Of a DNA stretch of 64,000 nt, positions 1-64,000 are shown piece by piece. This DNA is from Opitutia bacterium (GTDB lineage Bacteria; Verrucomicrobiota; Verrucomicrobiia; Opitutales; Opitutaceae). Position 1 is the stretch's first letter. Every line of letters starts with the position of its first letter. Position numbers and translations under genes: made by a program. The notes below the pieces were generated by a model, which saw nothing but the letters and a program-made list of their open reading frames with translations, was not told where the DNA came from and did not search any database. The stretch is taken from contig JACPPI010000031.1 in NCBI GenBank assembly GCA_016190985.1, positions 1 through 64,000 on the forward strand. Direction: 5' to 3'.

Positions 1-486
1 AGAGCACCAATGCCAGGCCGGTGTCAGCTTGCCTCCGACGACTACGAATCAGGCCATCTCGGCCCTGCCTCGCTGCAACCCTGTTTCTTCCAGGCAAGGC
101 CGCGCCCCAGCGCGCGAATCACGCTTTGTAGTTTGTAGGCAAGTCAAGCCAGCTTCTTTTGGAGCGCGGCATCGGGCTGGCGGTGCCAGGCGCTGACTTG
201 GCGGCTGACCTCGTGCAGTCCGCCCATGTTCAGGACAGATCTGAACACGTCAGGTCTTGACTCTTGACAAGAACGCTCAATCCAACGCGAGTCCCTCGAC
301 AAGCTCGGGATCAAAAGACAACGCGCGCCCCGCGCCAGCGGAACCCAACGGGGTCAGGCCGCTAGGTGCTACTAAGTTATCGACGGCAGCGGGGCCACCG
401 GCGGCGGCATTTTTGGCAACAACCCGCCCCAAAGCCAGCCCACCGATGCTGACCGCAGGGATGATGACGACGATTGGTGGAGGTTA
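1..486. other. Intergenic stretch, possibly gene remnants
   Basis: No convincing complete gene is visible. On the minus strand a frame is open from about 300 down to a TGA at 144-146 and reads like a protein tail (it includes LHEVSRQVSAWHRQ), but I cannot assign it to a family. The plus frame of the following ORF is already open from 376, just after an in-frame TAA, and would encode an acidic DDDDDWW tract before the first ATG at 487. Both look like decayed ends of larger genes next to the flagellar operon. This is inference. Confidence 0.3.
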
Positions 487-855
487 ATGGACGTGAGAAA
501 TCGAGGATATGGACCGCCGACCGGCAACCGGCTCGATGATTTTATCGCGGCGCAGGAGTATGAAATCCAGCAGATACTTGAACGCCAGAACCAGCCCCCG
601 CCGGAAGACGACGGGGCCAGCCTCAAAGGCGATGTCATCATCCATGTCGAGGGGCCCGGTCCCGAGAAGCCGAAGCCGCCGACCCCCGAACCGCCAGTGG
701 TCCCGCAACCACCGACGCAGCCCCCGAGCTCAGCGCCGGTGCCGGTTGGTTTTTTGGGGAGCGGAGAAATGCAACGGCCACGTGCGCTGCATACAATTTA
801 TTCAGAGCTATGGCGCGCGCCAACCATGGCGGGGCGCGTGGGTTCATTTATTTGA
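487..855 (+). CDS. Hypothetical proline-rich protein (doubtful)
   Basis: The frame encodes 122 residues. An N-terminal part looks helical (LDDFIAAQEYEIQQILERQ), then comes a proline-rich run at about residues 58-92 and a tail of no clear character. I recognise no family. The frame is open upstream to 376 without an ATG, so this may be the 3' end of a broken larger gene rather than an intact one. It is the only plus-strand candidate in the first 22 kb and converges on the flagellar operon. There is no clear ribosome-binding site. Codon use is fairly even in the first half and less gene-like at the end. Confidence 0.3.
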   Translation: MDVRNRGYGPPTGNRLDDFIAAQEYEIQQILERQNQPPPEDDGASLKGDVIIHVEGPGPEKPKPPTPEPPVVPQPPTQPPSSAPVPVGFLGSGEMQRPRALHTIYSELWRAPTMAGRVGSFI

Positions 856-859
856 CACG

Positions 860-887
860 CCCGGCGGCTTGACAGCACACCGCCGGG
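860..887 (-). terminator. Hairpin after the flhB-motB operon
   Basis: CCCGGCGG (860-867) and CCGCCGGG (880-887) form a perfect 8-bp stem with a 12-nt loop, about 57 nt past the stop of the last minus-strand gene. No U-tract follows on the minus strand, so it may be a weak or Rho-assisted terminator or a 3'-end stabiliser. Confidence 0.4.
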
Positions 888-943
888 AACCACACGAGGC
901 CTTCGGCCACCCGCGGTCAGTTCACCGACCCGTTGACCAAACG

Positions 944-1168
944 CTACTGGCCCGGGGGGTAGAGGCACTCGATCTCGGTGCGCTCGCCGCACGTGCACTG
1001 GACGATGATGCGCACGATCTTGTCGCCCTGTTTGACGAGGTCGATGTGCGGGGCGTGGCCGGCGGGAGCGTCGTGTTTGGCGACGGCGCCGGGAATCAAG
1101 GGTGAGGCCGCAGGCGCGCGGAGCGCCGTGCCCTCCAGCGTGCGCCGGCCGAGGAGAAACGGATTCAT
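944..1168 (-). CDS. Small CxC-containing protein coupled to motB
   Basis: This 74-residue protein is of unrecognised function. Its ATG (1168-1166) overlaps the motB TGA (1165-1167) as ATGA, which argues for translational coupling and a real gene. The N-terminal half is low complexity. The C-terminal half, about residues 42-71, is compact and looks conserved: IDLVKQGDKIVRIIVQCTCG, then ERTEIECLY. It has a C-x-C pair plus a third Cys, which might bind metal or be a surface-exposed reactive site. As the last gene of the flhB-to-motB unit it may be a motor or export accessory. That role is inferred from position only. Confidence 0.7.
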   Translation of the reverse strand: MNPFLLGRRTLEGTALRAPAASPLIPGAVAKHDAPAGHAPHIDLVKQGDKIVRIIVQCTCGERTEIECLYPPGQ

Positions 1169-1968
1169 GGGGGCGATTTCGCGGCCAGCGACCGCGCGGC
1201 GGCGCGCTCGTTTTTCGGGGCCGGGGCGGCGGCGCGCTCGTTGGGCTTGGTCGACAGGGTGAGGCTGAGCGTGATGCGGTCGTTGGAATCGGCCGCCGGA
1301 TCCACGCCGGGGAGCGGCCGGGTGCCGGCGTAGCCGGTGACCCGCTCGATGTAGCCCGGCTCCACCGCGTAATGCACGAGGTTGCGCCGCGCGGCGTTGG
1401 CGCGGTCGGCCGAGAGTTCCCACGGCGTGTAGTCCGCCGTGTGGTCCGGCCTTCCGCCGCTGGTGTGCCCGTCGATGGTGACGCGGAAGTGATGCCGGTC
1501 GATCATCCAGGCCAGGTTCTGCAGGGCGTAGCGGCCCCAGTCGGTGAGCACGGCGGTGTCCCGGACAAAGAGCGGGCGGGTCGGGCGGTCGAAGAGCGTG
1601 ACGCGCAGGCCGTCGGAGGTCACTTGGACTTCGACGGGCTTGTTGGCGAGGTTTTCGTCGAGGTTGAGCAGCCGGTAGAAGTCCGCCGCGACGGAGTTGA
1701 GGAACGAGAGCGAGATCTGCTTGCTCTTCTCCAGCTCCTTTTCGTTGCCCTGCTGGGTGCCGGTGGAGTTGGTGCTCTTGTTGCTGTTGAAGGGCATCAC
1801 GCCCGAGTGCTTGTCCATCGGGGAGCTGAAGGGGTTCTGGAAATACTGCGAGGTGGCGATGAGGATCTCCTTGTTCTGCGCGGAAATCCACAGCACGAGG
1901 AACAGCGCCATCATGGCGGTCATGAAGTCCGCGAACGCCACCTTCCATGCTCCTCCGTGTCCGGCCAT
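1165..1968 (-). CDS. motB: Flagellar motor stator protein MotB
   Basis: At 267 residues this has the usual MotB length. The start GHGGAWKVAFADFMTAMMAL is the family signature: a short cytoplasmic N-terminus, a single membrane helix (about 14-31) and the proton-binding Asp of the FADFMTAM motif. The periplasmic half (about 120-245) is an OmpA-like peptidoglycan-binding domain, with TIDGHTSG and a following ELSADRANAARR segment. With MotA it forms the stator that couples ion flow to rotation. It starts 13 nt after the motA stop and overlaps the next small gene by 4 nt. The Ala/Arg-rich tail is dispensable-looking. Confidence 0.95.
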   Translation of the reverse strand: MAGHGGAWKVAFADFMTAMMALFLVLWISAQNKEILIATSQYFQNPFSSPMDKHSGVMPFNSNKSTNSTGTQQGNEKELEKSKQISLSFLNSVAADFYRLLNLDENLANKPVEVQVTSDGLRVTLFDRPTRPLFVRDTAVLTDWGRYALQNLAWMIDRHHFRVTIDGHTSGGRPDHTADYTPWELSADRANAARRNLVHYAVEPGYIERVTGYAGTRPLPGVDPAADSNDRITLSLTLSTKPNERAAAPAPKNERAAARSLAAKSPP

Positions 1969-1980
1969 GTGGTGCGGGGG

Positions 1981-2841
1981 TTATTTCGTGACGAGGGACT
2001 TCAGCGCGGCCTCCAGAGCATCGCTGCCGGGCTGCACGGAGGTGTCGAGCGAGCGGCGGGCGATCTCGACGGAGGTGAGGGGGGCGAGGCCCTTGGCGAA
2101 GCCGGCCACGGCCTGCATGATGCATTTCAGGCACTGCTGGTCGGAAGCGTTGTTGGACTTGATGCGGCTGGCCAGCGGGTTGACAAACCCGTAGGCGCAG
2201 AAAATGCCCAGCAGCGTGCCGGTGAGCGCGGCCGCGACCTTCTCGCCGACGGCCTCGGGGCCCTCGGAGATGGCGGACATGGTGTTGATGATGCCGAGCA
2301 CGGCGGCGATGATGCCGATGGCCGGCAGGGAATCGCCGATCATCTGCAGGGCGTGCACGGGGTGGTCGGACTCGAGTTCCTTGGCGCGCAGCTCGGCGGT
2401 CATGAGGTCCTCCAGCTGGTCCGGCTTGATCTTGCCATCAATGACCGGTTTCAACCCGTTGCAGAGAAACTCCAGGCGCTCGGGATGCTCGAGCAGCGCG
2501 GGATAGCGCTGGAAGACGGTGCTGGCCTGGGGATTCATCACGTGCTCCTCGAGCGCGATCAGGCCGTTGCGGCGGCCGATCATGAAGATCTCGTAGAGGA
2601 GCTTGAGCAGCTCGAAAAAGTCCGCGCGCGCGACGGTCTTGCCGGCGAGGGCGACCTTGGTCTTGTGGATGATCTCCAGGATGACGTTCCGGGGGGTCGC
2701 GATCACGAGCACGCCCAGGGCGATGCCGAGGATCACCACGAATTCCGAGGGATGCAGCAGGACGCCCGGGTGCCCGCCGGCCATCATGAAGCCGCCGATC
2801 GTGGCGCCAAAGACGATGAGTGCTCCGATGATGATCAGCAT
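1981..2841 (-). CDS. motA: Flagellar motor stator protein MotA
   Basis: The protein has 286 residues with four predicted membrane helices: about 2-20, 33-50, 170-190 and 202-222. Family features are the N-terminal IIGALIVFGATIGGFMMAGG, the cytoplasmic loop of charged residues between helices 2 and 3, and GDSLPAIGIIAAVLGIINTM followed by GEKVAAALTGTLLGIFCAYG in helices 3 and 4. It pairs with the adjacent MotB to form the proton-driven stator. The gene lies 9 nt downstream of fliA, so motor genes are co-transcribed with the late sigma factor and export-gate genes in this unit. Confidence 0.95.
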   Translation of the reverse strand: MLIIIGALIVFGATIGGFMMAGGHPGVLLHPSEFVVILGIALGVLVIATPRNVILEIIHKTKVALAGKTVARADFFELLKLLYEIFMIGRRNGLIALEEHVMNPQASTVFQRYPALLEHPERLEFLCNGLKPVIDGKIKPDQLEDLMTAELRAKELESDHPVHALQMIGDSLPAIGIIAAVLGIINTMSAISEGPEAVGEKVAAALTGTLLGIFCAYGFVNPLASRIKSNNASDQQCLKCIMQAVAGFAKGLAPLTSVEIARRSLDTSVQPGSDALEAALKSLVTK

Positions 2842-2850
2842 GCGCGAGGC

Positions 2851-3645
2851 TCAGCGGTCCTGCGCTCGCTTCAGGAAGGCACGCAGCCCGAGGATGGTCT
2901 GCGAGTGGATCTGGCAGATGCGTGACTCCGTCAGGCCGAAGACCGCTGCGATTTCGGCCAGCCGCATGTTTTCAAAATAATACATGGCGAGGATCTTCCT
3001 CGGTATATCGGGCAATTCCTTGATCCTTTGAGCCATAAGTTGGAGCATCTCCTCCTTCTCGAGGCGGTCGCGGCCGGTGACATCGTTGTGGTCGGGCAGA
3101 AGGTCGTGCAGCGAAGGCCCTTCGGAGTCCGCGGTGGCGGCGCGCTGGTCGATGGCGATGAAGGTCGCCGGCCGGGCGTCCTCCAGCCACTTGGAGAATT
3201 CCTTGTCGGTCAGGCCGAGGTCCTCCTGGATTTCGCCCTCCGTGGCGACGCGGCCGAGGCGCTGCTCGAGCACGTTGATGGCCTCCTTCATCTTGCGGGC
3301 GCGGGCGCGGGCGCGGCGGGGACACCAGTCCATCCGGCGCAACTCGTCGAGGATCGCGCCCCGGATCCGCATCGTGGCGTAGCCCGGAAACGTGTTGCCC
3401 TGTTCCGGATTGTATTTCCGGACGGCGGCGATGAGGCCCGTGACCCCGACGCTGTAGAGGTCGTCGGCGTCGATGTGGGTGGGGAGGTTCAGCTTGATCC
3501 GGTCCACGACATTGCGGACCAGCGGGAGATAGCGTTCGATCAAGTCCTTTTGATCGAGGTCGCCGGAGGTGGCGCCTTGGTAGGCGCGCCACGCGGTGGT
3601 GGCAGGAGCGGCATCCGTGCCCGATACTTGAACGGCAAGGTTCAT
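2851..3645 (-). CDS. fliA: Flagellar sigma factor FliA (sigma-28)
   Basis: This 264-residue sigma factor has region 2 at about 36-110 (ERYLPLVRNVVDRIKLNLP, then DELRRMDWCPR), region 3 at about 115-160, and region 4 with a C-terminal helix-turn-helix near LAEIAAVFGLTESRICQIHS. The RMDWCPRRAR segment after region 2 is typical of FliA and SigD. It would direct transcription of late flagellar and chemotaxis genes. About ten upstream sequences in this window fit its TAAA-N15-GCCGATAA pattern. A FlgM-like antagonist is at 30474-30764. It sits between a small membrane gene and motA. The 30-residue N-terminal extension before region 2 is ordinary. Confidence 0.96.
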   Translation of the reverse strand: MNLAVQVSGTDAAPATTAWRAYQGATSGDLDQKDLIERYLPLVRNVVDRIKLNLPTHIDADDLYSVGVTGLIAAVRKYNPEQGNTFPGYATMRIRGAILDELRRMDWCPRRARARARKMKEAINVLEQRLGRVATEGEIQEDLGLTDKEFSKWLEDARPATFIAIDQRAATADSEGPSLHDLLPDHNDVTGRDRLEKEEMLQLMAQRIKELPDIPRKILAMYYFENMRLAEIAAVFGLTESRICQIHSQTILGLRAFLKRAQDR

Positions 3646-3657
3646 GTCAGTGCGGGT

Positions 3658-3891
3658 TTAGTGTTGCTTGCCCGGCGGGGCCGCCAGGGCGGCGGCCTTT
3701 TGCCGGGATAGAATTGTTTCGCGCAGACCGCGCACCAGCACGGTCCAGAACCAGCGGAAAAGCAGCGCCCCGGCCAGGCAGCCCAGCGCGGCATCGAGCA
3801 ATATCCGGTCGGCGGCGCGGTCGGCCAGCCAGCCGGCGGCCGCCGCGAGGGCGAAGCCGAGGGAACCGCCGCAGAGAAAGACAAAGCGCAT
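3658..3891 (-). CDS. Small two-helix membrane protein between flhF and fliA
   Basis: The protein has 77 residues with two likely membrane segments, about 3-20 (FVFLCGGSLGFALAAAAGW) and 31-50 (LLDAALGCLAGALLFRWFW), and a basic, presumably cytoplasmic tail. I do not recognise a family. It occupies the slot between flhF and fliA where many bacteria carry flhG (the MinD-like ATPase), but it shows no resemblance to FlhG. It starts 19 nt after flhF and ends 12 nt before fliA, which supports co-transcription. A role in FlhF or export-gate placement is possible but only suggested by position. Confidence 0.65.
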   Translation of the reverse strand: MRFVFLCGGSLGFALAAAAGWLADRAADRILLDAALGCLAGALLFRWFWTVLVRGLRETILSRQKAAALAAPPGKQH

Positions 3892-3910
3892 GAGGTGAAT
3901 CGGGGTTGGT

Positions 3911-4936
3911 TCAGTCGGCGAAACTCAGGGTGCGGCGCGCGAGGGCCTGCGCGGCCTCGGTCTCGCATTCGCCGGTCAGGGACGGGCCGGTGGAGAGGAA
4001 CAGCGGCTCCAGCTCCGACTCGATCAGGTGGTCCCACAGCCGGCCCCATTGCCTGACCTCGTCGAGGTGGGTGAAGACCACATGGGTGGCGGCCAGGCCG
4101 CGGCCGGCGGCAAACACGCGGCGCAGGGCGGCGGTCTCATAGGCGGCGTTCACGACGAGCACGCGCTCCGCGATCTCCTCCTGCTCCAGAAAGGCCGTGA
4201 GGTTCGCGTTGTCGGCGGCATCGCGCAGGGAAAGGCCCGGCAGGTCGAAGTAGACGAAACCGCCCGGCACGGCCGGCCGGGTGCCGGCGGGATAATGCGC
4301 GAGCGGCACGCCCAGCGCCTCGCAGAAAACCGGGAGCGGGCCGGACGCGCTGGGCCGGTCGAATTCCGCCATCACCACGTGGCCGAGGCGGGCGCGGCGA
4401 TAGACCTCCGCCGCGAGCCATTTGCACAGCGCGGTGCTGCGGCCGGAGCCGGGCGCGCCCAAAAACGCGGCGCGGCCCAGGGGCGGGCGCGCGGGCCGCG
4501 ACTCCACCTCGGCGCAAAGCTGGCGGCCGACCTCGACCAGCCCGCGATGCAGCGGGCCGCTGACCAGATCGGCCCAGCCGGCCCGGCGTTCCATCCGCTC
4601 CAGCACGCCCGCCGAAAAACCGGAGCGGCGGAGCAGCTCGGGCAGCGAGCAGGGCGGCGCCTCGGCCAGCCGGCGGGGGGAAACCGGGGCCGCGGGATCG
4701 GGAGCCGCGGGTTCGTCGGCCTTCTCACCGGCGGGCGGATCGATTTGCGCGATGACCTCCAGCTTGGGGACGGCGAGCAGGCGTTTCCAACCGGGGCTCT
4801 CGACCGAGCGGACCGACAGGACGCGCGCATGCTCGCCGAGGTGGGCGCGGATCAGCGTGGCGGCCTCATCGGCGCTATCGACAAGGAAGCGGCAGCAGGT
4901 GCCGGCGGGCGGGGGGGCGGGCGGGGCGAGGTTCAT
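3911..4936 (-). CDS. flhF: FlhF-like SRP-type GTPase with altered Walker A
   Basis: The protein has 341 residues in the FlhF position after flhA (5-nt gap). The N-terminal region (15-60) has the FlhF-type fold sequence DEAATLIRAHLGEHARVLSV. A proline-rich linker (68-96) follows, then an N-like helical part and the G domain from about 155. The P-loop reads GAPGSGRST at 160-168, so Arg166 replaces the lysine that contacts phosphates. The DxxG segment reads DLPG, and the TKLD guanine-specificity motif is replaced by THLDE. FlhF normally sets flagellar number and place as a GTP-dependent dimer. This copy may bind nucleotide poorly or work without hydrolysis. The family call is good and the activity doubtful. 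Confidence 0.8.
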   Translation of the reverse strand: MNLAPPAPPPAGTCCRFLVDSADEAATLIRAHLGEHARVLSVRSVESPGWKRLLAVPKLEVIAQIDPPAGEKADEPAAPDPAAPVSPRRLAEAPPCSLPELLRRSGFSAGVLERMERRAGWADLVSGPLHRGLVEVGRQLCAEVESRPARPPLGRAAFLGAPGSGRSTALCKWLAAEVYRRARLGHVVMAEFDRPSASGPLPVFCEALGVPLAHYPAGTRPAVPGGFVYFDLPGLSLRDAADNANLTAFLEQEEIAERVLVVNAAYETAALRRVFAAGRGLAATHVVFTHLDEVRQWGRLWDHLIESELEPLFLSTGPSLTGECETEAAQALARRTLSFAD

Positions 4937-4941
4937 GGGAT

Positions 4942-7104
4942 TCAGGCGGCGGCTTTGACGAGGGCGGGCTCGGGGCGCACGAACTGCGCGGGCACCGGCA
5001 CGATCCCGGCGTTTTCAATCTCGGAGCTGGGGGGCAGCTCCTGGAACGAGAGGACGGTCAGCCGCGGGAAGGACGGCTCGAAGAAGCGCTTCAACGGCAG
5101 GCGGACATCGGCCGAGACCACGAGCACGGCCGGCTGCCCGCCCTGCGTCAGCTCGGCGGTGCGGCGGGTGAACTCGTCGATCAGGTGCCGGCCCAGCGCC
5201 GGTTCGAGGGCGAGGCCCACATCGGTCGCGGTGCGGTGGATCTTCCCGGTGATGACCTGCTCGAGGCGCGGGTCGAGCGTCAGGGCCTTGAGGTGGCCGG
5301 GCTGGTGCTCGAATTCCGGCACGAAATAGATCCCGAGCCGGCGGCGCACCAGCTCGGAGAGGTCGTCGGGGTTCTTGGAGAGGCCGGCGAAGTCCGCGAT
5401 GCCCTCGAGGATGAGCGGCAGGTTCACGATCGCCACGCCTTCGCGCAGCAGGTTCTGCAGCACGCGCTGGATGAGGCCGACGTTGACCAGATCGGGCAGC
5501 AGCTCGGCCACCAGGGCGGGATGCGTGGCCTTGACGTGGTCGATGAGCGACTGCACGTCCTGCCGCGACACAAGGAGGTGGGCGCAGCCCTTGAGCGTCT
5601 CGGACAAGTGCGTGATGAGGACGGACGAGGGATCGACGACGGTGAAGCCGTTGAGCTCGGCGGTCTTCTTCTCGGCCTCGTCGATCCAGGTGGCCTCGAG
5701 GTTGAAGACGGGCTCGCGGGTCGGCACGCCGCGCAGGCGCACGGTGCTGCCCGCGACGTTCATGGCCATCCAGTGGCCCGTCTTGATCCGGCCGCGGACG
5801 AGGGGCTTGCCGCGCAGGAGGAAGCGGTATTCGTCGGCTTCCAGCTCCAGGTTGTCGCGCACGGAAACCGGCGGGACGATGACGCCCTTCTCGCGCGCCA
5901 GGGATTTGCGGACCCCGGTGATGCGGGCGAGCAGATCGCCGCCGGCCTTGGCGTCGGCGAGGCCGAGCAGGCCGTGGCCGATCTCGATGGCGAAGACATC
6001 CACGTCGATGAGCTTGCGCACATCCTCGGCGGCGGCGGGCGTGGCGGCCGGAGCGGGTGAACCGGCCCCCTCGCCCCCCTTCCCCGCCGCGCCTTTGGCG
6101 GACGGCTTGCCGGTGACCGGAGCCGACGCCGGCCGGCCCTCCGTTTCCTTGAGGGTCTTGGCCGCGAGGCCGGCGAGACCGCCGAGCACCAGGAAGGGAA
6201 GCAGCGGCATGCCGGGCATGAGCCCAAAGACCAGCAGGCAGCCGGCGGAGATGCTGAGCGCGCGGGGATAGCGGAAGAGCTGGCCGGCGATCTGCGCGCC
6301 AAGGTTGCTGTTGTCCGTCGCGCGGGTGACGAGGATGCCGGCGCCGACGGAGATGATCAGCGCGGGGATCTGCGAGACGAGGCCGTCGCCGATGGACAGC
6401 AGCGTGAATTTCTGGAGCGACTCGCCGAGCGAGAGGCCCATCTGCAGGACGCCGACGGCGAAGCCGCCGATGATGTTGACGAGGGTGATGATGATGCCGG
6501 CGATGGCGTCGCCCCGGACGAATTTCGAGGCGCCGTCCATCGCGCCGTAGAAATCGGCCTCCTTCTGCACCTTCACGCGCCGGGCCGTGGCGGTGGCCTC
6601 GTCGATGATCCCGGCGTTCAGCTCCGCGTCGATCGCCATCTGCTTGCCCGGCAGCGCGTCGAGCGTGAAGCGGGCGCTGACCTCGGCGATGCGGCCCGCG
6701 CCCTTGGTGATGACGACGAAGTTGATGATGACGAGGATCAGGAACACGACCGCGCCGACGATGTAGTTGCCCTGGATGACGAAGTGGCCGAAGGACTCGA
6801 TGATCCGGCCGGCGTAGCCGCTGCCGAGGATCTGGCGGGTCGAGCAGATGTTCAGGGCGAGCCGGAACAGCGTCAGCGTGAGCAGCATCGTCGGGAAGCC
6901 GCTGAACTCGGGCGGGTCCTTGACGTAGAGGATGGCCAGCAGCACGAGCAGGGAGAGGCCGATGCTCAGCGCCAGCAGCGCGTCGATGATGAACGGCGGC
7001 ACCGGCACCACCAGCATGAGCACGGTGCCGAAGAGGCCGCCGGCGAGCAGCAGGTCCGCGCGTTTCAGCAGGAAGGCGACCGTGTTGTTGGGCGGCGGCG
7101 GCAT
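4942..7104 (-). CDS. flhA: Flagellar export gate protein FlhA
   Basis: This 720-residue FHIPEP-family protein has an N-terminal half with about eight membrane helices (12-330). It holds the hallmark segments PPEFSGFPTMLLTLTLFRLA and ARFTLDALPGKQMAIDAELN. An Ala/Gly/Pro-rich linker (about 335-365) leads to the cytoplasmic domain that docks chaperone-substrate complexes (about 370-700). The C-terminal extension makes it slightly longer than the usual 690-700. It forms the nonameric export gate with FlhB and FliPQR and uses the proton gradient to secrete rod, hook and filament subunits. It lies 4 nt downstream of flhB. Confidence 0.97.
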   Translation of the reverse strand: MPPPPNNTVAFLLKRADLLLAGGLFGTVLMLVVPVPPFIIDALLALSIGLSLLVLLAILYVKDPPEFSGFPTMLLTLTLFRLALNICSTRQILGSGYAGRIIESFGHFVIQGNYIVGAVVFLILVIINFVVITKGAGRIAEVSARFTLDALPGKQMAIDAELNAGIIDEATATARRVKVQKEADFYGAMDGASKFVRGDAIAGIIITLVNIIGGFAVGVLQMGLSLGESLQKFTLLSIGDGLVSQIPALIISVGAGILVTRATDNSNLGAQIAGQLFRYPRALSISAGCLLVFGLMPGMPLLPFLVLGGLAGLAAKTLKETEGRPASAPVTGKPSAKGAAGKGGEGAGSPAPAATPAAAEDVRKLIDVDVFAIEIGHGLLGLADAKAGGDLLARITGVRKSLAREKGVIVPPVSVRDNLELEADEYRFLLRGKPLVRGRIKTGHWMAMNVAGSTVRLRGVPTREPVFNLEATWIDEAEKKTAELNGFTVVDPSSVLITHLSETLKGCAHLLVSRQDVQSLIDHVKATHPALVAELLPDLVNVGLIQRVLQNLLREGVAIVNLPLILEGIADFAGLSKNPDDLSELVRRRLGIYFVPEFEHQPGHLKALTLDPRLEQVITGKIHRTATDVGLALEPALGRHLIDEFTRRTAELTQGGQPAVLVVSADVRLPLKRFFEPSFPRLTVLSFQELPPSSEIENAGIVPVPAQFVRPEPALVKAAA

Positions 7105-7108
7105 GGGC

Positions 7109-8212
7109 TCAGGCGGCGGCCTCGAACCGGCGCGACTTCAGCCGGTGGAAATAATAGCGGTGGGTGCGGTAGACCACGGCGAGGATCGAGGCCACGGCCT
7201 GGTAAAGCTCCGCCGGGATCGCCTCGCCCACCTGGCCGAGCGAAAAGAGCAGGCGCGCCACCGGCTTGTTCTCCACCAGCGGCACGCCGTGCGCGGCGGC
7301 CAGCGCCTTGATGCGCTGCGCGAAGCGGTTCTCGCCCTTGGCGAGCACCACGGGGGCCTGGTCGCGCCCGCGCTCATAGCGCAGCGCGACCGCGTAGTGG
7401 GTGGGGTTGGTCAGCACCATGTCGGCCGTGGCCACGGCGGCGAGCATCTGCTTCTGCATGAGGCGGCGGCCGAGGCGGCGCTGCGCGCCCTTGACGAGGG
7501 CGTTGCCCTCGACGTTGCGCCGCTCGTCCTTCACCTGCTGGCGCGTCATCATGAGGTCGCGCGAGGTCTTGAACTTCTCGTAGCCGTAGCCGAGGGCGGC
7601 GACGCCGCCGAGGGCCAGCAGGATCTGCCCGAAGAAATCCAGCGTGGCGCGGTGCAGGAATTGCGCGAGATAGGCGGCCTCCACCGGCGCGGTGAACAGG
7701 GGGTCGGCCACGAGGTGCCGCGTGCCGGCCCACAGCGCGGCGCCGATGGCGATCAGTTTCAGGAGGTCGATGCCGCCGCGCACGAGGACGGCCTTGGTGA
7801 ACATCCGCCCGAAGCCGGCGGCGGGATCGAGGCTGTCGAATTTCAGGCCGAGCACCTCGGACGAAAGCCGGAAGCCGCTTTGGAAACCGCCGGCCAGCAC
7901 GGCGCCGATGACGCACGCGCCGAGCAACGGCAACAGGCCCTGGCCCACCGTGAGCATGACCTCGCCCAGCAGGCTCACCGCCGAACCCCGCGTGACGACC
8001 GTGGTGGCGAACCGGCTGAACATGCCGATCGCGTATCCGGCCACGTCGCGCGACATGGCCTCGGCGGTCATGGTCAGCACGATCAGGGCCGCCGCGAGCA
8101 GGATCAGGACCTGCAGCTCCGGCGACTTGGCGAACTGGCCCCGCTCGAAGGCCTCGGCGAGATGCTTCTCGGTGGCTGGCTCGGTCTTTTGTTCCTGATC
8201 GACGTCGGACAT
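7109..8212 (-). CDS. flhB: Flagellar export switch protein FlhB
   Basis: The protein has 367 residues. I chose the ATG at 8212, giving MSDVDQEQKTEPATEKHLAE, which matches FlhB N-termini. An in-frame TTG at 8218 lies at the predicted transcription start. Four membrane helices (about 30-210) precede the cytoplasmic domain. The autocleavage motif is intact as NPTHYAVALRY, after which the C-terminal domain switches export from rod/hook to filament substrates. First gene of the flhB-to-motB unit. A 157-nt gap separates it from fliR, and a sigma-54 promoter match (8229-8243) ends 16 nt before its ATG. Confidence 0.96.
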   Translation of the reverse strand: MSDVDQEQKTEPATEKHLAEAFERGQFAKSPELQVLILLAAALIVLTMTAEAMSRDVAGYAIGMFSRFATTVVTRGSAVSLLGEVMLTVGQGLLPLLGACVIGAVLAGGFQSGFRLSSEVLGLKFDSLDPAAGFGRMFTKAVLVRGGIDLLKLIAIGAALWAGTRHLVADPLFTAPVEAAYLAQFLHRATLDFFGQILLALGGVAALGYGYEKFKTSRDLMMTRQQVKDERRNVEGNALVKGAQRRLGRRLMQKQMLAAVATADMVLTNPTHYAVALRYERGRDQAPVVLAKGENRFAQRIKALAAAHGVPLVENKPVARLLFSLGQVGEAIPAELYQAVASILAVVYRTHRYYFHRLKSRRFEAAA

Positions 8213-8228
8213 GGGCAACGCCCGAAAT

Positions 8229-8243
8229 GCAATGCCGATGCCA
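8229..8243 (-). promoter_or_regulatory. Sigma-54 (-24/-12) promoter of flhB
   Basis: On the minus strand this reads TGGCATCGGCATTGC, against consensus TGGCAC-N5-TTGC, with correct GG-N10-GC spacing and followed by A as preferred. TTGC is followed by exactly 16 nt before the flhB ATG, so the predicted start of transcription (about 8217) leaves only about 5 nt of leader. The flgB promoter has the same layout. The likely activator is the response regulator at 46030-47502. Confidence 0.75.
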
Positions 8244-8369
8244 ACTGCCCGCAGCGCGCCCTTATCCGATTGCCGGCAAGGAGTTGCGGCATTCTTAGTT
8301 CAACTCCCTCAAGAAACTCCGGGCCGCGCCGACCGCGCCGGAAAAGTGGGAATTTTTTGCCGTCCCCGC

Positions 8370-9122
8370 TCACCGCGGCGGCAGCAGCCGCAACAGGTCG
8401 AGCGGCAGGCCCGAGAACTCCACGTAGAGGTAGCGCGCGAGCAGCGCCCCCGACCCGGCCAGCAGCGCCAGCCCCGCCAGCAGGCGCACGGAAAAGCTCA
8501 GGATGAAGACATTCATCTTCGGCACGGCCCGGCCGAGCACCGAGAAGGACAGCGTCACGAGAAAATTCATCGCGATGAACGGCGCGGCCATCCGCAGACC
8601 CAGTTCCAGCACATGCGCGGTGGCCCGGATGAGATGCTCCGGCGCGTCCGGCTGGAACAAGGCCTGGCCGGGCGCCGCCAGGCCGAAACTCCGGGCAAAG
8701 GCGGTGAGGACCGCGAGGTGCCCGCCGAGCAGAAAGAAGAACAGCCCGGCAAAGGTGGCGAGAAAGGCGGCCAACGGCTCGCTGGACGGCTCGGGCACCC
8801 CCAGGCCGGGCGAGGCGGTGAGGCCGATCTCCGAAGTGATGATGCGACCCGCCATCTCCACCCCGGCAAAGGCCAGCCGGCCGATGAAGCCCAGGGCCAG
8901 GCCCAAGACCACCTCGCCGGCGGCGGCCAGCGCCAGCCCCCACGGCCCGGCCGGGACCACGGCCGGCGGCACGATCCCCGCCAGCAGCGTGGCGAGGCAC
9001 GCGCCCAGCGCGACGCGCATCAGCACCGGCGCCCGCCGGCCCGCCAGCGTCGGCAGCAGCATGACGACCCCCAGCGAGCGCAGCAGCACCAGCACCCACG
9101 TGACCAGATAAGCCAGGTTCAT
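8370..9122 (-). CDS. fliR: Flagellar export gate protein FliR
   Basis: The protein has 250 residues and starts at [20 protein letters not shown], which fits FliR. Upstream in-frame codons give an arginine-rich sequence that is not a membrane protein. About six hydrophobic helices run through the length, with [20 protein letters not shown] and [20 protein letters not shown] as typical parts. FliR joins five FliP and four FliQ subunits in the core export channel. It is the last gene of the long flgB-led unit, 25 nt after fliQ. A 157-nt gap with a new promoter follows before flhB. Confidence 0.95.
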
Positions 9123-9147
9123 GGCGCGGCGGCCGTCACGCCGGGGC

Positions 9148-9417
9148 TCAATGCCCGAGCGTCCCCATGCGGGTGATGAAGGTGACCGCGAACTCCGAGA
9201 GCGCGCGCAGCAGCCACGGCGCGAGCAGCAGCAGCGCGGCGGCGAGGCCGAGGATCTTCGGCGCAAAGGTCAGCGTGGGCTCCTGCAGGCTGGTGACCGA
9301 CTGCACCAGGCTCGTCGCCAGGCCGACAATGAGGGTGACGCCCAGGAACGGCGCGACCACATAGAGCGAGAACATCACCGTGGTCTTGAAAAGGTCGACC
9401 GCGAGTTCCGGATTCAT
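9148..9417 (-). CDS. fliQ: Flagellar export gate protein FliQ
   Basis: The protein has 89 residues, the standard size, with two membrane helices (about 14-38 and 50-75). The loop [19 protein letters not shown], then TFAPKI, is the conserved FliQ hairpin turn. FliQ packs around the FliP-FliR core in the export gate. The gene begins 9 nt after fliP and is followed by fliR, the usual fliOPQR order. Confidence 0.96.
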
Positions 9418-9426
9418 GGCGGGAGA

Positions 9427-10212
9427 TCAGGCGGTGAAACTCTGCACCAGCGCGCGGACCACGAGGTGCCAGCCGTCCACCAGCACGAAGAGCAGGAGCT
9501 TGAACGGCAGCGCGACCGCCACCGGCGGCATCATCATCATGCCCAGCGCCATCAGGACGGAGGAGACGAGAAAATCGATGACGAGGAACGGCAGGAACAG
9601 CAGGAAGCCCATCTGGAACGAGGTCTGCAGCTCGCTGACGACGAACGCCGGCACCACCACGCGCAGCGAGAGGTCCCGGACGGCGGTCGGGCCGTAGCCC
9701 CCCAGCTCGAGAAAATACTCCAGGTCCCGCGTGCGGGTCTGCTTCAGCATGAATTCCTTCAACGGCACCGCGGCGCGGTCCAGCGCTTCGACCGAGGTCA
9801 CCTTGCCCGCGAGATACGGCTGGATGGCCTCGCCGTTCATGCGGTCGAACACCGGCCCCATGATGAAAAAAGTCAGGAAGAGCGCCAGGCCGACGATGAT
9901 CTGGTTGGACGGCGCGCTGGGCACGCCCAGGGCGGTGCGCACAAACCCGAGCACGATCACGATGCGGGTGAAGCTCGTCATGAGCAGCACGATCGACGGC
10001 GCGAGCGTGAGCAGCGTCATCAGGACGACGATCTGCACGGCGACGCTCACATCGCCGCCCTTCTGCTGGCCTTCCAGGCCGATGGTCAGGTGAACCGGGC
10101 TGGCGGCGGCCGCCGCGGGAGCGGCCGGCGCGGCGGCGGTCTGCGCGGGCGCCAGCGCGCCGAGGCAAAGGAACACCAGCAGGCCGGCGAGAAGCTGAGG
10201 CGGGCGTTTCAC
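9427..10212 (-). CDS. fliP: Flagellar export gate protein FliP
   Basis: The protein has 261 residues. A cleavable-looking signal sequence (1-22, ending APAQ) and an Ala-rich stretch precede the conserved body. Family signatures include PSIVLLMTSFTRIVIVLGFV, then RTALG, and later LLFLPFLVIDFLVSSVLMAL followed by GMMMMPP, which is strongly diagnostic. FliP forms the pentameric core of the export channel. The ATG overlaps the fliO stop by 4 nt (ATGA), and fliQ follows after 9 nt. Confidence 0.97.
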   Translation of the reverse strand: MKRPPQLLAGLLVFLCLGALAPAQTAAAPAAPAAAAASPVHLTIGLEGQQKGGDVSVAVQIVVLMTLLTLAPSIVLLMTSFTRIVIVLGFVRTALGVPSAPSNQIIVGLALFLTFFIMGPVFDRMNGEAIQPYLAGKVTSVEALDRAAVPLKEFMLKQTRTRDLEYFLELGGYGPTAVRDLSLRVVVPAFVVSELQTSFQMGFLLFLPFLVIDFLVSSVLMALGMMMMPPVAVALPFKLLLFVLVDGWHLVVRALVQSFTA

Positions 10213-10610
10213 GATGAGTCCCCCGCCGGCGGCCGCCCGGCCAACGGGGTGAGCAGATCGATGCGGCCGGGGCAGACGCCGAGCAGGAATTTTTTGTCCT
10301 CATAGCCGGCCACGACCAGATACTGGCGGTTGCCGAGCGACCGGGTCTCGACGATGGACAGCTGGCGCGGCAGCGCCGCGCCGCCCGGAGCCGTGCGCGC
10401 CCGCCAGAAGAGCCAGCCGCCGACCGCCCCCAGCACGATGGCCGTCAGCAGGGCCGCGTTGTAACCCGAGAAGGGATTGGACGCCGCCGCCGGCGGCGCG
10501 GCGGCGGCGCGGGGGTAGATGACCTCCGGAGTCTCCGGCGCCTTGGTCTGCGCGAATGCGCCCGGCAGGAGGAGCATCGCTGCGCCCAACAGACCGGCCC
10601 AACGTGTCAT
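10209..10610 (-). CDS. fliO: Flagellar biosynthesis protein FliO
   Basis: From ATG 10610 the product is 133 residues: a signal or first membrane segment (MTRWAGLLGAAMLLLPGAFA), an Ala/Pro spacer, one membrane helix (about 50-68), then the cytoplasmic FliO domain with LPRQLSIVETRSLGNRQYLV. FliO helps assemble the FliP ring. The frame stays open upstream to an ATG at 10727 that overlaps the fliN TGA (ATGA). That longer version would add 39 residues encoded mostly by a palindromic repeat (10606-10687). The short start codon itself lies in the repeat's terminal arm. Which start is used cannot be told from sequence. I prefer the short form because it places the signal sequence at the N-terminus. 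Confidence 0.8.
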   Translation of the reverse strand: MTRWAGLLGAAMLLLPGAFAQTKAPETPEVIYPRAAAAPPAAASNPFSGYNAALLTAIVLGAVGGWLFWRARTAPGGAALPRQLSIVETRSLGNRQYLVVAGYEDKKFLLGVCPGRIDLLTPLAGRPPAGDSS

Positions 10611-10687
10611 TCTGAGCGCAGCGAAGAATCCAGTGCGAATCACACGGCAGGGCGCATTGCTGGATCCTTCACTTCGTTCAGAATGAC
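10606..10687. repeat. 82-bp palindromic REP-like repeat at the 5' end of fliO
   Basis: Terminal arms of 27 nt, 10606-10632 (starts GTCATTCTGAGCGCAGCG) and 10661-10687 (ends TTCGTTCAGAATGAC), are inverted and match at 23 of 27 positions around a 28-nt centre. This is the GTCATTCTGAGCG..CGAAGAATC type of extragenic palindrome scattered in many bacterial genomes. Read on the minus strand it encodes the well-known spurious peptide type HSERSEGS..FFAALRMT. The outer arm supplies the ATG of the shorter fliO start. It lies between fliN and fliO, which otherwise overlap. Confidence 0.85.
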
Positions 10688-10723
10688 AAGCCGGACAATT
10701 ATTCATGGGTTGCAGCAAACAGC

Positions 10724-10993
10724 TCATGGCGTGGGCGCGAGGCGGCCGACCAGCTCGGTGATCTTGATGCCGAAGTTGTCCTCGACGACCACGACCTCGC
10801 CGTAGGCGACCAGCTTCTCGTTCACGTAGAGCCCGACCGGGTCGCTGGCGTGCTGGTTGAGCTGCACGACGGAGCCGGTGGCCAGCTCGAGCACCTCGCG
10901 CATGGGCAGCAGGCAGGAGCCGAGTTGCACGGTGACCTTCACCTTCACGTCGAGCACGATATCAAGGGCTTTGTCGTCCATAGGATCAGGCAT
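10724..10993 (-). CDS. fliN: Flagellar C-ring switch protein FliN
   Basis: The protein has 89 residues, essentially only the SpoA domain. Diagnostic parts are LDVKVKVTVQLGSCLLPMRE, VLELATGSVVQLNQ and VNEKLVAYGEVVVVEDNFGI, then KITEL. It lacks the acidic N-terminal extension found in longer FliN proteins. FliN forms the lower C-ring with FliM and FliG, and controls rotation direction and FliH docking. Its start overlaps the end of fliM by 8 nt. Its stop overlaps the ATG of the long fliO frame. Confidence 0.96.
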   Translation of the reverse strand: MPDPMDDKALDIVLDVKVKVTVQLGSCLLPMREVLELATGSVVQLNQHASDPVGLYVNEKLVAYGEVVVVEDNFGIKITELVGRLAPTP

Positions 10994-12020
10994 GGCGGTT
11001 TTCCACGGGGGCGAACTGGCGGGATATTTTGATGGCCACGCGGTCGGTATCGAGGCCGACGGTGCCGGTGAACTTGGGCGTGCCGTTCAGGAGCAGCGTG
11101 GTCTCCTGCAGGTGGGAGGCGGACAGTTCGAGGACATCCCCCACGCGCAGGCTGGTGATCTCGCGCAGGCTCAGCTCGTAGGGCTGCCATTCGGCGCGGA
11201 GCGGCACCTCGATGGGATCATACGACGCCTGCCACTCCTGGTTGCGCGCCGGCGGGGTGACGTTGGCGTCCTTCTGCCGGCGGGCCTGCATCTTCTTCAC
11301 CAACGGCTCGATGGTGTAATAGGGCACGCCGATCTGGATCGGCTCGGCGCAGTCGCCGAAGTTCACCTCGAGCGAGAGGGTCAGCACGATCGCGTCCTTG
11401 GGCGAGGTCTGGAGGAAGCGGCCGTTGTTCTCGTGGCCGAGGATCTGGCCGTGCAGCTCCTGCTCGCTTTTCCACTGGGCGCACCATTCCTCGAGGATGA
11501 TCTGGATGACGTCCTCCAGCAGGGCGATCTCGATCTCGGTCAGATAGCGCTCCGCCTTCACGGAGTGGCCGCGGCCGCCCAGCAGGCGGTCCGCGATCGA
11601 GAGCGCGAGCCGGGGGTTGATGTCGAGGATGCCGACGCCGAGCAGGGGCTCGGCCTTGAAGAGGCAGAGGTGCGTGGGGCTGGGCAGCGACTCGGTGAAC
11701 TTCGCGTAGGTGGAGGTGGTGAGCTTCGACATCTTCAGCGTCAGCTCCATGCGCAGGAACAGCGACAGGCGCGCGCTCAGGTAGCGGATGAAATCCTCGT
11801 GCAGGATGCGCAGCCGCCGCAGCTCGACCTCGGAGAGGAAGACGGGGTTGCGGAAATCGTAGGTCTCGACCTTCAGGCTCGCGCCCGCGGGCGGGCGCTC
11901 GCCGTTGGCGCACACGAAGTGCTGCCGGGGCGCCGCCGCCACCGACTCCTGCGCCAGCAGCCGGTCGATCTCGGCCTGGTCGAGGGAGCTTTGGGCGGAT
12001 AGCGGCGGTTCGTCGGCCAT
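10986..12020 (-). CDS. fliM: Flagellar C-ring switch protein FliM
   Basis: The protein has 344 residues. The N-terminal peptide LDQAEIDRLLAQ (about 13-24) matches the CheY-P docking motif of FliM (an EIDxLL core). The middle CheC-like domain (about 55-240) includes SLPSPTHLCLFKAEPLLGVG. The C-terminal SpoA domain (about 255-335) pairs with FliN. An unusual proline- and Ala-rich spacer joins the docking peptide to the core. Eight nt separate it from fliL, and it overlaps fliN at its 3' end. An intact CheY-binding peptide implies that a CheY acts on the switch, although no stand-alone cheY is in the window. Confidence 0.96.
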   Translation of the reverse strand: MADEPPLSAQSSLDQAEIDRLLAQESVAAAPRQHFVCANGERPPAGASLKVETYDFRNPVFLSEVELRRLRILHEDFIRYLSARLSLFLRMELTLKMSKLTTSTYAKFTESLPSPTHLCLFKAEPLLGVGILDINPRLALSIADRLLGGRGHSVKAERYLTEIEIALLEDVIQIILEEWCAQWKSEQELHGQILGHENNGRFLQTSPKDAIVLTLSLEVNFGDCAEPIQIGVPYYTIEPLVKKMQARRQKDANVTPPARNQEWQASYDPIEVPLRAEWQPYELSLREITSLRVGDVLELSASHLQETTLLLNGTPKFTGTVGLDTDRVAIKISRQFAPVENRHA

Positions 12021-12028
12021 GGCGGGGA

Positions 12029-12619
12029 CTACTGGACGACGAAGTCGGAGAAATAGACCTGCTCGGCCACGCGCTTGCCCAGCGCCTGGTTGTAGGCGAG
12101 CACCAGCTTCTCGCGCAGGATGTTCTTCGAGCCCGGTTCCTCGAGGTCGGCGAGCGAGAGGGAGGACAGCACGTTGAGCGTGATGTCGGTCAGCCTGGCC
12201 TTCTGCGTGGTGAAGACGGTGCCGATGGTCGCGTCCGCGCCCGTGACGATGAAGGAGGTCTTGAGGTAGCGCGTGCCCATGGTGCCGGAGAGGTTCACGA
12301 CCACGTTTTGAAATTCATAGCTGGCCGGGTTGGCGCCTTCCTTGCCGCTCTTGGCCCCGTGGCCGCCCTCGGCCTTGGCTTCGGGGGCGGCCGCGCGCGC
12401 CTCAGCCGCCTCGCCGGCCTTGGGCGCCGTGAGTTTTTTCTGCAGGCGCGGCAACAGGACGAATTCGGCCACGGCCCAGCTCAACGCCGGGGCGAGCAGG
12501 ACCGCGGCGATGACGGGGAGCCAGGCGGCCAGCGCGCCCTTGGCAGCGGGTGCGGCCGCCGGCGCCGCCGCCGCCGCGGCGGCCGGGATCGGGGGGGTGG
12601 TTTCGGTTTTGGCGGCCAT
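12029..12619 (-). CDS. fliL: Stator-associated protein FliL
   Basis: The protein has 196 residues. A low-complexity Ala/Pro cytoplasmic N-terminus (1-28) leads to one membrane helix (about 29-55). A charged spacer with GGHGAKSGKEG follows, then the periplasmic FliL domain (about 95-196): YEFQNVVVNLSGTMGTRYLK and a C-terminal VAEQVYFSDFVVQ, a typical FliL ending. FliL rings surround the MotAB stator and stabilise it under load. It is placed between flgE and fliM as in many fliL-fliM-fliN operons. Confidence 0.9.
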   Translation of the reverse strand: MAAKTETTPPIPAAAAAAAPAAAPAAKGALAAWLPVIAAVLLAPALSWAVAEFVLLPRLQKKLTAPKAGEAAEARAAAPEAKAEGGHGAKSGKEGANPASYEFQNVVVNLSGTMGTRYLKTSFIVTGADATIGTVFTTQKARLTDITLNVLSSLSLADLEEPGSKNILREKLVLAYNQALGKRVAEQVYFSDFVVQ

Positions 12620-12640
12620 GGGATGTCGCTACGCCGGGGC

Positions 12641-13516
12641 TCAGCGGGTCTTGAGGTTGACGATATCCTCGAGCACCGTGTCGGACACCGTGATCAGGCG
12701 GGAACCCGCCTGAAAACTGCGCTGGGTGGTGATGAGGTTGGAGAACTGCTCGGTGAGATCCACGTTGGACAGCTCCACGGAACCCGACTGGATGGCGCCG
12801 AGGCCGTTGGAGCCGGGCGCGTTCACCCCGCCCGTCTGGAAGGCCGAGCTGCCGGCGGCCGCGCCCACCGGGCCGGCGGCGAGCAGGCCGGAGAAGAGGT
12901 TGTTGCCCTCCTTGACCAGCGCGTTCTGGTCGGTGAAGCGCTGGAGCTGCACCTGGTTGTTGGTCGCCGAGGTGCCGTCGGAGTAGAACTCCACCACGTT
13001 GCCGCCCTTGTCGATGGTGACGGATTGGAGCTGCGTGCCCGCCGGCGGCGCGCCGAGCACGATGTCGCCCACGGCGCCGAGGCCCGCGCCGGTGAGTCCC
13101 TGCACCCGGAAGCCCTGCGAGGTCACGAGGAAGCCGAGGTCGTCAAACCGGAAACTGCCGTCGCGCGTGGCGTATTCGGTGCCGTCGACGGGGTTTTTCA
13201 CATGGAAGTAGCCGTCCCCGGAAACACCGAGGTCGGTGCCGTTGCCGGTCGATTGCAGGGAGCCCTGGCTGTAATTCGAGCTGATGCCCGCGAGCCGGAC
13301 GCCGGTGCCGACGGCGAGGGCCTGGGAGTTGCCAACGGTGGCGGAGGACGGGGAGGAGCGCTGCAGGATGTTGCTGAAGCTGTCGCTGTAGGACGCGCTG
13401 CTCGACTTGTAGCCGTTGGTGTTCACGTTGGCGATGTTGTTGCCGATGACTTCGAGGCCTTTCATGAAGGTGCGCAGAGCGCTGACGCCGCTGCCGAGGG
13501 TGCCGATGAGGGACAT
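12641..13516 (-). CDS. flgE: Flagellar hook protein FlgE (short form)
   Basis: At 291 residues this is short for a hook protein (commonly about 400). The N-terminus MSLIGTLGSGVSALRTFMKG, then NNIANVNTNGYK, and the C-terminus SVELSNVDLTEQFSNLITTQ, then RSFQAGSRLITVSD, are the D0/D1 coiled-coil regions of FlgE-family proteins. The central part is reduced, so most of the variable D2 domain seems to be missing. A FlgG/FlgF relative is the alternative. Position directly after fliK and flgD (hook-length control and hook cap) favours FlgE. Confidence 0.85.
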   Translation of the reverse strand: MSLIGTLGSGVSALRTFMKGLEVIGNNIANVNTNGYKSSSASYSDSFSNILQRSSPSSATVGNSQALAVGTGVRLAGISSNYSQGSLQSTGNGTDLGVSGDGYFHVKNPVDGTEYATRDGSFRFDDLGFLVTSQGFRVQGLTGAGLGAVGDIVLGAPPAGTQLQSVTIDKGGNVVEFYSDGTSATNNQVQLQRFTDQNALVKEGNNLFSGLLAAGPVGAAAGSSAFQTGGVNAPGSNGLGAIQSGSVELSNVDLTEQFSNLITTQRSFQAGSRLITVSDTVLEDIVNLKTR

Positions 13517-13533
13517 GGGAGGAGGGGTTCGGG

Positions 13534-13995
13534 TTAGGATCCGCCGGCGGAGGCCGGGGCCGGGAGGGGAGGAGGAAGGGTGCCGGGCTGCACGGAGAGC
13601 ACCGCCGAAATATCATAGGCGAGACCACCGACCACCAGGCGCGGGCCGTTGCGGCCGATCTCGACGCCGGCGACGGTGCCGCTCGCGCTGCCGCCCTTGC
13701 CGTCGCCGACGGTCACGACGCGGCCGAGGTAGCTGTTGGCGGTGGCCAGCGCCTGGTTGGCGCTCAACCTGGCCAGCTCCGCCGTCATCGTCTGCGTCTG
13801 CGACAACGAGCTGAACTGCGCCATCTGCGCGATGAACGCAGTGTCCTCCATCGGCTTCATCGGATCCTGGCTCCGGAACTGGACCGCCAGGAGTTTCATG
13901 AAATCGTCGGAGTTCAGAACCTTGGGCCCGGCCGCGATTTTGGGCGGGGGGACGCTGGTGGCGGCGGAAGCGGAGGTGATGGCGGAGACAGACAT
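13534..13995 (-). CDS. flgD: Hook cap protein FlgD
   Basis: The product is 153 residues from ATG 13995 (MSVSAITSASAATS), shorter than most FlgD proteins. The conserved scaffold part is LNSDDFMKLLAVQFRSQDPM, then KPMEDTAFIAQMAQFSSLSQ, which is diagnostic. The C-terminal domain is trimmed to a small beta region (LGRVVTVGDGKGG, then GVEIGRNGPRLVVGGLAYDI) with a Pro/Ala tail. FlgD caps the growing hook. It lies 7 nt after fliK and 17 nt before flgE. Upstream in-frame codons exist but overlap fliK heavily and encode no FlgD-like sequence. Confidence 0.92.
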   Translation of the reverse strand: MSVSAITSASAATSVPPPKIAAGPKVLNSDDFMKLLAVQFRSQDPMKPMEDTAFIAQMAQFSSLSQTQTMTAELARLSANQALATANSYLGRVVTVGDGKGGSASGTVAGVEIGRNGPRLVVGGLAYDISAVLSVQPGTLPPPLPAPASAGGS

Positions 13996-14002
13996 GGGGA
14001 GA

Positions 14003-15451
14003 TCAGGCGAAGGCGTTGAGGAGCGTGAGGCCGGGCGACGCGGAGGAGGAGGCTGCGGGGGATTCGGGCTGCTGGGTCTCGTCGGGCGCCGCGGACCGCG
14101 AGAACGGGAGCGGCTCCGGGCCCGGTTGCCCGCGCTGGGGCGTGCCCCCCTGCCCCGTCGACCCGAAGGTGCTGCCGCTCCCGCCATCCGACGGCGCGTG
14201 GAAAACCGGATCGGCGAGGCGCAGATGCGCGGCGACGGACGGAGGGACCAGGGCGCCCCATTCCCGGCTCAAGGCCGCGCGCAGCTCGTCGGACCCGGTC
14301 TGGAAAATCGTGTGCACCGTGCCCGCTTTCAATTCCACCCGCAGGGACATCGGCTCGTCCCCCACCCGGAAGTGGAAATCGACATGCTTCGGCTGGATGT
14401 CCGCGCGCTGTTCGAGCGCGGTGACGGCGGAAACGACCGTGGCCAGCACCTCGCGCAGGGTGGCGACGGGCGCCGCCGTTTCGACGGTCAGATGCGCGCT
14501 GAATGAACCGCTCGCCGCGACCGGCACTTCGGTCGGAGTGACCGGAATCGGCTTGGGGCGGCTGGACGGAGCGGACGGCATGGGCTGGACCCAATCAGCA
14601 ACGGCGGTGCCAAGCCGGGCAGGTGCTGCGGCAACTGTCTTATGGGCAGCGCTTAGAATTTCTTTTTCTTCCGGGGAAACCGTTTTCGCGCCTGCCTCGG
14701 CCAATGGCCCGTCAAGTCCGGCAATTTTTTCCGTCACTGGCTCGCCGGTCTCGCCGGTCTTGCCGGATGCGGGCGGGCTGATCCGAATATTCTGCGAACC
14801 GACCGGCGGCCGGACATCGGACGGAGTCGCAGCGAATGAAGACTCGTCCTCCACTGGCGCGGGTGCTTCGATCAGCGGCTGGTCGGGCGAGAAAGGCTTG
14901 CGAGCGGTTGCCGGTTTTTCGGCCACAACCGCGGCGAGCGGCTGCTTCAGCAAATTGTTTTCCGGCGGCGTCCCGGCCCTGGCCGCGGGCATTTCGCCGA
15001 AGCCGGACGGTGGCCGCGCTTGGGCCGACGCATACGCCGGGACTGGTGGAATTCCGGGCGCTGGGTTTTGTCCGACCGGGTCGCTCATGGCCGGCCCTTC
15101 CCACGGACGGGCCTCCACCCCGCCCGTGGCCGGCCCGGCGGCGTTGGGAACGGCTGCCGCGGCGACGGGCGGACTTTCCGGTGGCAGCGGGGCCGGCGGC
15201 GCGCCTGGCTGCCACAAGGATGCGGCCAGCGCGGCCGCGGCGTCCTCCATCCCGGACTTCTCCGGTTTGGCACCGCCCGGGAGGACCGGTGCATCCTTGG
15301 AAAAGAATTCCTCGAACGACATCGCGCCGGCCTCGGCGGCAGGGGCGCCCGCCGCGCCGGGCGCGCCTTCATCTCCGGCGGAGATGAAAGCCGGCGTGGG
15401 CGGCGGGAGGACCGCGGCCGGGTTGCTCAAGACAGGAAGGGATAGTTGCAT
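14003..15451 (-). CDS. fliK: Hook-length control protein FliK
   Basis: The protein has 482 residues. The first 330 are low complexity, rich in Ala, Pro, Glu and Gly, as expected for the ruler part of FliK. The C-terminal FliK domain (about 345-440) has the core VDFHFRVGDEPMSLRVELKA followed by GTVHTIFQTGSDELRAALSR. It measures hook length and triggers FlhB switching. The context motE-fliK-flgD-flgE is standard. A sequence matching a -24/-12 promoter lies inside the gene at 14598-14612; I treat it as unproven. Confidence 0.92.
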   Translation of the reverse strand: MQLSLPVLSNPAAVLPPPTPAFISAGDEGAPGAAGAPAAEAGAMSFEEFFSKDAPVLPGGAKPEKSGMEDAAAALAASLWQPGAPPAPLPPESPPVAAAAVPNAAGPATGGVEARPWEGPAMSDPVGQNPAPGIPPVPAYASAQARPPSGFGEMPAARAGTPPENNLLKQPLAAVVAEKPATARKPFSPDQPLIEAPAPVEDESSFAATPSDVRPPVGSQNIRISPPASGKTGETGEPVTEKIAGLDGPLAEAGAKTVSPEEKEILSAAHKTVAAAPARLGTAVADWVQPMPSAPSSRPKPIPVTPTEVPVAASGSFSAHLTVETAAPVATLREVLATVVSAVTALEQRADIQPKHVDFHFRVGDEPMSLRVELKAGTVHTIFQTGSDELRAALSREWGALVPPSVAAHLRLADPVFHAPSDGGSGSTFGSTGQGGTPQRGQPGPEPLPFSRSAAPDETQQPESPAASSSASPGLTLLNAFA

Positions 15452-15508
15452 GGCGCGATTCCCTCCGTGGAGCGCGACCGCCCGGTCCGTGGGCGGAGAA
15501 AATTGGGT

Positions 15509-16129
15509 TCAGGGATTTGTGGCGGTCTTGGTGGAGCGGACGAGGCGCAGCCGGTCGGAAAGCACGGCGGCGCGGCGCGCCAGGGTGCCGTCGGCGGTGG
15601 GCGTGCGGCTCATCTGCTCGAAGATGGGGGCCACGACATCGGGCTTCATCAGCGAGAGGATCTTCACCACCATGGTGTCCTCCATCTCCCGGATGATCGC
15701 GACGGCGGCGGCGGGCGGCAGGTTGGTGTAGGTCTGCGCGAGGGTGCGCACATTCTTCATCTCGTCGGCGTTGATCTCGACCACCTTGGCGGCGATCTCC
15801 GCGCGCAGGCCCTCGATCTCGGTGCGCACCTTGTTCAATTCCTGGCGTTCGGCGGCCAGCTGGGCCTCGCGGTGGCCCTGCTGCTCGCTCTGCTGGCGCA
15901 GGCGGTCCCGCTCGTCCTTCAGCTCGTTGGCGAGGTTCTCGATCTCAATGGTCCAGAAATTCCAGCCGCGCTCGCGGGTCGCGGCGCCGAGGGCATCCTG
16001 GTGCGGCCGGAGGCTGGCCAGGTGCTCGACCGCGCCGGCGGCGGCGCGCCAGAAGGTGAACAGGCCGGTGCCGGCGCCCAGCAGCACGGCGAAGGCGGCG
16101 GCGACAAAGGGATTGGCGAACTTGCTCAT
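15509..16129 (-). CDS. MotE-like flagellar stator chaperone
   Basis: The product is 206 residues from ATG 16129, which overlaps the fliJ stop as ATGA. It has one N-terminal membrane helix (about 6-27) and then a long coiled coil (about 55-135) with ENLANELKDERDRLRQQSEQ. A C-terminal MgtE_N-like region follows: LAQTYTNLPPAAAVAIIREM, then EDTMVVKILSLMKPDVVAPI. This architecture (helix, coiled coil, MgtE-type cytoplasmic or periplasmic tail) is that of MotE, which stabilises the MotC/stator assembly in alphaproteobacteria and has relatives between fliJ and fliK elsewhere. The exact function here is inferred. Confidence 0.82.
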   Translation of the reverse strand: MSKFANPFVAAAFAVLLGAGTGLFTFWRAAAGAVEHLASLRPHQDALGAATRERGWNFWTIEIENLANELKDERDRLRQQSEQQGHREAQLAAERQELNKVRTEIEGLRAEIAAKVVEINADEMKNVRTLAQTYTNLPPAAAVAIIREMEDTMVVKILSLMKPDVVAPIFEQMSRTPTADGTLARRAAVLSDRLRLVRSTKTATNP

Positions 16130-16587
16130 GTGAAATTCGCGGTGGCCGGCTGGCGCGCGCGGCGGAACCCGGCCAGCTCGTCCAGCTCGGCCATTTCCGC
16201 GCGGCCGGTCAGCCGGCGGTGGAGGGCGCGCGCCTTCTGTTCCAGTTTTTCCACCACCTTCACGGCGCGGTGTGCCGCCAGATATTCCTCCCGGCGGGTC
16301 TCCATCGCGGCGCGGGTCTCGATGACGGCGCGCTCGGCGCGGATCTCCTCCTCGCACACGTGGCGGTAGGCGCCCCAGAAGGCGATCTCGTCGGCGGCGC
16401 GGAAGGTCGCCCGGCGGCCGTCGTGCATGACGGTCTCAAGTTCCTCGCGGCGCGCGCGGACGGCGGCGTGCCTTTGCTCAGCCTCGACGTAGAGGTGGAC
16501 GGCCTGGGCGAAGGCCTCCCGGGCGCGGGCCTGGCGGTGCGCGCGCAACACGGCCACGGGCCGCAGGGGAAAGCGGAATCTTTTCAT
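16126..16587 (-). CDS. fliJ: Flagellar export protein FliJ
   Basis: The protein has 153 residues, almost wholly alpha-helical coiled coil rich in Arg, Glu and Ala. The start MKRFRFPLRPVAVLRAHRQA is a typical FliJ N-terminus (F-x-F-x-L-x-x-V). FliJ is the stalk that inserts in the FliI hexamer and couples to FlhA. It overlaps fliI at its start (ATGA, 16584-16587) and the MotE-like gene at its end. The fliH-fliI-fliJ order supports the assignment despite low sequence conservation. Confidence 0.88.
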   Translation of the reverse strand: MKRFRFPLRPVAVLRAHRQARAREAFAQAVHLYVEAEQRHAAVRARREELETVMHDGRRATFRAADEIAFWGAYRHVCEEEIRAERAVIETRAAMETRREEYLAAHRAVKVVEKLEQKARALHRRLTGRAEMAELDELAGFRRARQPATANFT

Positions 16588-17909
16588 GGGGCGAGGAGCT
16601 GTTTGAGGCGGACGTAGCTTTGCGCCCGCGCGGTGTGCTCGTGGATGGACTGGCGGGTGAACTGGGCGAGCGGGGCGTGCAGGCCGATGGCCGCATCCAG
16701 CGCGCTGTTGCCCCCCTTCTGGTAGGCGCCGATGGAGATGAGATCCTCGTTCTTGCGGTAGAGCGCCAGGCTCTCCCGCGCGCGGCCCGCCAGGGCGATC
16801 TCCTCCGGCGTGCAGATGTCGCGGCCGAGCCGGCTGACGCTTTCCAGCACGTCGATCGCCGGGTAATGGTTGAAATGGGCCAGGCTGCGCGAGAGCACCA
16901 GGTGGCCGTCGAGGATGCCGCGCACGGCGTCGGCGATGGGCTCGTTCATGTCGTCGCCCTCGACCAGCACGGTGTAGAGCGCGGTGATGGCGCCGGTCTC
17001 GCCGGCGCCGGTGCGCTCGAGGAGGCGGGGCAGCATGGCGAAGACGGACGGCGTATAACCGCGGGTCGCGGGCGGTTCGCCGACGGCGAGGCCGATCTCG
17101 CGCTGCGCCATGGCGAAACGGGTGACGGAGTCCATCATGAGCAGCACGTTCCTGCCCTCGGCGCGCCAGGCCTCGGCGATGGCCGTGGCGGTGAACGCGG
17201 CGCGCAGCCGCAGGGGCGCGGGCTGATCCGAGGTGGCGACCACGACGACCGACCGCTTCAGGCCCTCCGGGCCGAGGTCCTTCTCGATGAACTCACGCAC
17301 TTCGCGGCCGCGCTCGCCGACGAGCGCGACCACCACGATGTCCGCCTCGGAGCCGCGCGCGATCATGCCCATGAGCGTGGACTTGCCGACGCCGGAGCCG
17401 GCGAACAGGCCGAGCCGCTGGCCGCGCCCGAGCGGCACGAAGGTGTCGATCGCCCGCACGCCGGTGGCGAAGGCGGTGGCGATGCGCTGCCGGCGCAGCG
17501 GGTGCGGCGGCTGGTTGGCGCCGACGGCCCCGCGCGTGACCGGCACGAGGCCCTTGCCGTCGAAGGGCCGGCCCAGCGCGTCGAGCACGCGGCCGAGCAG
17601 CGCCGGGCCCGGCACCGGCAGCGGCGGGCGATCGAGCGCCGCCACTTCGCAGCCGACGTGGAGCCCGCCCATCTCGCCGAGCGGCATCAGGAGCACGCGG
17701 TGCTCGCGGAAACCCACGACCTCGGCCTGCACGGAGAAATTGTCGCGCGGGGAGCGGAGCAGGCAGAACTCGCCGAGGCCGACGTTGGGGCCGTCGGATT
17801 CGATGATCAGGCCCGTGACCGCCGTGACCGTGCCGAGCCGCTGGACCGTGGGCAGATGCCGCACCTGCGTGCGGATGGACTCGATGAGCGGGGCGACGGC
17901 GGGGCTCAT
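16584..17909 (-). CDS. fliI: Flagellum-specific ATPase FliI
   Basis: The product is 441 residues from ATG 17909 (MSPAVAPLIESIRTQVRHLP), which overlaps the fliH stop (ATGA). Motifs: Walker A GLFAGSGVGKSTL, ALVGERGREVREFI, Walker B region NVLLMMDSVTRFAMAQREIG and the Walker-family segment ATRGYTPSVFAMLPRLLERT. It is the hexameric ATPase that unloads chaperones and primes substrates for export. Upstream in-frame codons give an Arg-rich sequence not found in FliI. All catalytic motifs are intact. Confidence 0.97.
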   Translation of the reverse strand: MSPAVAPLIESIRTQVRHLPTVQRLGTVTAVTGLIIESDGPNVGLGEFCLLRSPRDNFSVQAEVVGFREHRVLLMPLGEMGGLHVGCEVAALDRPPLPVPGPALLGRVLDALGRPFDGKGLVPVTRGAVGANQPPHPLRRQRIATAFATGVRAIDTFVPLGRGQRLGLFAGSGVGKSTLMGMIARGSEADIVVVALVGERGREVREFIEKDLGPEGLKRSVVVVATSDQPAPLRLRAAFTATAIAEAWRAEGRNVLLMMDSVTRFAMAQREIGLAVGEPPATRGYTPSVFAMLPRLLERTGAGETGAITALYTVLVEGDDMNEPIADAVRGILDGHLVLSRSLAHFNHYPAIDVLESVSRLGRDICTPEEIALAGRARESLALYRKNEDLISIGAYQKGGNSALDAAIGLHAPLAQFTRQSIHEHTARAQSYVRLKQLLAP

Positions 17910-18487
17910 GCGACGGCGAGGGCGCGCGCCAGCGCGTCGAGTTTGGATTGCTGGCGGGCGTCGGTCAGGCCGAAGCGGCTGCGCACCTGGCAGTCGCCGG
18001 GCTGCAGCGTCGGGTCCGGCGTCACCCGGAGGCCGGGATAGCGCTCCCGCCAGCCGGGGTTGAGGGCCTGGAGGAGATCGGCGTCGCGCGGGCAGAGCAG
18101 CAGCTCGAGGTTTTCGCGCTCGGGGAACAGCTGGTCGAGCGCCTCGCGGCAAAGCTTGGCGATGATCCCGGCCGGCGGCTCGTAACCGGCGAGCAGGTGC
18201 CGGGCGAGGTCGAGCGCGAGGGCGGGCAGCTGGTCGCGCAGCTCCTCGAGCAGGCCGGCCTCGACCGCCGCGAGTTTCTGCAGCACGCCGTTGCTCAGCT
18301 GGGCCACCTCGGAGCGGATGTCGACCATCTGCTGGTCGGCCAGGGCGCGGGCCGCGTCGACGCCGCGGCGATAGGAGGCCTCGCCGTGCGCGCTGTATTC
18401 CGTCTCGGTGTAGAGGCGGCCGGGCTGGCCGGCGGTGGCGGTGCCGGTGAGCGGGCGGTCGAAGGGGAGGAGCTTGGTGTGGGCCAT
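17906..18487 (-). CDS. fliH: Flagellar export regulator FliH
   Basis: The protein has 193 residues. The N-terminal region has YTETEYSAHGEASYRRGVDA, followed by a coiled coil (about 45-95). A FliH/V-ATPase subunit E-like C-terminal domain (about 95-190) contains LRVTPDPTLQPGDCQVRSRF. FliH dimers hold FliI inactive and dock it to FliN in the C-ring. Only 4 nt separate it from fliG, and it overlaps fliI by 4 nt. The family is poorly conserved, so the call rests on domain pattern plus position. Confidence 0.9.
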   Translation of the reverse strand: MAHTKLLPFDRPLTGTATAGQPGRLYTETEYSAHGEASYRRGVDAARALADQQMVDIRSEVAQLSNGVLQKLAAVEAGLLEELRDQLPALALDLARHLLAGYEPPAGIIAKLCREALDQLFPERENLELLLCPRDADLLQALNPGWRERYPGLRVTPDPTLQPGDCQVRSRFGLTDARQQSKLDALARALAVA

Positions 18488-18491
18488 GGCG

Positions 18492-19511
18492 TCAGGCGAC
18501 GAGGCTTTCGCTGGACTCGTTTTCGAGCGTGATGGCGCCCTCCTCCTCGAGGCGGCGGACCACCTGGATGATGGCGTCCTGCGCGGTCTCGACGTCCTTG
18601 AGGCGCACGGGCCCGAGCAGGCCGATCTCGTCGCGCAGGCTCTCGGCCGCGCGCTTGGAGATGGAGGCGTAGATTTTTTCGCGGATGGCCTCGCTGGCCG
18701 ACTTCATCGAGACGGCGAGATTGGCGGAATCGACCTCGCGGAGGACGCGCTGGAGATCGGCCGCCTGGAGGCGGTTGAGGTCCTCGAAGCTGAACATCTT
18801 CTTGCGGATCGCGGCGCCGAGCTGGGCGTTGCGCTCCTCGAGGCGGCCGAGGAGGTTCTTGGAGGATTCCTTGTCGAGCTGGTTGAGCAGGTCGGCCACG
18901 GCGCGCACGCCGCCGCTGCGGTGGAAGGCCGGCCGCACCTTGGTGTCGAAATGCTTGCCAAGCGAGCGCACGATCTTGGAGACGAGGTCGAGCGAGGTGG
19001 ACTCGATCGTGCCGAGGCGCTCGACGACCTCCTCGCGCAGCTCCGGGCTGAGGAGCGTGAAGACCTCCGTGGTCTTGGCGGTGTCGAGGTAGGACAGGAG
19101 GAAGGCGATGGTCTGCGGCTGCTCGGACTTGATGAGGTTGTAGATCTGGCGGCCCTCCATCTCGCTGATGTCCTTGATGACCTCGACCGAGGTGCCCACG
19201 GGGCCGACGCGGCCGATGATGGCCGAGGCCTTGTAGTCGCCCTTGGCGATTTCCAGGGTGCGCTGCGCATAGCCCAGGCCGCCGAGGGCGGATTCCATGC
19301 TTTGCGCGACGATCCCGCCGAACTCGTCGACGGCCTGCTGCTGCACGGCGGCGGGCACGACGGGATAGGCGGACATCTCGCGGCAGAGCAGCTCGATCGT
19401 CGCGTCGTCCAGCTGGCGGAGCACATCGGCGGCGGCCTCGGGGCCGATCACGATGAGAAAGATGGCCAGCCGCTGCTGCTTGGTGAGCTTGGCGTAGTTG
19501 AGGTCGGCCAT
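18492..19511 (-). CDS. fliG: Flagellar rotor/switch protein FliG
   Basis: The protein has 339 residues, the usual length. The N-terminal domain (YAKLTKQQRLAIFLIVIGPE) binds FliF. The middle armadillo region (EMEGRQIYNLIKSEQPQTIA) contacts FliM. The C-terminal torque helix region is recognisable around LGPVRLKDVETAQDAIIQVV, then RRLEEEGAI. It is the rotor component that interacts with MotA. It is placed between fliF (8-nt gap) and fliH in the standard order. Confidence 0.97.
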   Translation of the reverse strand: MADLNYAKLTKQQRLAIFLIVIGPEAAADVLRQLDDATIELLCREMSAYPVVPAAVQQQAVDEFGGIVAQSMESALGGLGYAQRTLEIAKGDYKASAIIGRVGPVGTSVEVIKDISEMEGRQIYNLIKSEQPQTIAFLLSYLDTAKTTEVFTLLSPELREEVVERLGTIESTSLDLVSKIVRSLGKHFDTKVRPAFHRSGGVRAVADLLNQLDKESSKNLLGRLEERNAQLGAAIRKKMFSFEDLNRLQAADLQRVLREVDSANLAVSMKSASEAIREKIYASISKRAAESLRDEIGLLGPVRLKDVETAQDAIIQVVRRLEEEGAITLENESSESLVA

Positions 19512-19519
19512 GGCGGAGG

Positions 19520-21124
19520 TCAGTTTTTGTTGGACGGCGCGGGGGCGGCGACCCAGTCGCGCAACGCCGCGCCGATGTTGGCCGGTTTCTGGCGGATCAG
19601 GTGGTTGAGCATCTCGGGCGTCACGGTGCCGTTGCGGTTGGGCAGCGCCCGGCCCATGGCCTCGGGCGGCAGGGCGAGCACCTCGACCGGGACCGGCTCG
19701 GGTTTCTGCCTGGCCATGAGCCGCAGGAAATAGAGGAACACGAGCGCGGCGCCCGCGACGGCGGCCCAGCGGCTGGCGGCCTCGGTCCAGCCCATCCAGC
19801 GGCTCTCGGCGCGGAGGGCCTCGATCTGCGCGGGGAAACGCTCGGCGGCCTGGAAGGGGGTTTCCTGCAACGAGACCAGCGACTCGGCCGGCTGGCCGGG
19901 GGCGGGCTTGAGGCCGAGGGCGTTGAGCACGATCTGGCGGAGCGCGGCGAGCTCCTCGGGCGGGCGCTTGGGGGCGGCCTCGGCGGGCGCGCCGGCGGCG
20001 GCCGGGGCGGCGGCGCGCGCCGCGATGAACACGGCGGCGGTGACGCTCTTCACCGTGCCGGGGCTGCGCGTGGTGTTGGTGGTGACGCGGTTGATCTCGT
20101 AGGTGGTGGTGCGGTTCTTGCGGTTCTGCTCGGTGGTGGAGGACGGGCGGGCCATGGGCTCGTTGCCGGCGGCCTTCTCCGGGATGTTGGCGCTGACGCC
20201 GACCGCGCCGCCGTTGGCGCGCTGCTCGGCGGAGCTGGTGGCGTCCTCGGTGATGGTCTGCGAGCGCACGACCTGGCCGTCGGGGTCGTATTTTTCCTGC
20301 GTGGAGGTGGTGGCCTCGGTCTCGATCTCGGCGGAGACGCGCACGACGGCGTTGCCCGGCCCGATGACCGCGGCGAGCATCGTCTCGACCTTGCGGGAGA
20401 GGTAATCCTCCACCTGCTGCTTGTAGCGCATCTGGCTGGAGGCGGTGCCGAGGGTCGGGTCCTGCTTCAGCTCGTCGGAGAGCACATGGCCGCGGTTGTC
20501 GACGACGGCGACGGCGTCGGGCAGCAGGCCCTGCACGGCGTTGGCCACGAGGTGGCGGATGGCGTTGACCTGCTCGGGCTCGAGCCGGGCGCCGCCGACA
20601 TCGATGAAGACGGACGCCGAGGGCTTGACGCCCTGGTCGGTGAGCAGCAGCCGGTTCTCGGGCTGCACGATCATGACGCGCGCGGCGCGGACGCCCTGCA
20701 GCTGCGTGATGGTGCGCGCCAGCTCGCCCTGGATGGCGCGCAGGTAGTTGGTGCGCTGCACGAAGTCGGAGAGGCCGAACTGGCCCTTGTCGAAAATCTC
20801 AAAGCCCACGCCGTCGCCGCCGGGCAGGCCCTTGGCGGCGAGATCCATGCGGAGCTTGTAGACCTGGTCCTGCGGCACCATGACGCCGGCGCCGCCGGCC
20901 GTGACCTGGTGGGGGATGTTCAGCGTCTGCAGGTGGCTGATGACCGCCGCCGCGTCCTTCTCGCTCATGCGCCCGTAGAGCAGCTGGTAGTCGGGCCGCC
21001 GCGACCACACGACGACCGCGAGCAGGCCGCCGCAGACGGCGAGCGACGCGACCACGAGCGAAACGCGCTGGTTGAGGCCGAGCTCGCCCCAGAGGACGAG
21101 GAGGGATTTGGCGAAATTATTCAT
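19520..21124 (-). CDS. fliF: MS-ring protein FliF
   Basis: The protein has 534 residues with two membrane helices, about 20-40 (VSLVVASLAVCGGLLAVVVW) and about 445-463 (WAAVAGAALVFLYFLRLMA). Between them lies the secretin-like ring-building region with YQLLYGRMSEKDAAAVISHL and ARVMIVQPENRLLLTDQGVK. The C-terminal tail, which binds FliG, is present but short (GTVTPEMLNHLIRQKP). An Ala/Pro insert at about 385-405 is unusual but harmless-looking. FliF is the housing of the export gate and the first structure assembled. It is flanked by fliE and fliG. Confidence 0.97.
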   Translation of the reverse strand: MNNFAKSLLVLWGELGLNQRVSLVVASLAVCGGLLAVVVWSRRPDYQLLYGRMSEKDAAAVISHLQTLNIPHQVTAGGAGVMVPQDQVYKLRMDLAAKGLPGGDGVGFEIFDKGQFGLSDFVQRTNYLRAIQGELARTITQLQGVRAARVMIVQPENRLLLTDQGVKPSASVFIDVGGARLEPEQVNAIRHLVANAVQGLLPDAVAVVDNRGHVLSDELKQDPTLGTASSQMRYKQQVEDYLSRKVETMLAAVIGPGNAVVRVSAEIETEATTSTQEKYDPDGQVVRSQTITEDATSSAEQRANGGAVGVSANIPEKAAGNEPMARPSSTTEQNRKNRTTTYEINRVTTNTTRSPGTVKSVTAAVFIAARAAAPAAAGAPAEAAPKRPPEELAALRQIVLNALGLKPAPGQPAESLVSLQETPFQAAERFPAQIEALRAESRWMGWTEAASRWAAVAGAALVFLYFLRLMARQKPEPVPVEVLALPPEAMGRALPNRNGTVTPEMLNHLIRQKPANIGAALRDWVAAPAPSNKN

Positions 21125-21146
21125 GAAGGGAGTTCAAGGTCCGGGC

Positions 21147-21485
21147 TCACACCTGCATGCGCATGAGTTCCTGGTAGGATTCGATGAGCTTGTTGCGCAC
21201 CTCCACCATGAGGGAAAAGACCACGTCGGCCTCCTGCATCGCGATGACGCTCTGGTGCAACTGGTCGCTGTCGCCGAGGAGCACCTGCTGGGCGAGGCTG
21301 TGGGCCTGGGTCTGCTTGGCGTCCACGGTCGCGACCAGGCGGTCGAGCATCCGGCCGAAGCCCTCGGCCGGCACGCCCCCGACGGAGCCCGCGGCCTCGG
21401 CATTCAGCCTGGGCGGCGGCGCGTCGAGTTTCAGGAGCGCCGGGGCGCCGGTGAGCAGCGGGGAAACGGGGCCGAGGGGGGACAT
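21147..21485 (-). CDS. fliE: Hook-basal body protein FliE
   Basis: The protein has 112 residues. The C-terminal half has the FliE signature: SLAQQVLLGDSDQLHQSVIA, then MQEADVVFSLMVEVRNKLIE and SYQELMRMQV at the end. The N-terminal half is Pro/Ala-rich and variable as in the family. FliE joins the MS ring to the proximal rod. The gene follows flgC by 20 nt and precedes fliF by 22 nt. Confidence 0.95.
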   Translation of the reverse strand: MSPLGPVSPLLTGAPALLKLDAPPPRLNAEAAGSVGGVPAEGFGRMLDRLVATVDAKQTQAHSLAQQVLLGDSDQLHQSVIAMQEADVVFSLMVEVRNKLIESYQELMRMQV

Positions 21486-21505
21486 GGACCAGGGTCGGGC
21501 GCGGG

Positions 21506-21925
21506 CTATTTGCCGATCCCGAGCGTGCGGGTCGCCATCTGGCGGGCGCTTTTCACGACCGAGAGATTGGCCTCGTAGGTGCGCGAGGCCATGATCAGGT
21601 CCACCATCTCCTGCGAGAGGTTGACGTTCGGCATGGTGACGAGGCCGTCCGCCGACGCATCGGGGTGCTGGGGGTTGTAGACCTGCTGGCCCGGCGAGCG
21701 GTCGGTGGTGATCTGCCCGACACGCACGCCCTGGAGGGTGCCGGAAGCCGTGCCCTGGGAGCGGACCAGCTCGGTCTCGAAGGCGACCACCTGCCGCTGA
21801 TACGGGCCGCCGTGGGCGGTGCGGGTGGTCTGGGCGTTGGCGATGTTCTGGGCCACGATGTCCAGGCGGACTTTCTGCGCGGCGAGCGCGCTGGCGCTGA
21901 GCTCGATGCCGGAGATGAGGTTCAT
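21506..21925 (-). CDS. flgC: Proximal rod protein FlgC
   Basis: The protein has 139 residues, the usual size. The N-terminus MNLISGIELSASALAAQKVR, then VAQNIANAQTTRT, and the C-terminus NVNLSQEMVDLIMASRTYEA, then NLSVVKSARQMA, are the paired coiled-coil rod signatures. An internal YQRQVVAFE is typical. FlgC builds the proximal rod with FlgB and FliE. It starts 22 nt after flgB. Confidence 0.96.
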   Translation of the reverse strand: MNLISGIELSASALAAQKVRLDIVAQNIANAQTTRTAHGGPYQRQVVAFETELVRSQGTASGTLQGVRVGQITTDRSPGQQVYNPQHPDASADGLVTMPNVNLSQEMVDLIMASRTYEANLSVVKSARQMATRTLGIGK

Positions 21926-21947
21926 GGGGGCGGGCGGAAAAGGCGGT

Positions 21948-22334
21948 TCAGGTGACGCGGCCCGTGATGGCCACCTTGAGCTGCTTGATGTTGGAGCTGA
22001 TCATATCGGTGAGGTATTCGTGCTCGACCGCGTTGCGGTTCAGCGCGAGCAGCTCGTGCTCGATCTCCACGGAATTGCCGTCGGGGCGGACGGAATGCGC
22101 CGTGGGATCCTCGGTGATCCGGGGCGTGAGGGTGGAAGCGGAAGCCGCCAGGTCGCCGGCGGCGAGGCGGGCCTTCAATTGGGTCGCAAAATCCGCCGAG
22201 ACATCCACCCGGCGGTAGCCCGGCGTTTCGGCGTTGGCGATGTTCGCCGCCACGGCCTGCTGGCGCGCGACCGCCGCGTCGAGGAGTTTTCCGGCCAGGA
22301 CGTAATTGTCGGACTGGAAGATGGGATCGACCAT
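21948..22334 (-). CDS. flgB: Proximal rod protein FlgB
   Basis: The product is 128 residues from ATG 22334 (MVDPIFQSDNYVLAGKLLDA). Rod signature VAANIANAETPGYRRVDVSA and C-terminal VEIEHELLALNRNAVEHEYL are clear. An in-frame ATG at 22349 would add five residues, but it lies upstream of the transcription start predicted from the sigma-54 promoter at 22351-22365, so 22334 is preferred. First gene of the 19-gene minus-strand unit running to fliR. It is divergent from cheR. Confidence 0.94.
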   Translation of the reverse strand: MVDPIFQSDNYVLAGKLLDAAVARQQAVAANIANAETPGYRRVDVSADFATQLKARLAAGDLAASASTLTPRITEDPTAHSVRPDGNSVEIEHELLALNRNAVEHEYLTDMISSNIKQLKVAITGRVT

Positions 22335-22350
22335 TTGCCCCACGCCCATC

Positions 22351-22365
22351 GCAACCGCCGTGCCA
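22351..22365 (-). promoter_or_regulatory. Sigma-54 (-24/-12) promoter of the flgB operon
   Basis: On the minus strand this reads TGGCACGGCGGTTGC, a full match to TGGCAC-N5-TTGC. TTGC is followed by 16 nt and then the flgB ATG, exactly as at flhB. The predicted start (about 22339) leaves about 5 nt of leader. It would make the large basal-body operon sigma-54 dependent, consistent with the AAA+ activator at 46030-47502. Confidence 0.8.
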
Positions 22366-22517
22366 GCAATTTTGCGCGGAATTGAAGCCGCTCCCGTGCA
22401 GCGAGATAAAATTTTCACGGGACAGTGCGGCCAGCGAAGCGCCCAGGCCGCCACTGGCGCGGCCCCCGGGCCCGGCATTTTTTTCCCGCGAAAAACCCGG
22501 CCAAGCACCGCCGCGCC

Positions 22518-22544
22518 TACATTTGGCCGCGATCGTGCCGATAA
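22518..22544 (+). promoter_or_regulatory. FliA-type promoter of cheR
   Basis: TACA-N15-GCCGATAA: the -10 is a perfect FliA element and the -35 differs by one base from TAAA. The cheR ATG lies 13 nt after the -10, so the leader would be only about 7 nt and no ribosome-binding site would be included. Confidence 0.7.
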
Positions 22545-22557
22545 AGCGCTCTGACTC

Positions 22558-23382
22558 ATGCGGGAAACCGAATTCGAATTCATCCGCGGCCTGGTCTACC
22601 GACACAGCCGCATCAACCTCGGCGCCGACAAACGCGAATTGGTGTCGGCCCGTCTGGGCAAGCGCCTGCGCGCGACGCGGCTCCCCTCCATCGGCGCCTA
22701 TTGCCAGCTGCTGCAGGCCGAGACCGACGGCAACGAGCTGGCCCACCTGATCGACGAGATCTCGACCAACCACACGTTTTTCTTCCGCGAGATCGCGCAC
22801 TTCGAGTTTCTCACCCGCACCGCCCTGCCCGAGCTGCGCGCGCGGCTCCCCCGGGAGCGCTGGCCGGCCTTCCAGATCTGGAGCGCCGCGTGCTCCTCGG
22901 GCGAGGAACCCTACTCGATCGCGATGGCCCTGGAGGAGGGCTCCGCCTCCGCCTGGCCGTGGCGCATCGAGTGCACGGACATTTCGCACCGCATCCTGGC
23001 CAGGGCCCAGGCCGGCATCTACCGGGAGGAGGCGGTCGCGAAACTGCCGCCCGAGCGGAGCCGCCGCTTTTTTGACCGGGGCCACGGCCCGCAGGAGGGC
23101 AACTACCGCGTCAAGGCCGCGCTGCGCGCCCGGCTGGGTTTCCAGCAGCTCAACCTGCTCGAGGGCGAACCGCCCTTCGCCGCGCCGTTCCAGGTCATCT
23201 TTTGCCGCAATGTGATGATCTACTTCGACCGCAAGACGCAGGCCGAGCTCGTCCAGAAACTCACCCGCCACCTCGTGCCGGGCGGCTACCTGTTTGTCGG
23301 CCACTCGGAAAGCCTCACCGGCATCCCGCACACCCTGCAGGCGGTGCGTCCGGCCATCTACCGGCGCGCCCCCCACCCCTGA
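22558..23382 (+). CDS. cheR: Chemotaxis methyltransferase CheR
   Basis: The protein has 274 residues with the two CheR parts. The N-terminal helical domain (1-75) carries FEFIRGLVYRHSRINLGADK. The SAM-binding domain (80-270) has IWSAACSSGEEPYSIAMALE, CTDISHRILARAQAGIY and FQVIFCRNVMIYFDRKTQAE, then HSESL. It methylates glutamates of chemoreceptors. No receptor gene is in the window, so its targets lie elsewhere. Five nt separate it from cheB. There is no purine-rich ribosome-binding site ahead of the ATG, in keeping with the short predicted leader. Confidence 0.97.
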   Translation: MRETEFEFIRGLVYRHSRINLGADKRELVSARLGKRLRATRLPSIGAYCQLLQAETDGNELAHLIDEISTNHTFFFREIAHFEFLTRTALPELRARLPRERWPAFQIWSAACSSGEEPYSIAMALEEGSASAWPWRIECTDISHRILARAQAGIYREEAVAKLPPERSRRFFDRGHGPQEGNYRVKAALRARLGFQQLNLLEGEPPFAAPFQVIFCRNVMIYFDRKTQAELVQKLTRHLVPGGYLFVGHSESLTGIPHTLQAVRPAIYRRAPHP

Positions 23383-23387
23383 CCGCC

Positions 23388-24479
23388 ATGTTTCCGCCCA
23401 AGATCCGCGTCCTCATCATCGACGATTCCGCCGTTGTCCGCCGCCTGGCGGCCGAGGCGCTGAACGCCGACCCGGCTCTCGAGGTCATCGGCACCGCGAC
23501 GGATCCCTACGCCGCCCGCGACCTGATGGCGAAACTCCAGCCCGATGTCATCACGCTGGACATCGAGATGCCGCGCATGAACGGCCTGACCTTCCTGGAA
23601 ATCCTCATGCAGCGCCGGCCCACGCCGGTGATCGTCATGAGCTCCCTCTCGCAGCAAGGCTCGGAGCACGCGCTCGAGGCGCTCCGGCTCGGCGCCTTTG
23701 ATGTGATCGCCAAGCCCCACGGCTCCTTTTCCTTTGGCGAGCTGGGCGCCGAATTGGTCGCCAAGGTCAAGGCCGCCTCCGGCATCCCGCTGCGCGCCCT
23801 GCCCCCGCCCGCCAAAGCGCCGCCGGCCCGGGCGGCGGCCGTGCCGCCCGCCCGCCTCGCGCCGTTCGATCCGCGCGCCATCATCCTCCTCGGCGCGTCC
23901 ACCGGCGGCACCGAGGCGCTGAAGGAGGTCATCACCCGGCTCCCGCCGAACCTGCCGGGCATCGCCATCGTGCAGCACATCCCGCCGGTCTTTTCCAGGA
24001 CTTTCGCCGACCGGCTCGGCCAGACCAGCGCCCTCGACGTGCGCGAGGCCGTGGATGGCGACAAACTCGCGCCCGGCGTCGCCCTCATCGCGCCGGGAAA
24101 TTTCCACCTGCTCCTCCACTGGGCCGGCGCCGGCTACCGCGTGCGCGTGACCGACGGCCCGCAGGTCTGGCACCAGCGGCCGGCCGTGGATGTGCTCTTC
24201 AAATCCGCCGCCGACTGCGGGGCCGGGCCGCACGCCCTGGCCGGCGTCCTCACCGGCATGGGCAAGGACGGCGCCGAGGGCCTGCTGCGCCTGCGGGAAA
24301 AAGGCGCCACCACCTTCGCCCAGGACGAGGCCACCTCGGTCGTCTACGGCATGCCCCGCGTCGCGTGGGAAAACTCCGCCGCCCAGCGCCAGCTGCCCCT
24401 GCCGCAGATCGCGGCCCACCTCACCCGGCATTTTGCCGCCGCCACCGCGGCGCCCTTCGCCACCGCCACCCGCCCATGA
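23388..24479 (+). CDS. cheB: Chemotaxis methylesterase/deamidase CheB
   Basis: The product is 363 residues from ATG 23388 (MFPPKIRVLIIDDSAVVRRL). The REC domain (1-125) has phosphoacceptor Asp58 in DVITLDIEMPRMNGL and the switch Lys in DVIAKPHG. After a Pro/Ala linker (about 135-160) comes the methylesterase domain. Its catalytic Ser is in GASTGGTEAL, His in VQHIPPVFSRTFADRL and Asp in GVLTGMGKDGAEGLL. It removes methyl groups from receptors and opposes CheR. It is followed by an ATGA overlap with the next regulator gene. Confidence 0.97.
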   Translation: MFPPKIRVLIIDDSAVVRRLAAEALNADPALEVIGTATDPYAARDLMAKLQPDVITLDIEMPRMNGLTFLEILMQRRPTPVIVMSSLSQQGSEHALEALRLGAFDVIAKPHGSFSFGELGAELVAKVKAASGIPLRALPPPAKAPPARAAAVPPARLAPFDPRAIILLGASTGGTEALKEVITRLPPNLPGIAIVQHIPPVFSRTFADRLGQTSALDVREAVDGDKLAPGVALIAPGNFHLLLHWAGAGYRVRVTDGPQVWHQRPAVDVLFKSAADCGAGPHALAGVLTGMGKDGAEGLLRLREKGATTFAQDEATSVVYGMPRVAWENSAAQRQLPLPQIAAHLTRHFAAATAAPFATATRP

Positions 24480-25750
24480 GTGCCTCCCCTGCGCCCGCCG
24501 CCCACGCCGCCGTCCTGATCGTCGACGACGACTCCTTCGTCCTCTCCGCGCTGAAGTCGACGCTCGAGCGGGAAGATTACGCGGTCATCGCGGTCACCAG
24601 CCCCCTCAAGGCCCTGGCGATCCTCGCCGAGCGCGAATTCTCCGTCATCATCTCCGACCAGTGCATGCCGGAGATGCTCGGGCTGGATTTTCTCTTTGAG
24701 AGCAAAAAGCTCCAGCCGCACACCTCGCGCATCCTGATCACCGCCGTGCTCTCGCTCCCCACGCTGGTCGACTCGATCAACCGCGGGGAAATCTTCCGCT
24801 TCATCGCCAAGCCCTGGCTGCGCGAGGAGCTGACCGCCACCGTGCGCAACGCCGTCCACCGCTACGAGCTGATCACGCACAACACCGCGCTGTCGGCCGA
24901 GGCGCAGCGCCTGAACGCCGAGCTGACGGCCGCCAACGCCGCGCTCGAGGGGAAGGTCCGCGACCTCGAGACCCAGCGCCAGCAGCTCGACACCCTCAAC
25001 CACGAGCTGGCCACCTCCTACGAGCACTCGCTGGAGCTGTGCCGCCGCATCATCAACACCTTCGATCCGGTGCTGGGCGGCCAGGCCAAGACCCTCGGCG
25101 AGGTCTGCACCCGCATGGCCGAGACCGACCATTTCACCGCCGAGGAGCGCCAGGTGCTCCGCGCCGCGCCCCTGCTGTGCGACCTCGGCCTCATCGGCAT
25201 CCCGCGCGAACTGTTCCGCGCCTTCCGCAGCCATCCCGAGCGCCTCACCGACCGCGAGCGCGCCATGCTCAAGAACCATCCCATCTACTCGCAGACGCTG
25301 GCCACCTTCGTCGACACCCGGCCCGCGCTCGGCGAGACAGTGCGCGCCCACCATGAGCGCTTTGACGGCCTCGGCTATCCCGACGGCCTCGCGGGCCAGC
25401 ATATCCCGTGGACGGCGCGCTGCCTCGCCGTCGCGGTGGACTTCGTCGAGTCCAACCTGTCCCGCCAGAACGCCCTCGACGCCATCATGGCCGGCTCGGG
25501 CACGGCCTACGACCCCGAGGCCGTGCGCCTTTTCCTCAAGGTGACGCAGCTCGCGCGCCTGCCGCGCCAGGTCTGCGAGATCATGCTCGACGAACTCGAG
25601 CCCGGCATGGTGCTCGCCAGCGGCATCTACAGCCCGCACGGCATGCTCCTCATCGGCGAAGGCCTCGAACTCTCCCCGGCCAGCATCGCCAAGATCCGCA
25701 GCCACAACCAGATCACGCCCATCCAGCAGCGGCTGCTGGTGCAGATCTGA
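24476..25750 (+). CDS. Response regulator with degenerate HD-GYP domain
   Basis: The protein has 424 residues. The REC domain (about 10-130) has acidic DDD, the phosphoacceptor in ISDQCMPEM and the conserved Lys in IAKPW. A coiled coil (about 140-190) leads to an HD-GYP-type domain (about 195-390). The second half keeps HHERFDGLGYPDGLAGQHIP, but the metal-binding HD reads CD (Cys235-Asp236 in LLCDLGLIGIP) and the usual Lys of DIGK is Leu. Cyclic-di-GMP phosphodiesterase activity is therefore doubtful. It may act as a sensor or scaffold. Translation is coupled to cheB by ATGA, which suggests a role in chemotaxis output. Confidence 0.88.
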   Translation: MSASPAPAAHAAVLIVDDDSFVLSALKSTLEREDYAVIAVTSPLKALAILAEREFSVIISDQCMPEMLGLDFLFESKKLQPHTSRILITAVLSLPTLVDSINRGEIFRFIAKPWLREELTATVRNAVHRYELITHNTALSAEAQRLNAELTAANAALEGKVRDLETQRQQLDTLNHELATSYEHSLELCRRIINTFDPVLGGQAKTLGEVCTRMAETDHFTAEERQVLRAAPLLCDLGLIGIPRELFRAFRSHPERLTDRERAMLKNHPIYSQTLATFVDTRPALGETVRAHHERFDGLGYPDGLAGQHIPWTARCLAVAVDFVESNLSRQNALDAIMAGSGTAYDPEAVRLFLKVTQLARLPRQVCEIMLDELEPGMVLASGIYSPHGMLLIGEGLELSPASIAKIRSHNQITPIQQRLLVQI

Positions 25751-25904
25751 GCCCCCCGCCCGCAAATCCGCGGCCCGCGCTCAATTTCCGCCCGGGCGCG
25801 TCGTTAGACTAGAGCGGCCCGGGTGCATCACGGGCCGACCACATCCATGCCACGATCCCTCCTCTTTCCGCCCGGCGGCGGCCGCCCGCGGTTCCCGCGT
25901 TGAT

Positions 25905-26429
25905 ATGGCCGGGTCACCGTCGGCATCCTCCCTCTTTGTCCAGCGCGTCGTCATCGGCGTGGGCGACATGGCCGTCTCCAACAACGCGCAGGTGATCCTC
26001 AGCACCTACGCCCTTGGTTCCTGCATCGGGGTCGTCGCCTACGACTCCGTCGGCAAGGTCGGCGGCCTGCTGCACCTCATGCTGCCCGACGCGGGCATCT
26101 CCGCCGAAAAGGCCGCGCAGCAGCCCGCGATGTTCGCCACCACCGGCCTGCCCCTGCTCTTCCGCGCCATGTCCGGCCTGAAGGCCGAGCGCCACCGCGT
26201 GCGCATCCTCGTCGTCGGCGGGGCCGGCATGCTCGCCGGTTCCGACCCCTTCAGGATCGGCGAGCGCAACACGGCCATGACGCTGGAGATCCTCCGCGCC
26301 CAAGGCCTGTCCGTCACCCACCAGCAGGTCGGCGGTTCCATCAACCGCACCGTGCACCTCGAGGTCGGCTCCGGCGCCGTCGACCTGAAAACCCCCGTCG
26401 GCGGCAGCCAGTTCACCCTCGCCGCGTGA
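25905..26429 (+). CDS. cheD: Chemoreceptor glutamine deamidase CheD
   Basis: The protein has 174 residues. Motifs: VVIGVGDMAVSNN, the catalytic Cys in STYALGSCIGVVAYD, His in GGLLHLMLPDA, and GGAGMLAGSDPFRIGERNTA later. CheD deamidates receptor glutamines and is pulled away by CheC/CheX-type phosphatases. A cheX gene is at 47608-48144. It is 154 nt after the HD-GYP-like gene, so it may have its own promoter, though I see no convincing one. This is the last plus-strand gene of the che cluster. Confidence 0.95.
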   Translation: MAGSPSASSLFVQRVVIGVGDMAVSNNAQVILSTYALGSCIGVVAYDSVGKVGGLLHLMLPDAGISAEKAAQQPAMFATTGLPLLFRAMSGLKAERHRVRILVVGGAGMLAGSDPFRIGERNTAMTLEILRAQGLSVTHQQVGGSINRTVHLEVGSGAVDLKTPVGGSQFTLAA

Positions 26430-26491
26430 CGGCCGGGCCAGCCGCCCGCGCCCATCCCCACTCCGGTCTTTCGCCAAACGCCGCCCGATCG

Positions 26492-26514
26492 TTGGTAGTT
26501 TAATAGACTACCAA
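26492..26514. repeat. 23-bp palindrome, copy 1 (identical to copy 3)
   Basis: TTGGTAGT, a 7-bp spacer TTAATAG, then ACTACCAA: a perfect 8-bp inverted repeat. It lies 18 bp beyond the stop of the minus-strand HTH gene (26533-26901). It could act as an operator, a terminator hairpin or the boundary of a small mobile unit. Confidence 0.9.
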
Positions 26515-26532
26515 GGATTTCATCACCCGCGC

Positions 26533-26901
26533 TCAGACGAGTTCACGTCCCTGCCGGCGGGCGCACAGCCACGCGGTCAGCAGCAGGGTGCGTTCGGCGT
26601 CGAGGCAGCCTGTCCCTGCCTTCAGGCACACGTGCAAACGCTGTTTTGGCACCCCGAGGATGCGCGCCAGATGCACCTTGCTGCCGCGCTTGCGGAGCAG
26701 GGGCGCCACCTGCCTGACCAGTTCGTTCCACAGCGGGGTGCCCGCTCCGGGCTGCAAGGTCAGCCCGCGCTGGGGCGGACGTCGCTTGAATTTGCCAGCC
26801 GTGCGCCGGGCCGACTCGGCCGCCGCGTCGGTCAGCCACTCGATGATTTCCAAATACGGGCGCAACCGAGGATGAACCGGCGCCAGATAGCCTAAACTCA
26901 T
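26533..26901 (-). CDS. Small helix-turn-helix protein flanked by palindromes
   Basis: The protein has 122 residues and is basic. The N-terminal part (PRLRPYLEIIEWLTDAAAES, then ARRTAGKFKRRPPQRGL) ends in a positively charged linker. The C-terminal part (about 55-118) contains a likely HTH, SKVHLARILGVPKQRLHVCL, followed by LDAERTLLLTAWL, in the style of Cro/XRE-like regulators. I recognise no named family. Three copies of a 23-bp palindrome lie at +18 bp past its stop, 30 bp before its start and 149 bp before its start, which makes them candidate binding sites. It is unrelated to the che and flagellar genes on either side and looks like an inserted unit. Function is unknown. Confidence 0.7.
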   Translation of the reverse strand: MSLGYLAPVHPRLRPYLEIIEWLTDAAAESARRTAGKFKRRPPQRGLTLQPGAGTPLWNELVRQVAPLLRKRGSKVHLARILGVPKQRLHVCLKAGTGCLDAERTLLLTAWLCARRQGRELV

Positions 26902-26930
26902 GTGCTGTCTCTAGCAGAATTCCTGCGGCG

Positions 26931-26953
26931 TTGGTAGTCCAATAGACTGCCAA
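26931..26953. repeat. 23-bp palindrome, copy 2 (diverged)
   Basis: TTGGTAGT, spacer CCAATAG, ACTGCCAA: 7 of 8 arm positions pair. It ends 30 bp upstream of the HTH gene start, where an autoregulatory operator would be expected. It differs from copies 1 and 3 at three positions: two in the spacer and one in the right arm. Confidence 0.85.
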
Positions 26954-27049
26954 ATTGGTCTGACGCCGCCATAGGCCAGCCTGCACCCAGCCGAGGCTTC
27001 CGCAGCGGGCCAAAGCCTCTGCGCCCTCTCGCAGAATAGCGCCCATGCC

Positions 27050-27072
27050 TTGGTAGTTTAATAGACTACCAA
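27050..27072. repeat. 23-bp palindrome, copy 3
   Basis: Identical to the copy at 26492-26514 over all 23 bp, and both are followed by GGA. The two identical copies bracket a 535-bp segment holding the HTH gene and the diverged middle copy. Confidence 0.9.
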
Positions 27073-27198
27073 GGAGTGGCCGGGGGCCCCGCTCGTCCCG
27101 CGCGAGGGGAAGCGTCACGGCCACGAGACGCGCCTTCGTCTTTCCCCCGGGCTGCGGAAGGTGTGCGCCGGAGGAAGCCCCCGCTCGCCGCGGCCCGC

Positions 27199-27612
27199 CT
27201 ACCTGCCGATGAGCAGCGCCAGTCCGCCGAGACTCAGCACCACGCCCGCGATCTTTTGCGGACTGAGCTGATCGCGGAAATAAAACAGCGCGACCGGCAG
27301 CAGCACGAGCGTGGAGCAGACGTTCACCAGCAGGGCGGCGTAGCCGATGTTCCAGCCCGCGCGGTAGGCCAGCAGGAAGCCCACCTCGATGCCCACCACG
27401 CTCAACGCCAGCCAGAGCACGCTCGGCCGCAACGCGGCCAGCGAGCGCGAGCCCTCGCCCCACAGGAGCAGGCCGGCGACGCACACGAGGAAGGCGAGCA
27501 GATACGCCACGGCGAGGGGCAGGAACGGATTCACCGCCGCCGGTTGCGCCTTGATGGCAAGATGGTAGCTGGCCGCGCTGACGACGGCAATCAGGAGTGT
27601 GAGGTAATACAT
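27199..27612 (-). CDS. DMT/EamA-type small membrane transporter subunit
   Basis: The product is 137 residues from ATG 27612 (MYYLTLLIAVVSAASYHLAI). Four to five membrane helices cover almost the full length. The end LLVNVCSTLVLLPVALFYFR, then DQLSPQKIAGVVLSLGGLAL, is the EamA-domain signature (RExLsxxkixGi-like). Single-domain members of the drug/metabolite superfamily work as dimers. The substrate is unknown. It lies 76 nt after the hybrid kinase gene on the same strand, between it and the palindrome-bearing unit. No link to motility is apparent. Confidence 0.78.
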   Translation of the reverse strand: MYYLTLLIAVVSAASYHLAIKAQPAAVNPFLPLAVAYLLAFLVCVAGLLLWGEGSRSLAALRPSVLWLALSVVGIEVGFLLAYRAGWNIGYAALLVNVCSTLVLLPVALFYFRDQLSPQKIAGVVLSLGGLALLIGR

Positions 27613-27688
27613 ATGCCGCAACACTGCCTCTCCCCGCGCCGACTGCAAGCGACGGCGCTCACACTCGTGCATCCTGTGTCTACTGGTG

Positions 27689-29605
27689 TCAGCGGCCGTC
27701 GAGCAGCGCGCGCACGCGGCGGCCGACGTCGTCGAGCGCGTAGGGTTTCTGCACAAAATCCTTCAGCCCGAGGCTCTCCAACTGCGCGCGGGTCTCGGCG
27801 GTCAGGTTGCCGCTGAGGACCAGCACCTTCACGCCGGGCCGGGCGAGCCGGGCCACCTTGACCACCTTGAGGCCGTTGGCCCCGGGCATGTTCAGGTCGA
27901 GCAGCACGGCGTCGAGCGGCCGGTCGGCGCGGCCGAGATAATCGATGGCCTCCAGGCCGGTCGCCGCCGTGACCACCGCGTAGCCCTTGGTGGTGAACGT
28001 GGCCTCCAGCAGGTGGCGCAGCGAGGCCTCGTCGTCCACCACGAGCAGGGTCTCGGCGCCGCCGGGAAATTCCCCGGCGGCGGCCAGCGCGGGCACGACC
28101 TGCGTCTCGACGGACAGGGGCAGCCCGGCGATGAAGGTGCTGCCGGCACCGGGCGTGCTCTCGACCTCGATGAAGCCCTTGTGGCTGGTCACGATGCCGT
28201 AGATGACGGCGAGGCCGAGGCCGGTGCCCTGGTTGGCGGGCTTGGTGGTGAAGAACGGCTCGAAGATGCGCGCCCGGACCTCGGGGGTGAGGCCGATGCC
28301 GGTGTCGGAGACCTCGAGGCACACGTAGGTCTTCGCCGGGTCGACGCCGGGCACGCCGGGCTTCTCGGTCCCGGCGCGGAGCCGGGTGGTCACCGTGATC
28401 GTGCCGCCCGCGGGCATGGCGTCGCGGGCGTTGACGCAGAGGTTGAGCAGGATCTGCTGCACCTGGTTCTGGTCGGCCAGCAGCGGCGGGAGCTGGTCCG
28501 CCAGCTGCAGCTCGATGCCGACGGTGCGGGGAAAGGTCTCGCTGAGCAGCGCGACCAGCTCGCGCACCTGCGAGTTGAGGTCAAACGGGGCGCAGCGCAC
28601 CTCGTGCTTGCGGCTGAAGGTCAGGATCTGGCGCACGAGCCCGCTGGCGCGCTGGGCGGCGCGGTGGATTTCCTGCAGACTCTTGCGGACCCGGGCGGGG
28701 TCGACGTTGTGGTTGAGGCAGAAATCGGAGTAGCCGTTGATGATGGCGAGGAGGTTGTTGAAGTCATGCGCGATGCCGCCGGCGAGCGTGCCGAGGCTCT
28801 CCATCTTCTGCGCCTGCCGCAGCTCCTGCTCGAGGCGCTTGCGCTCGGTGATGTCCTCGCGGAGGCAGAGCAGGTTGGCGACCTCGCCGCCCGAGCCGAG
28901 CAGGCTGGAGACCTGCACGGATTCCCAGACCACGCGGCCGTCGGCGCGGCGGCCGCCCAGTTCGCCGCGCCACTCGCGGTGGGCGCGGACCGCCGCCAGC
29001 ATGGCGCGGAAGGATTCCTCGCCCGGGTGCCCGTCGCGCAGCACGTCGATGTTGCCGTCGAGGATGTCCTCCAGCGTGCGGCCGGAGGCCTCGGTGTATT
29101 TCGGGTTGACGTATTGCACGCGGCCTTCGGCGTCGGTGATGACGATCGCCACGGGGGACTGCTCCACGGCGCGGGACAGCTTGAGGTATTGCTCCTCCGC
29201 CACGCGCTGCTTGGTGATGTCGCGCCCGACGGCGCGCACGCCGACCAGGGCGCCGGCGGCGTCGTGCAACGGGGTTTTCTCCCACGCGATCCAGCGCCAG
29301 CCCTGCGGGGTGTCGCAGCGGTGCTCGCGGGCCGTGCGGTAGGGCGGCCGCGCCAGCTCGGCCGGCACGGTGGCGGGCGAACCCTGGTCGTCGGCGTGCA
29401 GGATGGAGCCGAGGGACACGCCCGGCCACTCTGCGGCGGCGCGGCCGAATTTCCGGGCGAAGGCCTGGTTGACGGCCAGCAGCCGCCCGTCCAGATCGCG
29501 GCAATAGGCCGGATCCGCGCTGTGGGCCCACGGGCCCAGCAGGGTGTCAAAGGGAGTGGCGGGATGCAGCGCCTCGAGCGGAACGGCACTGGTGGCGGGA
29601 GGCAT
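27689..29605 (-). CDS. Hybrid histidine kinase (PAS-PAS-HisKA-HATPase-REC)
   Basis: The protein has 638 residues and no membrane helices, so it should be cytoplasmic. A PAS domain (about 15-140) ends in RAVGRDITKQR and a second PAS (about 150-275) ends in REDITERKR. The HisKA region has GGIAHDFNNLLAIINGYSD, the ATPase has ILLNLCVNARDAM and GTGLGLAVIYG, and the receiver (about 518-635) has Asp in DAVLLDLNMPGANG and Lys in FVQKPY. It lies 60 nt after the FliT-like gene in the flgM-fliS unit, so it probably shares the FliA-type promoter. This suggests a signalling input made late in flagellar assembly. Confidence 0.93.
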   Translation of the reverse strand: MPPATSAVPLEALHPATPFDTLLGPWAHSADPAYCRDLDGRLLAVNQAFARKFGRAAAEWPGVSLGSILHADDQGSPATVPAELARPPYRTAREHRCDTPQGWRWIAWEKTPLHDAAGALVGVRAVGRDITKQRVAEEQYLKLSRAVEQSPVAIVITDAEGRVQYVNPKYTEASGRTLEDILDGNIDVLRDGHPGEESFRAMLAAVRAHREWRGELGGRRADGRVVWESVQVSSLLGSGGEVANLLCLREDITERKRLEQELRQAQKMESLGTLAGGIAHDFNNLLAIINGYSDFCLNHNVDPARVRKSLQEIHRAAQRASGLVRQILTFSRKHEVRCAPFDLNSQVRELVALLSETFPRTVGIELQLADQLPPLLADQNQVQQILLNLCVNARDAMPAGGTITVTTRLRAGTEKPGVPGVDPAKTYVCLEVSDTGIGLTPEVRARIFEPFFTTKPANQGTGLGLAVIYGIVTSHKGFIEVESTPGAGSTFIAGLPLSVETQVVPALAAAGEFPGGAETLLVVDDEASLRHLLEATFTTKGYAVVTAATGLEAIDYLGRADRPLDAVLLDLNMPGANGLKVVKVARLARPGVKVLVLSGNLTAETRAQLESLGLKDFVQKPYALDDVGRRVRALLDGR

Positions 29606-29665
29606 GACTGTCAGGTTGATCGGTTCGCGCGGGCCGGACTTGAGCGGCGAAACGCCGGCGGCGCC

Positions 29666-30031
29666 TCAAACCGCCGTCCGCCAGCGGATGTGCCCGCGCT
29701 CCGCGTCGCGCGCATAGGCCGGGGCGGCATGGGCCGCCCGGTGGCGGGCCAGCTCGATGCGCCGCAGCTCCGCGCTCAGCTCGGCCATCTTGCCGCTGAT
29801 GAAGGCTTCGTGCTCGGCGGAGCGCGCCTGCAGGGCCGCCACGCGGCGTTGGTGCGCCTCGAGGCCCGGCTGTCCGGCCAGCTCCACCAGTTGCCGGATC
29901 AGCGGGTCGGCCCGCCCGCGGGTCTCCGCCGCCAGATCATAATAGCCGCCGCGCAGGAAAATGCCCTCGCGGTCGACCAGCTCCTGGAGCGCGGTCAACA
30001 GGCGGGAGGCGAGCTGGGCGGCGGTTTCCAT
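29666..30031 (-). CDS. FliT-like flagellar chaperone (putative)
   Basis: The protein has 121 residues, nearly all helical: ETAAQLASRLLTALQELVDR, a middle helix with DPLIRQLVELAGQPGLEAHQ, then a long heptad-like helix to about 100. Size and all-helical pattern, and its place 5 nt after fliS, fit a FliT-type export chaperone, for example for FliD, encoded in this window. FliT sequences are too variable to be sure from reading alone. Other possibilities are a general flagellar-associated coiled-coil protein. The C-terminal tail is basic. Confidence 0.6.
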   Translation of the reverse strand: METAAQLASRLLTALQELVDREGIFLRGGYYDLAAETRGRADPLIRQLVELAGQPGLEAHQRRVAALQARSAEHEAFISGKMAELSAELRRIELARHRAAHAAPAYARDAERGHIRWRTAV

Positions 30032-30036
30032 GGGGT

Positions 30037-30477
30037 TCAGGCGACGCCCCGCAGGGGCTCGGCCGGCGCGGCGCCGCCTTGCTGCACGAGCATCTCGGCC
30101 CAGCCGCTGCGCAACTGGCCGAGCAAGCGCTCGACTTCCTCCACCGGCGCGACCTGCTTGCGCAGGTTGGCCTCCTGGAGGCGGCGGTTGTAGTAATCGT
30201 AGAGGCGGTTGAGCGTCTGGGCCACCTCGCCGCCGGAGGCAAAGTTCAACCCGCCCTGCAGCTCGGCGATGATGGCCTGGGCCTTCAGCAGCTGCTGGTT
30301 GATGATCTCGATGCGCCGGGTGTCGGTCTCGGGGCGGCCGAAGGCGTCGCGCGACTGCGCCAGCGCGCGCAAGGCGCCATCAAACAGCATCAGGACCAGC
30401 TGGCCGGGGCTGGCCGTCAGCACGGCGTTCTCCCGGTAGGTGCGCGCAAACCCAGGGTGCAGCGTGGCGGTGCTCAA
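30037..30477 (-). CDS. fliS: Flagellin export chaperone FliS
   Basis: The product is 146 residues with a TTG start at 30477 that overlaps the preceding TGA as TTGA. FliS hallmarks are FARTYRENAVLTASPGQLVL, then MLFDGALRALAQSRDA, a short middle helix with IEIINQQLLKAQAIIAELQG, then LNFASGGEVAQTLNRLYDYY. It binds the flagellin C-terminus and delivers it to FlhA. No suitable ATG exists in the correct region: the longer frame upstream runs through the flgM-like gene. It is translationally coupled to the anti-sigma gene. Confidence 0.93.
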   Translation of the reverse strand: MSTATLHPGFARTYRENAVLTASPGQLVLMLFDGALRALAQSRDAFGRPETDTRRIEIINQQLLKAQAIIAELQGGLNFASGGEVAQTLNRLYDYYNRRLQEANLRKQVAPVEEVERLLGQLRSGWAEMLVQQGGAAPAEPLRGVA

Positions 30478-30764
30478 GGGGAATCTTCCGACAGATCGGG
30501 GGAGTTGACGAGGGCCGCGCTCACCTGCCGGATGATGCGATCCGAGGGATAGCCCGGATCGGACGCGAGGAATTTGGCGCGGGCGACGACCTCGGGCCGG
30601 ACCTCGGGCAAGCGCGAGAGGCTCGTGCGCAAGGCGGTCGCCTGGTCGATACGCAGCCGGTCGGCCGGCGGGCGCGGGGCGCGCGCGGCGGCGGCGCTGG
30701 CGGCGGCCGCCGCCAGCGCGTCGGCGCGGGAGGAACCGGGGGAGGAGGAAGCGGAAGGTATCAT
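30474..30764 (-). CDS. flgM: FlgM-like anti-sigma-28 factor
   Basis: The protein has 96 residues. The first half is low complexity and likely disordered (Ala/Ser/Pro-rich). The second half, RLPEVRPEVVARAKFLASDP, then GYPSDRIIRQVSAALVNSPD, matches the FlgM C-terminal pattern: R-x-E-x-V, a V/A-K-x-x-V helix, G-x-Y and a final helix. FlgM holds FliA inactive until it is exported through the finished hook. Its own leader has a FliA-type promoter (30837-30863), the usual feedback arrangement, and it starts the flgM-fliS-fliT-kinase unit. Sequence support is moderate. Confidence 0.75.
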   Translation of the reverse strand: MIPSASSSPGSSRADALAAAAASAAAARAPRPPADRLRIDQATALRTSLSRLPEVRPEVVARAKFLASDPGYPSDRIIRQVSAALVNSPDLSEDSP

Positions 30765-30836
30765 TGATTGCAGGGTTGCGAACGGTCAGCCGCTGACAGG
30801 ATGCCCCGATACAGGGAACGCCGTTGATTAGGATGG

Positions 30837-30863
30837 TGATCGGCCGGAATCGGCCCGGCTTTA
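30837..30863 (-). promoter_or_regulatory. FliA-type promoter of flgM-fliS unit
   Basis: TAAA-N15-GCCGATCA on the minus strand, with exact spacing. The predicted start is about 66 nt before the flgM ATG. The preceding base is C, giving CTAAA as at fliD and 45907-45933. Confidence 0.75.
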
Positions 30864-30882
30864 GCCCAAACAACGCCGCCGT

Positions 30883-31572
30883 TCACCGGGGCGGCAGGGT
30901 GTGGAAAGTGGCGGCGGCCACGTAAGCCGCGAATTTGCCGGGGCTTTGCAAGGCGCCCGGCCAGGCCTCGGCGGGCGTGACGGCCGGCCCGCTCTTGTCC
31001 CCGTAGAAATGCCGCACGCTGTTGGCCACCGCCGGCTCGTCGGCCGAGAAGACCTCGTCCATCGACCAGAGCAACCGCGGGTCCTCGATGGCCGCGAGCT
31101 TGGCCCGCACTCCCAGCGCCAGCGGCCGGTAGCCCCGGTAGCTCGTCACATCCACGAACAGCACGCCGTCGGCCCCGAAGGAGCGGCCGAGCGCCGCCAG
31201 AAAATCGTGCGGCAACGCCGCCACGGAGGCGAACTCCGGCGCCCCGAACCGGCGCAGGCAGTCCTCGCGCGACAACTGCACCACCTCGAAGCGCGCCAGC
31301 TTCTGCAGCTCCGCGACAAACACGGCCTGCAACGCCGCCGCCGTCTCGCGCGGCGCCGCCGCGCCCCCCCAGAAGGGGACCAGCACCACGCGGCGCAGCG
31401 TGGCGGGCAGCCGCGGCACGGCGCTGACATTGGCCGGAGTGAAATACTCGCGCTCCTGCACCCTGTCCATGACCTGCTCCCGGACCGACTGGCAGCCGCC
31501 GGCCAGCGCCACCGCCCCGAGGGCCAGCAGCCCGGCGGCCAGGCGCACTTGAGCAGAAAGCAGGAGCTTCAT
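30883..31572 (-). CDS. Lipoprotein co-expressed with fliD
   Basis: The protein has 229 residues. A signal peptide with lipobox LAGGC (Cys about residue 27) indicates a lipid-anchored envelope protein. The body (about 50-225) has alternating strands and helices with LRRVVLVPFWGGAAAP, a VAELQKLARFEVVQLSRED segment and GADGVLFVDVTSYRGYRPLA. This resembles the nucleotide-binding-like fold of CsgG/LpoB/FlgT-type outer-membrane lipoproteins; an exact family is not certain. The ATG overlaps the fliD stop (ATGA). The position suggests a flagellar envelope function such as an outer-ring or sheath factor, but this is inference. Confidence 0.75.
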   Translation of the reverse strand: MKLLLSAQVRLAAGLLALGAVALAGGCQSVREQVMDRVQEREYFTPANVSAVPRLPATLRRVVLVPFWGGAAAPRETAAALQAVFVAELQKLARFEVVQLSREDCLRRFGAPEFASVAALPHDFLAALGRSFGADGVLFVDVTSYRGYRPLALGVRAKLAAIEDPRLLWSMDEVFSADEPAVANSVRHFYGDKSGPAVTPAEAWPGALQSPGKFAAYVAAATFHTLPPR

Positions 31573-33329
31573 CCGTTGGAGAGCCGGCCCGTGGTGCCGG
31601 AGTTGCCGGAGCTGGAATTGAGATTGAAGGCGCTGTTCAGCGCCTGCTGCTGGTTGCGGATCAGCGCCTGCGCCTTCTCCATGGCGACAAAACTGGCGGT
31701 GAGCAGCGCCCGCTGCTGGTCCAGCCGGCGCTGGATGGCGGCGATCTGGGTGTCGAGGTCCTTGTTCGCCTGGGTGATGGCCGCCTGCTGCGTGGTGTCA
31801 TCGGTCAGCAGCTTGGCGATGTAGGAGGAGAACTGGCCGGAGAGCCCGGTGGAGGCGGTCTGGAAAAACGCGGCGACATCATCCGGGGTGTTGGCGAGGG
31901 CGGCGTTGAGTTTCGCCGGGTCGGCGATGTCGAGCTGGCTGGTGCCGGGGGTGAAATCGATGCCGAGGTCGCTCAGGCGCTTGACCGCGCCGGTGAGGCC
32001 GGGCACGGCGGCAAAGACCTTGGTGCGCAGGCTCGAGCCCCACTCCTGCACCTCGCGGTTGCTGGCGAGGACCGCGGCGGTGACGGCGCCGTTGGCGCTG
32101 GTGATGCTGGTCAGGGAGTCGAGCGTGCCTTGCAGCTCGTTGTAACCCTGGAGAAACTTGTTGATCGCGGTGCTCATCGCGGCCGTGTTGGCCGCGACGT
32201 TGAGCGTCTGCGTCTCCTTGGCGGTGACGGTCACGCTCAGCCCCGGCACGCCGAGCGCGGACTCGGTGAGGGCGTTGGCCGTGCTGGAGCGCGTCGCGCC
32301 GCCGTTGACGGTGAACTGGGCGTTGACGCCCCGCGCCAGCGTGCCGCCGCCGGCCGGGGTCAGGCCGAGCGCGCCCAGCAGCCCGCCGGCGGTCTCGCTG
32401 ACGGTCAGGCCGATGTCGCCGGTGACGTTGTTGGTGAGGGTCACGCGGTCGCCCGCCGCGTCGTAGGCCGCCGTCACGCCGGCGGCGGACTGGTTGATCC
32501 GCGTCAGGATCGCGCCGAGCGCGTCGGTGTTGACGTTGTAGCTGATGGTCGTGCCGTTGATGGTGAAGCTGCCGTTGCCCGAGCCGTCCACGGCCGTGAT
32601 GGCGGTCTTCAGGCGGGCGTTGGCCACGGTGGCGGCCGGGTCGAGCACGCCCAGTTGTCCGCTGCTGGCCACGGCGCCGGTGCCGTTGTTGGCGAGTTTC
32701 ATCGCCGACAGGAAGTTGCTCGTGTCGTTGGCCGCGCCCAGGATTATCTCCGAGGCGCTGCTGAGGGTGATCTGGTCCGTCGTGTTGCTGTAGCCTGCGG
32801 TCACGGCGCCGCCCGTGGCGGTGCTGATCGCGGTGAAAACCTGGCTCAGCGAGTCCGTGAGGGCGACCGTCACCTGCTGGCCGTTGACGGTGAAGGTGCC
32901 GGCGGTGACGGCGGTGGCCACGGGCAGGGTCGCGATGGTCAGGCCGGAAACATCCGTGCCCGTGTGCAGGGCGCTGCCCCGGTCGAGCGCGCCCCGGAGC
33001 CGGGCCGCCGCGGCCAGCTCGCTCACCGCGATCTGATAGCTGCCCTTGGCCGTGCCGATGCCGGCCTGCGCGCTCCAGGTGGAGCTGGCCGTGGTCGAGG
33101 CGACCGAGCGGCCGGCAAACAGGTCGGGGGCCGCGAGCGCCGTCGCCGCGCCCTGCAGGGTCGTGAGCGAACTTTGCAGCGCGCCCAGCGCGGAGACCTT
33201 GCGCGCATTGGCCGCTTGGGCGGCCTTGATGCGGTCGATCGGCGCATTCTGGGTCGCCATGATGCTGCTGACGAAAGTCTTCCAGTCGAAATTGGAAGCC
33301 AGTCCGGAAAAAGAGAGATCAACAGGCAT
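31569..33329 (-). CDS. fliD: Filament cap protein FliD
   Basis: The protein has 586 residues. The N-terminus VDLSFSGLASNFDWKTFVSS and the C-terminal coiled coil DLDTQIAAIQRRLDQQRALL, then TASFVAMEKAQALIRNQQQA, are typical FliD ends. Repeats similar to FlgL/flagellin hook-IN motifs occur between (for example TINGTTISYN and FTVNGQQVTV). It caps the filament and folds flagellin in place. Expression from a FliA-type promoter (33358-33384), with the lipoprotein gene in the same transcript. Confidence 0.95.
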   Translation of the reverse strand: MPVDLSFSGLASNFDWKTFVSSIMATQNAPIDRIKAAQAANARKVSALGALQSSLTTLQGAATALAAPDLFAGRSVASTTASSTWSAQAGIGTAKGSYQIAVSELAAAARLRGALDRGSALHTGTDVSGLTIATLPVATAVTAGTFTVNGQQVTVALTDSLSQVFTAISTATGGAVTAGYSNTTDQITLSSASEIILGAANDTSNFLSAMKLANNGTGAVASSGQLGVLDPAATVANARLKTAITAVDGSGNGSFTINGTTISYNVNTDALGAILTRINQSAAGVTAAYDAAGDRVTLTNNVTGDIGLTVSETAGGLLGALGLTPAGGGTLARGVNAQFTVNGGATRSSTANALTESALGVPGLSVTVTAKETQTLNVAANTAAMSTAINKFLQGYNELQGTLDSLTSITSANGAVTAAVLASNREVQEWGSSLRTKVFAAVPGLTGAVKRLSDLGIDFTPGTSQLDIADPAKLNAALANTPDDVAAFFQTASTGLSGQFSSYIAKLLTDDTTQQAAITQANKDLDTQIAAIQRRLDQQRALLTASFVAMEKAQALIRNQQQALNSAFNLNSSSGNSGTTGRLSNG

Positions 33330-33357
33330 GGAGGAGGCGACAAGGACGCCATCGGCA

Positions 33358-33384
33358 ATATCGGCACGGCGGCCGCGAAGTTTA
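33358..33384 (-). promoter_or_regulatory. FliA-type promoter of fliD
   Basis: CTAAA, then N14 from the next base, then GCCGATAT (TAAA-N15-GCCGATAT). The predicted start is about 22 nt before the fliD ATG at 33329. One of the best FliA matches in the window. Confidence 0.8.
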
Positions 33385-33541
33385 GCTCCGGCGCCGGAAA
33401 TCTTCCGGCGCGCCGCCGCCCGGTTTTTGTCGGACCGCCCGCGTCTTTCTGAAGCGATATTTCACCGCGCGCGGCGGACCGGAAAGTTGGCGTTAAGTTC
33501 GGCGCGCGGCGCGCCGTAGGGGCAGTTGTCCGCGGCAAGTG

Positions 33542-33569
33542 TCACGGGCCGGCGACCCGAAGCCGATCT
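33542..33569 (+). promoter_or_regulatory. Weak FliA-type promoter of the first flagellin
   Basis: TCAC-N16-GCCGATCT: the -10 is good and the -35 is poor. Transcription would begin about 7 nt before the leader hairpin at 33583-33598, which makes it plausible. No better promoter is seen in the 291-nt gap between fliD and the flagellin gene. Confidence 0.4.
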
Positions 33570-33582
33570 CACGGGGCGAATC

Positions 33583-33613
33583 GCGACACGGACGTCGCAA
33601 CAACCATCAAGGA
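33583..33613 (+). promoter_or_regulatory. Flagellin leader hairpin with GGA loop plus GGA at the RBS
   Basis: GCGAC-ACGGAC-GTCGC (33583-33598) is a 5-bp stem with a GGA in the loop. AAGGA (33609-33613) is the ribosome-binding site, 7 nt before the ATG. The second flagellin has the same stem with a different loop. This layout is that of CsrA-controlled leaders. Confidence 0.6.
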
Positions 33614-33620
33614 AGATACC

Positions 33621-34436
33621 ATGTCAGTCGTAATCAACACGAACTACGCGGCCACCGTGGCTGCGAACAACCTAGCCGCCTCCAACAATATGTTGCAGAA
33701 GAGCCTCAACCGGCTCTCCAGCGGCTCGAAAATCGTCAGCCCCGCCGATGACGCGGGCGGTCTGGCCGTGTCCATGAAGCTGTCCGCCGCCGCCGTCCGC
33801 CAGGGCGCCGTCGCGACGAACATCGGCAACGCGGTCTCGCTGCTCCAATCCCAGGACGGCGCGATGAAAGTCACCGGGCAGGTCCTTCAGCGCATCAGCG
33901 AGCTGAAGACCCTCTACTCGGACGTCACCAAGAGCGCCAGCGACAAGAGCAACTACGACGCGGAGTTCCAGGCCCTGCAGGCCCAGCTGATCTCCAACGC
34001 CGCGGAAAAATTCAACGGTGTGTCGCTCTTCGGCTCGTCCGCGATCGGCAACGTGAACGTCACCGACGACGGGAGCACGACGGTGACCATCGCCGCCCGT
34101 GACCTCGGCAGCACCGGCAGCGGGGTCGGCGTGATTTCCGACACCAGTGTCACCTCGCTGGCCAGCGTGTCGGTCGCGCAGATCTCCACGGCGATCCAGA
34201 ACCTGGCGACCATGCGCGCCACCAACGGCTCCGAGCAGAGCCGCCTCGGGTTCGCCAGCGAGCTGGTGACGATCAACAAGTCCAACCTCGAGGCCGCCAA
34301 CAGCCGCATCGTGGACGTGGATGTCGCGTCGGAGTCCACCCAGCTCGCCCGGTGGAACATCCTGGTGCAGGCCGGCACCGCCATGCTCGCCCAGGCCAAC
34401 CAGAGCTCCCAGAGCGCGCTCAAGCTTCTCCAGTAA
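33621..34436 (+). CDS. fliC: Flagellin 1
   Basis: The protein has 271 residues with only D0/D1-type regions and a small middle. The N-terminus SVVINTNYAATVAANNLAAS, then LNRLSSGSKIVSPADDAGGL, and the C-terminus SRIVDVDVASESTQLARWNI, then LVQAGTAMLAQANQSSQSAL, are highly typical. The central region (about 130-200) is Ser/Thr/Gly-rich and would offer sites for O-glycosylation by the cluster at 35.7-44 kb. It has a strong AAGGA ribosome-binding site. The paralogue 224 nt downstream has equal length. Confidence 0.97.
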   Translation: MSVVINTNYAATVAANNLAASNNMLQKSLNRLSSGSKIVSPADDAGGLAVSMKLSAAAVRQGAVATNIGNAVSLLQSQDGAMKVTGQVLQRISELKTLYSDVTKSASDKSNYDAEFQALQAQLISNAAEKFNGVSLFGSSAIGNVNVTDDGSTTVTIAARDLGSTGSGVGVISDTSVTSLASVSVAQISTAIQNLATMRATNGSEQSRLGFASELVTINKSNLEAANSRIVDVDVASESTQLARWNILVQAGTAMLAQANQSSQSALKLLQ

Positions 34437-34467
34437 GCCGCGCTGACCGCGAGAAGCCCTCCCCGCG

Positions 34468-34497
34468 GGGGCCGGCGCCCACCTGAGGCCCGGCCCC
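34468..34497 (+). terminator. Hairpin after flagellin 1
   Basis: GGGGCCGG (34468-34475) and CCGGCCCC (34490-34497) form an 8-bp stem with a 14-nt loop, 31 nt past the stop. There is no U-tract directly after it, only a CTTTAATTTTC stretch about 30 nt on. Partial termination is likely. Confidence 0.45.
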
Positions 34498-34624
34498 GCG
34501 TTCCTCCCCCCCTCCCTCCCGCCCAACCCTTTAATTTTCTCCTCCTCACGCCTCCCCGCGTGAACCCCCTTTGCGGCTTCCGCCGCAGACGGCTCGATCC
34601 GGAGCCGCTTCCCCCGGATACGTG

Positions 34625-34652
34625 GCGACGACGGATGTCGCAAAATCAAGGA
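34625..34652 (+). promoter_or_regulatory. Second flagellin leader hairpin with GGA loop and GGA RBS
   Basis: GCGAC-GACGGAT-GTCGC (34625-34641): same stem as flagellin 1 but a 7-nt loop, so the stem and GGA are kept while the loop changes. The right side reads ACGGATGT, close to the CsrA consensus core. AAGGA (34648-34652) is the ribosome-binding site. No clear FliA promoter is seen upstream of this gene. Confidence 0.6.
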
Positions 34653-34660
34653 TAGATACC

Positions 34661-35476
34661 ATGTCAGTCGTGATTAATACCAACTACGCAGCGACGGTTG
34701 CCTCCAACAACCTCGCCGCTTCCAGTGCGATGCTGCAGAAGAGCCTTAACCGGCTCTCCAGCGGCTCGAAAATCGTCAACCCCTCCGATGATGCGGGCGG
34801 CTTGGCGGTGTCCATGACGTTGTCCGCCGCCGCCGTCCGCCAGGGCGCCGTCGCGAGCAACATCGGGAACGCCGTCTCGCTCCTGCAGACCCAGGACGGG
34901 GCTCTCAAAGTCAGCGGACAGGTTCTTCAGCGCATCAGCGAACTGAAGACCCTCTACTCTGACGTCACCAAGAGCGCCAGCGACAAGGCCAACTACGATG
35001 CGGAGTTCAACGCCCTGCAATCGCAGCTCACCGCCAACGCCGGGGAAAAGTTCAACGGCGTCTCGCTGTTCGGCTCCTCGGCCATCGGCAGCGTCGCGGT
35101 CACCGAGGACGGCGCCACCAACGTCAGCATCGCGGCCCGCGATCTCACCAGCACCGGCAGCGGTGTCGGCGTGATCACGGCCACGGGTGTGACCTCGCTG
35201 GCCAGCATCACCGTGGCCCAGATCTCCACGGCGATCCAGAACGTGGCCACCATGCGCGCCACCAACGGTTCCGAGCAAAGCCGCTTCGGCTTCGCCCAGG
35301 AGCTGGTGACCACCAACAAGGCCAACCTCGAGGCGGCCAACAGCCGCATCGTGGATGTCGACGTGGCATCGGAATCGACCCAGCTCGCCCGCTGGAACAT
35401 TCTGGTGCAGGCCGGCACCTCGATGCTCGCCCAGGCCAACCAGAGCGCGCAGTCGGCGCTCAAACTGATCCAGTAA
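34661..35476 (+). CDS. Flagellin 2
   Basis: The product is 271 residues from ATG 34661, since upstream codons in this frame are not flagellin-like. It is a close copy of flagellin 1 with scattered changes (for example SSAMLQKSL against NNMLQKSL, and differences in the middle segment: AVTEDGATNVSIAARDLTST). A tandem duplication that includes the leader hairpin is likely. Both copies keep intact ends. The two may be used in different filament segments or conditions. Confidence 0.97.
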   Translation: MSVVINTNYAATVASNNLAASSAMLQKSLNRLSSGSKIVNPSDDAGGLAVSMTLSAAAVRQGAVASNIGNAVSLLQTQDGALKVSGQVLQRISELKTLYSDVTKSASDKANYDAEFNALQSQLTANAGEKFNGVSLFGSSAIGSVAVTEDGATNVSIAARDLTSTGSGVGVITATGVTSLASITVAQISTAIQNVATMRATNGSEQSRFGFAQELVTTNKANLEAANSRIVDVDVASESTQLARWNILVQAGTSMLAQANQSAQSALKLIQ

Positions 35477-35508
35477 TAGTCTCCCCAGTGGTTGTTTGGA
35501 TTCGCCCA

Positions 35509-35536
35509 GTCCGGGCCGCCGCAAGGCGGCCCGGAC
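35509..35536. terminator. Perfect 12-bp GNRA-loop hairpin after flagellin 2
   Basis: GTCCGGGCCGCC, GCAA tetraloop, GGCGGCCCGGAC: a perfect and very stable stem starting 33 nt past the flagellin 2 stop. No U-tract follows. It may protect the 3' end of an abundant mRNA or stop transcription with help. Confidence 0.6.
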
Positions 35537-35628
35537 AAGGCGGACCGAGGCGACCCCCAAGCGGAGGCCCTGGCTCTGAGAACGCAGCCCCGCGGCTGCC
35601 AGGACTGACGACAGTCATTGGAAAAGCA

Positions 35629-35661
35629 GGCCCCGGTTTCACCGCCGGGGCCTTCGCTTTT
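35629..35661 (+). terminator. Intrinsic terminator between flagellin 2 and the FkbM gene
   Basis: GGCCCCGG and CCGGGGCC (35629-35652) form an 8-bp GC stem, followed by TTCGCTTTT. It lies between convergent genes, so it may also serve the minus-strand glycosylation unit ending at 35681. Confidence 0.65.
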
Positions 35662-35680
35662 CCCGGGCCCGGGCCACGCC

Positions 35681-36496
35681 CTACGGGATCACCTCGTGCG
35701 TGCCGTAGATGGCCGTGGGATGGGCGGGGTGGTCCATCCGGACGCGCGCGGACCGGCCCTTGATGAGGGCGTGGGGGCAGTCCAGATCCTGCAGGTAGCG
35801 GGGGATCAGGTGCGCGTGCTCGGCCGGCACGGCCAGGTGGTCGCAGGGATAGTCGTTCAGGATCCGCACCAGGACATAGTCCAGGGCCAGCAGGCGGTTG
35901 ATCAGCTGTTCGGAACCGGAGCCGAAGCAGCGGAGCAGATACTCCTCGATTTCCACGAACAGGACCGGGCGGGATTTCGCGATGGTCGCCGCGGCGCCGG
36001 TGAGGAAACTCTCCTCGCAGCCCTGGATGTCCAGCTTGATGAATTTCACCGCCTCCAGTTTCAGCGAATCAAGCCGCATCATGGCGGCCGTGTCACCGCC
36101 CTGCCCCACCTTGGTGCCGCCGATGTTCACCTGGCCGTGATCGTAATCGACGGCGTCCATGCTGACCATGCCGTCCACCGCCCCGACCGCCGCGTTAAAC
36201 ACGTGGATGTTGCGCAGGTCGTTGAGGAACGCGTTGCCGCACAATTGCTGAAAAATCAGCCGCTGGGGCTCGAACGCCAGGACCACCCCGTCCGGACCGG
36301 TCAACCGGGCCAGCGTGACCGAGTGGTAGCCAAGGTTGGCGCCCAGATCGAGACAGAGGTCGCCGGGCCGCACGACCTGGCGCGCGATCTGAAGGAAATG
36401 CGGCTCGAAGTCGCCTTTGGCGAGCAAGACTTTCCCGAGGGCGTCGTTCGCAAAAATCAAGAAGCGCCCGGCTTTGGCGGTGACGACGGTGGTCAT
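35681..36496 (-). CDS. FkbM-family methyltransferase
   Basis: The product is 271 residues from ATG 36496, overlapping the previous gene's stop (ATGA). The SAM-binding motif CLDLGANLGYHSVTLARLTG and the later VKFIKLDIQGCEESFLTGAA and RPVLFVEIEE are FkbM family signatures. It methylates hydroxyl groups, often of sugars. It is the last gene of the glycosylation cluster and directly faces the flagellin genes, so O-methylation of a flagellin glycan is the likely job. Substrate is inferred from position. Confidence 0.88.
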   Translation of the reverse strand: MTTVVTAKAGRFLIFANDALGKVLLAKGDFEPHFLQIARQVVRPGDLCLDLGANLGYHSVTLARLTGPDGVVLAFEPQRLIFQQLCGNAFLNDLRNIHVFNAAVGAVDGMVSMDAVDYDHGQVNIGGTKVGQGGDTAAMMRLDSLKLEAVKFIKLDIQGCEESFLTGAAATIAKSRPVLFVEIEEYLLRCFGSGSEQLINRLLALDYVLVRILNDYPCDHLAVPAEHAHLIPRYLQDLDCPHALIKGRSARVRMDHPAHPTAIYGTHEVIP

Positions 36497-37521
36497 GGCC
36501 GGATGGCGGCGAGCTGGCGGCCCGGCGCGAGGGGGGCCGCGGCGGAGGAAAGGAAAACCTCCTGATACTGGCGGATGACCGCCGCCTCGCCGAAGCGCTG
36601 CGTATAGACATCCCAGTTGATCGAGCGGAGAAATCTCCGGTCCAGCTTCACCAGCAGGCCCACCAGGTCGGCCTGCTGGTGATACTGCAGCGCCTTGCTG
36701 CCGAGCAGGTCGAGGTGCGCCCGGTCGTAGCCGGCATGGCCGCGCCCGCTCCACGTGAGCACCGGCTTGTTGGCGGCGGAGAACTCCCCGACCGCGAGCC
36801 CGAAGGTCTCACCCATCGCCCGGGCATGCAGCATGGCGTCGCAGGCGTGGATGAAGTCGAACTTCTCCTGCTCCGTCTCCACCCACGGCAGATGGATGAC
36901 GCGCTCGTGCTCCAGGAATTTCCGGGTCGAGAGGAAGACAAACCACAGGTCCGGCCGGCGGGCGAGCGCCGCGCCCACCGCCGCGTGCACGAAGGGCAGG
37001 TCAAAGGTCTCCAGCCCGCCGTGGCGGCCGATCACCAGCGCGTCCGTCGGCAGGCCCAGCCTGCCCCGCAGGTCCTGCGCGGGCGGGAGGCCGCTGATGA
37101 TGTGCGGCACGTGCCGGGGCTGGCCGAATTTCCGCGCCAGCGTGGCCGAGACCCCGGCGTAGACGCTGCCATGCGGCTGCGTCATGACAAAGACGCAGTG
37201 AACCCCGGTGGCGCAGTTGCCCGGGGTGATGCCGTCGTCATGCCCGTATTTGATCAGGTGCATGAACTCGATCCGCTCGCGCCGGACCACCTGCTCCAGC
37301 GCCGCGCGCACCTCCCCCGGCGGATGAAGGTCGATCTTCCGGTCGTAGGTCAGCACCGGAAATTCCCGCGCCACCCGCGGCAGGCTTTCGTTGGCGCTCA
37401 GGGCCGAGGTGACGATCACCACCTCATGGCCGGTGTGCGCACGGAGACCCCGCGCGTAGTCGCAGGGCACCTTGCCGGTGCCGCGCTGGTCGAGGGCGTT
37501 GCTGTGGATCGCGATTTTCAT
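36493..37521 (-). CDS. Glycosyltransferase (GT4-like)
   Basis: The protein has 342 residues of GT-B type. The N-terminal half has MKIAIHSNALDQRGTGKVPC, then DYARGLRAHTGHEVVIVTSA. The C-terminal half has a sugar-nucleotide site region with LVIGRHGGLETFDLPFVHAA and HACDAMLHARAMGETFGLAV, then GEFSAANKPVLTWSG; the GETFG-like glutamate pair is the GT4 hallmark. It overlaps both neighbours by ATGA, indicating tight coupling. Sugar donor and acceptor are unknown. A flagellin or surface glycan is likely from its location. Confidence 0.85.
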   Translation of the reverse strand: MKIAIHSNALDQRGTGKVPCDYARGLRAHTGHEVVIVTSALSANESLPRVAREFPVLTYDRKIDLHPPGEVRAALEQVVRRERIEFMHLIKYGHDDGITPGNCATGVHCVFVMTQPHGSVYAGVSATLARKFGQPRHVPHIISGLPPAQDLRGRLGLPTDALVIGRHGGLETFDLPFVHAAVGAALARRPDLWFVFLSTRKFLEHERVIHLPWVETEQEKFDFIHACDAMLHARAMGETFGLAVGEFSAANKPVLTWSGRGHAGYDRAHLDLLGSKALQYHQQADLVGLLVKLDRRFLRSINWDVYTQRFGEAAVIRQYQEVFLSSAAAPLAPGRQLAAIRP

Positions 37522-38309
37522 GCTGTCAGCACCGCGGCGCTCCCGGCGCTCGCGGCGGCGGTTGCCTGCTGACCGGCCTGAAGAGTGATGAGCGAAAGCC
37601 TGCTCCAGAGCGGCGGGTGCAGCGGATGGAAATCCCGGAACTGCGGGTAATTCTCCAGCGTGACCGTGTCCCAGAGCTGGAGGAAGCGGCCGGTGTCAAA
37701 GTCCGCCGAGTGGCTCCAGTTGGCGAGTTTTTGCGCCAGCTCCGCCCGGGTCCGGCCCCAGGAAAAGTGCAGCAGCAGCAGGTTGGACGGCAGCTTGCGC
37801 TGCCCGGTGTCGCGCGCATAGCGGTAGATGCCGGGCACGGTGGTGCCGACGCTGACCCGCCCGTCGGGCTCGTTCGCGACGAGACATTTGTCCCCAAAAG
37901 TCTTGAACACCGTGATCCAGCGGGCCTGCACGTCGCAAGTCCGGTCGGCCCGCGCCAGCCAGGTGCGGAAATCCTTCGCGTTGACGGCCTGCTCGTCCGA
38001 ATCGATCTGGATGATCCAGTGCCCGGGCCGGCAATGGGCGGAGAGCTTGTTGCGTTCGCCCGCGTCGTTGGCCATGGGCGTGGGCTCCGAGTGGAAATCA
38101 TCCTCGACGAGGCGGACGATCTTGCGCCGGTCGATGGCCGCGACGGCCGTCAGGAATTCCACCTTGTCGAATTCAAACGGTTTGCCCGACCAGCTGATCC
38201 GGTCGCGGTCGATCCCGAGGACCACCTCGTCCGCGATGTCGTAGATTTTCTCCAGCGAGCGGTAGGCATACCGGCAATCATAGGCGATGGGCATGACGAC
38301 GCTGATCAC
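37518..38309 (-). CDS. Glycosyltransferase-like protein (GT2-type fold)
   Basis: The protein has 263 residues. The N-terminus MISVVMPIAYDCRYAYRSLE and HWIIQIDSDEQAVNAKDFRT carry the D-S-D metal-binding type motif of GT-A enzymes. LLHFSWGRTRAELAQKLANW is an unusual C-terminal feature. It is atypical and may belong to a divergent family. Coupled by ATGA to the GT4-like gene and 50 nt after the larger GT2 gene. The biological substrate is unknown. Confidence 0.75.
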   Translation of the reverse strand: MISVVMPIAYDCRYAYRSLEKIYDIADEVVLGIDRDRISWSGKPFEFDKVEFLTAVAAIDRRKIVRLVEDDFHSEPTPMANDAGERNKLSAHCRPGHWIIQIDSDEQAVNAKDFRTWLARADRTCDVQARWITVFKTFGDKCLVANEPDGRVSVGTTVPGIYRYARDTGQRKLPSNLLLLHFSWGRTRAELAQKLANWSHSADFDTGRFLQLWDTVTLENYPQFRDFHPLHPPLWSRLSLITLQAGQQATAAASAGSAAVLTA

Positions 38310-38359
38310 GGGGCACCTCCGTCAGGCCGGCCGGTTGATGTTCGCCGGGGTCGCATGTC

Positions 38360-39403
38360 TTAGTTGAGGCTGGCCAGGACCGTTTCGATGTCGGGCAGGA
38401 GGCCCGCGTCCTTGCTCGCCGTGAGCAAGGCCCCGGCGACGGCGCGGTTCTGTCCGATGCGGCCGGTCTGTTTGTTCCGCCGGGCGATGCCCACCAACCG
38501 CGCCACCAGGCTGGCCATAAAACCGGAGGCCACTTCCCGGCGGCGCGCCACCGGCACGTAACCGAGGATGCGGCGCAGGACCGGCAGGTGCGCGGCCAGG
38601 GATTCCTCGCGGCTGCCCCAGGAGCCGCCGTGGAGCGAGAAGGTCGCCAGCTGGCGCGGGCTGTAGAACACGCGGTGGCTCCGCCCCCACCGCGCCCAGA
38701 ATTCCCAGTCGCCGCCCGTGCCCAGGCGCGGATCATAGCCGCCCACCCGCGCCACGGCCGCGCGCGCCATGATGGCGCCCGAGATCTGGATGCGCTGCGA
38801 AACGCACTGGCGCTGGAAAAAATCCGGCAGGATGCCCGCCTCCGGCGCCTCGTCGAACATCGCGCCGGTTTCCCCGCGCTCCTCGTAATAAAGCCGGGTG
38901 CGGCAGTAGCGCAGCTCGGCGCCCGACTCCGCCGCCGCGCCGCGCAGCAGTTCCTGATAGAATCCGGGTTCGATCCAGTCGTCCTGGTGCAACAGGTGGA
39001 TCCAGCGGCCGCGCGCCGCGCCGATGCACCAGTTGAAATTGCCGAAGCCGCCCAGGTTCGCGCCCTGGCGGACGTAGTGCGCCTGCGGCAGGCCGCTGCG
39101 CGCCAAGCAGTCTTGGGCGGTCGGGGTGGCGGAGGCGTCGTCGCTGACGACGATCTCGTGGCTGAGGCCGTTGAAATCCGCCTTCCGCAGGCTCTCCAGG
39201 CAGCGCCGGAGATGCGCCTCCTGCGGATTCCACACCGGCAGGACGATCGAGAGTTCCAGCGCGGCGTCCTCGCCCCGGTGAAAATCTATCGCGGGCGGCG
39301 GGATGGCGGGCCCGTTCTCCGTCAGGAAATCCCGGACCGCCCTTTCCGCCTCCACCGCGATCACGTAGTCGAAATAGCGCTCGAGCGACAGCGGGACCTT
39401 CAT
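38360..39403 (-). CDS. Family 2 glycosyltransferase
   Basis: The product is 347 residues from ATG 39403 (ATGA overlap with the OGT-like gene). The GT2 core is ELSIVLPVWNPQEAHLRRCL, EIVVSDDASATPTAQDCLAR, then WIHLLHQDDWIEPGFYQELL with the DD/QDD acid motif and LGTGGDWEFWARWGRSHRVF. A 50-residue N-terminal extension precedes the domain. It likely adds a sugar to the glycan begun by the O-GlcNAc-type transferases in the same operon. Acceptor not determined. Confidence 0.9.
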   Translation of the reverse strand: MKVPLSLERYFDYVIAVEAERAVRDFLTENGPAIPPPAIDFHRGEDAALELSIVLPVWNPQEAHLRRCLESLRKADFNGLSHEIVVSDDASATPTAQDCLARSGLPQAHYVRQGANLGGFGNFNWCIGAARGRWIHLLHQDDWIEPGFYQELLRGAAAESGAELRYCRTRLYYEERGETGAMFDEAPEAGILPDFFQRQCVSQRIQISGAIMARAAVARVGGYDPRLGTGGDWEFWARWGRSHRVFYSPRQLATFSLHGGSWGSREESLAAHLPVLRRILGYVPVARRREVASGFMASLVARLVGIARRNKQTGRIGQNRAVAGALLTASKDAGLLPDIETVLASLN

Positions 39404-41778
39404 GACTGGGCGCCGGCGGGCACGGCGGCGGGCGGCACGAATTTCGCGCACACGTCGGCGAGCCGGACCGTGCGCGGGTCGCCGGGAGCCAGGCGCGCCG
39501 CCATTTGCGAGACTCCCAGCAATATCTCCCGATGCCCGCACTCGAAGGCGAACTCCGCCAGCAGGAACCAGGCTTCGGCATCCGATTGGTCCAACCGCAG
39601 GGCGGTCTCCAGCGCCGTGGTGGCGCCGTCCCGGTTGCCGGCCCGGCGCAGGGCCACGGCCAGATCGCGCCAGACCGGCGCGGGCGCGGTGCCGCGTTGA
39701 ATCGCGGCCAGCAGGTATTCCCCGGCCCGCTTCACGCGGTTTTGGGCCAGCAGGATTCGCCCCATCCAATGGCGCGCCTCAACCGAGGCGGGATCGGCGG
39801 CGAGCTGCTGCTGCACCTGGCGCGCGGCCTCGTCGGTCATGCCCAGTTCGAGCAGATAGCCCACGGTGGCGCCGAGACCGTCGCCGCCCGCCACCTGGGC
39901 GGGGGTGATGGACTGCTTCGTCTGACGAAACGCCTCGGGGCCTTTTTCCACCAGCTCGTCATGGGCGGTGAGCAGCAATTCCCCAAAAGCATCGCTGGCG
40001 GCGAGCGGATCCAGGAAAAGCGGCCGGGCCGACATGGCCTCGCGAATGCGCGCGCGCAGGCTGGCGCGCGCGGCGTCATCCGCCGCCAGCCGGCCGATGA
40101 TCGCGGCGTAGCCGGCCTCGTCCGTGGCGATCAATTCGCCGAGACCGAGCTGCCGCAGCAGCGCCGCCCCCATGCGGGAGCGCATCGTGTCGCCTTCCCA
40201 CACGACGACCGGCAGGCCGAGTTCCAGCGGGTCGACGAGGGAGTTCACCCCGCCGAACGGAAACGTGTCGAGATAGACATCGCCGAGCGCGAGCAGCGCC
40301 TTGACATCGGCGCGCGATGGAAACCGCGCCGCCGACAGCACGAGGCGCGAAGCCGCCACGCCCTGCGCGGCCAGCACCTGCTCCATCTCGGCCCGGAAGC
40401 GCCGGACGGGATAATCGGACGACCAGTTCGGGTTGAAGGGATGCAGCAGCAGACGCGACCCGGGCACGGCGGCGAGCTGACGCGCCCAGGTTGCGCGCAT
40501 CTCCGGGATGACCTTGAAATAGTTGGCGGCGGACACGAACACCAGGGCGTCCTCCGGCAGGCCGAGCGCCGCGCGGGTGAATCCCTGTGTCGGCTCCTGC
40601 CGGTCGGCGTCGTAGTTGAAGGCGTGGGCCGGGCCGGGCAGCAGCGCGAGCCGCTCGGAAAAATGCCCCGCCGCGCCGGCCGATTCCGTCAGCGTGCCCG
40701 ACACATAGAGGTCGATCTCGGGCAGGCCCGAGGTGATGCACGAGGAGTTGTTGACCACCTGCAGCGGCGCGACGCGGTGCAGGGCCAGCTGCGTGACCTC
40801 GTTGACCACCGCCGTGACGTTGGTGCCGAACACGACGACATCGAGCGCGGCGGCGCGCAGCGTCGTCAGCTGGCCCGGCAGATCCTTGGGCAGGATTTGC
40901 AGGCTCCGGGCGTGCTGACGGCAATAGTCCTCGAGCGGCGTGTTGGTCCGGTGATGGGCGAAGAGCAGCACCTCGAAGCGCTCGGGGTCGAGCCGCTCGA
41001 AGCTCGGCAGCGTCGTGTAGGTCTCCGTCTGCGGGGAAAAATGCCGGTTGACGAAACCCACGCGCAGCCGCCGGCCGTCCCGGGGCAGCGGCAGCAGCGG
41101 CGGATTCTCGCGCACGCCGAACAGCAGGCGCAGCAGCCGGCCGCGCAGTTCCGCGTGCCGCCGCAGGGAGCCCGGCGCAAAATAGAGCGGGATGCTGTTG
41201 GCGGTCTGCGCGTAGGCGTGCAAGGCGGCCCGCACGGCGGTCGCGCCGCGCGCCGGTTCGGCGATCCGCACCAGTTCCTCCAGCCGGCGAAGGCCGTGGG
41301 CCGCGTAGGCCTCCGCCTGCCCCACCGCGCAAAATCCCTGCGGCACATGAAACAGGTAACTGACGTAATCGGCCCAGAGCCAGCGGGGCACATCGGCCAG
41401 CGCCGGCGCGGACGTCCACTGGGCCGCCGGCGCCAGCAGCATCGCCGCCAGCAGGCCGGGCCAGCCTTTCTCTCCGGCGAATTCGCCGGCCAGGGTGATT
41501 TCCTCGTGGCTCACCGGCCGGTCCGACACGCCGGAAGCGGCGACGGCCGTGAGCAGCGCGCGGACGGCGTCAAGTTCCGCGCCTTGCTTCCGCCCCGGGT
41601 CAAGCTCGGCGATGGCCGCGGCGGCGGCGTGGCAGGTCTGCCGCAACTCGGCCGTGACGGCGGGATCGGCGGGCTGTTCGCGGGAGGCGGCCAAGCCGAG
41701 TTTCAACGGCTCGAGAAATTCGGCGGGCCCGGCCGGCGGGCGGAAAAGGGAACAGGGCTCGGCTGTGACGGTGCTCAT
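39400..41778 (-). CDS. SPINDLY/OGT-like O-glycosyltransferase with C-terminal TPRs
   Basis: The protein has 792 residues. The GT41 region (about 235-600) has RRLRVGFVNRHFSPQTETYT, LQVVNNSSCITSGLPEIDLY, and YLDTFPFGGVNSLVDPLELG, then LPVVVWEGDT. About 150 residues at the C-terminus (640-790) form TPR-like helices, for example HWMGRILLAQNRVKRAGEYL and ALETALRLDQSDAEAWFLLA. The order (transferase then TPR) is the reverse of the partner gene at 42116. It may glycosylate Ser/Thr of flagellin. It is the head of a tight cluster with GT2 and follows a 337-nt gap without a clear promoter. Confidence 0.85.
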   Translation of the reverse strand: MSTVTAEPCSLFRPPAGPAEFLEPLKLGLAASREQPADPAVTAELRQTCHAAAAAIAELDPGRKQGAELDAVRALLTAVAASGVSDRPVSHEEITLAGEFAGEKGWPGLLAAMLLAPAAQWTSAPALADVPRWLWADYVSYLFHVPQGFCAVGQAEAYAAHGLRRLEELVRIAEPARGATAVRAALHAYAQTANSIPLYFAPGSLRRHAELRGRLLRLLFGVRENPPLLPLPRDGRRLRVGFVNRHFSPQTETYTTLPSFERLDPERFEVLLFAHHRTNTPLEDYCRQHARSLQILPKDLPGQLTTLRAAALDVVVFGTNVTAVVNEVTQLALHRVAPLQVVNNSSCITSGLPEIDLYVSGTLTESAGAAGHFSERLALLPGPAHAFNYDADRQEPTQGFTRAALGLPEDALVFVSAANYFKVIPEMRATWARQLAAVPGSRLLLHPFNPNWSSDYPVRRFRAEMEQVLAAQGVAASRLVLSAARFPSRADVKALLALGDVYLDTFPFGGVNSLVDPLELGLPVVVWEGDTMRSRMGAALLRQLGLGELIATDEAGYAAIIGRLAADDAARASLRARIREAMSARPLFLDPLAASDAFGELLLTAHDELVEKGPEAFRQTKQSITPAQVAGGDGLGATVGYLLELGMTDEAARQVQQQLAADPASVEARHWMGRILLAQNRVKRAGEYLLAAIQRGTAPAPVWRDLAVALRRAGNRDGATTALETALRLDQSDAEAWFLLAEFAFECGHREILLGVSQMAARLAPGDPRTVRLADVCAKFVPPAAVPAGAQS

Positions 41779-42115
41779 GGGACAAGGCGGCGGTCAGAAG
41801 CGGAAAAAGGCCAGCACGCGGCGGAACCGGCGCGGCGGGCGCGGTGGCAGCGCCGCGGTCCGGGCGCACGAACGTGAGACCGGGGCGGGACCGCTCCCAC
41901 TCTTGTGCGGATCAGACGGGCGCCGCGCCGATGACAGGCACCACGGGAAGCTCACCGGAATCGATGGTGGTTGCATGGCGCCCAAAGAGCAAAGCACAGG
42001 CCAACAACCATCCGGTCACTGCTACTCGCTGGGGCCTAGCGCGATAATAGAGTTAATTTCGCGGAATAATTTTCTCCCAACCCGACGGCTCATTGGCCCG
42101 GGCGGGACCGGCAAA
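41779..42115. other. Non-coding gap between the two OGT-like genes
   Basis: There is no gene I can support here. The right end is AT-richer than the window (GATAATAGAGTTAATTTCGC around 42041-42060) and carries one arm of a 12-bp inverted repeat. No FliA or sigma-54 match is seen on the minus strand, so the 39400-41778 gene is probably transcribed by read-through. Confidence 0.4.
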
Positions 42116-42124
42116 TTATTCCGC
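42061..42124. repeat. 12-bp inverted repeat spanning the OGT stop codon
   Basis: GCGGAATAATTT (42061-42072) and AAATTATTCCGC (42113-42124) are exact inverted copies with a 40-bp GC-rich centre. The right arm includes the TAA of the OGT gene (42116-42118). In the RNA it would form a long hairpin at the 3' end. It may be a terminator-like structure or the ends of a small insertion. Confidence 0.7.
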
Positions 42125-44026
42125 AGCCGCCATCGCTCCGAGCGGCGCCGCGCGGGGAGAGCGGCGGCACCAGGCTTGCCAGCACTCGCGCAAGGCGTCG
42201 CCGAATCGTCTCGCCTGGCCGGCGTGATCCAGCAGCGCGCTGCGGCGCAGGTCGTCGCGCAATCCGGCGCGGATTTCCGCGAGCCGGGCGCGGTCCCCCG
42301 CGAGCCGCACGGCGGCGGCGACGTAATTTTCCTCATCCACGGCCACCCACTCGGGATGGCCGCAGGCCGCGAGCAGACTGGCGCTGACGCGCGCCATGTG
42401 CCGGTCGCCGGCCAGCGCGACGACGGGCACGCCCATCCACAAGGCCTCGCAGGTGGTGGTGGTGCCGTTGTAGGGCGAGGTGTCCAGCGCCACATCCACG
42501 CGGTGATAACCCGCGAGGTGCGAACGGGTGTCAGGCGTTCGCTCCAGGCAGTCGATGCGGTCCGGCGCAACGCCGGCGCGGGCGAACCCGGCGGCGAAGC
42601 GCGCGCGTTGCGCCGGCTCGCCGAAACCCGAGCCCTTGAGACACAGCCGGGAACCGGGCACCGCCTGGAGGATGCGGGCCCACAGCGCGAGCATCGGCTC
42701 CGTGATTTTCGCCGGATTGTTGAAGCACCCGAAGGTGATGTGGCCGCGCGCCAGCGCCGGCGGCGGCTGCACCGCGGGCGCCTCGGCCGGTGGCGCATAG
42801 GCCCAGGCGGTCGGCGCGAAACGGATGAGCTGCTCGGTCGCAAATCCGTCGGCCTCGCCCGGCGGATCGGCGACCGCGTCGGTGAAACGGTGGTCCATGG
42901 CCGGCAGTCCGGTCGTGTCGGGATAGCCGAGGTAGGTCACCTGCACGGGCGCGAGTCGCCGCGCGAAAAGCGGCAGGCGGTTCGTCATGCCCGTGTGTCC
43001 GGCGAGGTCGATGAGGATGTCGGGGGCGTCCGCGCGGATCGCGGCCTCGACCGTGTCGCCCGGCCGGCCGAGGAAGTTCCGCCAGATGTCGGCGAGGCCG
43101 CGCAGCCGCGCGGTGACTTCATCCTCCCGGAAATGATCGTGGTAGAGGCAGACCTCGAACTCCGTGCGGTCGAGGCGGGCGACCAGCGGTTCGAGAAAAT
43201 AGGCGACCGAGTGCGTGCGCAGGTCGGGCGAGAGGAAGGCGAGGCGCAGCCGGCGGCCCGGCTCGGGCGCATTGGGCAGCGGCCGCGCGGCGCATTGGCC
43301 GACCGACCGGCCATAGGCCACGTGCGCGGCGAACAGTTCGCCGCGGGATATTCCCCCGATCGAGTGCAGGGCAAACAGCAGGTAGCTGTGCGCCTCGTGG
43401 TGCCGCGGGTTCGCGGCGAGGTATCGCCGATAGTCCGCGACGGCCTCCGGCATGCGGTGCAACTGATGGAGCGCCTGCGCGCGGCCGAAGCGGCCGAGAG
43501 CGCAATTCGGGTCCGCGGCCAGCGCGCGGTCGTGGCAGGCCAGCGCCTCGGCCGAGCGCCCCGCCAGGCTCAGGGTGAGGCCGAAGTTATACCAGCCCGG
43601 CGCGTAGTCCGGCCGGAGCGCGGCGACTTTTTCGTGGCAGGCGACGGCCTCGGCGAGCCGGTCCTGGGCCTTCAGGCAGTAGGCCAGGTTTTCCCAACCC
43701 TCGACAAAATCCGCCCGCAGCCGCACGGCGCGCCGGAAATGCGCCTCGGCTTCGGCGGGGCGGCCGGCGGCGAGCAGGGCGAGCGCGAAGCGCATCGCGC
43801 AGACGTGGTCGCGCGGGGCGGCGGCGTGCGCGCGGCCCAGCAGGTCGACCGCCGCCGGGATGCGGCCGGCCTGGTAGGCGGCCAGGCCGGAGAGGTGCAG
43901 GACATCGAAATTCCCCGGCGCGACGGAGCGCAGCCGTTGATAAATCTGCTCGGCCGCGGCGATCCGGCCCGCCCGGTGGTGCGCCACGGCCTGGTTGAGC
44001 AGCGACTGGACTTGCGCCGGCGACAT
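42116..44026 (-). CDS. TPR plus SPINDLY-type O-linked glycosyltransferase
   Basis: The product is 636 residues from ATG 44026; a GTG at 44050 would add eight. TPR repeats cover about 2-235 (for example AEQIYQRLRSVAPGNFDVLH, ACHEKVAALRPDYAPGWYNF). The GT41 catalytic part (about 250-620) contains RRLRLAFLSPDLRTHSVAYF, DILIDLAGHTGMTNRLPLFA, APVQVTYLGYPDTTGLPAMD, HITFGCFNNPAKITEPMLAL and LDTSPYNGTTTTCEALWMGV, a full set of SPINDLY/OGT motifs. A FliA-type promoter (44104-44130) precedes it. It likely adds a sugar to Ser/Thr of flagellin. Confidence 0.92.
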   Translation of the reverse strand: MSPAQVQSLLNQAVAHHRAGRIAAAEQIYQRLRSVAPGNFDVLHLSGLAAYQAGRIPAAVDLLGRAHAAAPRDHVCAMRFALALLAAGRPAEAEAHFRRAVRLRADFVEGWENLAYCLKAQDRLAEAVACHEKVAALRPDYAPGWYNFGLTLSLAGRSAEALACHDRALAADPNCALGRFGRAQALHQLHRMPEAVADYRRYLAANPRHHEAHSYLLFALHSIGGISRGELFAAHVAYGRSVGQCAARPLPNAPEPGRRLRLAFLSPDLRTHSVAYFLEPLVARLDRTEFEVCLYHDHFREDEVTARLRGLADIWRNFLGRPGDTVEAAIRADAPDILIDLAGHTGMTNRLPLFARRLAPVQVTYLGYPDTTGLPAMDHRFTDAVADPPGEADGFATEQLIRFAPTAWAYAPPAEAPAVQPPPALARGHITFGCFNNPAKITEPMLALWARILQAVPGSRLCLKGSGFGEPAQRARFAAGFARAGVAPDRIDCLERTPDTRSHLAGYHRVDVALDTSPYNGTTTTCEALWMGVPVVALAGDRHMARVSASLLAACGHPEWVAVDEENYVAAAVRLAGDRARLAEIRAGLRDDLRRSALLDHAGQARRFGDALRECWQAWCRRSPRAAPLGAMAAAE

Positions 44027-44103
44027 GTCAGCGGACAACGACGGCAGCACCCGGCGCCTGGGCGGTCGCCGGGTGGGAAAGCGGGCACGGGATCACTCCC
44101 GCG

Positions 44104-44130
44104 TGATCGGCACACCGCGCCCGCGCTTGA
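44104..44130 (-). promoter_or_regulatory. FliA-type promoter of the OGT gene
   Basis: TCAA-N15-GCCGATCA on the minus strand. It faces the plus-strand FliA site at 44143-44169 with 12 bp between the -35 elements, so one small region drives both genes. Confidence 0.7.
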
Positions 44131-44142
44131 GGCAAAAGCGGC

Positions 44143-44169
44143 TCAAGCCGCCGGCGATATGGCCGATGA
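44143..44169 (+). promoter_or_regulatory. FliA-type promoter of the HDOD gene at 44219
   Basis: TCAA-N15-GCCGATGA with exact spacing. The predicted start gives a leader of about 43 nt to the ATG. Confidence 0.7.
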
Positions 44170-44218
44170 AGGTAGACACCACCCGGCTCAAGTGTCCGCG
44201 AACCCGGCCCTCCCTCCT

Positions 44219-45157
44219 ATGCAAGAAATCCTGCCCTCCCACGCTTCGGACAAGCATACGCGCCCCTACGGCGATGAGGAGATTGAGCGCCGGCTGGGCG
44301 CGTGCCCCAAGCTGGCCTCGCTCCAGACCATCAACCGGGCGTTGCGCCAGCTGCTGAACTCCGAGCACAGCCTCAATTCGCAGATCGCGGAGATCATCCG
44401 GCGGGATCCGTCGCTCTCCGCCCGGTTGCTGCGCATGGTGAACTCGGTGTATTTCGGCAACTCGACCCGCATCAGCAACATTGAGGAGGCGGTGTTTTTC
44501 CTCGGCCTCCGCCAGATCCGCGAGCTGTCGACCGCCACGCCGGTGATCGAGGACATGCAGCAGTTGCATCCGGGCACGGCGGGCGACGCGCCCCTCCCCT
44601 GGACCGAACTCTGGCGGCACAGCATCGGCACGGCGGCGCTGACCCGCGAAATCCTGCTTTCCACCAGCGTCACGGTGGACGACGACACCGACTACCTGGC
44701 CGGACTGCTCCACAACGTCGGCAAGGTCGTCATGGCCTACGCGTTTCCCGACGAGACCCGGCAGATCATGGGGACGACCGCGGCGGATCCGGCCGCGGTC
44801 TGCAGCCTGGAGCAGGACCTGATCGGCTGGGATCACGCCCGGATCGGCGCCCACTACCTGGCGCGCCACCAGCTTTCGGAGGAGATCACTTTTGCGGTGC
44901 TTTATCACAACGAGCCCGACCAGGCGCCGCGCCACCAGATGTTCGCCGCGGCGGTGCAGGTCGCCGACCATCTCGCGCGCCATGCCGGCATCTCCGGCGG
45001 CTTTGAGACGATCGCGCCGGTCGAGCCGGATTCGTGGCTGAAATTGCCGGGTTGGGAAATTCTCTACGGCCGGGATGGCAAGGAGACGGCGCTGGCCCGG
45101 GCCCATGTCGCCAATTCGCTCCAGCGCCTGCCCTCCATGCTGCAGGGCCTGGTCTGA
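44219..45157 (+). CDS. HDOD-domain protein
   Basis: The product is 312 residues from ATG 44219. The HDOD domain covers about 20-225: LGACPKLASLQTINRALRQL, then IIRRDPSLSARLLRMVNSVY, and DYLAGLLHNVGKVVMAYAFP, where the HD position reads HN. No GGDEF or EAL partner is attached. HDOD proteins are non-catalytic signalling modules, often linked to chemotaxis and flagella. A FliA-type promoter puts it in the motility regulon. It is divergent from the OGT gene. Exact role unknown. Confidence 0.88.
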   Translation: MQEILPSHASDKHTRPYGDEEIERRLGACPKLASLQTINRALRQLLNSEHSLNSQIAEIIRRDPSLSARLLRMVNSVYFGNSTRISNIEEAVFFLGLRQIRELSTATPVIEDMQQLHPGTAGDAPLPWTELWRHSIGTAALTREILLSTSVTVDDDTDYLAGLLHNVGKVVMAYAFPDETRQIMGTTAADPAAVCSLEQDLIGWDHARIGAHYLARHQLSEEITFAVLYHNEPDQAPRHQMFAAAVQVADHLARHAGISGGFETIAPVEPDSWLKLPGWEILYGRDGKETALARAHVANSLQRLPSMLQGLV

Positions 45158-45175
45158 GCCGGAGCGATGCAGTTC

Positions 45176-45254
45176 AAGGTGGAGCGGGTTGACCTCAACC
45201 CGCTGGTGTGCGAGCGGACATCCTCAAGCGCGTTGGGTCAACGCGCTCCACCTT
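45176..45254. repeat. 79-bp compound palindrome
   Basis: Outer arms AAGGTGGAGCG (45176-45186) and CGCTCCACCTT (45244-45254) are exact 11-bp inverted copies. Two inner hairpins overlap them: AGCGGGTTG/CAACCCGCT (45183-45204) and AGCGCGTTG/CAACGCGCT (45227-45247). It looks like a REP/BIME-type or non-autonomous element in the intergenic gap after the HDOD gene. The rest of the gap to 45456 shows no gene. Confidence 0.75.
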
Positions 45255-45456
45255 CTGGTGCGGCCGCTTCCGGCTGAAAGGGGCTTCAACTGCCTGTGTC
45301 CGTCTCATGCCAACGTCCCGATGACTTGGACTATGGAACAGCATGCGATGGGCAGGGCGCGATCGCTGTGCGCCGTCAGGACAATCGCGGACGGCCCGTC
45401 GGTCCGTCCCTGCCGGCGCAGCCGCGCCAAAGTCCACAAGTCAAAGGACCTCGGTC

Positions 45457-45882
45457 TCAGCCGGTGGCGGCCATCGGCATCGCGCCGGCGGACGCCGCCT
45501 GCGTGGCGGTCGCGGCCGGGCCCGCCTCGCTCAGGGCCGTGCGGCCGTCGAGCCATTTGTCGGCGATCTGTCCGGCCTCCATCCGCCAGTTGGTCTCGGG
45601 CTTGGAGTAGACGGCGTGGACCGTGCTGTTCTCCGTGCCCTGCCAGGCGAGGTTGGCTTTCAGACAAAAAGATCCGTCCGCCAGATTGAAACCCTGCACG
45701 AGGATCGAACCCGCCGCGCTGGTGACCCGGGCGGGCGAGCGGATGGAGAGGGTGAGCCGGGCGAGACCCAGGCGAAAATTGACCAGCCGCAGGGTGTCCC
45801 AGGTTCCGCCGCCCGGAGTCGGGTCGTTGGCGACCAGCGCCCGCTCGATTTCCGAAAGCAGGGAGAGAAGTCGGGATGACAT
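45457..45882 (-). CDS. Hypothetical protein under a FliA-type promoter
   Basis: The product is 141 residues from ATG 45882 (a TTG at 45897 would add five). It opens with a helix SSRLLSLLSEIERALVANDP and continues with strand-rich segments RLGLARLTLSIRSPARVTSA, then GSFCLKANLAWQGTENSTVH. The tail is Ala-rich. There is no signal peptide, membrane helix or recognised family. A near-perfect FliA promoter (45907-45933) about 25 nt upstream is the best clue and implies a motility function. It is convergent with the HDOD gene and divergent from the sigma-54 regulator. Confidence 0.75.
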   Translation of the reverse strand: MSSRLLSLLSEIERALVANDPTPGGGTWDTLRLVNFRLGLARLTLSIRSPARVTSAAGSILVQGFNLADGSFCLKANLAWQGTENSTVHAVYSKPETNWRMEAGQIADKWLDGRTALSEAGPAATATQAASAGAMPMAATG

Positions 45883-45906
45883 GGCGTCTGGATTCAACCC
45901 TGTGCC

Positions 45907-45933
45907 CTATCGGCCGGAATGCCGGGAAGTTTA
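45907..45933 (-). promoter_or_regulatory. FliA-type promoter of the 45457-45882 gene
   Basis: CTAAA plus N14, then GCCGATAG on the minus strand (TAAA-N15-GCCGATAG). The leader is about 18 nt. It is the same CTAAAC-type -35 as at fliD. Confidence 0.8.
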
Positions 45934-46029
45934 GCCGGTTTTGGGAAAAGTTGCCGCACGACGTCCCCGAGCACGGTTTTGATTGTATCAAGCCACCCGA
46001 CGGTCTAGCCGTTGCTGCCCGTTGTCCCC

Positions 46030-47502
<1,473 letters not shown>

Positions 47503-47548
47503 ATTGGCGGCGGCGGGCCGCGCTCTTTCCGCGCGCCGAGAATAGGGC

Positions 47549-47575
47549 TAAGGTCGGGCGGCGGCGCGCCGATAC
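47549..47575 (+). promoter_or_regulatory. FliA-type promoter of cheX
   Basis: TAAG-N15-GCCGATAC. The predicted transcription start (about 47582) lies after an in-frame ATG at 47581, so the cheX start must be the later ATG at 47608. Confidence 0.7.
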
Positions 47576-47607
47576 AGCAGATGCGCCTCCCTTCACCCCG
47601 ACTCACC

Positions 47608-48144
47608 ATGCCCGCTGCCGCCGTAATCACCGAAACCCTGATCCGTGAGAACATCAACCGCGCCGTCAGCGATGTCTTCAAGACCATGCTCGGGCGGATC
47701 CCGACCTTCGTCAGCGTGACGGAGATGTCGCGCCGCGACGACATGGCGCCGCCGCCCCCCGGCCCGGCCAGCGGCATGACCACGTTCGTGGTCGGCACGG
47801 TGGGCTTCCTGGGCGACATCAACGGCCTCATCTACCTCTGCCTCGACGAGCCTTTCGCGCGGCTCACGACCTGCCACCTGCTCGGCCTGAGCGAAGCCGA
47901 GGCCATGGAGGCCGGCGACGAGGCGGTCAACGACGCCATCGGCGAGATCACCAACATGACGGTCGGCAGTTTCAAGAACGGCCTCTGCGACGCCGGTTAC
48001 CCCTGCATGCTCACCATCCCCTCCATCCTGCGCGGCAGCAATTTTTCCATCGAGCCCATCAGCAGCACCACCCGCTACGTCTACAACTTCGAATCCACCG
48101 GCCACAAGGTCGCCGTGGACATCCTGCTCAAGGGCAACGACTGA
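47608..48144 (+). CDS. cheX: CheX-type chemotaxis phosphatase
   Basis: The product is 178 residues from ATG 47608. The single E-x-x-N phosphatase motif is in AVNDAIGEITNMTVGSFKNG (GEITN). The N-terminal RENINRAVSDVFKTMLGRIP and the VVGTVGFLGDINGLIYLCLD strand fit the CheX fold. It dephosphorylates CheY-P. It replaces CheZ here and can also work with CheD. The following REC-REC gene starts 16 nt on. Confidence 0.85.
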   Translation: MPAAAVITETLIRENINRAVSDVFKTMLGRIPTFVSVTEMSRRDDMAPPPPGPASGMTTFVVGTVGFLGDINGLIYLCLDEPFARLTTCHLLGLSEAEAMEAGDEAVNDAIGEITNMTVGSFKNGLCDAGYPCMLTIPSILRGSNFSIEPISSTTRYVYNFESTGHKVAVDILLKGND

Positions 48145-48160
48145 TCCCCACCCTCCCGCC

Positions 48161-49315
48161 ATGCGCTACAAAATACTCACTGTCGATGACTCCAAGACCG
48201 TCCGCATCATCGTGCGGAAGGCCTTCAAATCCTATGATTGCGACATCCTCGAGGCCGGCAACGGCGTCGAGGGCCTCGCCGTCGCCGCCAAGGATTCGCC
48301 CGACGTCATCCTGCTCGACATCACCATGCCCGTGATGGACGGCGTGGAGATGCTCACCCGCATCAAGTCCGACGCGCAGCTCAAGGGCATCCCCGTCATC
48401 ATGCTCACCGCCGAGGGCGGCCGGGACAATGTGCTCAAGATCGCCAAGATCGGCGTGCGCGACTACCTCGTGAAGCCCTTCAAGGAGGAGGTGCTCATCG
48501 AGAAGGTCGGCCGCATCATCGACCTCAAGCCGCTCACCGACCAGGCCGCCAAGGCCAAGTCCATCTTTGATCCCGCCACCATCCTCGTGGTCGAGGACAA
48601 GCCCGCCATCGTCGCGCAGATCCAGGAAGGCCTGAAACACACGCCCTGGAAGGTCCATGGCGCCAGCACCCAGGGCGAGGCCCTCGATTTCTGCACCAAG
48701 ACCCCGCCGGACCTGATCCTCGTCAGCCTGTCGCTGCCGGAGGAGGCCGCCTTTTCGCTCTTCCGCGTCCTGCGCGCCAGCATCAAGACGAAGTATACCC
48801 CCATCTTCGCCCTCGCCGTCAAAACCGAGACCGGCCAGCAGCAGCAGGCCCAGACTCTCGGCTTCTCCGCGCTCATCACCAAGCCGATCGATCTCGGCGA
48901 CCTGGAGGGCAAGATCTGCAAGGCCATGAACCTCGACACCTCGGAGCGCTACTTTAAGATCGAGCCCGGGTTTCTCGTGATGCGCCTCCCGGAGAACTGC
49001 TCGCCCTCCGTCCTCGGGGAGGTGGCCAACTATCTCAAGCCGAAGTTCTCCGAGGCGGTCGACGCCGGCCTGTCCCGCATGATCATCGACATCCACGAAC
49101 TGAAGAACCTGCACATGGGGGTGATCAAACTGCTCTTCCAGGCCATGCAGACCTGCCGCGAGCTCTCCCTCCAGTTCGCCCTGGTCGGCAACGCCCAGAT
49201 CATCACGGAATGCAAGGGCTTCGAGGACACCCGCAACTGGCAGTTCTACGAATCGATCGACGAGGCCAAGGCCAACCTCGGCAAGGCCGCCGCCGCGCAA
49301 CTGGTCCCGGCCTGA
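48161..49315 (+). CDS. REC-pseudoREC-STAS-like regulator
   Basis: The protein has 384 residues. REC1 (1-120) is canonical: ILTVDDSKTVRIIVRKAF, phosphoacceptor Asp53 in ILLDITMPVMDG, and VKPF. REC2 (about 138-262) has the acidic ILVVEDKP, but the phosphoacceptor position is Ser189 in LILVSLSLPEE, so it should not be phosphorylated. The last 120 residues (LGEVANYLKPKFSEAVDAGL, then SRMIIDIHELKNLHMGVIKL) resemble a STAS domain. REC1 could serve as the CheY-type output target of cheX next to it, and the C-terminal domain as a partner-binding unit. Confidence 0.88.
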   Translation: MRYKILTVDDSKTVRIIVRKAFKSYDCDILEAGNGVEGLAVAAKDSPDVILLDITMPVMDGVEMLTRIKSDAQLKGIPVIMLTAEGGRDNVLKIAKIGVRDYLVKPFKEEVLIEKVGRIIDLKPLTDQAAKAKSIFDPATILVVEDKPAIVAQIQEGLKHTPWKVHGASTQGEALDFCTKTPPDLILVSLSLPEEAAFSLFRVLRASIKTKYTPIFALAVKTETGQQQQAQTLGFSALITKPIDLGDLEGKICKAMNLDTSERYFKIEPGFLVMRLPENCSPSVLGEVANYLKPKFSEAVDAGLSRMIIDIHELKNLHMGVIKLLFQAMQTCRELSLQFALVGNAQIITECKGFEDTRNWQFYESIDEAKANLGKAAAAQLVPA

Positions 49316-49480
49316 GGCCGGAGGGCGCGGCCCGTCTGCGCCCCTGCGCCACCGGGAAATTTTTGTCAGGGTGTGTTGGGGTGCCGGCGGGCGGTGCGCC
49401 AGTCGCGCCGCCCGCGCTTTTTCCCGATGGGGCGGCAAGGCGCGTTCGCGCCCGGAGGGCGGCACAAGTCTGCCCGGTGC

Positions 49481-49511
49481 GGCAGGGCGCGCAGCCAGGC
49501 CGCGCCCTGCC
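49481..49511. terminator. Bidirectional hairpin between convergent regulator and kinase genes
   Basis: GGCAGGGCGCG (49481-49491) and CGCGCCCTGCC (49501-49511) form a perfect 11-bp stem with a 9-nt loop in a 203-nt gap between convergent genes. U-tracts are lacking. The rest of the gap shows only GC-rich sequence and an AATTTTTGT patch at about 49363. Confidence 0.55.
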
Positions 49512-49518
49512 ATCCCGC

Positions 49519-52500
49519 TCAGGCCAGCGCTGCGGCCAATGCTCTGGCCAGCTCGTGCAGGTCGACGGGCTTGTGCAGGAAATCCGTGAAACCCTCGCTC
49601 CGCAGTTTTTCCGGGCTGTGGGTGCCGGCAAATCCGCTCATGATGAACACCGGCAGCCCGGGCCGGGCGGCCCGCAGCTTGTTGGCCAGCACAGGACCGG
49701 TCATGGCCGGCATCTGGTAATCGACGATCAGGGCGGCAAAATCATCCGGGGCCGCCTCCCACCGGATGAGCGCGTGCGCCGGGTTGGTGAAGGTCGTCAC
49801 CTTGTAGCCCAGCCGCTCCAGCAGGAGCTTCATGGATTTCCCGACGGTCGGCTCGTCATCGACCAGCAGGATGCGCTGGCCGCGTCCGTGCGGCAGATCT
49901 TTGGCCACCACGACCGCCACCGGCGGCAACGCCGGCGGCACGGGGAAGAAAAGCTCGAAGGTGGTGCCCTGGCCCGGCTGGCTGCGCACGAGGACCGCGC
50001 CCTGATGGGTGCGCATCACGCTCTGCACCACGGCGAGGCCGAGCCCCGTGCCCTCGCCCGCTTTCTTGGTCGTGAAGAACGGCTCGAAGATGCGCGCGAT
50101 CACCGCCGACTCCATGCCCGCGCCCGTATCGCTCACCTCCAGGCACAGGTGCCGACCGGGTTTCAGGTCGGGCAACTCGGAGGCGAGCGCCCCGTCCACC
50201 AACTGCTGCCGCAATCTCACGGTCAGAGTGCCGCCCTGTTCCTGCATCGCGTGGGCCGCGTTGATGCCGAGATTCATCACGATCTGGTGGATCTGGGTCG
50301 CATTGGCGTGCACCACGGTCACGGGCTGGCCGAGGTCGGCCTTGATCGCCACGGTCGCCGGAATCGTCGAGCGCAGCAGCGCCAGCGCCTCCTGCACGGT
50401 GTGCTGGAGCATCAGCGGCCTGCGCTCGGCGCTTTCGGCGCGGCTGAACAGGAGGATCTGGCGCACCATCTCCTTGGCGCGATGGCCGCATTTCAGCACC
50501 TCGCCGAGGAACTCCTTGATCTGCGGGTGGGTGGGCGGGCAGTCCGACTGGGCGAGTTGCGTATAGTTGAGCACGCCGGTGAGGATGTTGTTGAAATCAT
50601 GGGCGATGCCGCCGGCCAGCGTGCCGAGCGCCTCGTGTTTCTGCGCCACCAGGGCGCGCTCCTGCATGGCGGCCTGCTCGGCCTCGATCTTCCGCACGGC
50701 GGTGATGTCCACCGCCGAGGCCAGCACCCGCGCCGACCCGGCCAGCATGAGCAGCGTGCCCGTGCAGAGCATGACCCGCTCCTCGCCGGCCTTCGTGCGC
50801 ATGACGGCCTCGTAGACCGGCACCGTTTTCTCCGCGGCGATGCGCCGGAAAAACTCCTCCCGCTGCCCCGGCTTCGCCCACAGGCCCAGTTCGCCGGTGG
50901 TCCGGCCCAGCACCTCTTCCCGGCTGTAGCCGAAGAGCCGGAGGGCCATGGCGTTGGCGTCGGTCAGCCGGCCCTCCGGCGCCGTCGAGAGCAAAATCGG
51001 GATCGGGCTGGCCTCAAAGATGCCGCGGAACAGCGCCTCGCTCTCGCGCATCACCTTCTCCGCCGATTTGCGCTCGGTCACATCGCGCACGATGCAGCGG
51101 GATTCCACCAGCCGCCCCGCGGGATTCCGCACCAAGTTGGTGGTCTGTTCGACCCAGAGCATTTTCCCCGAAGCGGTGGTGAGGCGGAAATCGATGGCCG
51201 TCTCGGTGGAGCCGTCCTGGGCCCATTGCCGGAAAGCCGCGATGACGCGGGGGCGGTCCTCTGCGGCGACCAGGCGGAAGACCGAGGTGCCCAGCAGCTC
51301 CCGCGGGGTCCGGCCGACCACGGCCAGGACCGCGGGATTGCAGTAGGTGAACAAACTGCGGTGGTTGGTCACATAGTAGCCCTGGGAGACACTTTCCACG
51401 AGGGCCCGGAAGCGCGCCTCATTGTCCCGCAGCGCGAACTCCGTCGCCTTGCGTTCCGTGACATCCCGCATCGCCCCGATCAGGCGCGTCGGCCGGCCGG
51501 CCGCATCCCGGATGATGTGGGCGCGATCCTCGACAAAGGCGTAGGAGCCGTTCTTGCGCCGGAAGCGGTAGGTGTCGCTCCAGCTCGTGCCGTTGCCGGT
51601 CAACGCGGCCCGCACGCCCGCCACCACCCGCGCCCGGTCGTCGGGGTGCAGGCAGTCGCGCCAGCAATCCGCCCCCGTCTCCTCCGGCCTGTGGCCGAAA
51701 AGCGGCTGGAAGTGCTCGTTCCACCAGATGGTGCCGGCCAGGACGTCCTGATCCCAGATGACATCGAACACCGCCTGGCTGGCCAGCCGGAAGCGCTCCT
51801 CGCTCGCCCGCAGCGCGGCGGCGCTTTGCAGGCGCAGGAGCGCGCCGGCGCAGTGGTCCGCCAGGGTCTGCAGCAATTCGAGTCCGGCCTGATCATAGGC
51901 CCGCCGCCGGTAGCTCTGGATGGAGACGATGCCGAGCGGGCGCTCGCAGCGGCGGATGGACACGAACATCAGCGAGAGCGAGCGGCGGCCCGTGCCGAAC
52001 GGCAGGAGGCCCTCGGTTTTCTCGTCCTCGTTTTCGCGCAGGAGCATCTGCGCCCCTTCCTGCATGACCCGGATCATGAGCGGCGAAGGCGCGCGGGGAT
52101 AAACGGTTTCGGACGGGATTTCCCGGCGCTCGCCCTCGACCAAATCGAAATTGACCGGGTCCTCGAAGACCTGCTTCTCCTCGTTCCAAAAATGCAGCCA
52201 GGCGCAGTCCCAGCCGAGGAGGTGCTGCGCGGCCTCCAGGATGGCCAGCGCGGCGGCGCGCGGCGTGGCGGCCTCGGCCAGTTCGCGCCCGAGCTGCGCC
52301 AGCGTCGACGCGCGGCGGTGGGCCTGCCTCAGCGCCTCCTCGGCCCGGTGGCGCTCGGTGACGTCGCGAAAACTCCACACGCGGCCGGCCGGCCGGCCTT
52401 CGACGAACATCGGCCGGGAGTAGCGTTCGAAGGTGCGGCCGTCCTTGAACTCCAGGGTGTCAAAGCTCGCCTCCGCCGGGTGGGCGTAGAGATGGCGGAC

Positions 52501-54276
52501 CTTCTCGATGAACGCCTCGGGTTGCGCCAGCTGGCCGAGCACAAACTGGAGCGCCTGGTTGTCGTCCCGTGCGGCAATGATGTCGGCCGGGATCCGCCAC
52601 ATTTCCGCAAACCTCCCGTTGAACGACTGGATCTTGCCGTCCGCGCCCACGGTGAGGATGCCGTCGGCGGTCGATTCGAGGGTGGCCCGCAGCAACGCCA
52701 TCGATTCCGCGACGGTGTGCTGGGCCCGTTTGCGCTCCGTGATGTCGCGCACGATGGCGACGAAGCGCCGTTCACCCTCCGCCGGCTGCACGAACTGCAA
52801 GACGATCTCCACCGGGACATCGTGTCCGTCCTTGTGGCGGTGCAACGTCTCGAAGGTGTGCGATGCCCGGGTGCCATCGAGCAGCGGTTGCACCAGGCGG
52901 CGGAACTTTTCGGGCGTGAACTCCGGCTTGATGTCCGGCGGCGTGAGGGCCAGCAGCTCGGCTTCGGTGTAGCCCACCTGCCGCCTCGCGCCGTCGTTCG
53001 CATAAACGAAGCGGAGGTCTTCCGGCCGGAACATGAAGACGCAGTCCTGCGTCTGATCGAGCACTGACTTGAAGCGGACCGACTCCGTCTCGCGCTGGCG
53101 CAACGCCTGTTCGGCGTGTTTGCGCCCGGTGATGTCGCGCTGGCTGGAGATGATGACCACCTCGTCGCCGTGCTGCATCGGGGTGGCGGCCACCTCGAGC
53201 GGGAAGGTCGTGCCGTCCTTGCGGCGGTGTTCCACCTCGAATGTCAGCGTCTCCCCCGCCACCAGCCGGCGCAGGCGGGCGGCCGCCAGTTGCGCGTCCC
53301 CGGGCGTGTCCAGCTCGCGGATGTTCATGCCCGGCAGCTCGGCCGGCGCATAGCCGTGCAGGCGGGCGGCCGCCGGATTGGCCGAGCGGATGAGGCCGGT
53401 GCGGTCGAGGAGCAGGATGGCGTCGGCGCTGTTGTCGACGAGGGCGCGGAACCGCGCCTCGCTCTTCTGCAGGGCTTGCTCCGCCCGGCGGGCCGCGCCC
53501 AGATTGTGGCGGAGAGACACGATGATGGCGCCGCTGAAATAAAACAGGACCAGGAAGGCGCCGGTCCCGAACAAGACGTAGAGCCGCGCCTGCCGGATCG
53601 AGGCGTCATAGGCGGCGACGGAATAATCCACGCAGAGCACGGCCTCCACCTGGCGGTCCGGACCGAAGATGGGCGCCCAAAAGGTGATCCATGAGCCGGC
53701 GGCGTCATGGCTGGGCGTCAGGTCCGCGCCCTCGCGGCCGGAGAATTGGTCCGCAAATTCGCCGGTGGTTTCGCCGAGATGCCGGCCGATGGCCACGCGT
53801 TGCTCGCCCGGACCGTCGTAAGTGCCGTCGTGGTCGTAGTCGGTTTCGGAATCGACCATGATCACCACCTTGCCGTCGGGCCGCCGGCGCACCGTGTAGA
53901 TGTCATGGGCCTCGGGGAACAGCTGCAGCCAGCGTTTCTCGGCCTCGATCAAGGCCAGGTAGAGGGGATCGTCGGGCGCAGTTTCCAGGGTGATCCGGGC
54001 GTGCCCGAGCATTTCCATCTCCCGGGCGAAGGCCGGGGGGAACTTGCGCAGGAGGCCAAGAACGTGCTCCCCCGCCGCCCGGCCCGCGCGATCGGCCTGC
54101 CAGGCGCCGGCTGCAAACAACACCACGGAGGGCAGCCAGAGGGCCCATGCTATCCGGGTGCGGCCCGTCCAATGGCGCTGCAACAGGGCGTGGCCGATCA
54201 AGCCCAGCGCCACCAGCGCGAGCAGCCCGGCCAGGTCGGCGCGATCCCACCGTGAGAAACTGAGCAGAGCATTCAT
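49519..54276 (-). CDS. Large membrane hybrid histidine kinase with six PAS and one GAF domain
   Basis: The protein has 1585 residues. Two N-terminal membrane helices (about 15-58) are followed by a periplasmic sensor region (60-225, with an Asp-rich SETDYDHDGTYDGPGEQRVA) and a third helix (about 228-250). PAS domains lie at about 275-395, 400-520, 525-645, 820-945, 950-1075 and 1078-1195, with a GAF (about 655-815). The core has GGIAHDFNNILTG and EPFFTTKKAGEGTGLGLAVV. A receiver ends the protein (about 1465-1585, Asp in ALIVDYQMPAM). It may sense several inputs. No cognate regulator is adjacent, and the kinase core is very like that of the next gene. Confidence 0.93.
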   Translation of the reverse strand: MNALLSFSRWDRADLAGLLALVALGLIGHALLQRHWTGRTRIAWALWLPSVVLFAAGAWQADRAGRAAGEHVLGLLRKFPPAFAREMEMLGHARITLETAPDDPLYLALIEAEKRWLQLFPEAHDIYTVRRRPDGKVVIMVDSETDYDHDGTYDGPGEQRVAIGRHLGETTGEFADQFSGREGADLTPSHDAAGSWITFWAPIFGPDRQVEAVLCVDYSVAAYDASIRQARLYVLFGTGAFLVLFYFSGAIIVSLRHNLGAARRAEQALQKSEARFRALVDNSADAILLLDRTGLIRSANPAAARLHGYAPAELPGMNIRELDTPGDAQLAAARLRRLVAGETLTFEVEHRRKDGTTFPLEVAATPMQHGDEVVIISSQRDITGRKHAEQALRQRETESVRFKSVLDQTQDCVFMFRPEDLRFVYANDGARRQVGYTEAELLALTPPDIKPEFTPEKFRRLVQPLLDGTRASHTFETLHRHKDGHDVPVEIVLQFVQPAEGERRFVAIVRDITERKRAQHTVAESMALLRATLESTADGILTVGADGKIQSFNGRFAEMWRIPADIIAARDDNQALQFVLGQLAQPEAFIEKVRHLYAHPAEASFDTLEFKDGRTFERYSRPMFVEGRPAGRVWSFRDVTERHRAEEALRQAHRRASTLAQLGRELAEAATPRAAALAILEAAQHLLGWDCAWLHFWNEEKQVFEDPVNFDLVEGERREIPSETVYPRAPSPLMIRVMQEGAQMLLRENEDEKTEGLLPFGTGRRSLSLMFVSIRRCERPLGIVSIQSYRRRAYDQAGLELLQTLADHCAGALLRLQSAAALRASEERFRLASQAVFDVIWDQDVLAGTIWWNEHFQPLFGHRPEETGADCWRDCLHPDDRARVVAGVRAALTGNGTSWSDTYRFRRKNGSYAFVEDRAHIIRDAAGRPTRLIGAMRDVTERKATEFALRDNEARFRALVESVSQGYYVTNHRSLFTYCNPAVLAVVGRTPRELLGTSVFRLVAAEDRPRVIAAFRQWAQDGSTETAIDFRLTTASGKMLWVEQTTNLVRNPAGRLVESRCIVRDVTERKSAEKVMRESEALFRGIFEASPIPILLSTAPEGRLTDANAMALRLFGYSREEVLGRTTGELGLWAKPGQREEFFRRIAAEKTVPVYEAVMRTKAGEERVMLCTGTLLMLAGSARVLASAVDITAVRKIEAEQAAMQERALVAQKHEALGTLAGGIAHDFNNILTGVLNYTQLAQSDCPPTHPQIKEFLGEVLKCGHRAKEMVRQILLFSRAESAERRPLMLQHTVQEALALLRSTIPATVAIKADLGQPVTVVHANATQIHQIVMNLGINAAHAMQEQGGTLTVRLRQQLVDGALASELPDLKPGRHLCLEVSDTGAGMESAVIARIFEPFFTTKKAGEGTGLGLAVVQSVMRTHQGAVLVRSQPGQGTTFELFFPVPPALPPVAVVVAKDLPHGRGQRILLVDDEPTVGKSMKLLLERLGYKVTTFTNPAHALIRWEAAPDDFAALIVDYQMPAMTGPVLANKLRAARPGLPVFIMSGFAGTHSPEKLRSEGFTDFLHKPVDLHELARALAAALA

Positions 54277-54436
54277 CCTGGAAAACGTCGTTTAAGGCTG
54301 GAAGCTGTCCGGAAACCGGATTTCCCGGGCCGGAGCGCCGTCTGGCTACGCCCGCCCGGGATCGATCATCGTTGGACGCGGCCAGCCTGCGCCTCTCCAA
54401 AACCTGTTGTGCCTTCTGCGCTTCATGGGGCCGTGC

Positions 54437-55453
54437 TCATTGTTCCGGTATGGCGGCCCTTCCCTGCTCCGGGCCGGCCGGGGCGGCGGCGGGCAGGGGA
54501 AAGTAGATCCCAAAGGTCGTGCCGGCGCCCGGCGAGCTGCTGACGGCGATGGCCCCGCCGTGGCTCCGCACCACGCTGTGCACGACGGAGAGGCCGAGCC
54601 CGGTGCCCTGCCCCACTTCCTTCGTGGTGAAGAACGGCTCGTAGATGCGCGCGATCACCGCCTCGTCCATGCCGCAGCCGGTGTCGGCCACTTCCAGCCG
54701 CAGATGCGGTCCCGGGCGCAGACCGGGCAGCGCGGCGGCCTCGGCCGCGGTGAGCTGCTGCGGCGCCAGCCGCACCGTGATCCGCCCCACCCGGCCCTCG
54801 AGCGCCTGCGCGGCGTTGATGACCACGTTCATGACCACCTGGTGCAGCTGGGAGGGATTGCCGTGGATCGCCGGAGCCTCGGGCGCGATGTCGGTTTCCA
54901 TGCTCGCGGTCGACGGGAGCGTGGAGCGCAGCAGGGCGAGCGTCTCCCGGATTATCGGCTGGAGCCGCACCGGCTCCTGCCCGCCAGTGTCGTTGCGGCT
55001 GAAGAGCATGAGCTGGCGCACCAGATCCTTCGCCCGGCGGCCCCCCGCCAGCACCTCGTCGAGAAACTCCCTGATCTGGGGGTGGGCCGGCGGGCAATCC
55101 TCGCGCGCCAGCGCCGTGAAATTGATGACCCCGGTGAGGATGTTGTTGAAATCGTGGGCGATGCCGCCGGCGAGGGTGCCGATGGCCTCCAGTTTCTGGC
55201 TCTGGCGGAGCTGCGCTTCCACCTGCTTCGCCGCGGTGACGTCCTGCAGGCACACCAAGGCGCGCTTCCCGCCGGCCTGTTCGACGCCCGCGCAGGAAAA
55301 CAGCAGCAGGGCCTGGGCGGGCCGGCCGTTCCGGGTGACGGAGACGCCTATTTCCTGACGAGGAGCGGCGGCGGCGCCATGGAACAACGACCGCACCGCC
55401 TGCTCCAGACGGCGGCCGACGTCAGTCATCACGCAGCCAAAGGCCTCGCGCAT
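54437..55453 (-). CDS. Histidine kinase, N-terminally truncated at a porin junction
   Basis: The protein has 338 residues. It begins within a PAS-like part (REAFGCVMTDVGRRLEQAVR up to VCLQDVTAAKQVEAQLRQSQ), then a HisKA with GGIAHDFNNILTGVINFTAL and an ATPase with EPFFTTKEVGQGTGLGLSVV. No sensor or membrane part remains. The start overlaps the 3' end of the porin gene by 32 bp in another frame, and the upstream in-frame sequence continues inside the porin. A deletion that removed the porin 3' end and the kinase 5' end would explain both. The kinase core is intact and is close to that of the 49519-54276 gene. Confidence 0.8.
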   Translation of the reverse strand: MREAFGCVMTDVGRRLEQAVRSLFHGAAAAPRQEIGVSVTRNGRPAQALLLFSCAGVEQAGGKRALVCLQDVTAAKQVEAQLRQSQKLEAIGTLAGGIAHDFNNILTGVINFTALAREDCPPAHPQIREFLDEVLAGGRRAKDLVRQLMLFSRNDTGGQEPVRLQPIIRETLALLRSTLPSTASMETDIAPEAPAIHGNPSQLHQVVMNVVINAAQALEGRVGRITVRLAPQQLTAAEAAALPGLRPGPHLRLEVADTGCGMDEAVIARIYEPFFTTKEVGQGTGLGLSVVHSVVRSHGGAIAVSSSPGAGTTFGIYFPLPAAAPAGPEQGRAAIPEQ

Positions 55454-56273
55454 GTCCAGCCCCTGCAGCGCCGAAGCTCCAGTTGGGGGTCCACTCGGGT
55501 TTGGCGCGGAGCTGGACGTTGACCGCCTTGAAATCGTTGTCGTCGACGATCGCGGTCGCCTCGCCGTCGTCGAAGGAGTATTTGCGGCCGTTGGTCACCG
55601 CCACCGTGTAGCTCAGCCCGTGCTTGCCCGACGGGATCTCGCCGCTGAGCGCGACGCCGTTGCTGCGCAAGGGCAGCGCGCCGCCCATGTCGTCCAGTTC
55701 CTGCATGGCGGGGCGCCCGACGGCCGTCTGGTAGTAGCTGCCGTTGTGGTAAAAGTTGTTATACCAGCCGATCGCGGTGTTGAAGCGGCCGACATCGAGC
55801 TTGAAATTGTCGTTGAACTGGTAGCTGGCATACAACCGCCCGAGCTCGACCACCAGCCCCTCGGGAGTCGAGGTCAGGTGGATGTCGGTGAGGACGCCGG
55901 CCTGCTCGTTCAGTTTCACCGTGGTGACGGTGGCGAGTTCGCCGAGCAGGAAAGAGTTTTTTTCGCTCTTCAGGTCGCTGAAGCGGTAGTTGACGTGGCC
56001 CAGCACCTGGATCTGGACCTTGGGCCACGATTCCACCGGGATGGCGGCCTCGACGGCGGGTTCGTCCGCCCTCGCCTTGAGCGCATTGAGCTGGCTCTCG
56101 AGTTCGTCCACGCGCCGGGCCTTGGCCTCCAGTTGTTCGATCCGCCGCATGAGGCCCTCGAACGGCTCGGCGGCGCCGGCGGCGGACGGGGCGGGCGCCG
56201 TCTGGCCGATGGCGGGAAGGAGAGCGGCCGCGAGGAGCGCGGCCGCGAGAATGGGTTTGAGGCGGGATTTCAT
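55422..56273 (-). CDS. Porin-like outer-membrane protein, C-terminally truncated
   Basis: The protein has 283 residues. It has a signal peptide (1-25), a coiled coil (about 40-72, RRIEQLEAKARRVDELESQL), then beta-barrel-like sequence from about 80: VQIQVLGHVNYRFSD, LYASYQFNDNFKLDVGRFNT, then WTPNWSFGA. Expected later strands and a terminal aromatic residue are missing. The last residues (AGAGHARGLWLRDD) do not look like a barrel and are read from the kinase region out of frame. It is therefore probably a broken remnant that may not fold in the outer membrane. Confidence 0.75.
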   Translation of the reverse strand: MKSRLKPILAAALLAAALLPAIGQTAPAPSAAGAAEPFEGLMRRIEQLEAKARRVDELESQLNALKARADEPAVEAAIPVESWPKVQIQVLGHVNYRFSDLKSEKNSFLLGELATVTTVKLNEQAGVLTDIHLTSTPEGLVVELGRLYASYQFNDNFKLDVGRFNTAIGWYNNFYHNGSYYQTAVGRPAMQELDDMGGALPLRSNGVALSGEIPSGKHGLSYTVAVTNGRKYSFDDGEATAIVDDNDFKAVNVQLRAKPEWTPNWSFGAAGAGHARGLWLRDD

Positions 56274-56441
56274 GAGGCGGTGGGGAGGTTTTGTCGGGTT
56301 GCCGGGGAAGCCCCCGGCGGAGGGCAGGCCCGCCCCACGCCGCCCAAGATGGCGGCGAGGGCGATTTTCTGACCGATGGCCGGGGCGGAGTCGGATGCCA
56401 TGGGGATGACGGAGCGAGGAGTTGAGTCGGGGTGTGCTGAG

Positions 56442-56468
56442 TATTCGGCGCGGGCCGGGAAAGGTTTA
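56442..56468 (-). promoter_or_regulatory. FliA-like promoter toward the porin gene
   Basis: CTAAA plus N14, then GCCGAATA (TAAA-N15-GCCGAATA) on the minus strand. The -10 has two mismatches to GCCGATAA. The distance to the porin ATG is about 170 nt. Confidence 0.5.
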
Positions 56469-56538
56469 GGGCATACTTCAGAATCCGACCCGCCCGCAGC
56501 CGCGCCGGGAGTCCGGGTGAAATTCCCCGGCCCGGCGC

Positions 56539-56566
56539 TCAAGTTGGCCGCGCCCCGTGACGATAC
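56539..56566 (+). promoter_or_regulatory. FliA-like promoter of cheA
   Basis: TCAA-N16-GACGATAC. Spacing is one longer and the -10 differs at two positions. The leader would be about 25 nt. Moderate support. Confidence 0.45.
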
Positions 56567-56597
56567 TCCCCGCAACCACCCCGCCCCACCGGCACCC

Positions 56598-58691
56598 ATG
56601 TCCATTTCCCCGGAATCCTTCCCGGCGCTTTCCGACGCCGTCAACCGCCTCGCCGCCGAATCCATCCTGGCCCAAGCCGGTCGCGACGACGGCCTCATCC
56701 CCGCCTACAGCCTCCTCGGCCAGATCGGCGAACTTTGCGCCGGTGAACCCGTCTTGAGCGGACCGGTCAAGGCCGTCCACACCGCCCTCGACCAGCTGCT
56801 CGACCTGGCGCAGCCGTTTGACGACGCCGCGATCACCCGGCTCCGCCGGTTGATCGACTGGCTGCCCGCCGCCTGCGGCGCGCTTCAGGCCGGCCGCGCC
56901 ATGCCGGAGCTGGGCGCCGGCCCGACCGCTCAAGCGGCCGGGGCCGCACCCGCCGCCGCCCCGGCCCCGGCCGCCCCGCCCTCGATCGACGCGCTCCTCA
57001 CCCTCAACCTCGCGGAGAACCGCGAGCTGCTGGCCGAGTTCCACGCCGAGGCGGTGGAGCACTTGCAGCAGATCGAGGCCGCCCTCCTGGCGCTCGAGCA
57101 GCATCCCGCGGACGACGAGGCGCTCAACTCCATCTTCCGCTCCTTCCACACGATCAAGGGCAATGCGGGCTTTCTCCAGCTCATGCCCATGCACAAGCTC
57201 GCCCACGAGGTCGAGTCGCTGCTCGATCTCGCCCGCAGCAAAAAGCTGGTGCTGAATCCCGCGATCATCACCGAGATCCTCCGCAGCCGGGACGCGTTGC
57301 AGGCGCAGGTGGCGCAGGTGGGCCTGGCCCTTGAACAAGGCCGGCTCCCCGACCAGATCATACCGGTCAGTCATCTCATCTCCGCCGTCCGGCGTCTGGC
57401 GTCGGGGGCGCCGGCCGCGACCGCTTGCGTGGCCCCGCCGGTCCCCGCCGCCGCCCCCGCAGACGAGCCGATCACACCGGCAAATGCGGCTGCGCCCGCC
57501 CCCGCCGCTCCGGCCCCGGGCAAGGCCGCCGGTCCGGGCGCCACCGTCCGCGTCAGCACCGAGAAACTCGATTCGCTCATGGATGTCGTCGGCGAACTGG
57601 TGATCGTGCAGAGCCAGCTTATCGAGACCGCCCGGCAGAGCGGTTCGCAGGACAGCGCCCTGTTGCGCAACGTGGGCCAGCTCACGCGCATCACCAAGGA
57701 GCTGCAGCACACGGCCATGGCGTTGCGGATGATCCCGATCAAGCCCACCTTCCAAAAAATGGAACGCCTCGTGCGCGATCTGGCGCGGGATTTCGGCAAG
57801 AAAGTCAATTTCACCACCAGCGGCGAGGACACCGAGCTGGACCGCACCGTCGTCGAGGAGATCGGCGACCCGCTCGTCCACATGGTCCGCAACTCGATGG
57901 ACCATGGACTCGAGCTGCCTGCCGACCGCCGCGCGCGGGGCAAGGCCGAGACCGGGGCCGTCCATTTGCACGCCTATCATGAGGGCGGGTGCATTGTCAT
58001 CGAATTGCGCGATGATGGGCGCGGCATCGATCCCGACCGCATCTGTAAGAAGGCGGTGGAAAAAGGTCTCATCGCGCCCGACGCCACGCTCAGCCGCGAC
58101 GAGATCCTCGCGCTCATCTTCGCCCCGGGCTTCTCCACGGCGGAAAAGGTCACCGCCGTCTCCGGCCGCGGCGTCGGCATGGACGTGGTGAAGCGCAACA
58201 TCCAGAAGCTGCGCGGCAAGGTCGAGATCTCCTCCGAGGTCGGGCGGGGTTCCATTTTCAAGATCAAGCTGCCGCTCACCATGGCCATCATCGACGGCCT
58301 CGTGGTCCGGGTGGGCGCCGACCGGTTCATTTTGCCCAGCACCTCCGTGCAGGTCGCGCTGCGGCCGGCGCGCGACTCCCTCACCACCGTGCAGGGCCGG
58401 GGCGAGCTGGTCGAGGTGCGGGGCAGACTGCTGCCGCTCCACCGGCTCCACCGCCGCTTCGGCGTGCCGGCCGATTCCGAGAACCCCTGGGAAGGCATCA
58501 TCGTCGTGGTCGAGAACAACGGCCGGCAGTCGGCCCTGTTCGTCGACGAGATGATCTCCAAGCAGGAGGTCGTCATCAAGAGCCTCGGCGCCTTCATGCA
58601 GGGCCTGCCCGGCGTGTCCGGCGCCGCGATCCTGGGCGACGGCAACATCGCCCTCATCCTCGACCCCAACTCCCTGCTGCACGCCGCCTGA
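56598..58691 (+). CDS. cheA: Chemotaxis histidine kinase CheA lacking P2
   Basis: The product is 697 residues from ATG 56598. A helical region of about 130 residues unknown to me precedes the HPt (P1) domain, which holds the phosphorylatable His184 in FRSFHTIKGNAGF. After a Pro/Ala linker come the P3 dimerisation part (VSTEKLDSLMDVVGELVIVQ), the P4 ATPase (HMVRNSMDHGLELPADRRAR, GVGMDVVKRNIQKLRGKVEI) and the P5 CheW-like domain ending ILDPNSLLHAA. No P2 (CheY-binding) domain is visible between P1 and P3. A HDOD gene follows 5 nt later. cheW is not in the window. Confidence 0.96.
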   Translation: MSISPESFPALSDAVNRLAAESILAQAGRDDGLIPAYSLLGQIGELCAGEPVLSGPVKAVHTALDQLLDLAQPFDDAAITRLRRLIDWLPAACGALQAGRAMPELGAGPTAQAAGAAPAAAPAPAAPPSIDALLTLNLAENRELLAEFHAEAVEHLQQIEAALLALEQHPADDEALNSIFRSFHTIKGNAGFLQLMPMHKLAHEVESLLDLARSKKLVLNPAIITEILRSRDALQAQVAQVGLALEQGRLPDQIIPVSHLISAVRRLASGAPAATACVAPPVPAAAPADEPITPANAAAPAPAAPAPGKAAGPGATVRVSTEKLDSLMDVVGELVIVQSQLIETARQSGSQDSALLRNVGQLTRITKELQHTAMALRMIPIKPTFQKMERLVRDLARDFGKKVNFTTSGEDTELDRTVVEEIGDPLVHMVRNSMDHGLELPADRRARGKAETGAVHLHAYHEGGCIVIELRDDGRGIDPDRICKKAVEKGLIAPDATLSRDEILALIFAPGFSTAEKVTAVSGRGVGMDVVKRNIQKLRGKVEISSEVGRGSIFKIKLPLTMAIIDGLVVRVGADRFILPSTSVQVALRPARDSLTTVQGRGELVEVRGRLLPLHRLHRRFGVPADSENPWEGIIVVVENNGRQSALFVDEMISKQEVVIKSLGAFMQGLPGVSGAAILGDGNIALILDPNSLLHAA

Positions 58692-58696
58692 CCCCG

Positions 58697-59581
58697 ATGC
58701 CCGCCCCCACGCCACCCCCCTCGATCGACGACGTGTGCCTCGCCGCGCTGCGCCTGCCCTGTTCCCCGGCGTTGCTGCCGCGGCTGTCCGAGGCCTTGCA
58801 AAGCGAGTCCAGCTCGACCGGCGAGATCAGCCGCATCATCCAGATCGACCCCGCGCTCGCCAGCTCCACGCTGCGCCTCGCCAACTCCGCCTTTTTCGGC
58901 GGCGGCAACGCCGTGGAGACCGTCGAGCAGGCGATCCTCCGGCTCGGCGCCAAGGAAATCTACCGGCTGGCCGCCCTGGCGCTGCTCGGCCGGTGGCCGG
59001 TGGACAAGCACAGCGGCTGCAACTGGGAGGCCAGTGATTTCTGCCGCCACGCGCTGTGCTGCGCCATCGCCACCGAGGTGCTGGCCGAGATCACCACGCA
59101 GGTGGATCCCCAGGTCGCCTACACCGCCGGCCTCACGCACGAGCTGGGCAAGCTCGCGCTGGCGCATTCCTGCGGGGCCTGGTTCCCGCTCATCCGCGCC
59201 TGCCAGACGCAACGGCAGGCCACCTGGGAAGCCGCCGAAAAGGAAATCCTCGGCTACGAGCACGCCGAGGTCGGGGCCCGCTTGCTGCGCGCCTGGCGTT
59301 TTCCGGAGAACCTGGTCGCGACCGCCGAGTTTCAGCACCGGCCCAGCAGCGCGCCGGCCCCCGCCCTGCCCCTCCTCGTCCACCTCCACGCCGGCCGGCT
59401 CGTCGCCGCCAGCATGGGCCCGGGGATCTCGGAGGACGGCTTTCTCTTCCAGGTCAACGGCCACCTGCTGCTGGAGTGGAATTTCACCCCCAGCCTGCTG
59501 GAAGAAGCCATGCTGGTCTCGCTCGACCGCGCCTCCCGGCGCCTGGGCGAGAAGCTGTCCCACGGCCAGATCAAGTATTGA
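58697..59581 (+). CDS. HDOD-domain protein paired with cheA
   Basis: The protein has 294 residues. HDOD motifs are LRLPCSPALLPRLSEALQSE, then ISRIIQIDPALASSTLRLAN and SAFFGGG, and AYTAGLTHELGKLALAHSCG, where the HD reads HE. The C-terminal part keeps YEHAEVGARLLRAW. Five nt after cheA, so they are co-transcribed. HDOD proteins next to cheA could report stress or cell state to the chemotaxis array; this is inference. Confidence 0.9.
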   Translation: MPAPTPPPSIDDVCLAALRLPCSPALLPRLSEALQSESSSTGEISRIIQIDPALASSTLRLANSAFFGGGNAVETVEQAILRLGAKEIYRLAALALLGRWPVDKHSGCNWEASDFCRHALCCAIATEVLAEITTQVDPQVAYTAGLTHELGKLALAHSCGAWFPLIRACQTQRQATWEAAEKEILGYEHAEVGARLLRAWRFPENLVATAEFQHRPSSAPAPALPLLVHLHAGRLVAASMGPGISEDGFLFQVNGHLLLEWNFTPSLLEEAMLVSLDRASRRLGEKLSHGQIKY

Positions 59582-59711
59582 GCCGGGCGGACAGGGCCCC
59601 GGCCGGGACCGCGGGCCCCGAATAGCGCTTCAGAAGTCCCAGCGCGGTCCGAAGGATAGGGATGTCAGGGCGAATCTCGACGATCCAACCCCATGGAACG
59701 TAGCAACGGAC

Positions 59712-60263
59712 ATGAACCATCTTTCCGCACCTCGTCAAACGGGGCGGCTCCGCACACTGGCGAAAACTTTCTCGCTGTTGCTGCTTCAGCCGATCCTGAC
59801 CCCTGGCCTGGCCGACGCCCACGCCCGCTCCCGTCTCCCCGCCCGGCAGGATGCCAGCGGCGCCTCGATCCGCGAAACCGAGCCGACCCCCTACCTGACG
59901 GTCATCGGCGCCGTGCCGCTGCGCTTCGGCGCGCCGCCCCCGCCGCCCGATCTCACGACCAAACCGACGGCCGACGCTCCGCCCGATCCGGCGCCGGTCC
60001 AGACGGTGGCCGCCACCAACCGGGAGTCGGTCATACCTGCACTCCCGGCACCCGCGACGGTCGCCCAGGCTCCGGTCGCCGAACCGCCCCCCGCTCCCGC
60101 CAAACCCGCGGACCCCACCTCGGGCATCCTCCCGGATGACACGCGGCCCGCGCCGCGCCCCGAGGATTTCCTCCCCTTCTTTCAATTCCCCGGCAGCACC
60201 AACAATCCGGTCCGCTCGCCCGGCCCCGTGCCGCCGAGTTCCGCCACCTACCAGCAAAAATGA
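59712..60263 (+). CDS. Proline-rich exported hypothetical protein
   Basis: The product is 183 residues from ATG 59712. The N-terminus (RTLAKTFSLLLLQPILTPGL, then ADAHA) looks like a long signal sequence. The rest is dominated by Pro and Ala (for example FGAPPPPPDLTTKPTADAPP). It is probably disordered and may span the envelope. The stop overlaps the start of the TPR gene (ATGA), which supports a real, coupled gene. No family recognised. Confidence 0.6.
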   Translation: MNHLSAPRQTGRLRTLAKTFSLLLLQPILTPGLADAHARSRLPARQDASGASIRETEPTPYLTVIGAVPLRFGAPPPPPDLTTKPTADAPPDPAPVQTVAATNRESVIPALPAPATVAQAPVAEPPPAPAKPADPTSGILPDDTRPAPRPEDFLPFFQFPGSTNNPVRSPGPVPPSSATYQQK

Positions 60264-61765
60264 TTCCTCCGTGCCCGACCCCGGTCCGCCTGTGCGCGTT
60301 GCTCGCCAGCCTGGGCTGGGCCTGCTCCAGCCTGACCGGGCAGACGCCGCCACCGAACATCGATCCCGACGCCGTGGCCGTCGACGAGGGCGAGCCCGCC
60401 GGCGCGGCGCCGCCGGCGCATCAGGCCGAGGCCGCCCCGCCGCCGGCCTCCGGGCCCGAAGATCCGGCCGGGCCTCAGGCCCTCGCCACAACGGGACCTG
60501 GCGCCGGCGACGCGCCGGAATCAAATCACTCCCCTGAGGAGCACCCGGCCAGCAGCCACGCGGCTCAGCCGGCGAACCCGAATATCCCGCCCCCGGAGAC
60601 CGAGGCCGCGCCACGCGAACTCGCCGGCCTGCAAAGAGTCGGCCTCAGCCTGACCGAGCGCGGGGACTGGGCCGCCGCCGAAATCGCCTTTCGCCGGATC
60701 CTGGCCTCGCGCGCCGCCGGGCCCGCCGAGCTGCCGCCCGCCCTGCTCGGCCTGGCCCGCGTCCACCGCCGGCAGGGCGCGCTCACCAAGGCCGCCGCCA
60801 TCTACGAGCGCTTCTTGAAGGACTATCCCGGGGACGGCCTGGTGCCCGACGCCCTGCTCGAACTCGGCCGCACCCACCGCGCGCTCGGCGCCAGCCAGCT
60901 CGCCATCGCCCGCTTCTACAGCGTCATCAACTCCACCATCAAGCTGCCGGAGGAGGGCTTCGCGCATTACCAGATGCTGGCCAAGACCGCCCAGTTTGAG
61001 ATCGCGGAGACGCATTTCCTCCTGGGCAACTTCGCCGAGGCGGGAAAATTCTACACGCGCCTGCGGTTGCTCGACCTCGCCCCGGCCGACCGGGCCCGCG
61101 CCCACTTCAAGTCCGCCTACGCCCTCCACCTCGGCAAGGACTACGAGGGCGCCGTGACCGCGCTCAATTCCTACCTGGAGCAATGGCCGCAGGACGAGCA
61201 CGGCCCGGAGGCGCGCTACCTGCTCGCCCTTTCGCTGCGCGCCCTCGGCCGCCAGCAGCAGGCGCTCGAGGCCACGCTGCAGCTGCTCCGCACCCAGCAG
61301 GCCGGCGGCGATCCCAAGGCCTGGGCCTACTGGCAGCGCCGCACCGGCAACCAGCTCGCCAATGATTTTTTCCAGAACGGCGACACGGCCAACGCGCTCG
61401 CGGTCTACCAGGGCCTGGCCGGACTGTCCCCCGACGCCGGCTGGCGCCTGCCCATCACCTACCAGATCGCCCTCTGCCACGAGCGCCTGCGGCAGACCGA
61501 CCTCGCGATCACCGCCTACCAGGGCATCGTCGACGGCGCGAAGTCGCCCGTCAGCGCCGAGTCGACCGAGCTGGCGCGCATGGCCGCGTGGCGCCTCGAC
61601 CAGCTCAAGTGGTCCGACCACACCGACCGGCAACTGGCCTCCATCTTCGCCAGCGGCGTCGCGGCCCTCCCGAAGCCGCCCGCCGCCAACCCGCCCAAGA
61701 ACCCGGGCCCTCCTCCCAGCCATGACCACTCCGGAAACCCTCCCGCAACACCTCCAAGTCTGTAA
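60260..61765 (+). CDS. Exported TPR-repeat protein
   Basis: The protein has 501 residues. A signal peptide (1-25, LCALLASLGWACSSL, possibly a lipoprotein but the lipobox is unclear) is followed by a Pro/Ala/Glu-rich region (to about 130). TPR units then run from about 130 to 460, for example AALTKAAAIYERFLKDYPGD-type sequence (ALTKAAAIYERFLKDYPGDG), SYLEQWPQDEHGPEARYLLA. The pattern resembles envelope TPR proteins of the BamD/YbgF (CpoB) kind. It overlaps the FlgN-like gene by 44 nt. A motor or envelope assembly role is possible given the location. Confidence 0.8.
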   Translation: MIPPCPTPVRLCALLASLGWACSSLTGQTPPPNIDPDAVAVDEGEPAGAAPPAHQAEAAPPPASGPEDPAGPQALATTGPGAGDAPESNHSPEEHPASSHAAQPANPNIPPPETEAAPRELAGLQRVGLSLTERGDWAAAEIAFRRILASRAAGPAELPPALLGLARVHRRQGALTKAAAIYERFLKDYPGDGLVPDALLELGRTHRALGASQLAIARFYSVINSTIKLPEEGFAHYQMLAKTAQFEIAETHFLLGNFAEAGKFYTRLRLLDLAPADRARAHFKSAYALHLGKDYEGAVTALNSYLEQWPQDEHGPEARYLLALSLRALGRQQQALEATLQLLRTQQAGGDPKAWAYWQRRTGNQLANDFFQNGDTANALAVYQGLAGLSPDAGWRLPITYQIALCHERLRQTDLAITAYQGIVDGAKSPVSAESTELARMAAWRLDQLKWSDHTDRQLASIFASGVAALPKPPAANPPKNPGPPPSHDHSGNPPATPPSL

Positions 61766-62102
61766 CGAGCTGCATGAACTCGCCCTGGAGGACAACCGGC
61801 AGCTCAAGGAGCACGGCCGCCTGCCCGCGCCGGCCTTGCTCGAGCGCAAGCGCTCCCTGCTCGCCCGGTTGGAGCTGAGCCTGGCGTCGCTCCGCGCCAT
61901 GCCGGTCGCCGGCTCCGCCCAAAAACAACTCGTCGAGAAGATCCGCGGCCGCATTCTGCAAATCCTGCAACTCGACAAGGAGAACGAGCAGTTGCTGCTC
62001 CGGGCCAGCCTCAGCCGGGGTCGCGAGACCGGGGCCGCGCCGACGCCGGCTCCGCCGCCCGCGATGCTCCGGAGAATCTACGCCCGGACCGGGGGGGCCT
62101 GA
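61722..62102 (+). CDS. FlgN-like flagellar chaperone
   Basis: The product is 126 residues from ATG 61722, inside the 3' end of the TPR gene. Two long helices make up the FlgN-type pattern: CNELHELALEDNRQLKEHGR, then LERKRSLLARLELSLASLRA and IRGRILQILQLDKENEQLLL. The Pro-rich tail is variable. FlgN carries FlgK and FlgL to the export gate; those genes are not in the window. Identification rests on helix pattern and context. Confidence 0.7.
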   Translation: MTTPETLPQHLQVCNELHELALEDNRQLKEHGRLPAPALLERKRSLLARLELSLASLRAMPVAGSAQKQLVEKIRGRILQILQLDKENEQLLLRASLSRGRETGAAPTPAPPPAMLRRIYARTGGA

Positions 62103-62126
62103 ACCGCCCGGCCGCGAGATCTGCCG

Positions 62127-63011
62127 TCAGGTGCCGAACCACTGGCTGATCTGCTCGAAGGATTCGCCCGTCCGCCCGAGCAGCGCCTCGACGCTCCCGA
62201 AGGTCAGGCCGTAGCGGCGCATGAATTCCGCGCTGAAGGGATCCGAGGTCCACGTCAGCGAGGCGGTGGGCTGAAACGGCCGGCCGACTCCCTGCGGCAG
62301 CAGCGCCGTGGAAAAATGCAGCGCTTCGGCCAGCCAGTTGCCCGGGGCCAGCCGGGCGGGCGCATCCTGTCCCGCGATGGCCGCCACGATCGTTTCGGAA
62401 AAGCGCCACTTCTTCAGCAACATGGCCGCCGCATCGGCCTGGACCAGGCCGACGGTGGCCAGCTCCCATTCCGCCACCGGCTCGGCGCCGACCCAATACT
62501 GCCCGCCCCGGAGGTTCTTGATCGACTGGTTGATCGCCAGCCGGCCGATGAAGCGCAGCAGCCCGACCGGATACGCCACCTCGGGGTCGGCCTGCCCGGT
62601 GAACTGGGCCAGGGACTGCAGGAACAGGCCGTTGAAAAGGCTCTCCGCCCAAAAATCGGCGCCGTCGATGCCGTAGTGGTCCAGATCCCGGCCACTGACG
62701 ATCCGGGCCACCGCGCAATTGAGCAGGCGGATCGTTTCACGCAGGCCGATCTTCAGCACGGCCTCGGCGATGCTGTGGCAGCGGCCGCCGCCGTAATAGG
62801 CGCTGTTGGCGCAACGGATGATGTCCGCCGCCAGGGCCGCGTCGCCCCCGACGAGCGCGGCGATGCGGTCGACACTGGCCTGCGGGTCGCGCAGGATCTT
62901 CTGGGCATTGGCCAGCATCACCGGCGCCGGGCTGAAATTCTCAATCTCAGTCAGGGCGGTGAAAAATTGTTCCTTGGTGGGCTGCGGGCCCGAGGTGACA
63001 GGCAGAAGCAT
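62127..63011 (-). CDS. HDOD-domain protein (divergent pair, minus)
   Basis: The product is 294 residues from ATG 63011; earlier in-frame codons give unlikely sequence. HDOD motifs: TEIENFSPAPVMLANAQKIL, GGDAALAADIIRCANSAYYG, then PVGLLRFIGRLAINQSIKNL, where the HD reads RF. It is FliA-linked by the upstream site (63033-63060). It converges on the FlgN-like gene, and is divergent from another HDOD gene. The two share only a moderate resemblance. Confidence 0.88.
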   Translation of the reverse strand: MLLPVTSGPQPTKEQFFTALTEIENFSPAPVMLANAQKILRDPQASVDRIAALVGGDAALAADIIRCANSAYYGGGRCHSIAEAVLKIGLRETIRLLNCAVARIVSGRDLDHYGIDGADFWAESLFNGLFLQSLAQFTGQADPEVAYPVGLLRFIGRLAINQSIKNLRGGQYWVGAEPVAEWELATVGLVQADAAAMLLKKWRFSETIVAAIAGQDAPARLAPGNWLAEALHFSTALLPQGVGRPFQPTASLTWTSDPFSAEFMRRYGLTFGSVEALLGRTGESFEQISQWFGT

Positions 63012-63032
63012 GGGCGGTTTCCCCCACCCAGA

Positions 63033-63060
63033 CAATCGGCCCGGCCAGCCCCGCCCTTGA
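63033..63060 (-). promoter_or_regulatory. FliA-like promoter of the minus-strand HDOD gene
   Basis: TCAA-N16-GCCGATTG on the minus strand. The leader is about 15 nt. Spacing is one longer than the best sites. Confidence 0.55.
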
Positions 63061-63095
63061 CTGGAATTCCCGGGCCATGGCCGCGTATTTCCCGC

Positions 63096-63122
63096 AAAAG
63101 TTTTCCCGCGCCGGACCGATAA
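63096..63122 (+). promoter_or_regulatory. FliA-type promoter of the terminal HDOD gene
   Basis: AAAAGTTT-N11-ACCGATAA, two mismatches from the enterobacterial consensus TAAAGTTT-N11-GCCGATAA. The ATG is 13 nt after the -10, the same as at cheR, so the leader would be about 7 nt. Confidence 0.7.
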
Positions 63123-63135
63123 GGGAGTGGCCCCC

Positions 63136-64000
63136 ATGCTCCCCCATCCCGCCGGTCTTCCGTCCGCTCTCCTAACGCCCGATCAGGTGGTGCGCGAGCT
63201 GCGCCACCTCCCCTCGGCGCCCAAGGTGCTGCCCCGGCTCAAGCGGCTGCTCACCAACTGCAACTCCTCCATGAGCGAGATCGTGGCGCTGATCCGCCTC
63301 GACCCCGCCATCTCCGCCCGCGTGCTGCAGACCGCCAACAGCGCCTACTACAGCAAGGGCGTGCGCTGCTTCACGGTGGACGAGGCCGTCAACCGCGTCG
63401 GCTACACGCAGGTCTACGAACTCGTCGCCTACGCGGTCGCCTCGCAGGTGCTGGTGCGGCCCCTCGGGGCCTACGGGATGGAGCCCGACGAGCTCTGGCG
63501 CATGTCCGTCGCCTGCGCCCTGGCCGCCGAAATGCTGGCCGGCCTCACCGGCGAGGAGCGCGACATCGCCTACACCGTCGGCCTGCTGCACTGCGTCGGC
63601 CTGCTCGCGATCGACGAGTGGATCCAGCGCAACCACCCCGGCCGCCGGCTGGTCAGCCAGGGCTTCCCGCGCGAGACCTGCGAACACGAGCGCGCCCTGC
63701 TCGGCTTCACCCAGGCCGAGACCGGCGCCTCGTTGCTCCGGCACTGGGACTTCCCCCTCTCGATGTCCGAGCCCATCCGCTGGCAGTATTTTCCCCGCAG
63801 CACCGCCGGCTACCAGCGCCTGGCCTGCCTGCTCCACGCCGCCAAATGGGTCCGCACCATGGCGCTGGCCGCCCCCGAGGCGATCAGCCCGCCCGCGCCC
63901 GACGCCTGGCTGCTCCAGCCGCTCCATCTCACCGTGCCCAAGCTCGAGCAATGCGCCGGGGAAGTGCGCCGGCAGCTCGCGGCGATCAACTGCCTGCTTG
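63136..64000 (+). CDS. HDOD-domain protein (partial, runs off the window)
   Basis: At least 288 residues from ATG 63136; the 3' end is cut by the window edge. HDOD motifs: LRHLPSAPKVLPRLKRLLTN, then SEIVALIRLDPAISARVLQT and ANSAYYSKGV, and AYTVGLLHCVGLLAIDEWIQ, where the HD reads HC. This is the fourth HDOD protein in the window and is divergent from the third. It has a near-consensus FliA promoter. Like the other three it lacks any catalytic partner domain in the visible part. Confidence 0.88.
   Translation, partial: MLPHPAGLPSALLTPDQVVRELRHLPSAPKVLPRLKRLLTNCNSSMSEIVALIRLDPAISARVLQTANSAYYSKGVRCFTVDEAVNRVGYTQVYELVAYAVASQVLVRPLGAYGMEPDELWRMSVACALAAEMLAGLTGEERDIAYTVGLLHCVGLLAIDEWIQRNHPGRRLVSQGFPRETCEHERALLGFTQAETGASLLRHWDFPLSMSEPIRWQYFPRSTAGYQRLACLLHAAKWVRTMALAAPEAISPPAPDAWLLQPLHLTVPKLEQCAGEVRRQLAAINCLL

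Follow-up and report, generated by a model that had tools for sequence, protein, structure and literature searches.

Tandem flagellin genes of an Opitutaceae bacterium are preceded by a conserved, pseudoknotted leader RNA that is probably under CsrA-FliW control

The two tandem flagellin genes in the stretch of DNA analyzed herein (64,000 nucleotides of an Opitutaceae genome; hereafter, the window) appear to be preceded by the same conserved leader RNA in two paralogous copies, and we consider it quite probable (roughly 85%) that CsrA represses flagellin translation through this RNA and that FliW relieves the repression. The leader RNA, approximately 90 nt in length, consists of, from 5′ to 3′, a hairpin (P0), an H-type pseudoknot in which stem P1 is crossed by helix S2, a second hairpin (P3) whose loop contains GGA, and the ribosome-binding site AUCAAGGA, P3 being the 3′ module of the longer structure. 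P0, P1, S2, and P3 are helices supported by covariation. While CsrA control of flagellin has been described before, the pseudoknotted leader represents, within the reach of our searches, a new variant, and the data constitute strong evolutionary evidence for CsrA-FliW control of flagellin in Verrucomicrobiota.

The two genes and the elements immediately preceding their start codons are listed below.

33621..34436, + strand: flagellin gene 1, 271 aa (Flagellin_N 8.8e-21, Flagellin_C 2.3e-19)
34661..35476, + strand: flagellin gene 2, 271 aa, 87% protein identity to gene 1
33583..33598, + strand: P3 hairpin of leader 1, putative CsrA site 1, GCGAC-ACGGAC-GTCGC, hexaloop, loop GGA at 33590-33592
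33606..33613, + strand: ribosome-binding site of leader 1, putative CsrA site 2, AUCAAGGA, 18 nt between the GGAs
34625..34641, + strand: P3 hairpin of leader 2, putative CsrA site 1, GCGAC-GACGGAT-GTCGC, 7-nt loop, loop GGA at 34633-34635
34645..34652, + strand: ribosome-binding site of leader 2, putative CsrA site 2, AUCAAGGA, 14 nt between the GGAs

The genes, whose ATGs lie at 33621 and 34661, form a tandem pair and, judging from their sequences, are likely duplicates. The initial annotation had described a GCGAC/GTCGC hairpin with a GGA loop before both flagellins as well as another GGA inside the ribosome-binding site, and both elements were confirmed at the positions above, the loop sizes of 6 and 7 nt being correct. 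The P3 hairpins end 22 nt (leader 1) and 19 nt (leader 2) before the ATG. The folding energy of P3 gave no signal relative to shuffled sequences (56-nt segments; z = 0.06 and 0.32); the two copies alone thus prove little, and the case rests on the homologues.

We therefore turn to the flagellin leaders of the family, of which 143 were extracted (a subset of the flagellin matches found) and 141 with at least 100 nt of upstream sequence were used, two shorter ones being dropped. All 141 leaders carry a GGA at the P3 loop position together with a GGA at the ribosome-binding site, and the gap between the two was 15-19 nt in 135 of them. An uninterrupted stem of at least 4 bp encloses the GGA loop in 138 leaders, and the loop core ACGGA was found in 124. 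The stem itself varies widely among relatives (GCGAC/GTCGC, GTGGC/GCCAC, GAGGC/GCCTC, GCCCT/AGGGC, GCAGC/GCTGC, TTCGGC/GCCGAA, and others). The comparison of relatives for loss of the stem or the GGA thus showed, with few exceptions, a retained GGA and stem changes on both sides, and the earlier proposal that the conserved hairpin is a functional RNA was borne out by the retained loop GGA, the compensating stem, and the significant covariation of P3. Compared with an ANGGAN hexaloop, leader 1 has ACGGAC and leader 2 the 7-nt GACGGAT. Two features expected of a CsrA target were found, namely a GGA exposed in a hairpin loop whose stem is kept by compensation, and a second GGA overlapping the ribosome-binding site in all of the family leaders. 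According to PMC7652899, a CsrA dimer can bridge sites 10-63 nt apart; the spacings of 18 and 14 nt in the window fall inside this range, and the conserved spacing of the two putative sites suits one CsrA dimer. In three of the four leaders inspected from another family, f47 (those of G463 and G485; L252, L255), the ribosome-binding site is CAAGAAAGG and has lost its GGA, the loop GGA being kept; such leaders would keep one CsrA site and thus count against two-site control.

The initial annotation had proposed a search for csrA and fliW in the rest of the genome, and this search recovered one of each, adjacent to one another: fliW (C21:8287-8754, 3.1e-28) lies directly upstream of csrA (C21:8779-9072, 1.9e-21), and the pair sits after flgN-flgK-flgL, where flgL was named from its gene position and a Flagellin_N match. 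The best PDB matches of the CsrA by sequence were 1t3o_A and 5dmb_D, and the relative of the FliW, 5dmb_A, belongs to the same entry as the latter. The CsrA comprises 97 aa and has L4, R6, and R44, among which R6 is presumably an RNA-contact residue. A figure legend of PMC7652899 lists L4 and R44 among the residues that contact RNA. In addition, a third flagellin-like gene on the same contig (L007:9069-9935) shares an ATGA overlap with the 3′ end of csrA, so that the translation of the two would be coupled; the model search of the genome found no leader RNA before it. Flagellin genes closely 3′ of csrA also occur in G147, G030, G074, G058, and G109. Autoregulation of csrA through an ACGGAGG at its own start was considered and dropped, the motif being present in one of 30 relatives. 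By eye, approximately seven of 30 family csrA genes (L078-L107) have a GGA-type Shine-Dalgarno sequence and none was clear in the rest, which fits coupling to the upstream fliW.

The elements upstream of P3 in the two leaders, which the initial annotation had missed, were placed as follows.

33530..33547, + strand: P0 of leader 1, imperfect 5′ hairpin with one C/A mismatch, a helix with covariation support in 137 leaders
33550..33565, + strand: P1 of leader 1, pseudoknot stem, CGGC 33550-33553 / GCCG 33562-33565
33556..33575, + strand: S2 of leader 1, pseudoknot helix, CCCG 33556-33559 / CGGG 33572-33575
34572..34587, + strand: P0 of leader 2, 5′ hairpin
34590..34607, + strand: P1 of leader 2, pseudoknot stem, CGGCT 34590-34594 / AGCCG 34603-34607
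34597..34619, + strand: S2 of leader 2, pseudoknot helix, ATCCGG 34597-34602 / CCGGAT 34614-34619

In relatives, P1 is, for example, CGGCGC/GCGCCG, and its loop pairs with a stretch just 5′ of P3 to form S2, for example GGTCC/GGACC. Covariation was assessed with a script of our own that follows the approach of R-scape and is distinct from that program; the null consisted of 200 tree-based alignments, and alignment columns with more than 50% gaps were left out. The leaders were aligned with a covariance model (R1) that included P0, P1, and P3 and omitted S2, so that the covariation tests the crossing helix fairly; of the 142 matches aligned, 137 rows were retained after removal of an opposite-strand match inside a gene, one match truncated at its locus end, and duplicate rows. 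Among 4186 column pairs in these 137 distinct leaders, eight reached E=0.000, and every one of them lies inside one of the four helices: 1-19 and 3-17 in P0, 35-72, 36-71, and 38-69 in S2, 31-53 in P1, and 84-130 and 85-127 in P3. The next pair, 4-16 (E=0.07), also belongs to P0.

When all leaders were aligned jointly with MAFFT, the pseudoknot was misaligned, and the three pairs obtained were confined to P3 (two) and P0 (one), with none in S2. When the leaders were aligned class by class, an S2 pair ranked on top with E=0.000 for class B and E=0.015 for class A2, and the top pair of class A1 was in P3 (E=0.025), with no S2 pair. A scan for pseudoknots at or below -14 kcal/mol was positive in 89% of the leaders versus 48% of shuffles, a weak control because free H-type pseudoknots easily arise in GC-rich sequence; this free-energy scan picked a non-conserved pseudoknot in several leaders, including both leaders of the window.

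Two further alignments supported the same helices. In 44 second-gene leaders (alignment A1, drawn from 54 class-B representatives with degenerate copies of G164 and some others omitted and three odd class-B leaders excluded earlier), the four helices were 94.8% paired versus 85.8% in shuffles, a value reached by none of 500 shuffles, and 28-40% in slid controls, and all five S2 pairs had changed on both sides. In 29 distinct leaders outside the training of both models (alignment A3), S2, whose register was chosen after inspection of this alignment, was 93.1% paired versus 67.1% in shuffles and at most 53.5% in slid controls, and P3 was 98.6% paired. All five S2 pairs again showed changes on both sides; this measure was reached by eight of 500 shuffles, and the other measures by none. 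It could be argued that the conservation merely reflects recent duplication and shared ancestry without any RNA function, as the 87% identity of the two flagellins of the window might suggest; the covariation, however, exceeded the 200 tree-based nulls and the slid controls, and the element extends to two other families, which leaves this explanation a practically negligible probability.

In the host genome, the only model matches below E=1 were the two flagellin leaders. Of the distinct matches outside the training set, 29 were checked, and all precede a flagellin-type ORF: 26 as judged by a script (flagellin frame right behind), two that have a split alignment, and one, with a truncated flagellin-like 143-aa ORF, by eye. 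A model designated R2 was positive in 26 of 384 genomes of the class, 20 from the same family and six from two other families (f26: G232, G341, G400; f47: G320, G463, G485), and in 20 of 387 phylum-wide genomes, 19 from the same family and one from f26. The class and phylum counts are lower bounds owing to strict filters, and absence elsewhere is thus not proven by them. A csrA gene was present in all six positive genomes of the other families and in all 20 of the same family in the class search.

A survey of the family covered 200 genomes sampled from a larger group: 108 of them have a detected flagellin, 98 a csrA, and 99 a fliW, with csrA and fliW together in 97 and flagellin and csrA together in 94. 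Among the 14 genomes with flagellin and no csrA, several were incomplete, several contained fragments alone, and two (G010, G083) had one weak match near E=1e-4. Seven assemblies (G014, G039, G087, G106, G108, G114, G191; completeness 68-93%) keep the element with neither csrA nor fliW, which speaks against the CsrA reading, and hence csrA may be unassembled in them or the RNA may not need it. G163, likewise without both genes, has a P3-like hairpin and a weak whole-leader match (E=0.048). Also against this reading, csrA and fliW are present in G038 and G094, which belong to one genus, and yet their flagellin leaders lack the element; G114 of the same genus has it. Pointing the other way are two genomes in which neither gene was found: in G193, the flagellin is interrupted by three stops and the P3 stem is broken, and in G001, 98% complete, the leader match is weak (E=0.2), although the flagellins there are located at the ends of contigs.

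The architecture of the leaders was compared with two characterized systems. According to PMC4894983, the flaA leader of Campylobacter jejuni, a proven CsrA target on the basis of mutation and footprinting tests, has two GGA stem-loops 21 nt apart. The leaders described herein share with it a flagellin gene transcribed, here presumably, by sigma-28, a loop GGA and a ribosome-binding-site GGA about one dimer apart, compensatory stem changes, and the presence of fliW and csrA in the genome (PMC4894983). The flaA leader is 45 nt long with two stem-loops, whereas the present one spans approximately 90 nt and has a 5′ hairpin and a pseudoknot (PMC4894983), and here, unlike in flaA, the ribosome-binding site is without a covariation-supported hairpin. 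In Bacillus subtilis hag, there are two CsrA sites, one of them over the Shine-Dalgarno sequence, and FliW is the antagonist (PMC7652899, citing Yakhnin 2007; PMC6529632). Common to hag and the present leaders are two CsrA sites, putative here, with one at the Shine-Dalgarno sequence, and a fliW gene adjoining csrA (PMC7652899, PMC6529632); the pseudoknot of the Opitutaceae leaders goes unmentioned for hag in the text of these two sources available to us. Since parts of the leader match the proven CsrA targets flaA and hag, two-site CsrA repression relieved by FliW is the most likely mode of control. The CsrA control of the FliW type put forward in the initial annotation is thus supported by the csrA and fliW genes, the conserved GGAs, and the flaA-like architecture, and was incomplete because the pseudoknot and the 5′ hairpin had been overlooked.

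By analogy with B. subtilis and C. jejuni, we infer that CsrA binds to these leaders and that FliW relieves it in the following manner. A CsrA dimer would hold the P3 loop and the ribosome-binding site and thereby block the 30S subunit, free FliW would remove CsrA, and cytoplasmic flagellin would occupy FliW, so that flagellin would be made while it is exported.

GGA-loop hairpins were also sought before flagellins of other bacteria. Of 108 such leaders, 45 scored at least 6 for a GGA-loop hairpin, versus a shuffle mean of 4.55; without 17 Opitutaceae-type leaders the count was 29 of 91, and a GGA near the start was found in 105 of the 108. Hairpins of this kind were seen 5′ of flagellins in Actinobacteria, Lachnospiraceae, Treponema and relatives (Spirochaetaceae), and Lentisphaeraceae, and mostly not in Sphingomonadales (L154, L156, L186, L188, L194, and others). 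Outside Verrucomicrobiota, R2 gave no match below E=0.2 among 80 named loci. In Rfam 15, no family scored above its gathering threshold between 33300 and 34800 of the window, the one sub-threshold match being on the other strand, and no match was obtained at 10 related loci. Among the matches listed in a literature search of titles and abstracts, with few subscription journals covered, no paper described a pseudoknotted flagellin leader.

Small H-type pseudoknots located 5′ of ribosome-binding sites are known riboswitch folds, and the leader might accordingly be a metabolite riboswitch with such a pseudoknot as its aptamer. This idea is, however, at odds with the lack of an Rfam match, with the scarcity of conserved unpaired letters in the loops of the pseudoknot, and with the confinement of all significant covarying pairs to the four helices, none of them pointing to a competing fold; neither the conserved unpaired aptamer letters nor the competing expression fold expected of a riboswitch was found. 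Furthermore, pairing of at least five bases between the third-loop region and the ribosome-binding site occurred in 20% of leaders versus 15% of shuffles, and, with so little excess, anti-Shine-Dalgarno pairing by this region was rejected. We thus regard a riboswitch as highly improbable.

In the surroundings of the leaders, two further elements were located.

33493..33520, + strand: sigma-28-like promoter of flagellin gene 1, TTAAGTTC-N12-GCCGTAGG, weak match
34547..34562, + strand: GC-rich hairpin between the flagellin genes, 5′ of leader 2, at a place where strong hairpins are commoner than in shuffles

The former was named a promoter on the basis of the sigma-28 consensus; it was not the top scorer in a scan of its own genome, and its position near -130 is that of the best site in many first-gene leaders of relatives. 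Since the best sigma-28-like site lies near -130 in many first-gene leaders, the message would begin with P0. The promoter is mostly missing from second-gene leaders, in many of which a GC-rich hairpin lies upstream instead: a strong hairpin was found at this inter-gene place in 26% of them versus 1% of shuffles, and no significant covariation was detected for the equivalents of 34547-34562. This hairpin, often followed by CCCTTT, may act between the flagellin genes as a weak terminator or be a site of processing.

Structured 5′ ends stabilize abundant mRNAs, and P0 and the pseudoknot might thus form an mRNA-stability domain only, protecting the 5′ end or stopping decay independently of CsrA. 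P0 starts just after the expected sigma-28 transcript start in first-gene leaders, and second-gene leaders, mostly devoid of a promoter, nevertheless keep P0 and the pseudoknot behind another hairpin. A plain hairpin, however, would be enough for end protection, and a crossing helix fixed beside P3 would seem to suggest more; we take this explanation to be possible, with the odds somewhat against it. Alternatively, the pseudoknot might itself recruit a protein (FliW, a second CsrA dimer, or some other factor) and thus serve as a binding platform, with the leader integrating two inputs. It lies 7 nt (leader 1) and 5 nt (leader 2) from P3 in the window and is kept together with P3 in most leaders, and the unpaired CG joining the two (34621-34622 in the window; C51 and G52 of alignment A1) was invariant in 44 of 44 leaders. 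The pseudoknot loops, in contrast, have few conserved letters, and the third loop, pyrimidine-rich in most leaders of the family, is A-rich in the other families, so that a sequence-specific contact is not evident; we consider such a platform rather unlikely. More doubtful still is the proposal that the leader represents a new family of structured cis-regulatory RNAs in Verrucomicrobiota, whose pseudoknot would act as a second, separately read sensor (of FliW, flagellin-chaperone complexes, or another factor), resulting in two-input gating of flagellin translation. If the pseudoknot does matter for CsrA or FliW, the reading of flagellin mRNA would involve more than the two GGA sites, which might help to explain the contact of FliW with the hag leader.

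Within the CsrA-FliW mechanism preferred here, P0 and the pseudoknot could, more tentatively, form a compact 5′ domain that shields a very abundant mRNA and prevents misfolding of P3 with upstream sequence, and P3 shielded in this manner might provide each tandem gene copy with its own intact switch. When the pseudoknot bases of 126 leaders were held unpaired in folding calculations, the mean probability of P3 rose from 0.72 to 0.90, as compared with 0.86 when random upstream bases were held (Wilcoxon 1.4e-7 for the difference). In the window, the probability changed from 0.89 to 0.58 in leader 1 and from 0.67 to 0.79 in leader 2, both below the random control. Shielding of P3 by the pseudoknot is thus a weak proposal, with an effect above the random control over the 126 leaders and below it in both leaders of the window. 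Among the ideas on the pseudoknot, we rank a shielding or stability domain first and a second binding platform next, followed by the riboswitch, which is unlikely.

Tandem flagellin arrays offer a natural set of variants for testing the leader. In G106, eight flagellin copies stand in a row, each with its own leader. G164 (L040, L041) has seven and six flagellin copies in two arrays, and in several of these copies S2 and P3 are kept, P1 is short, and P0 is changed or missing, which amounts to a natural deletion series.
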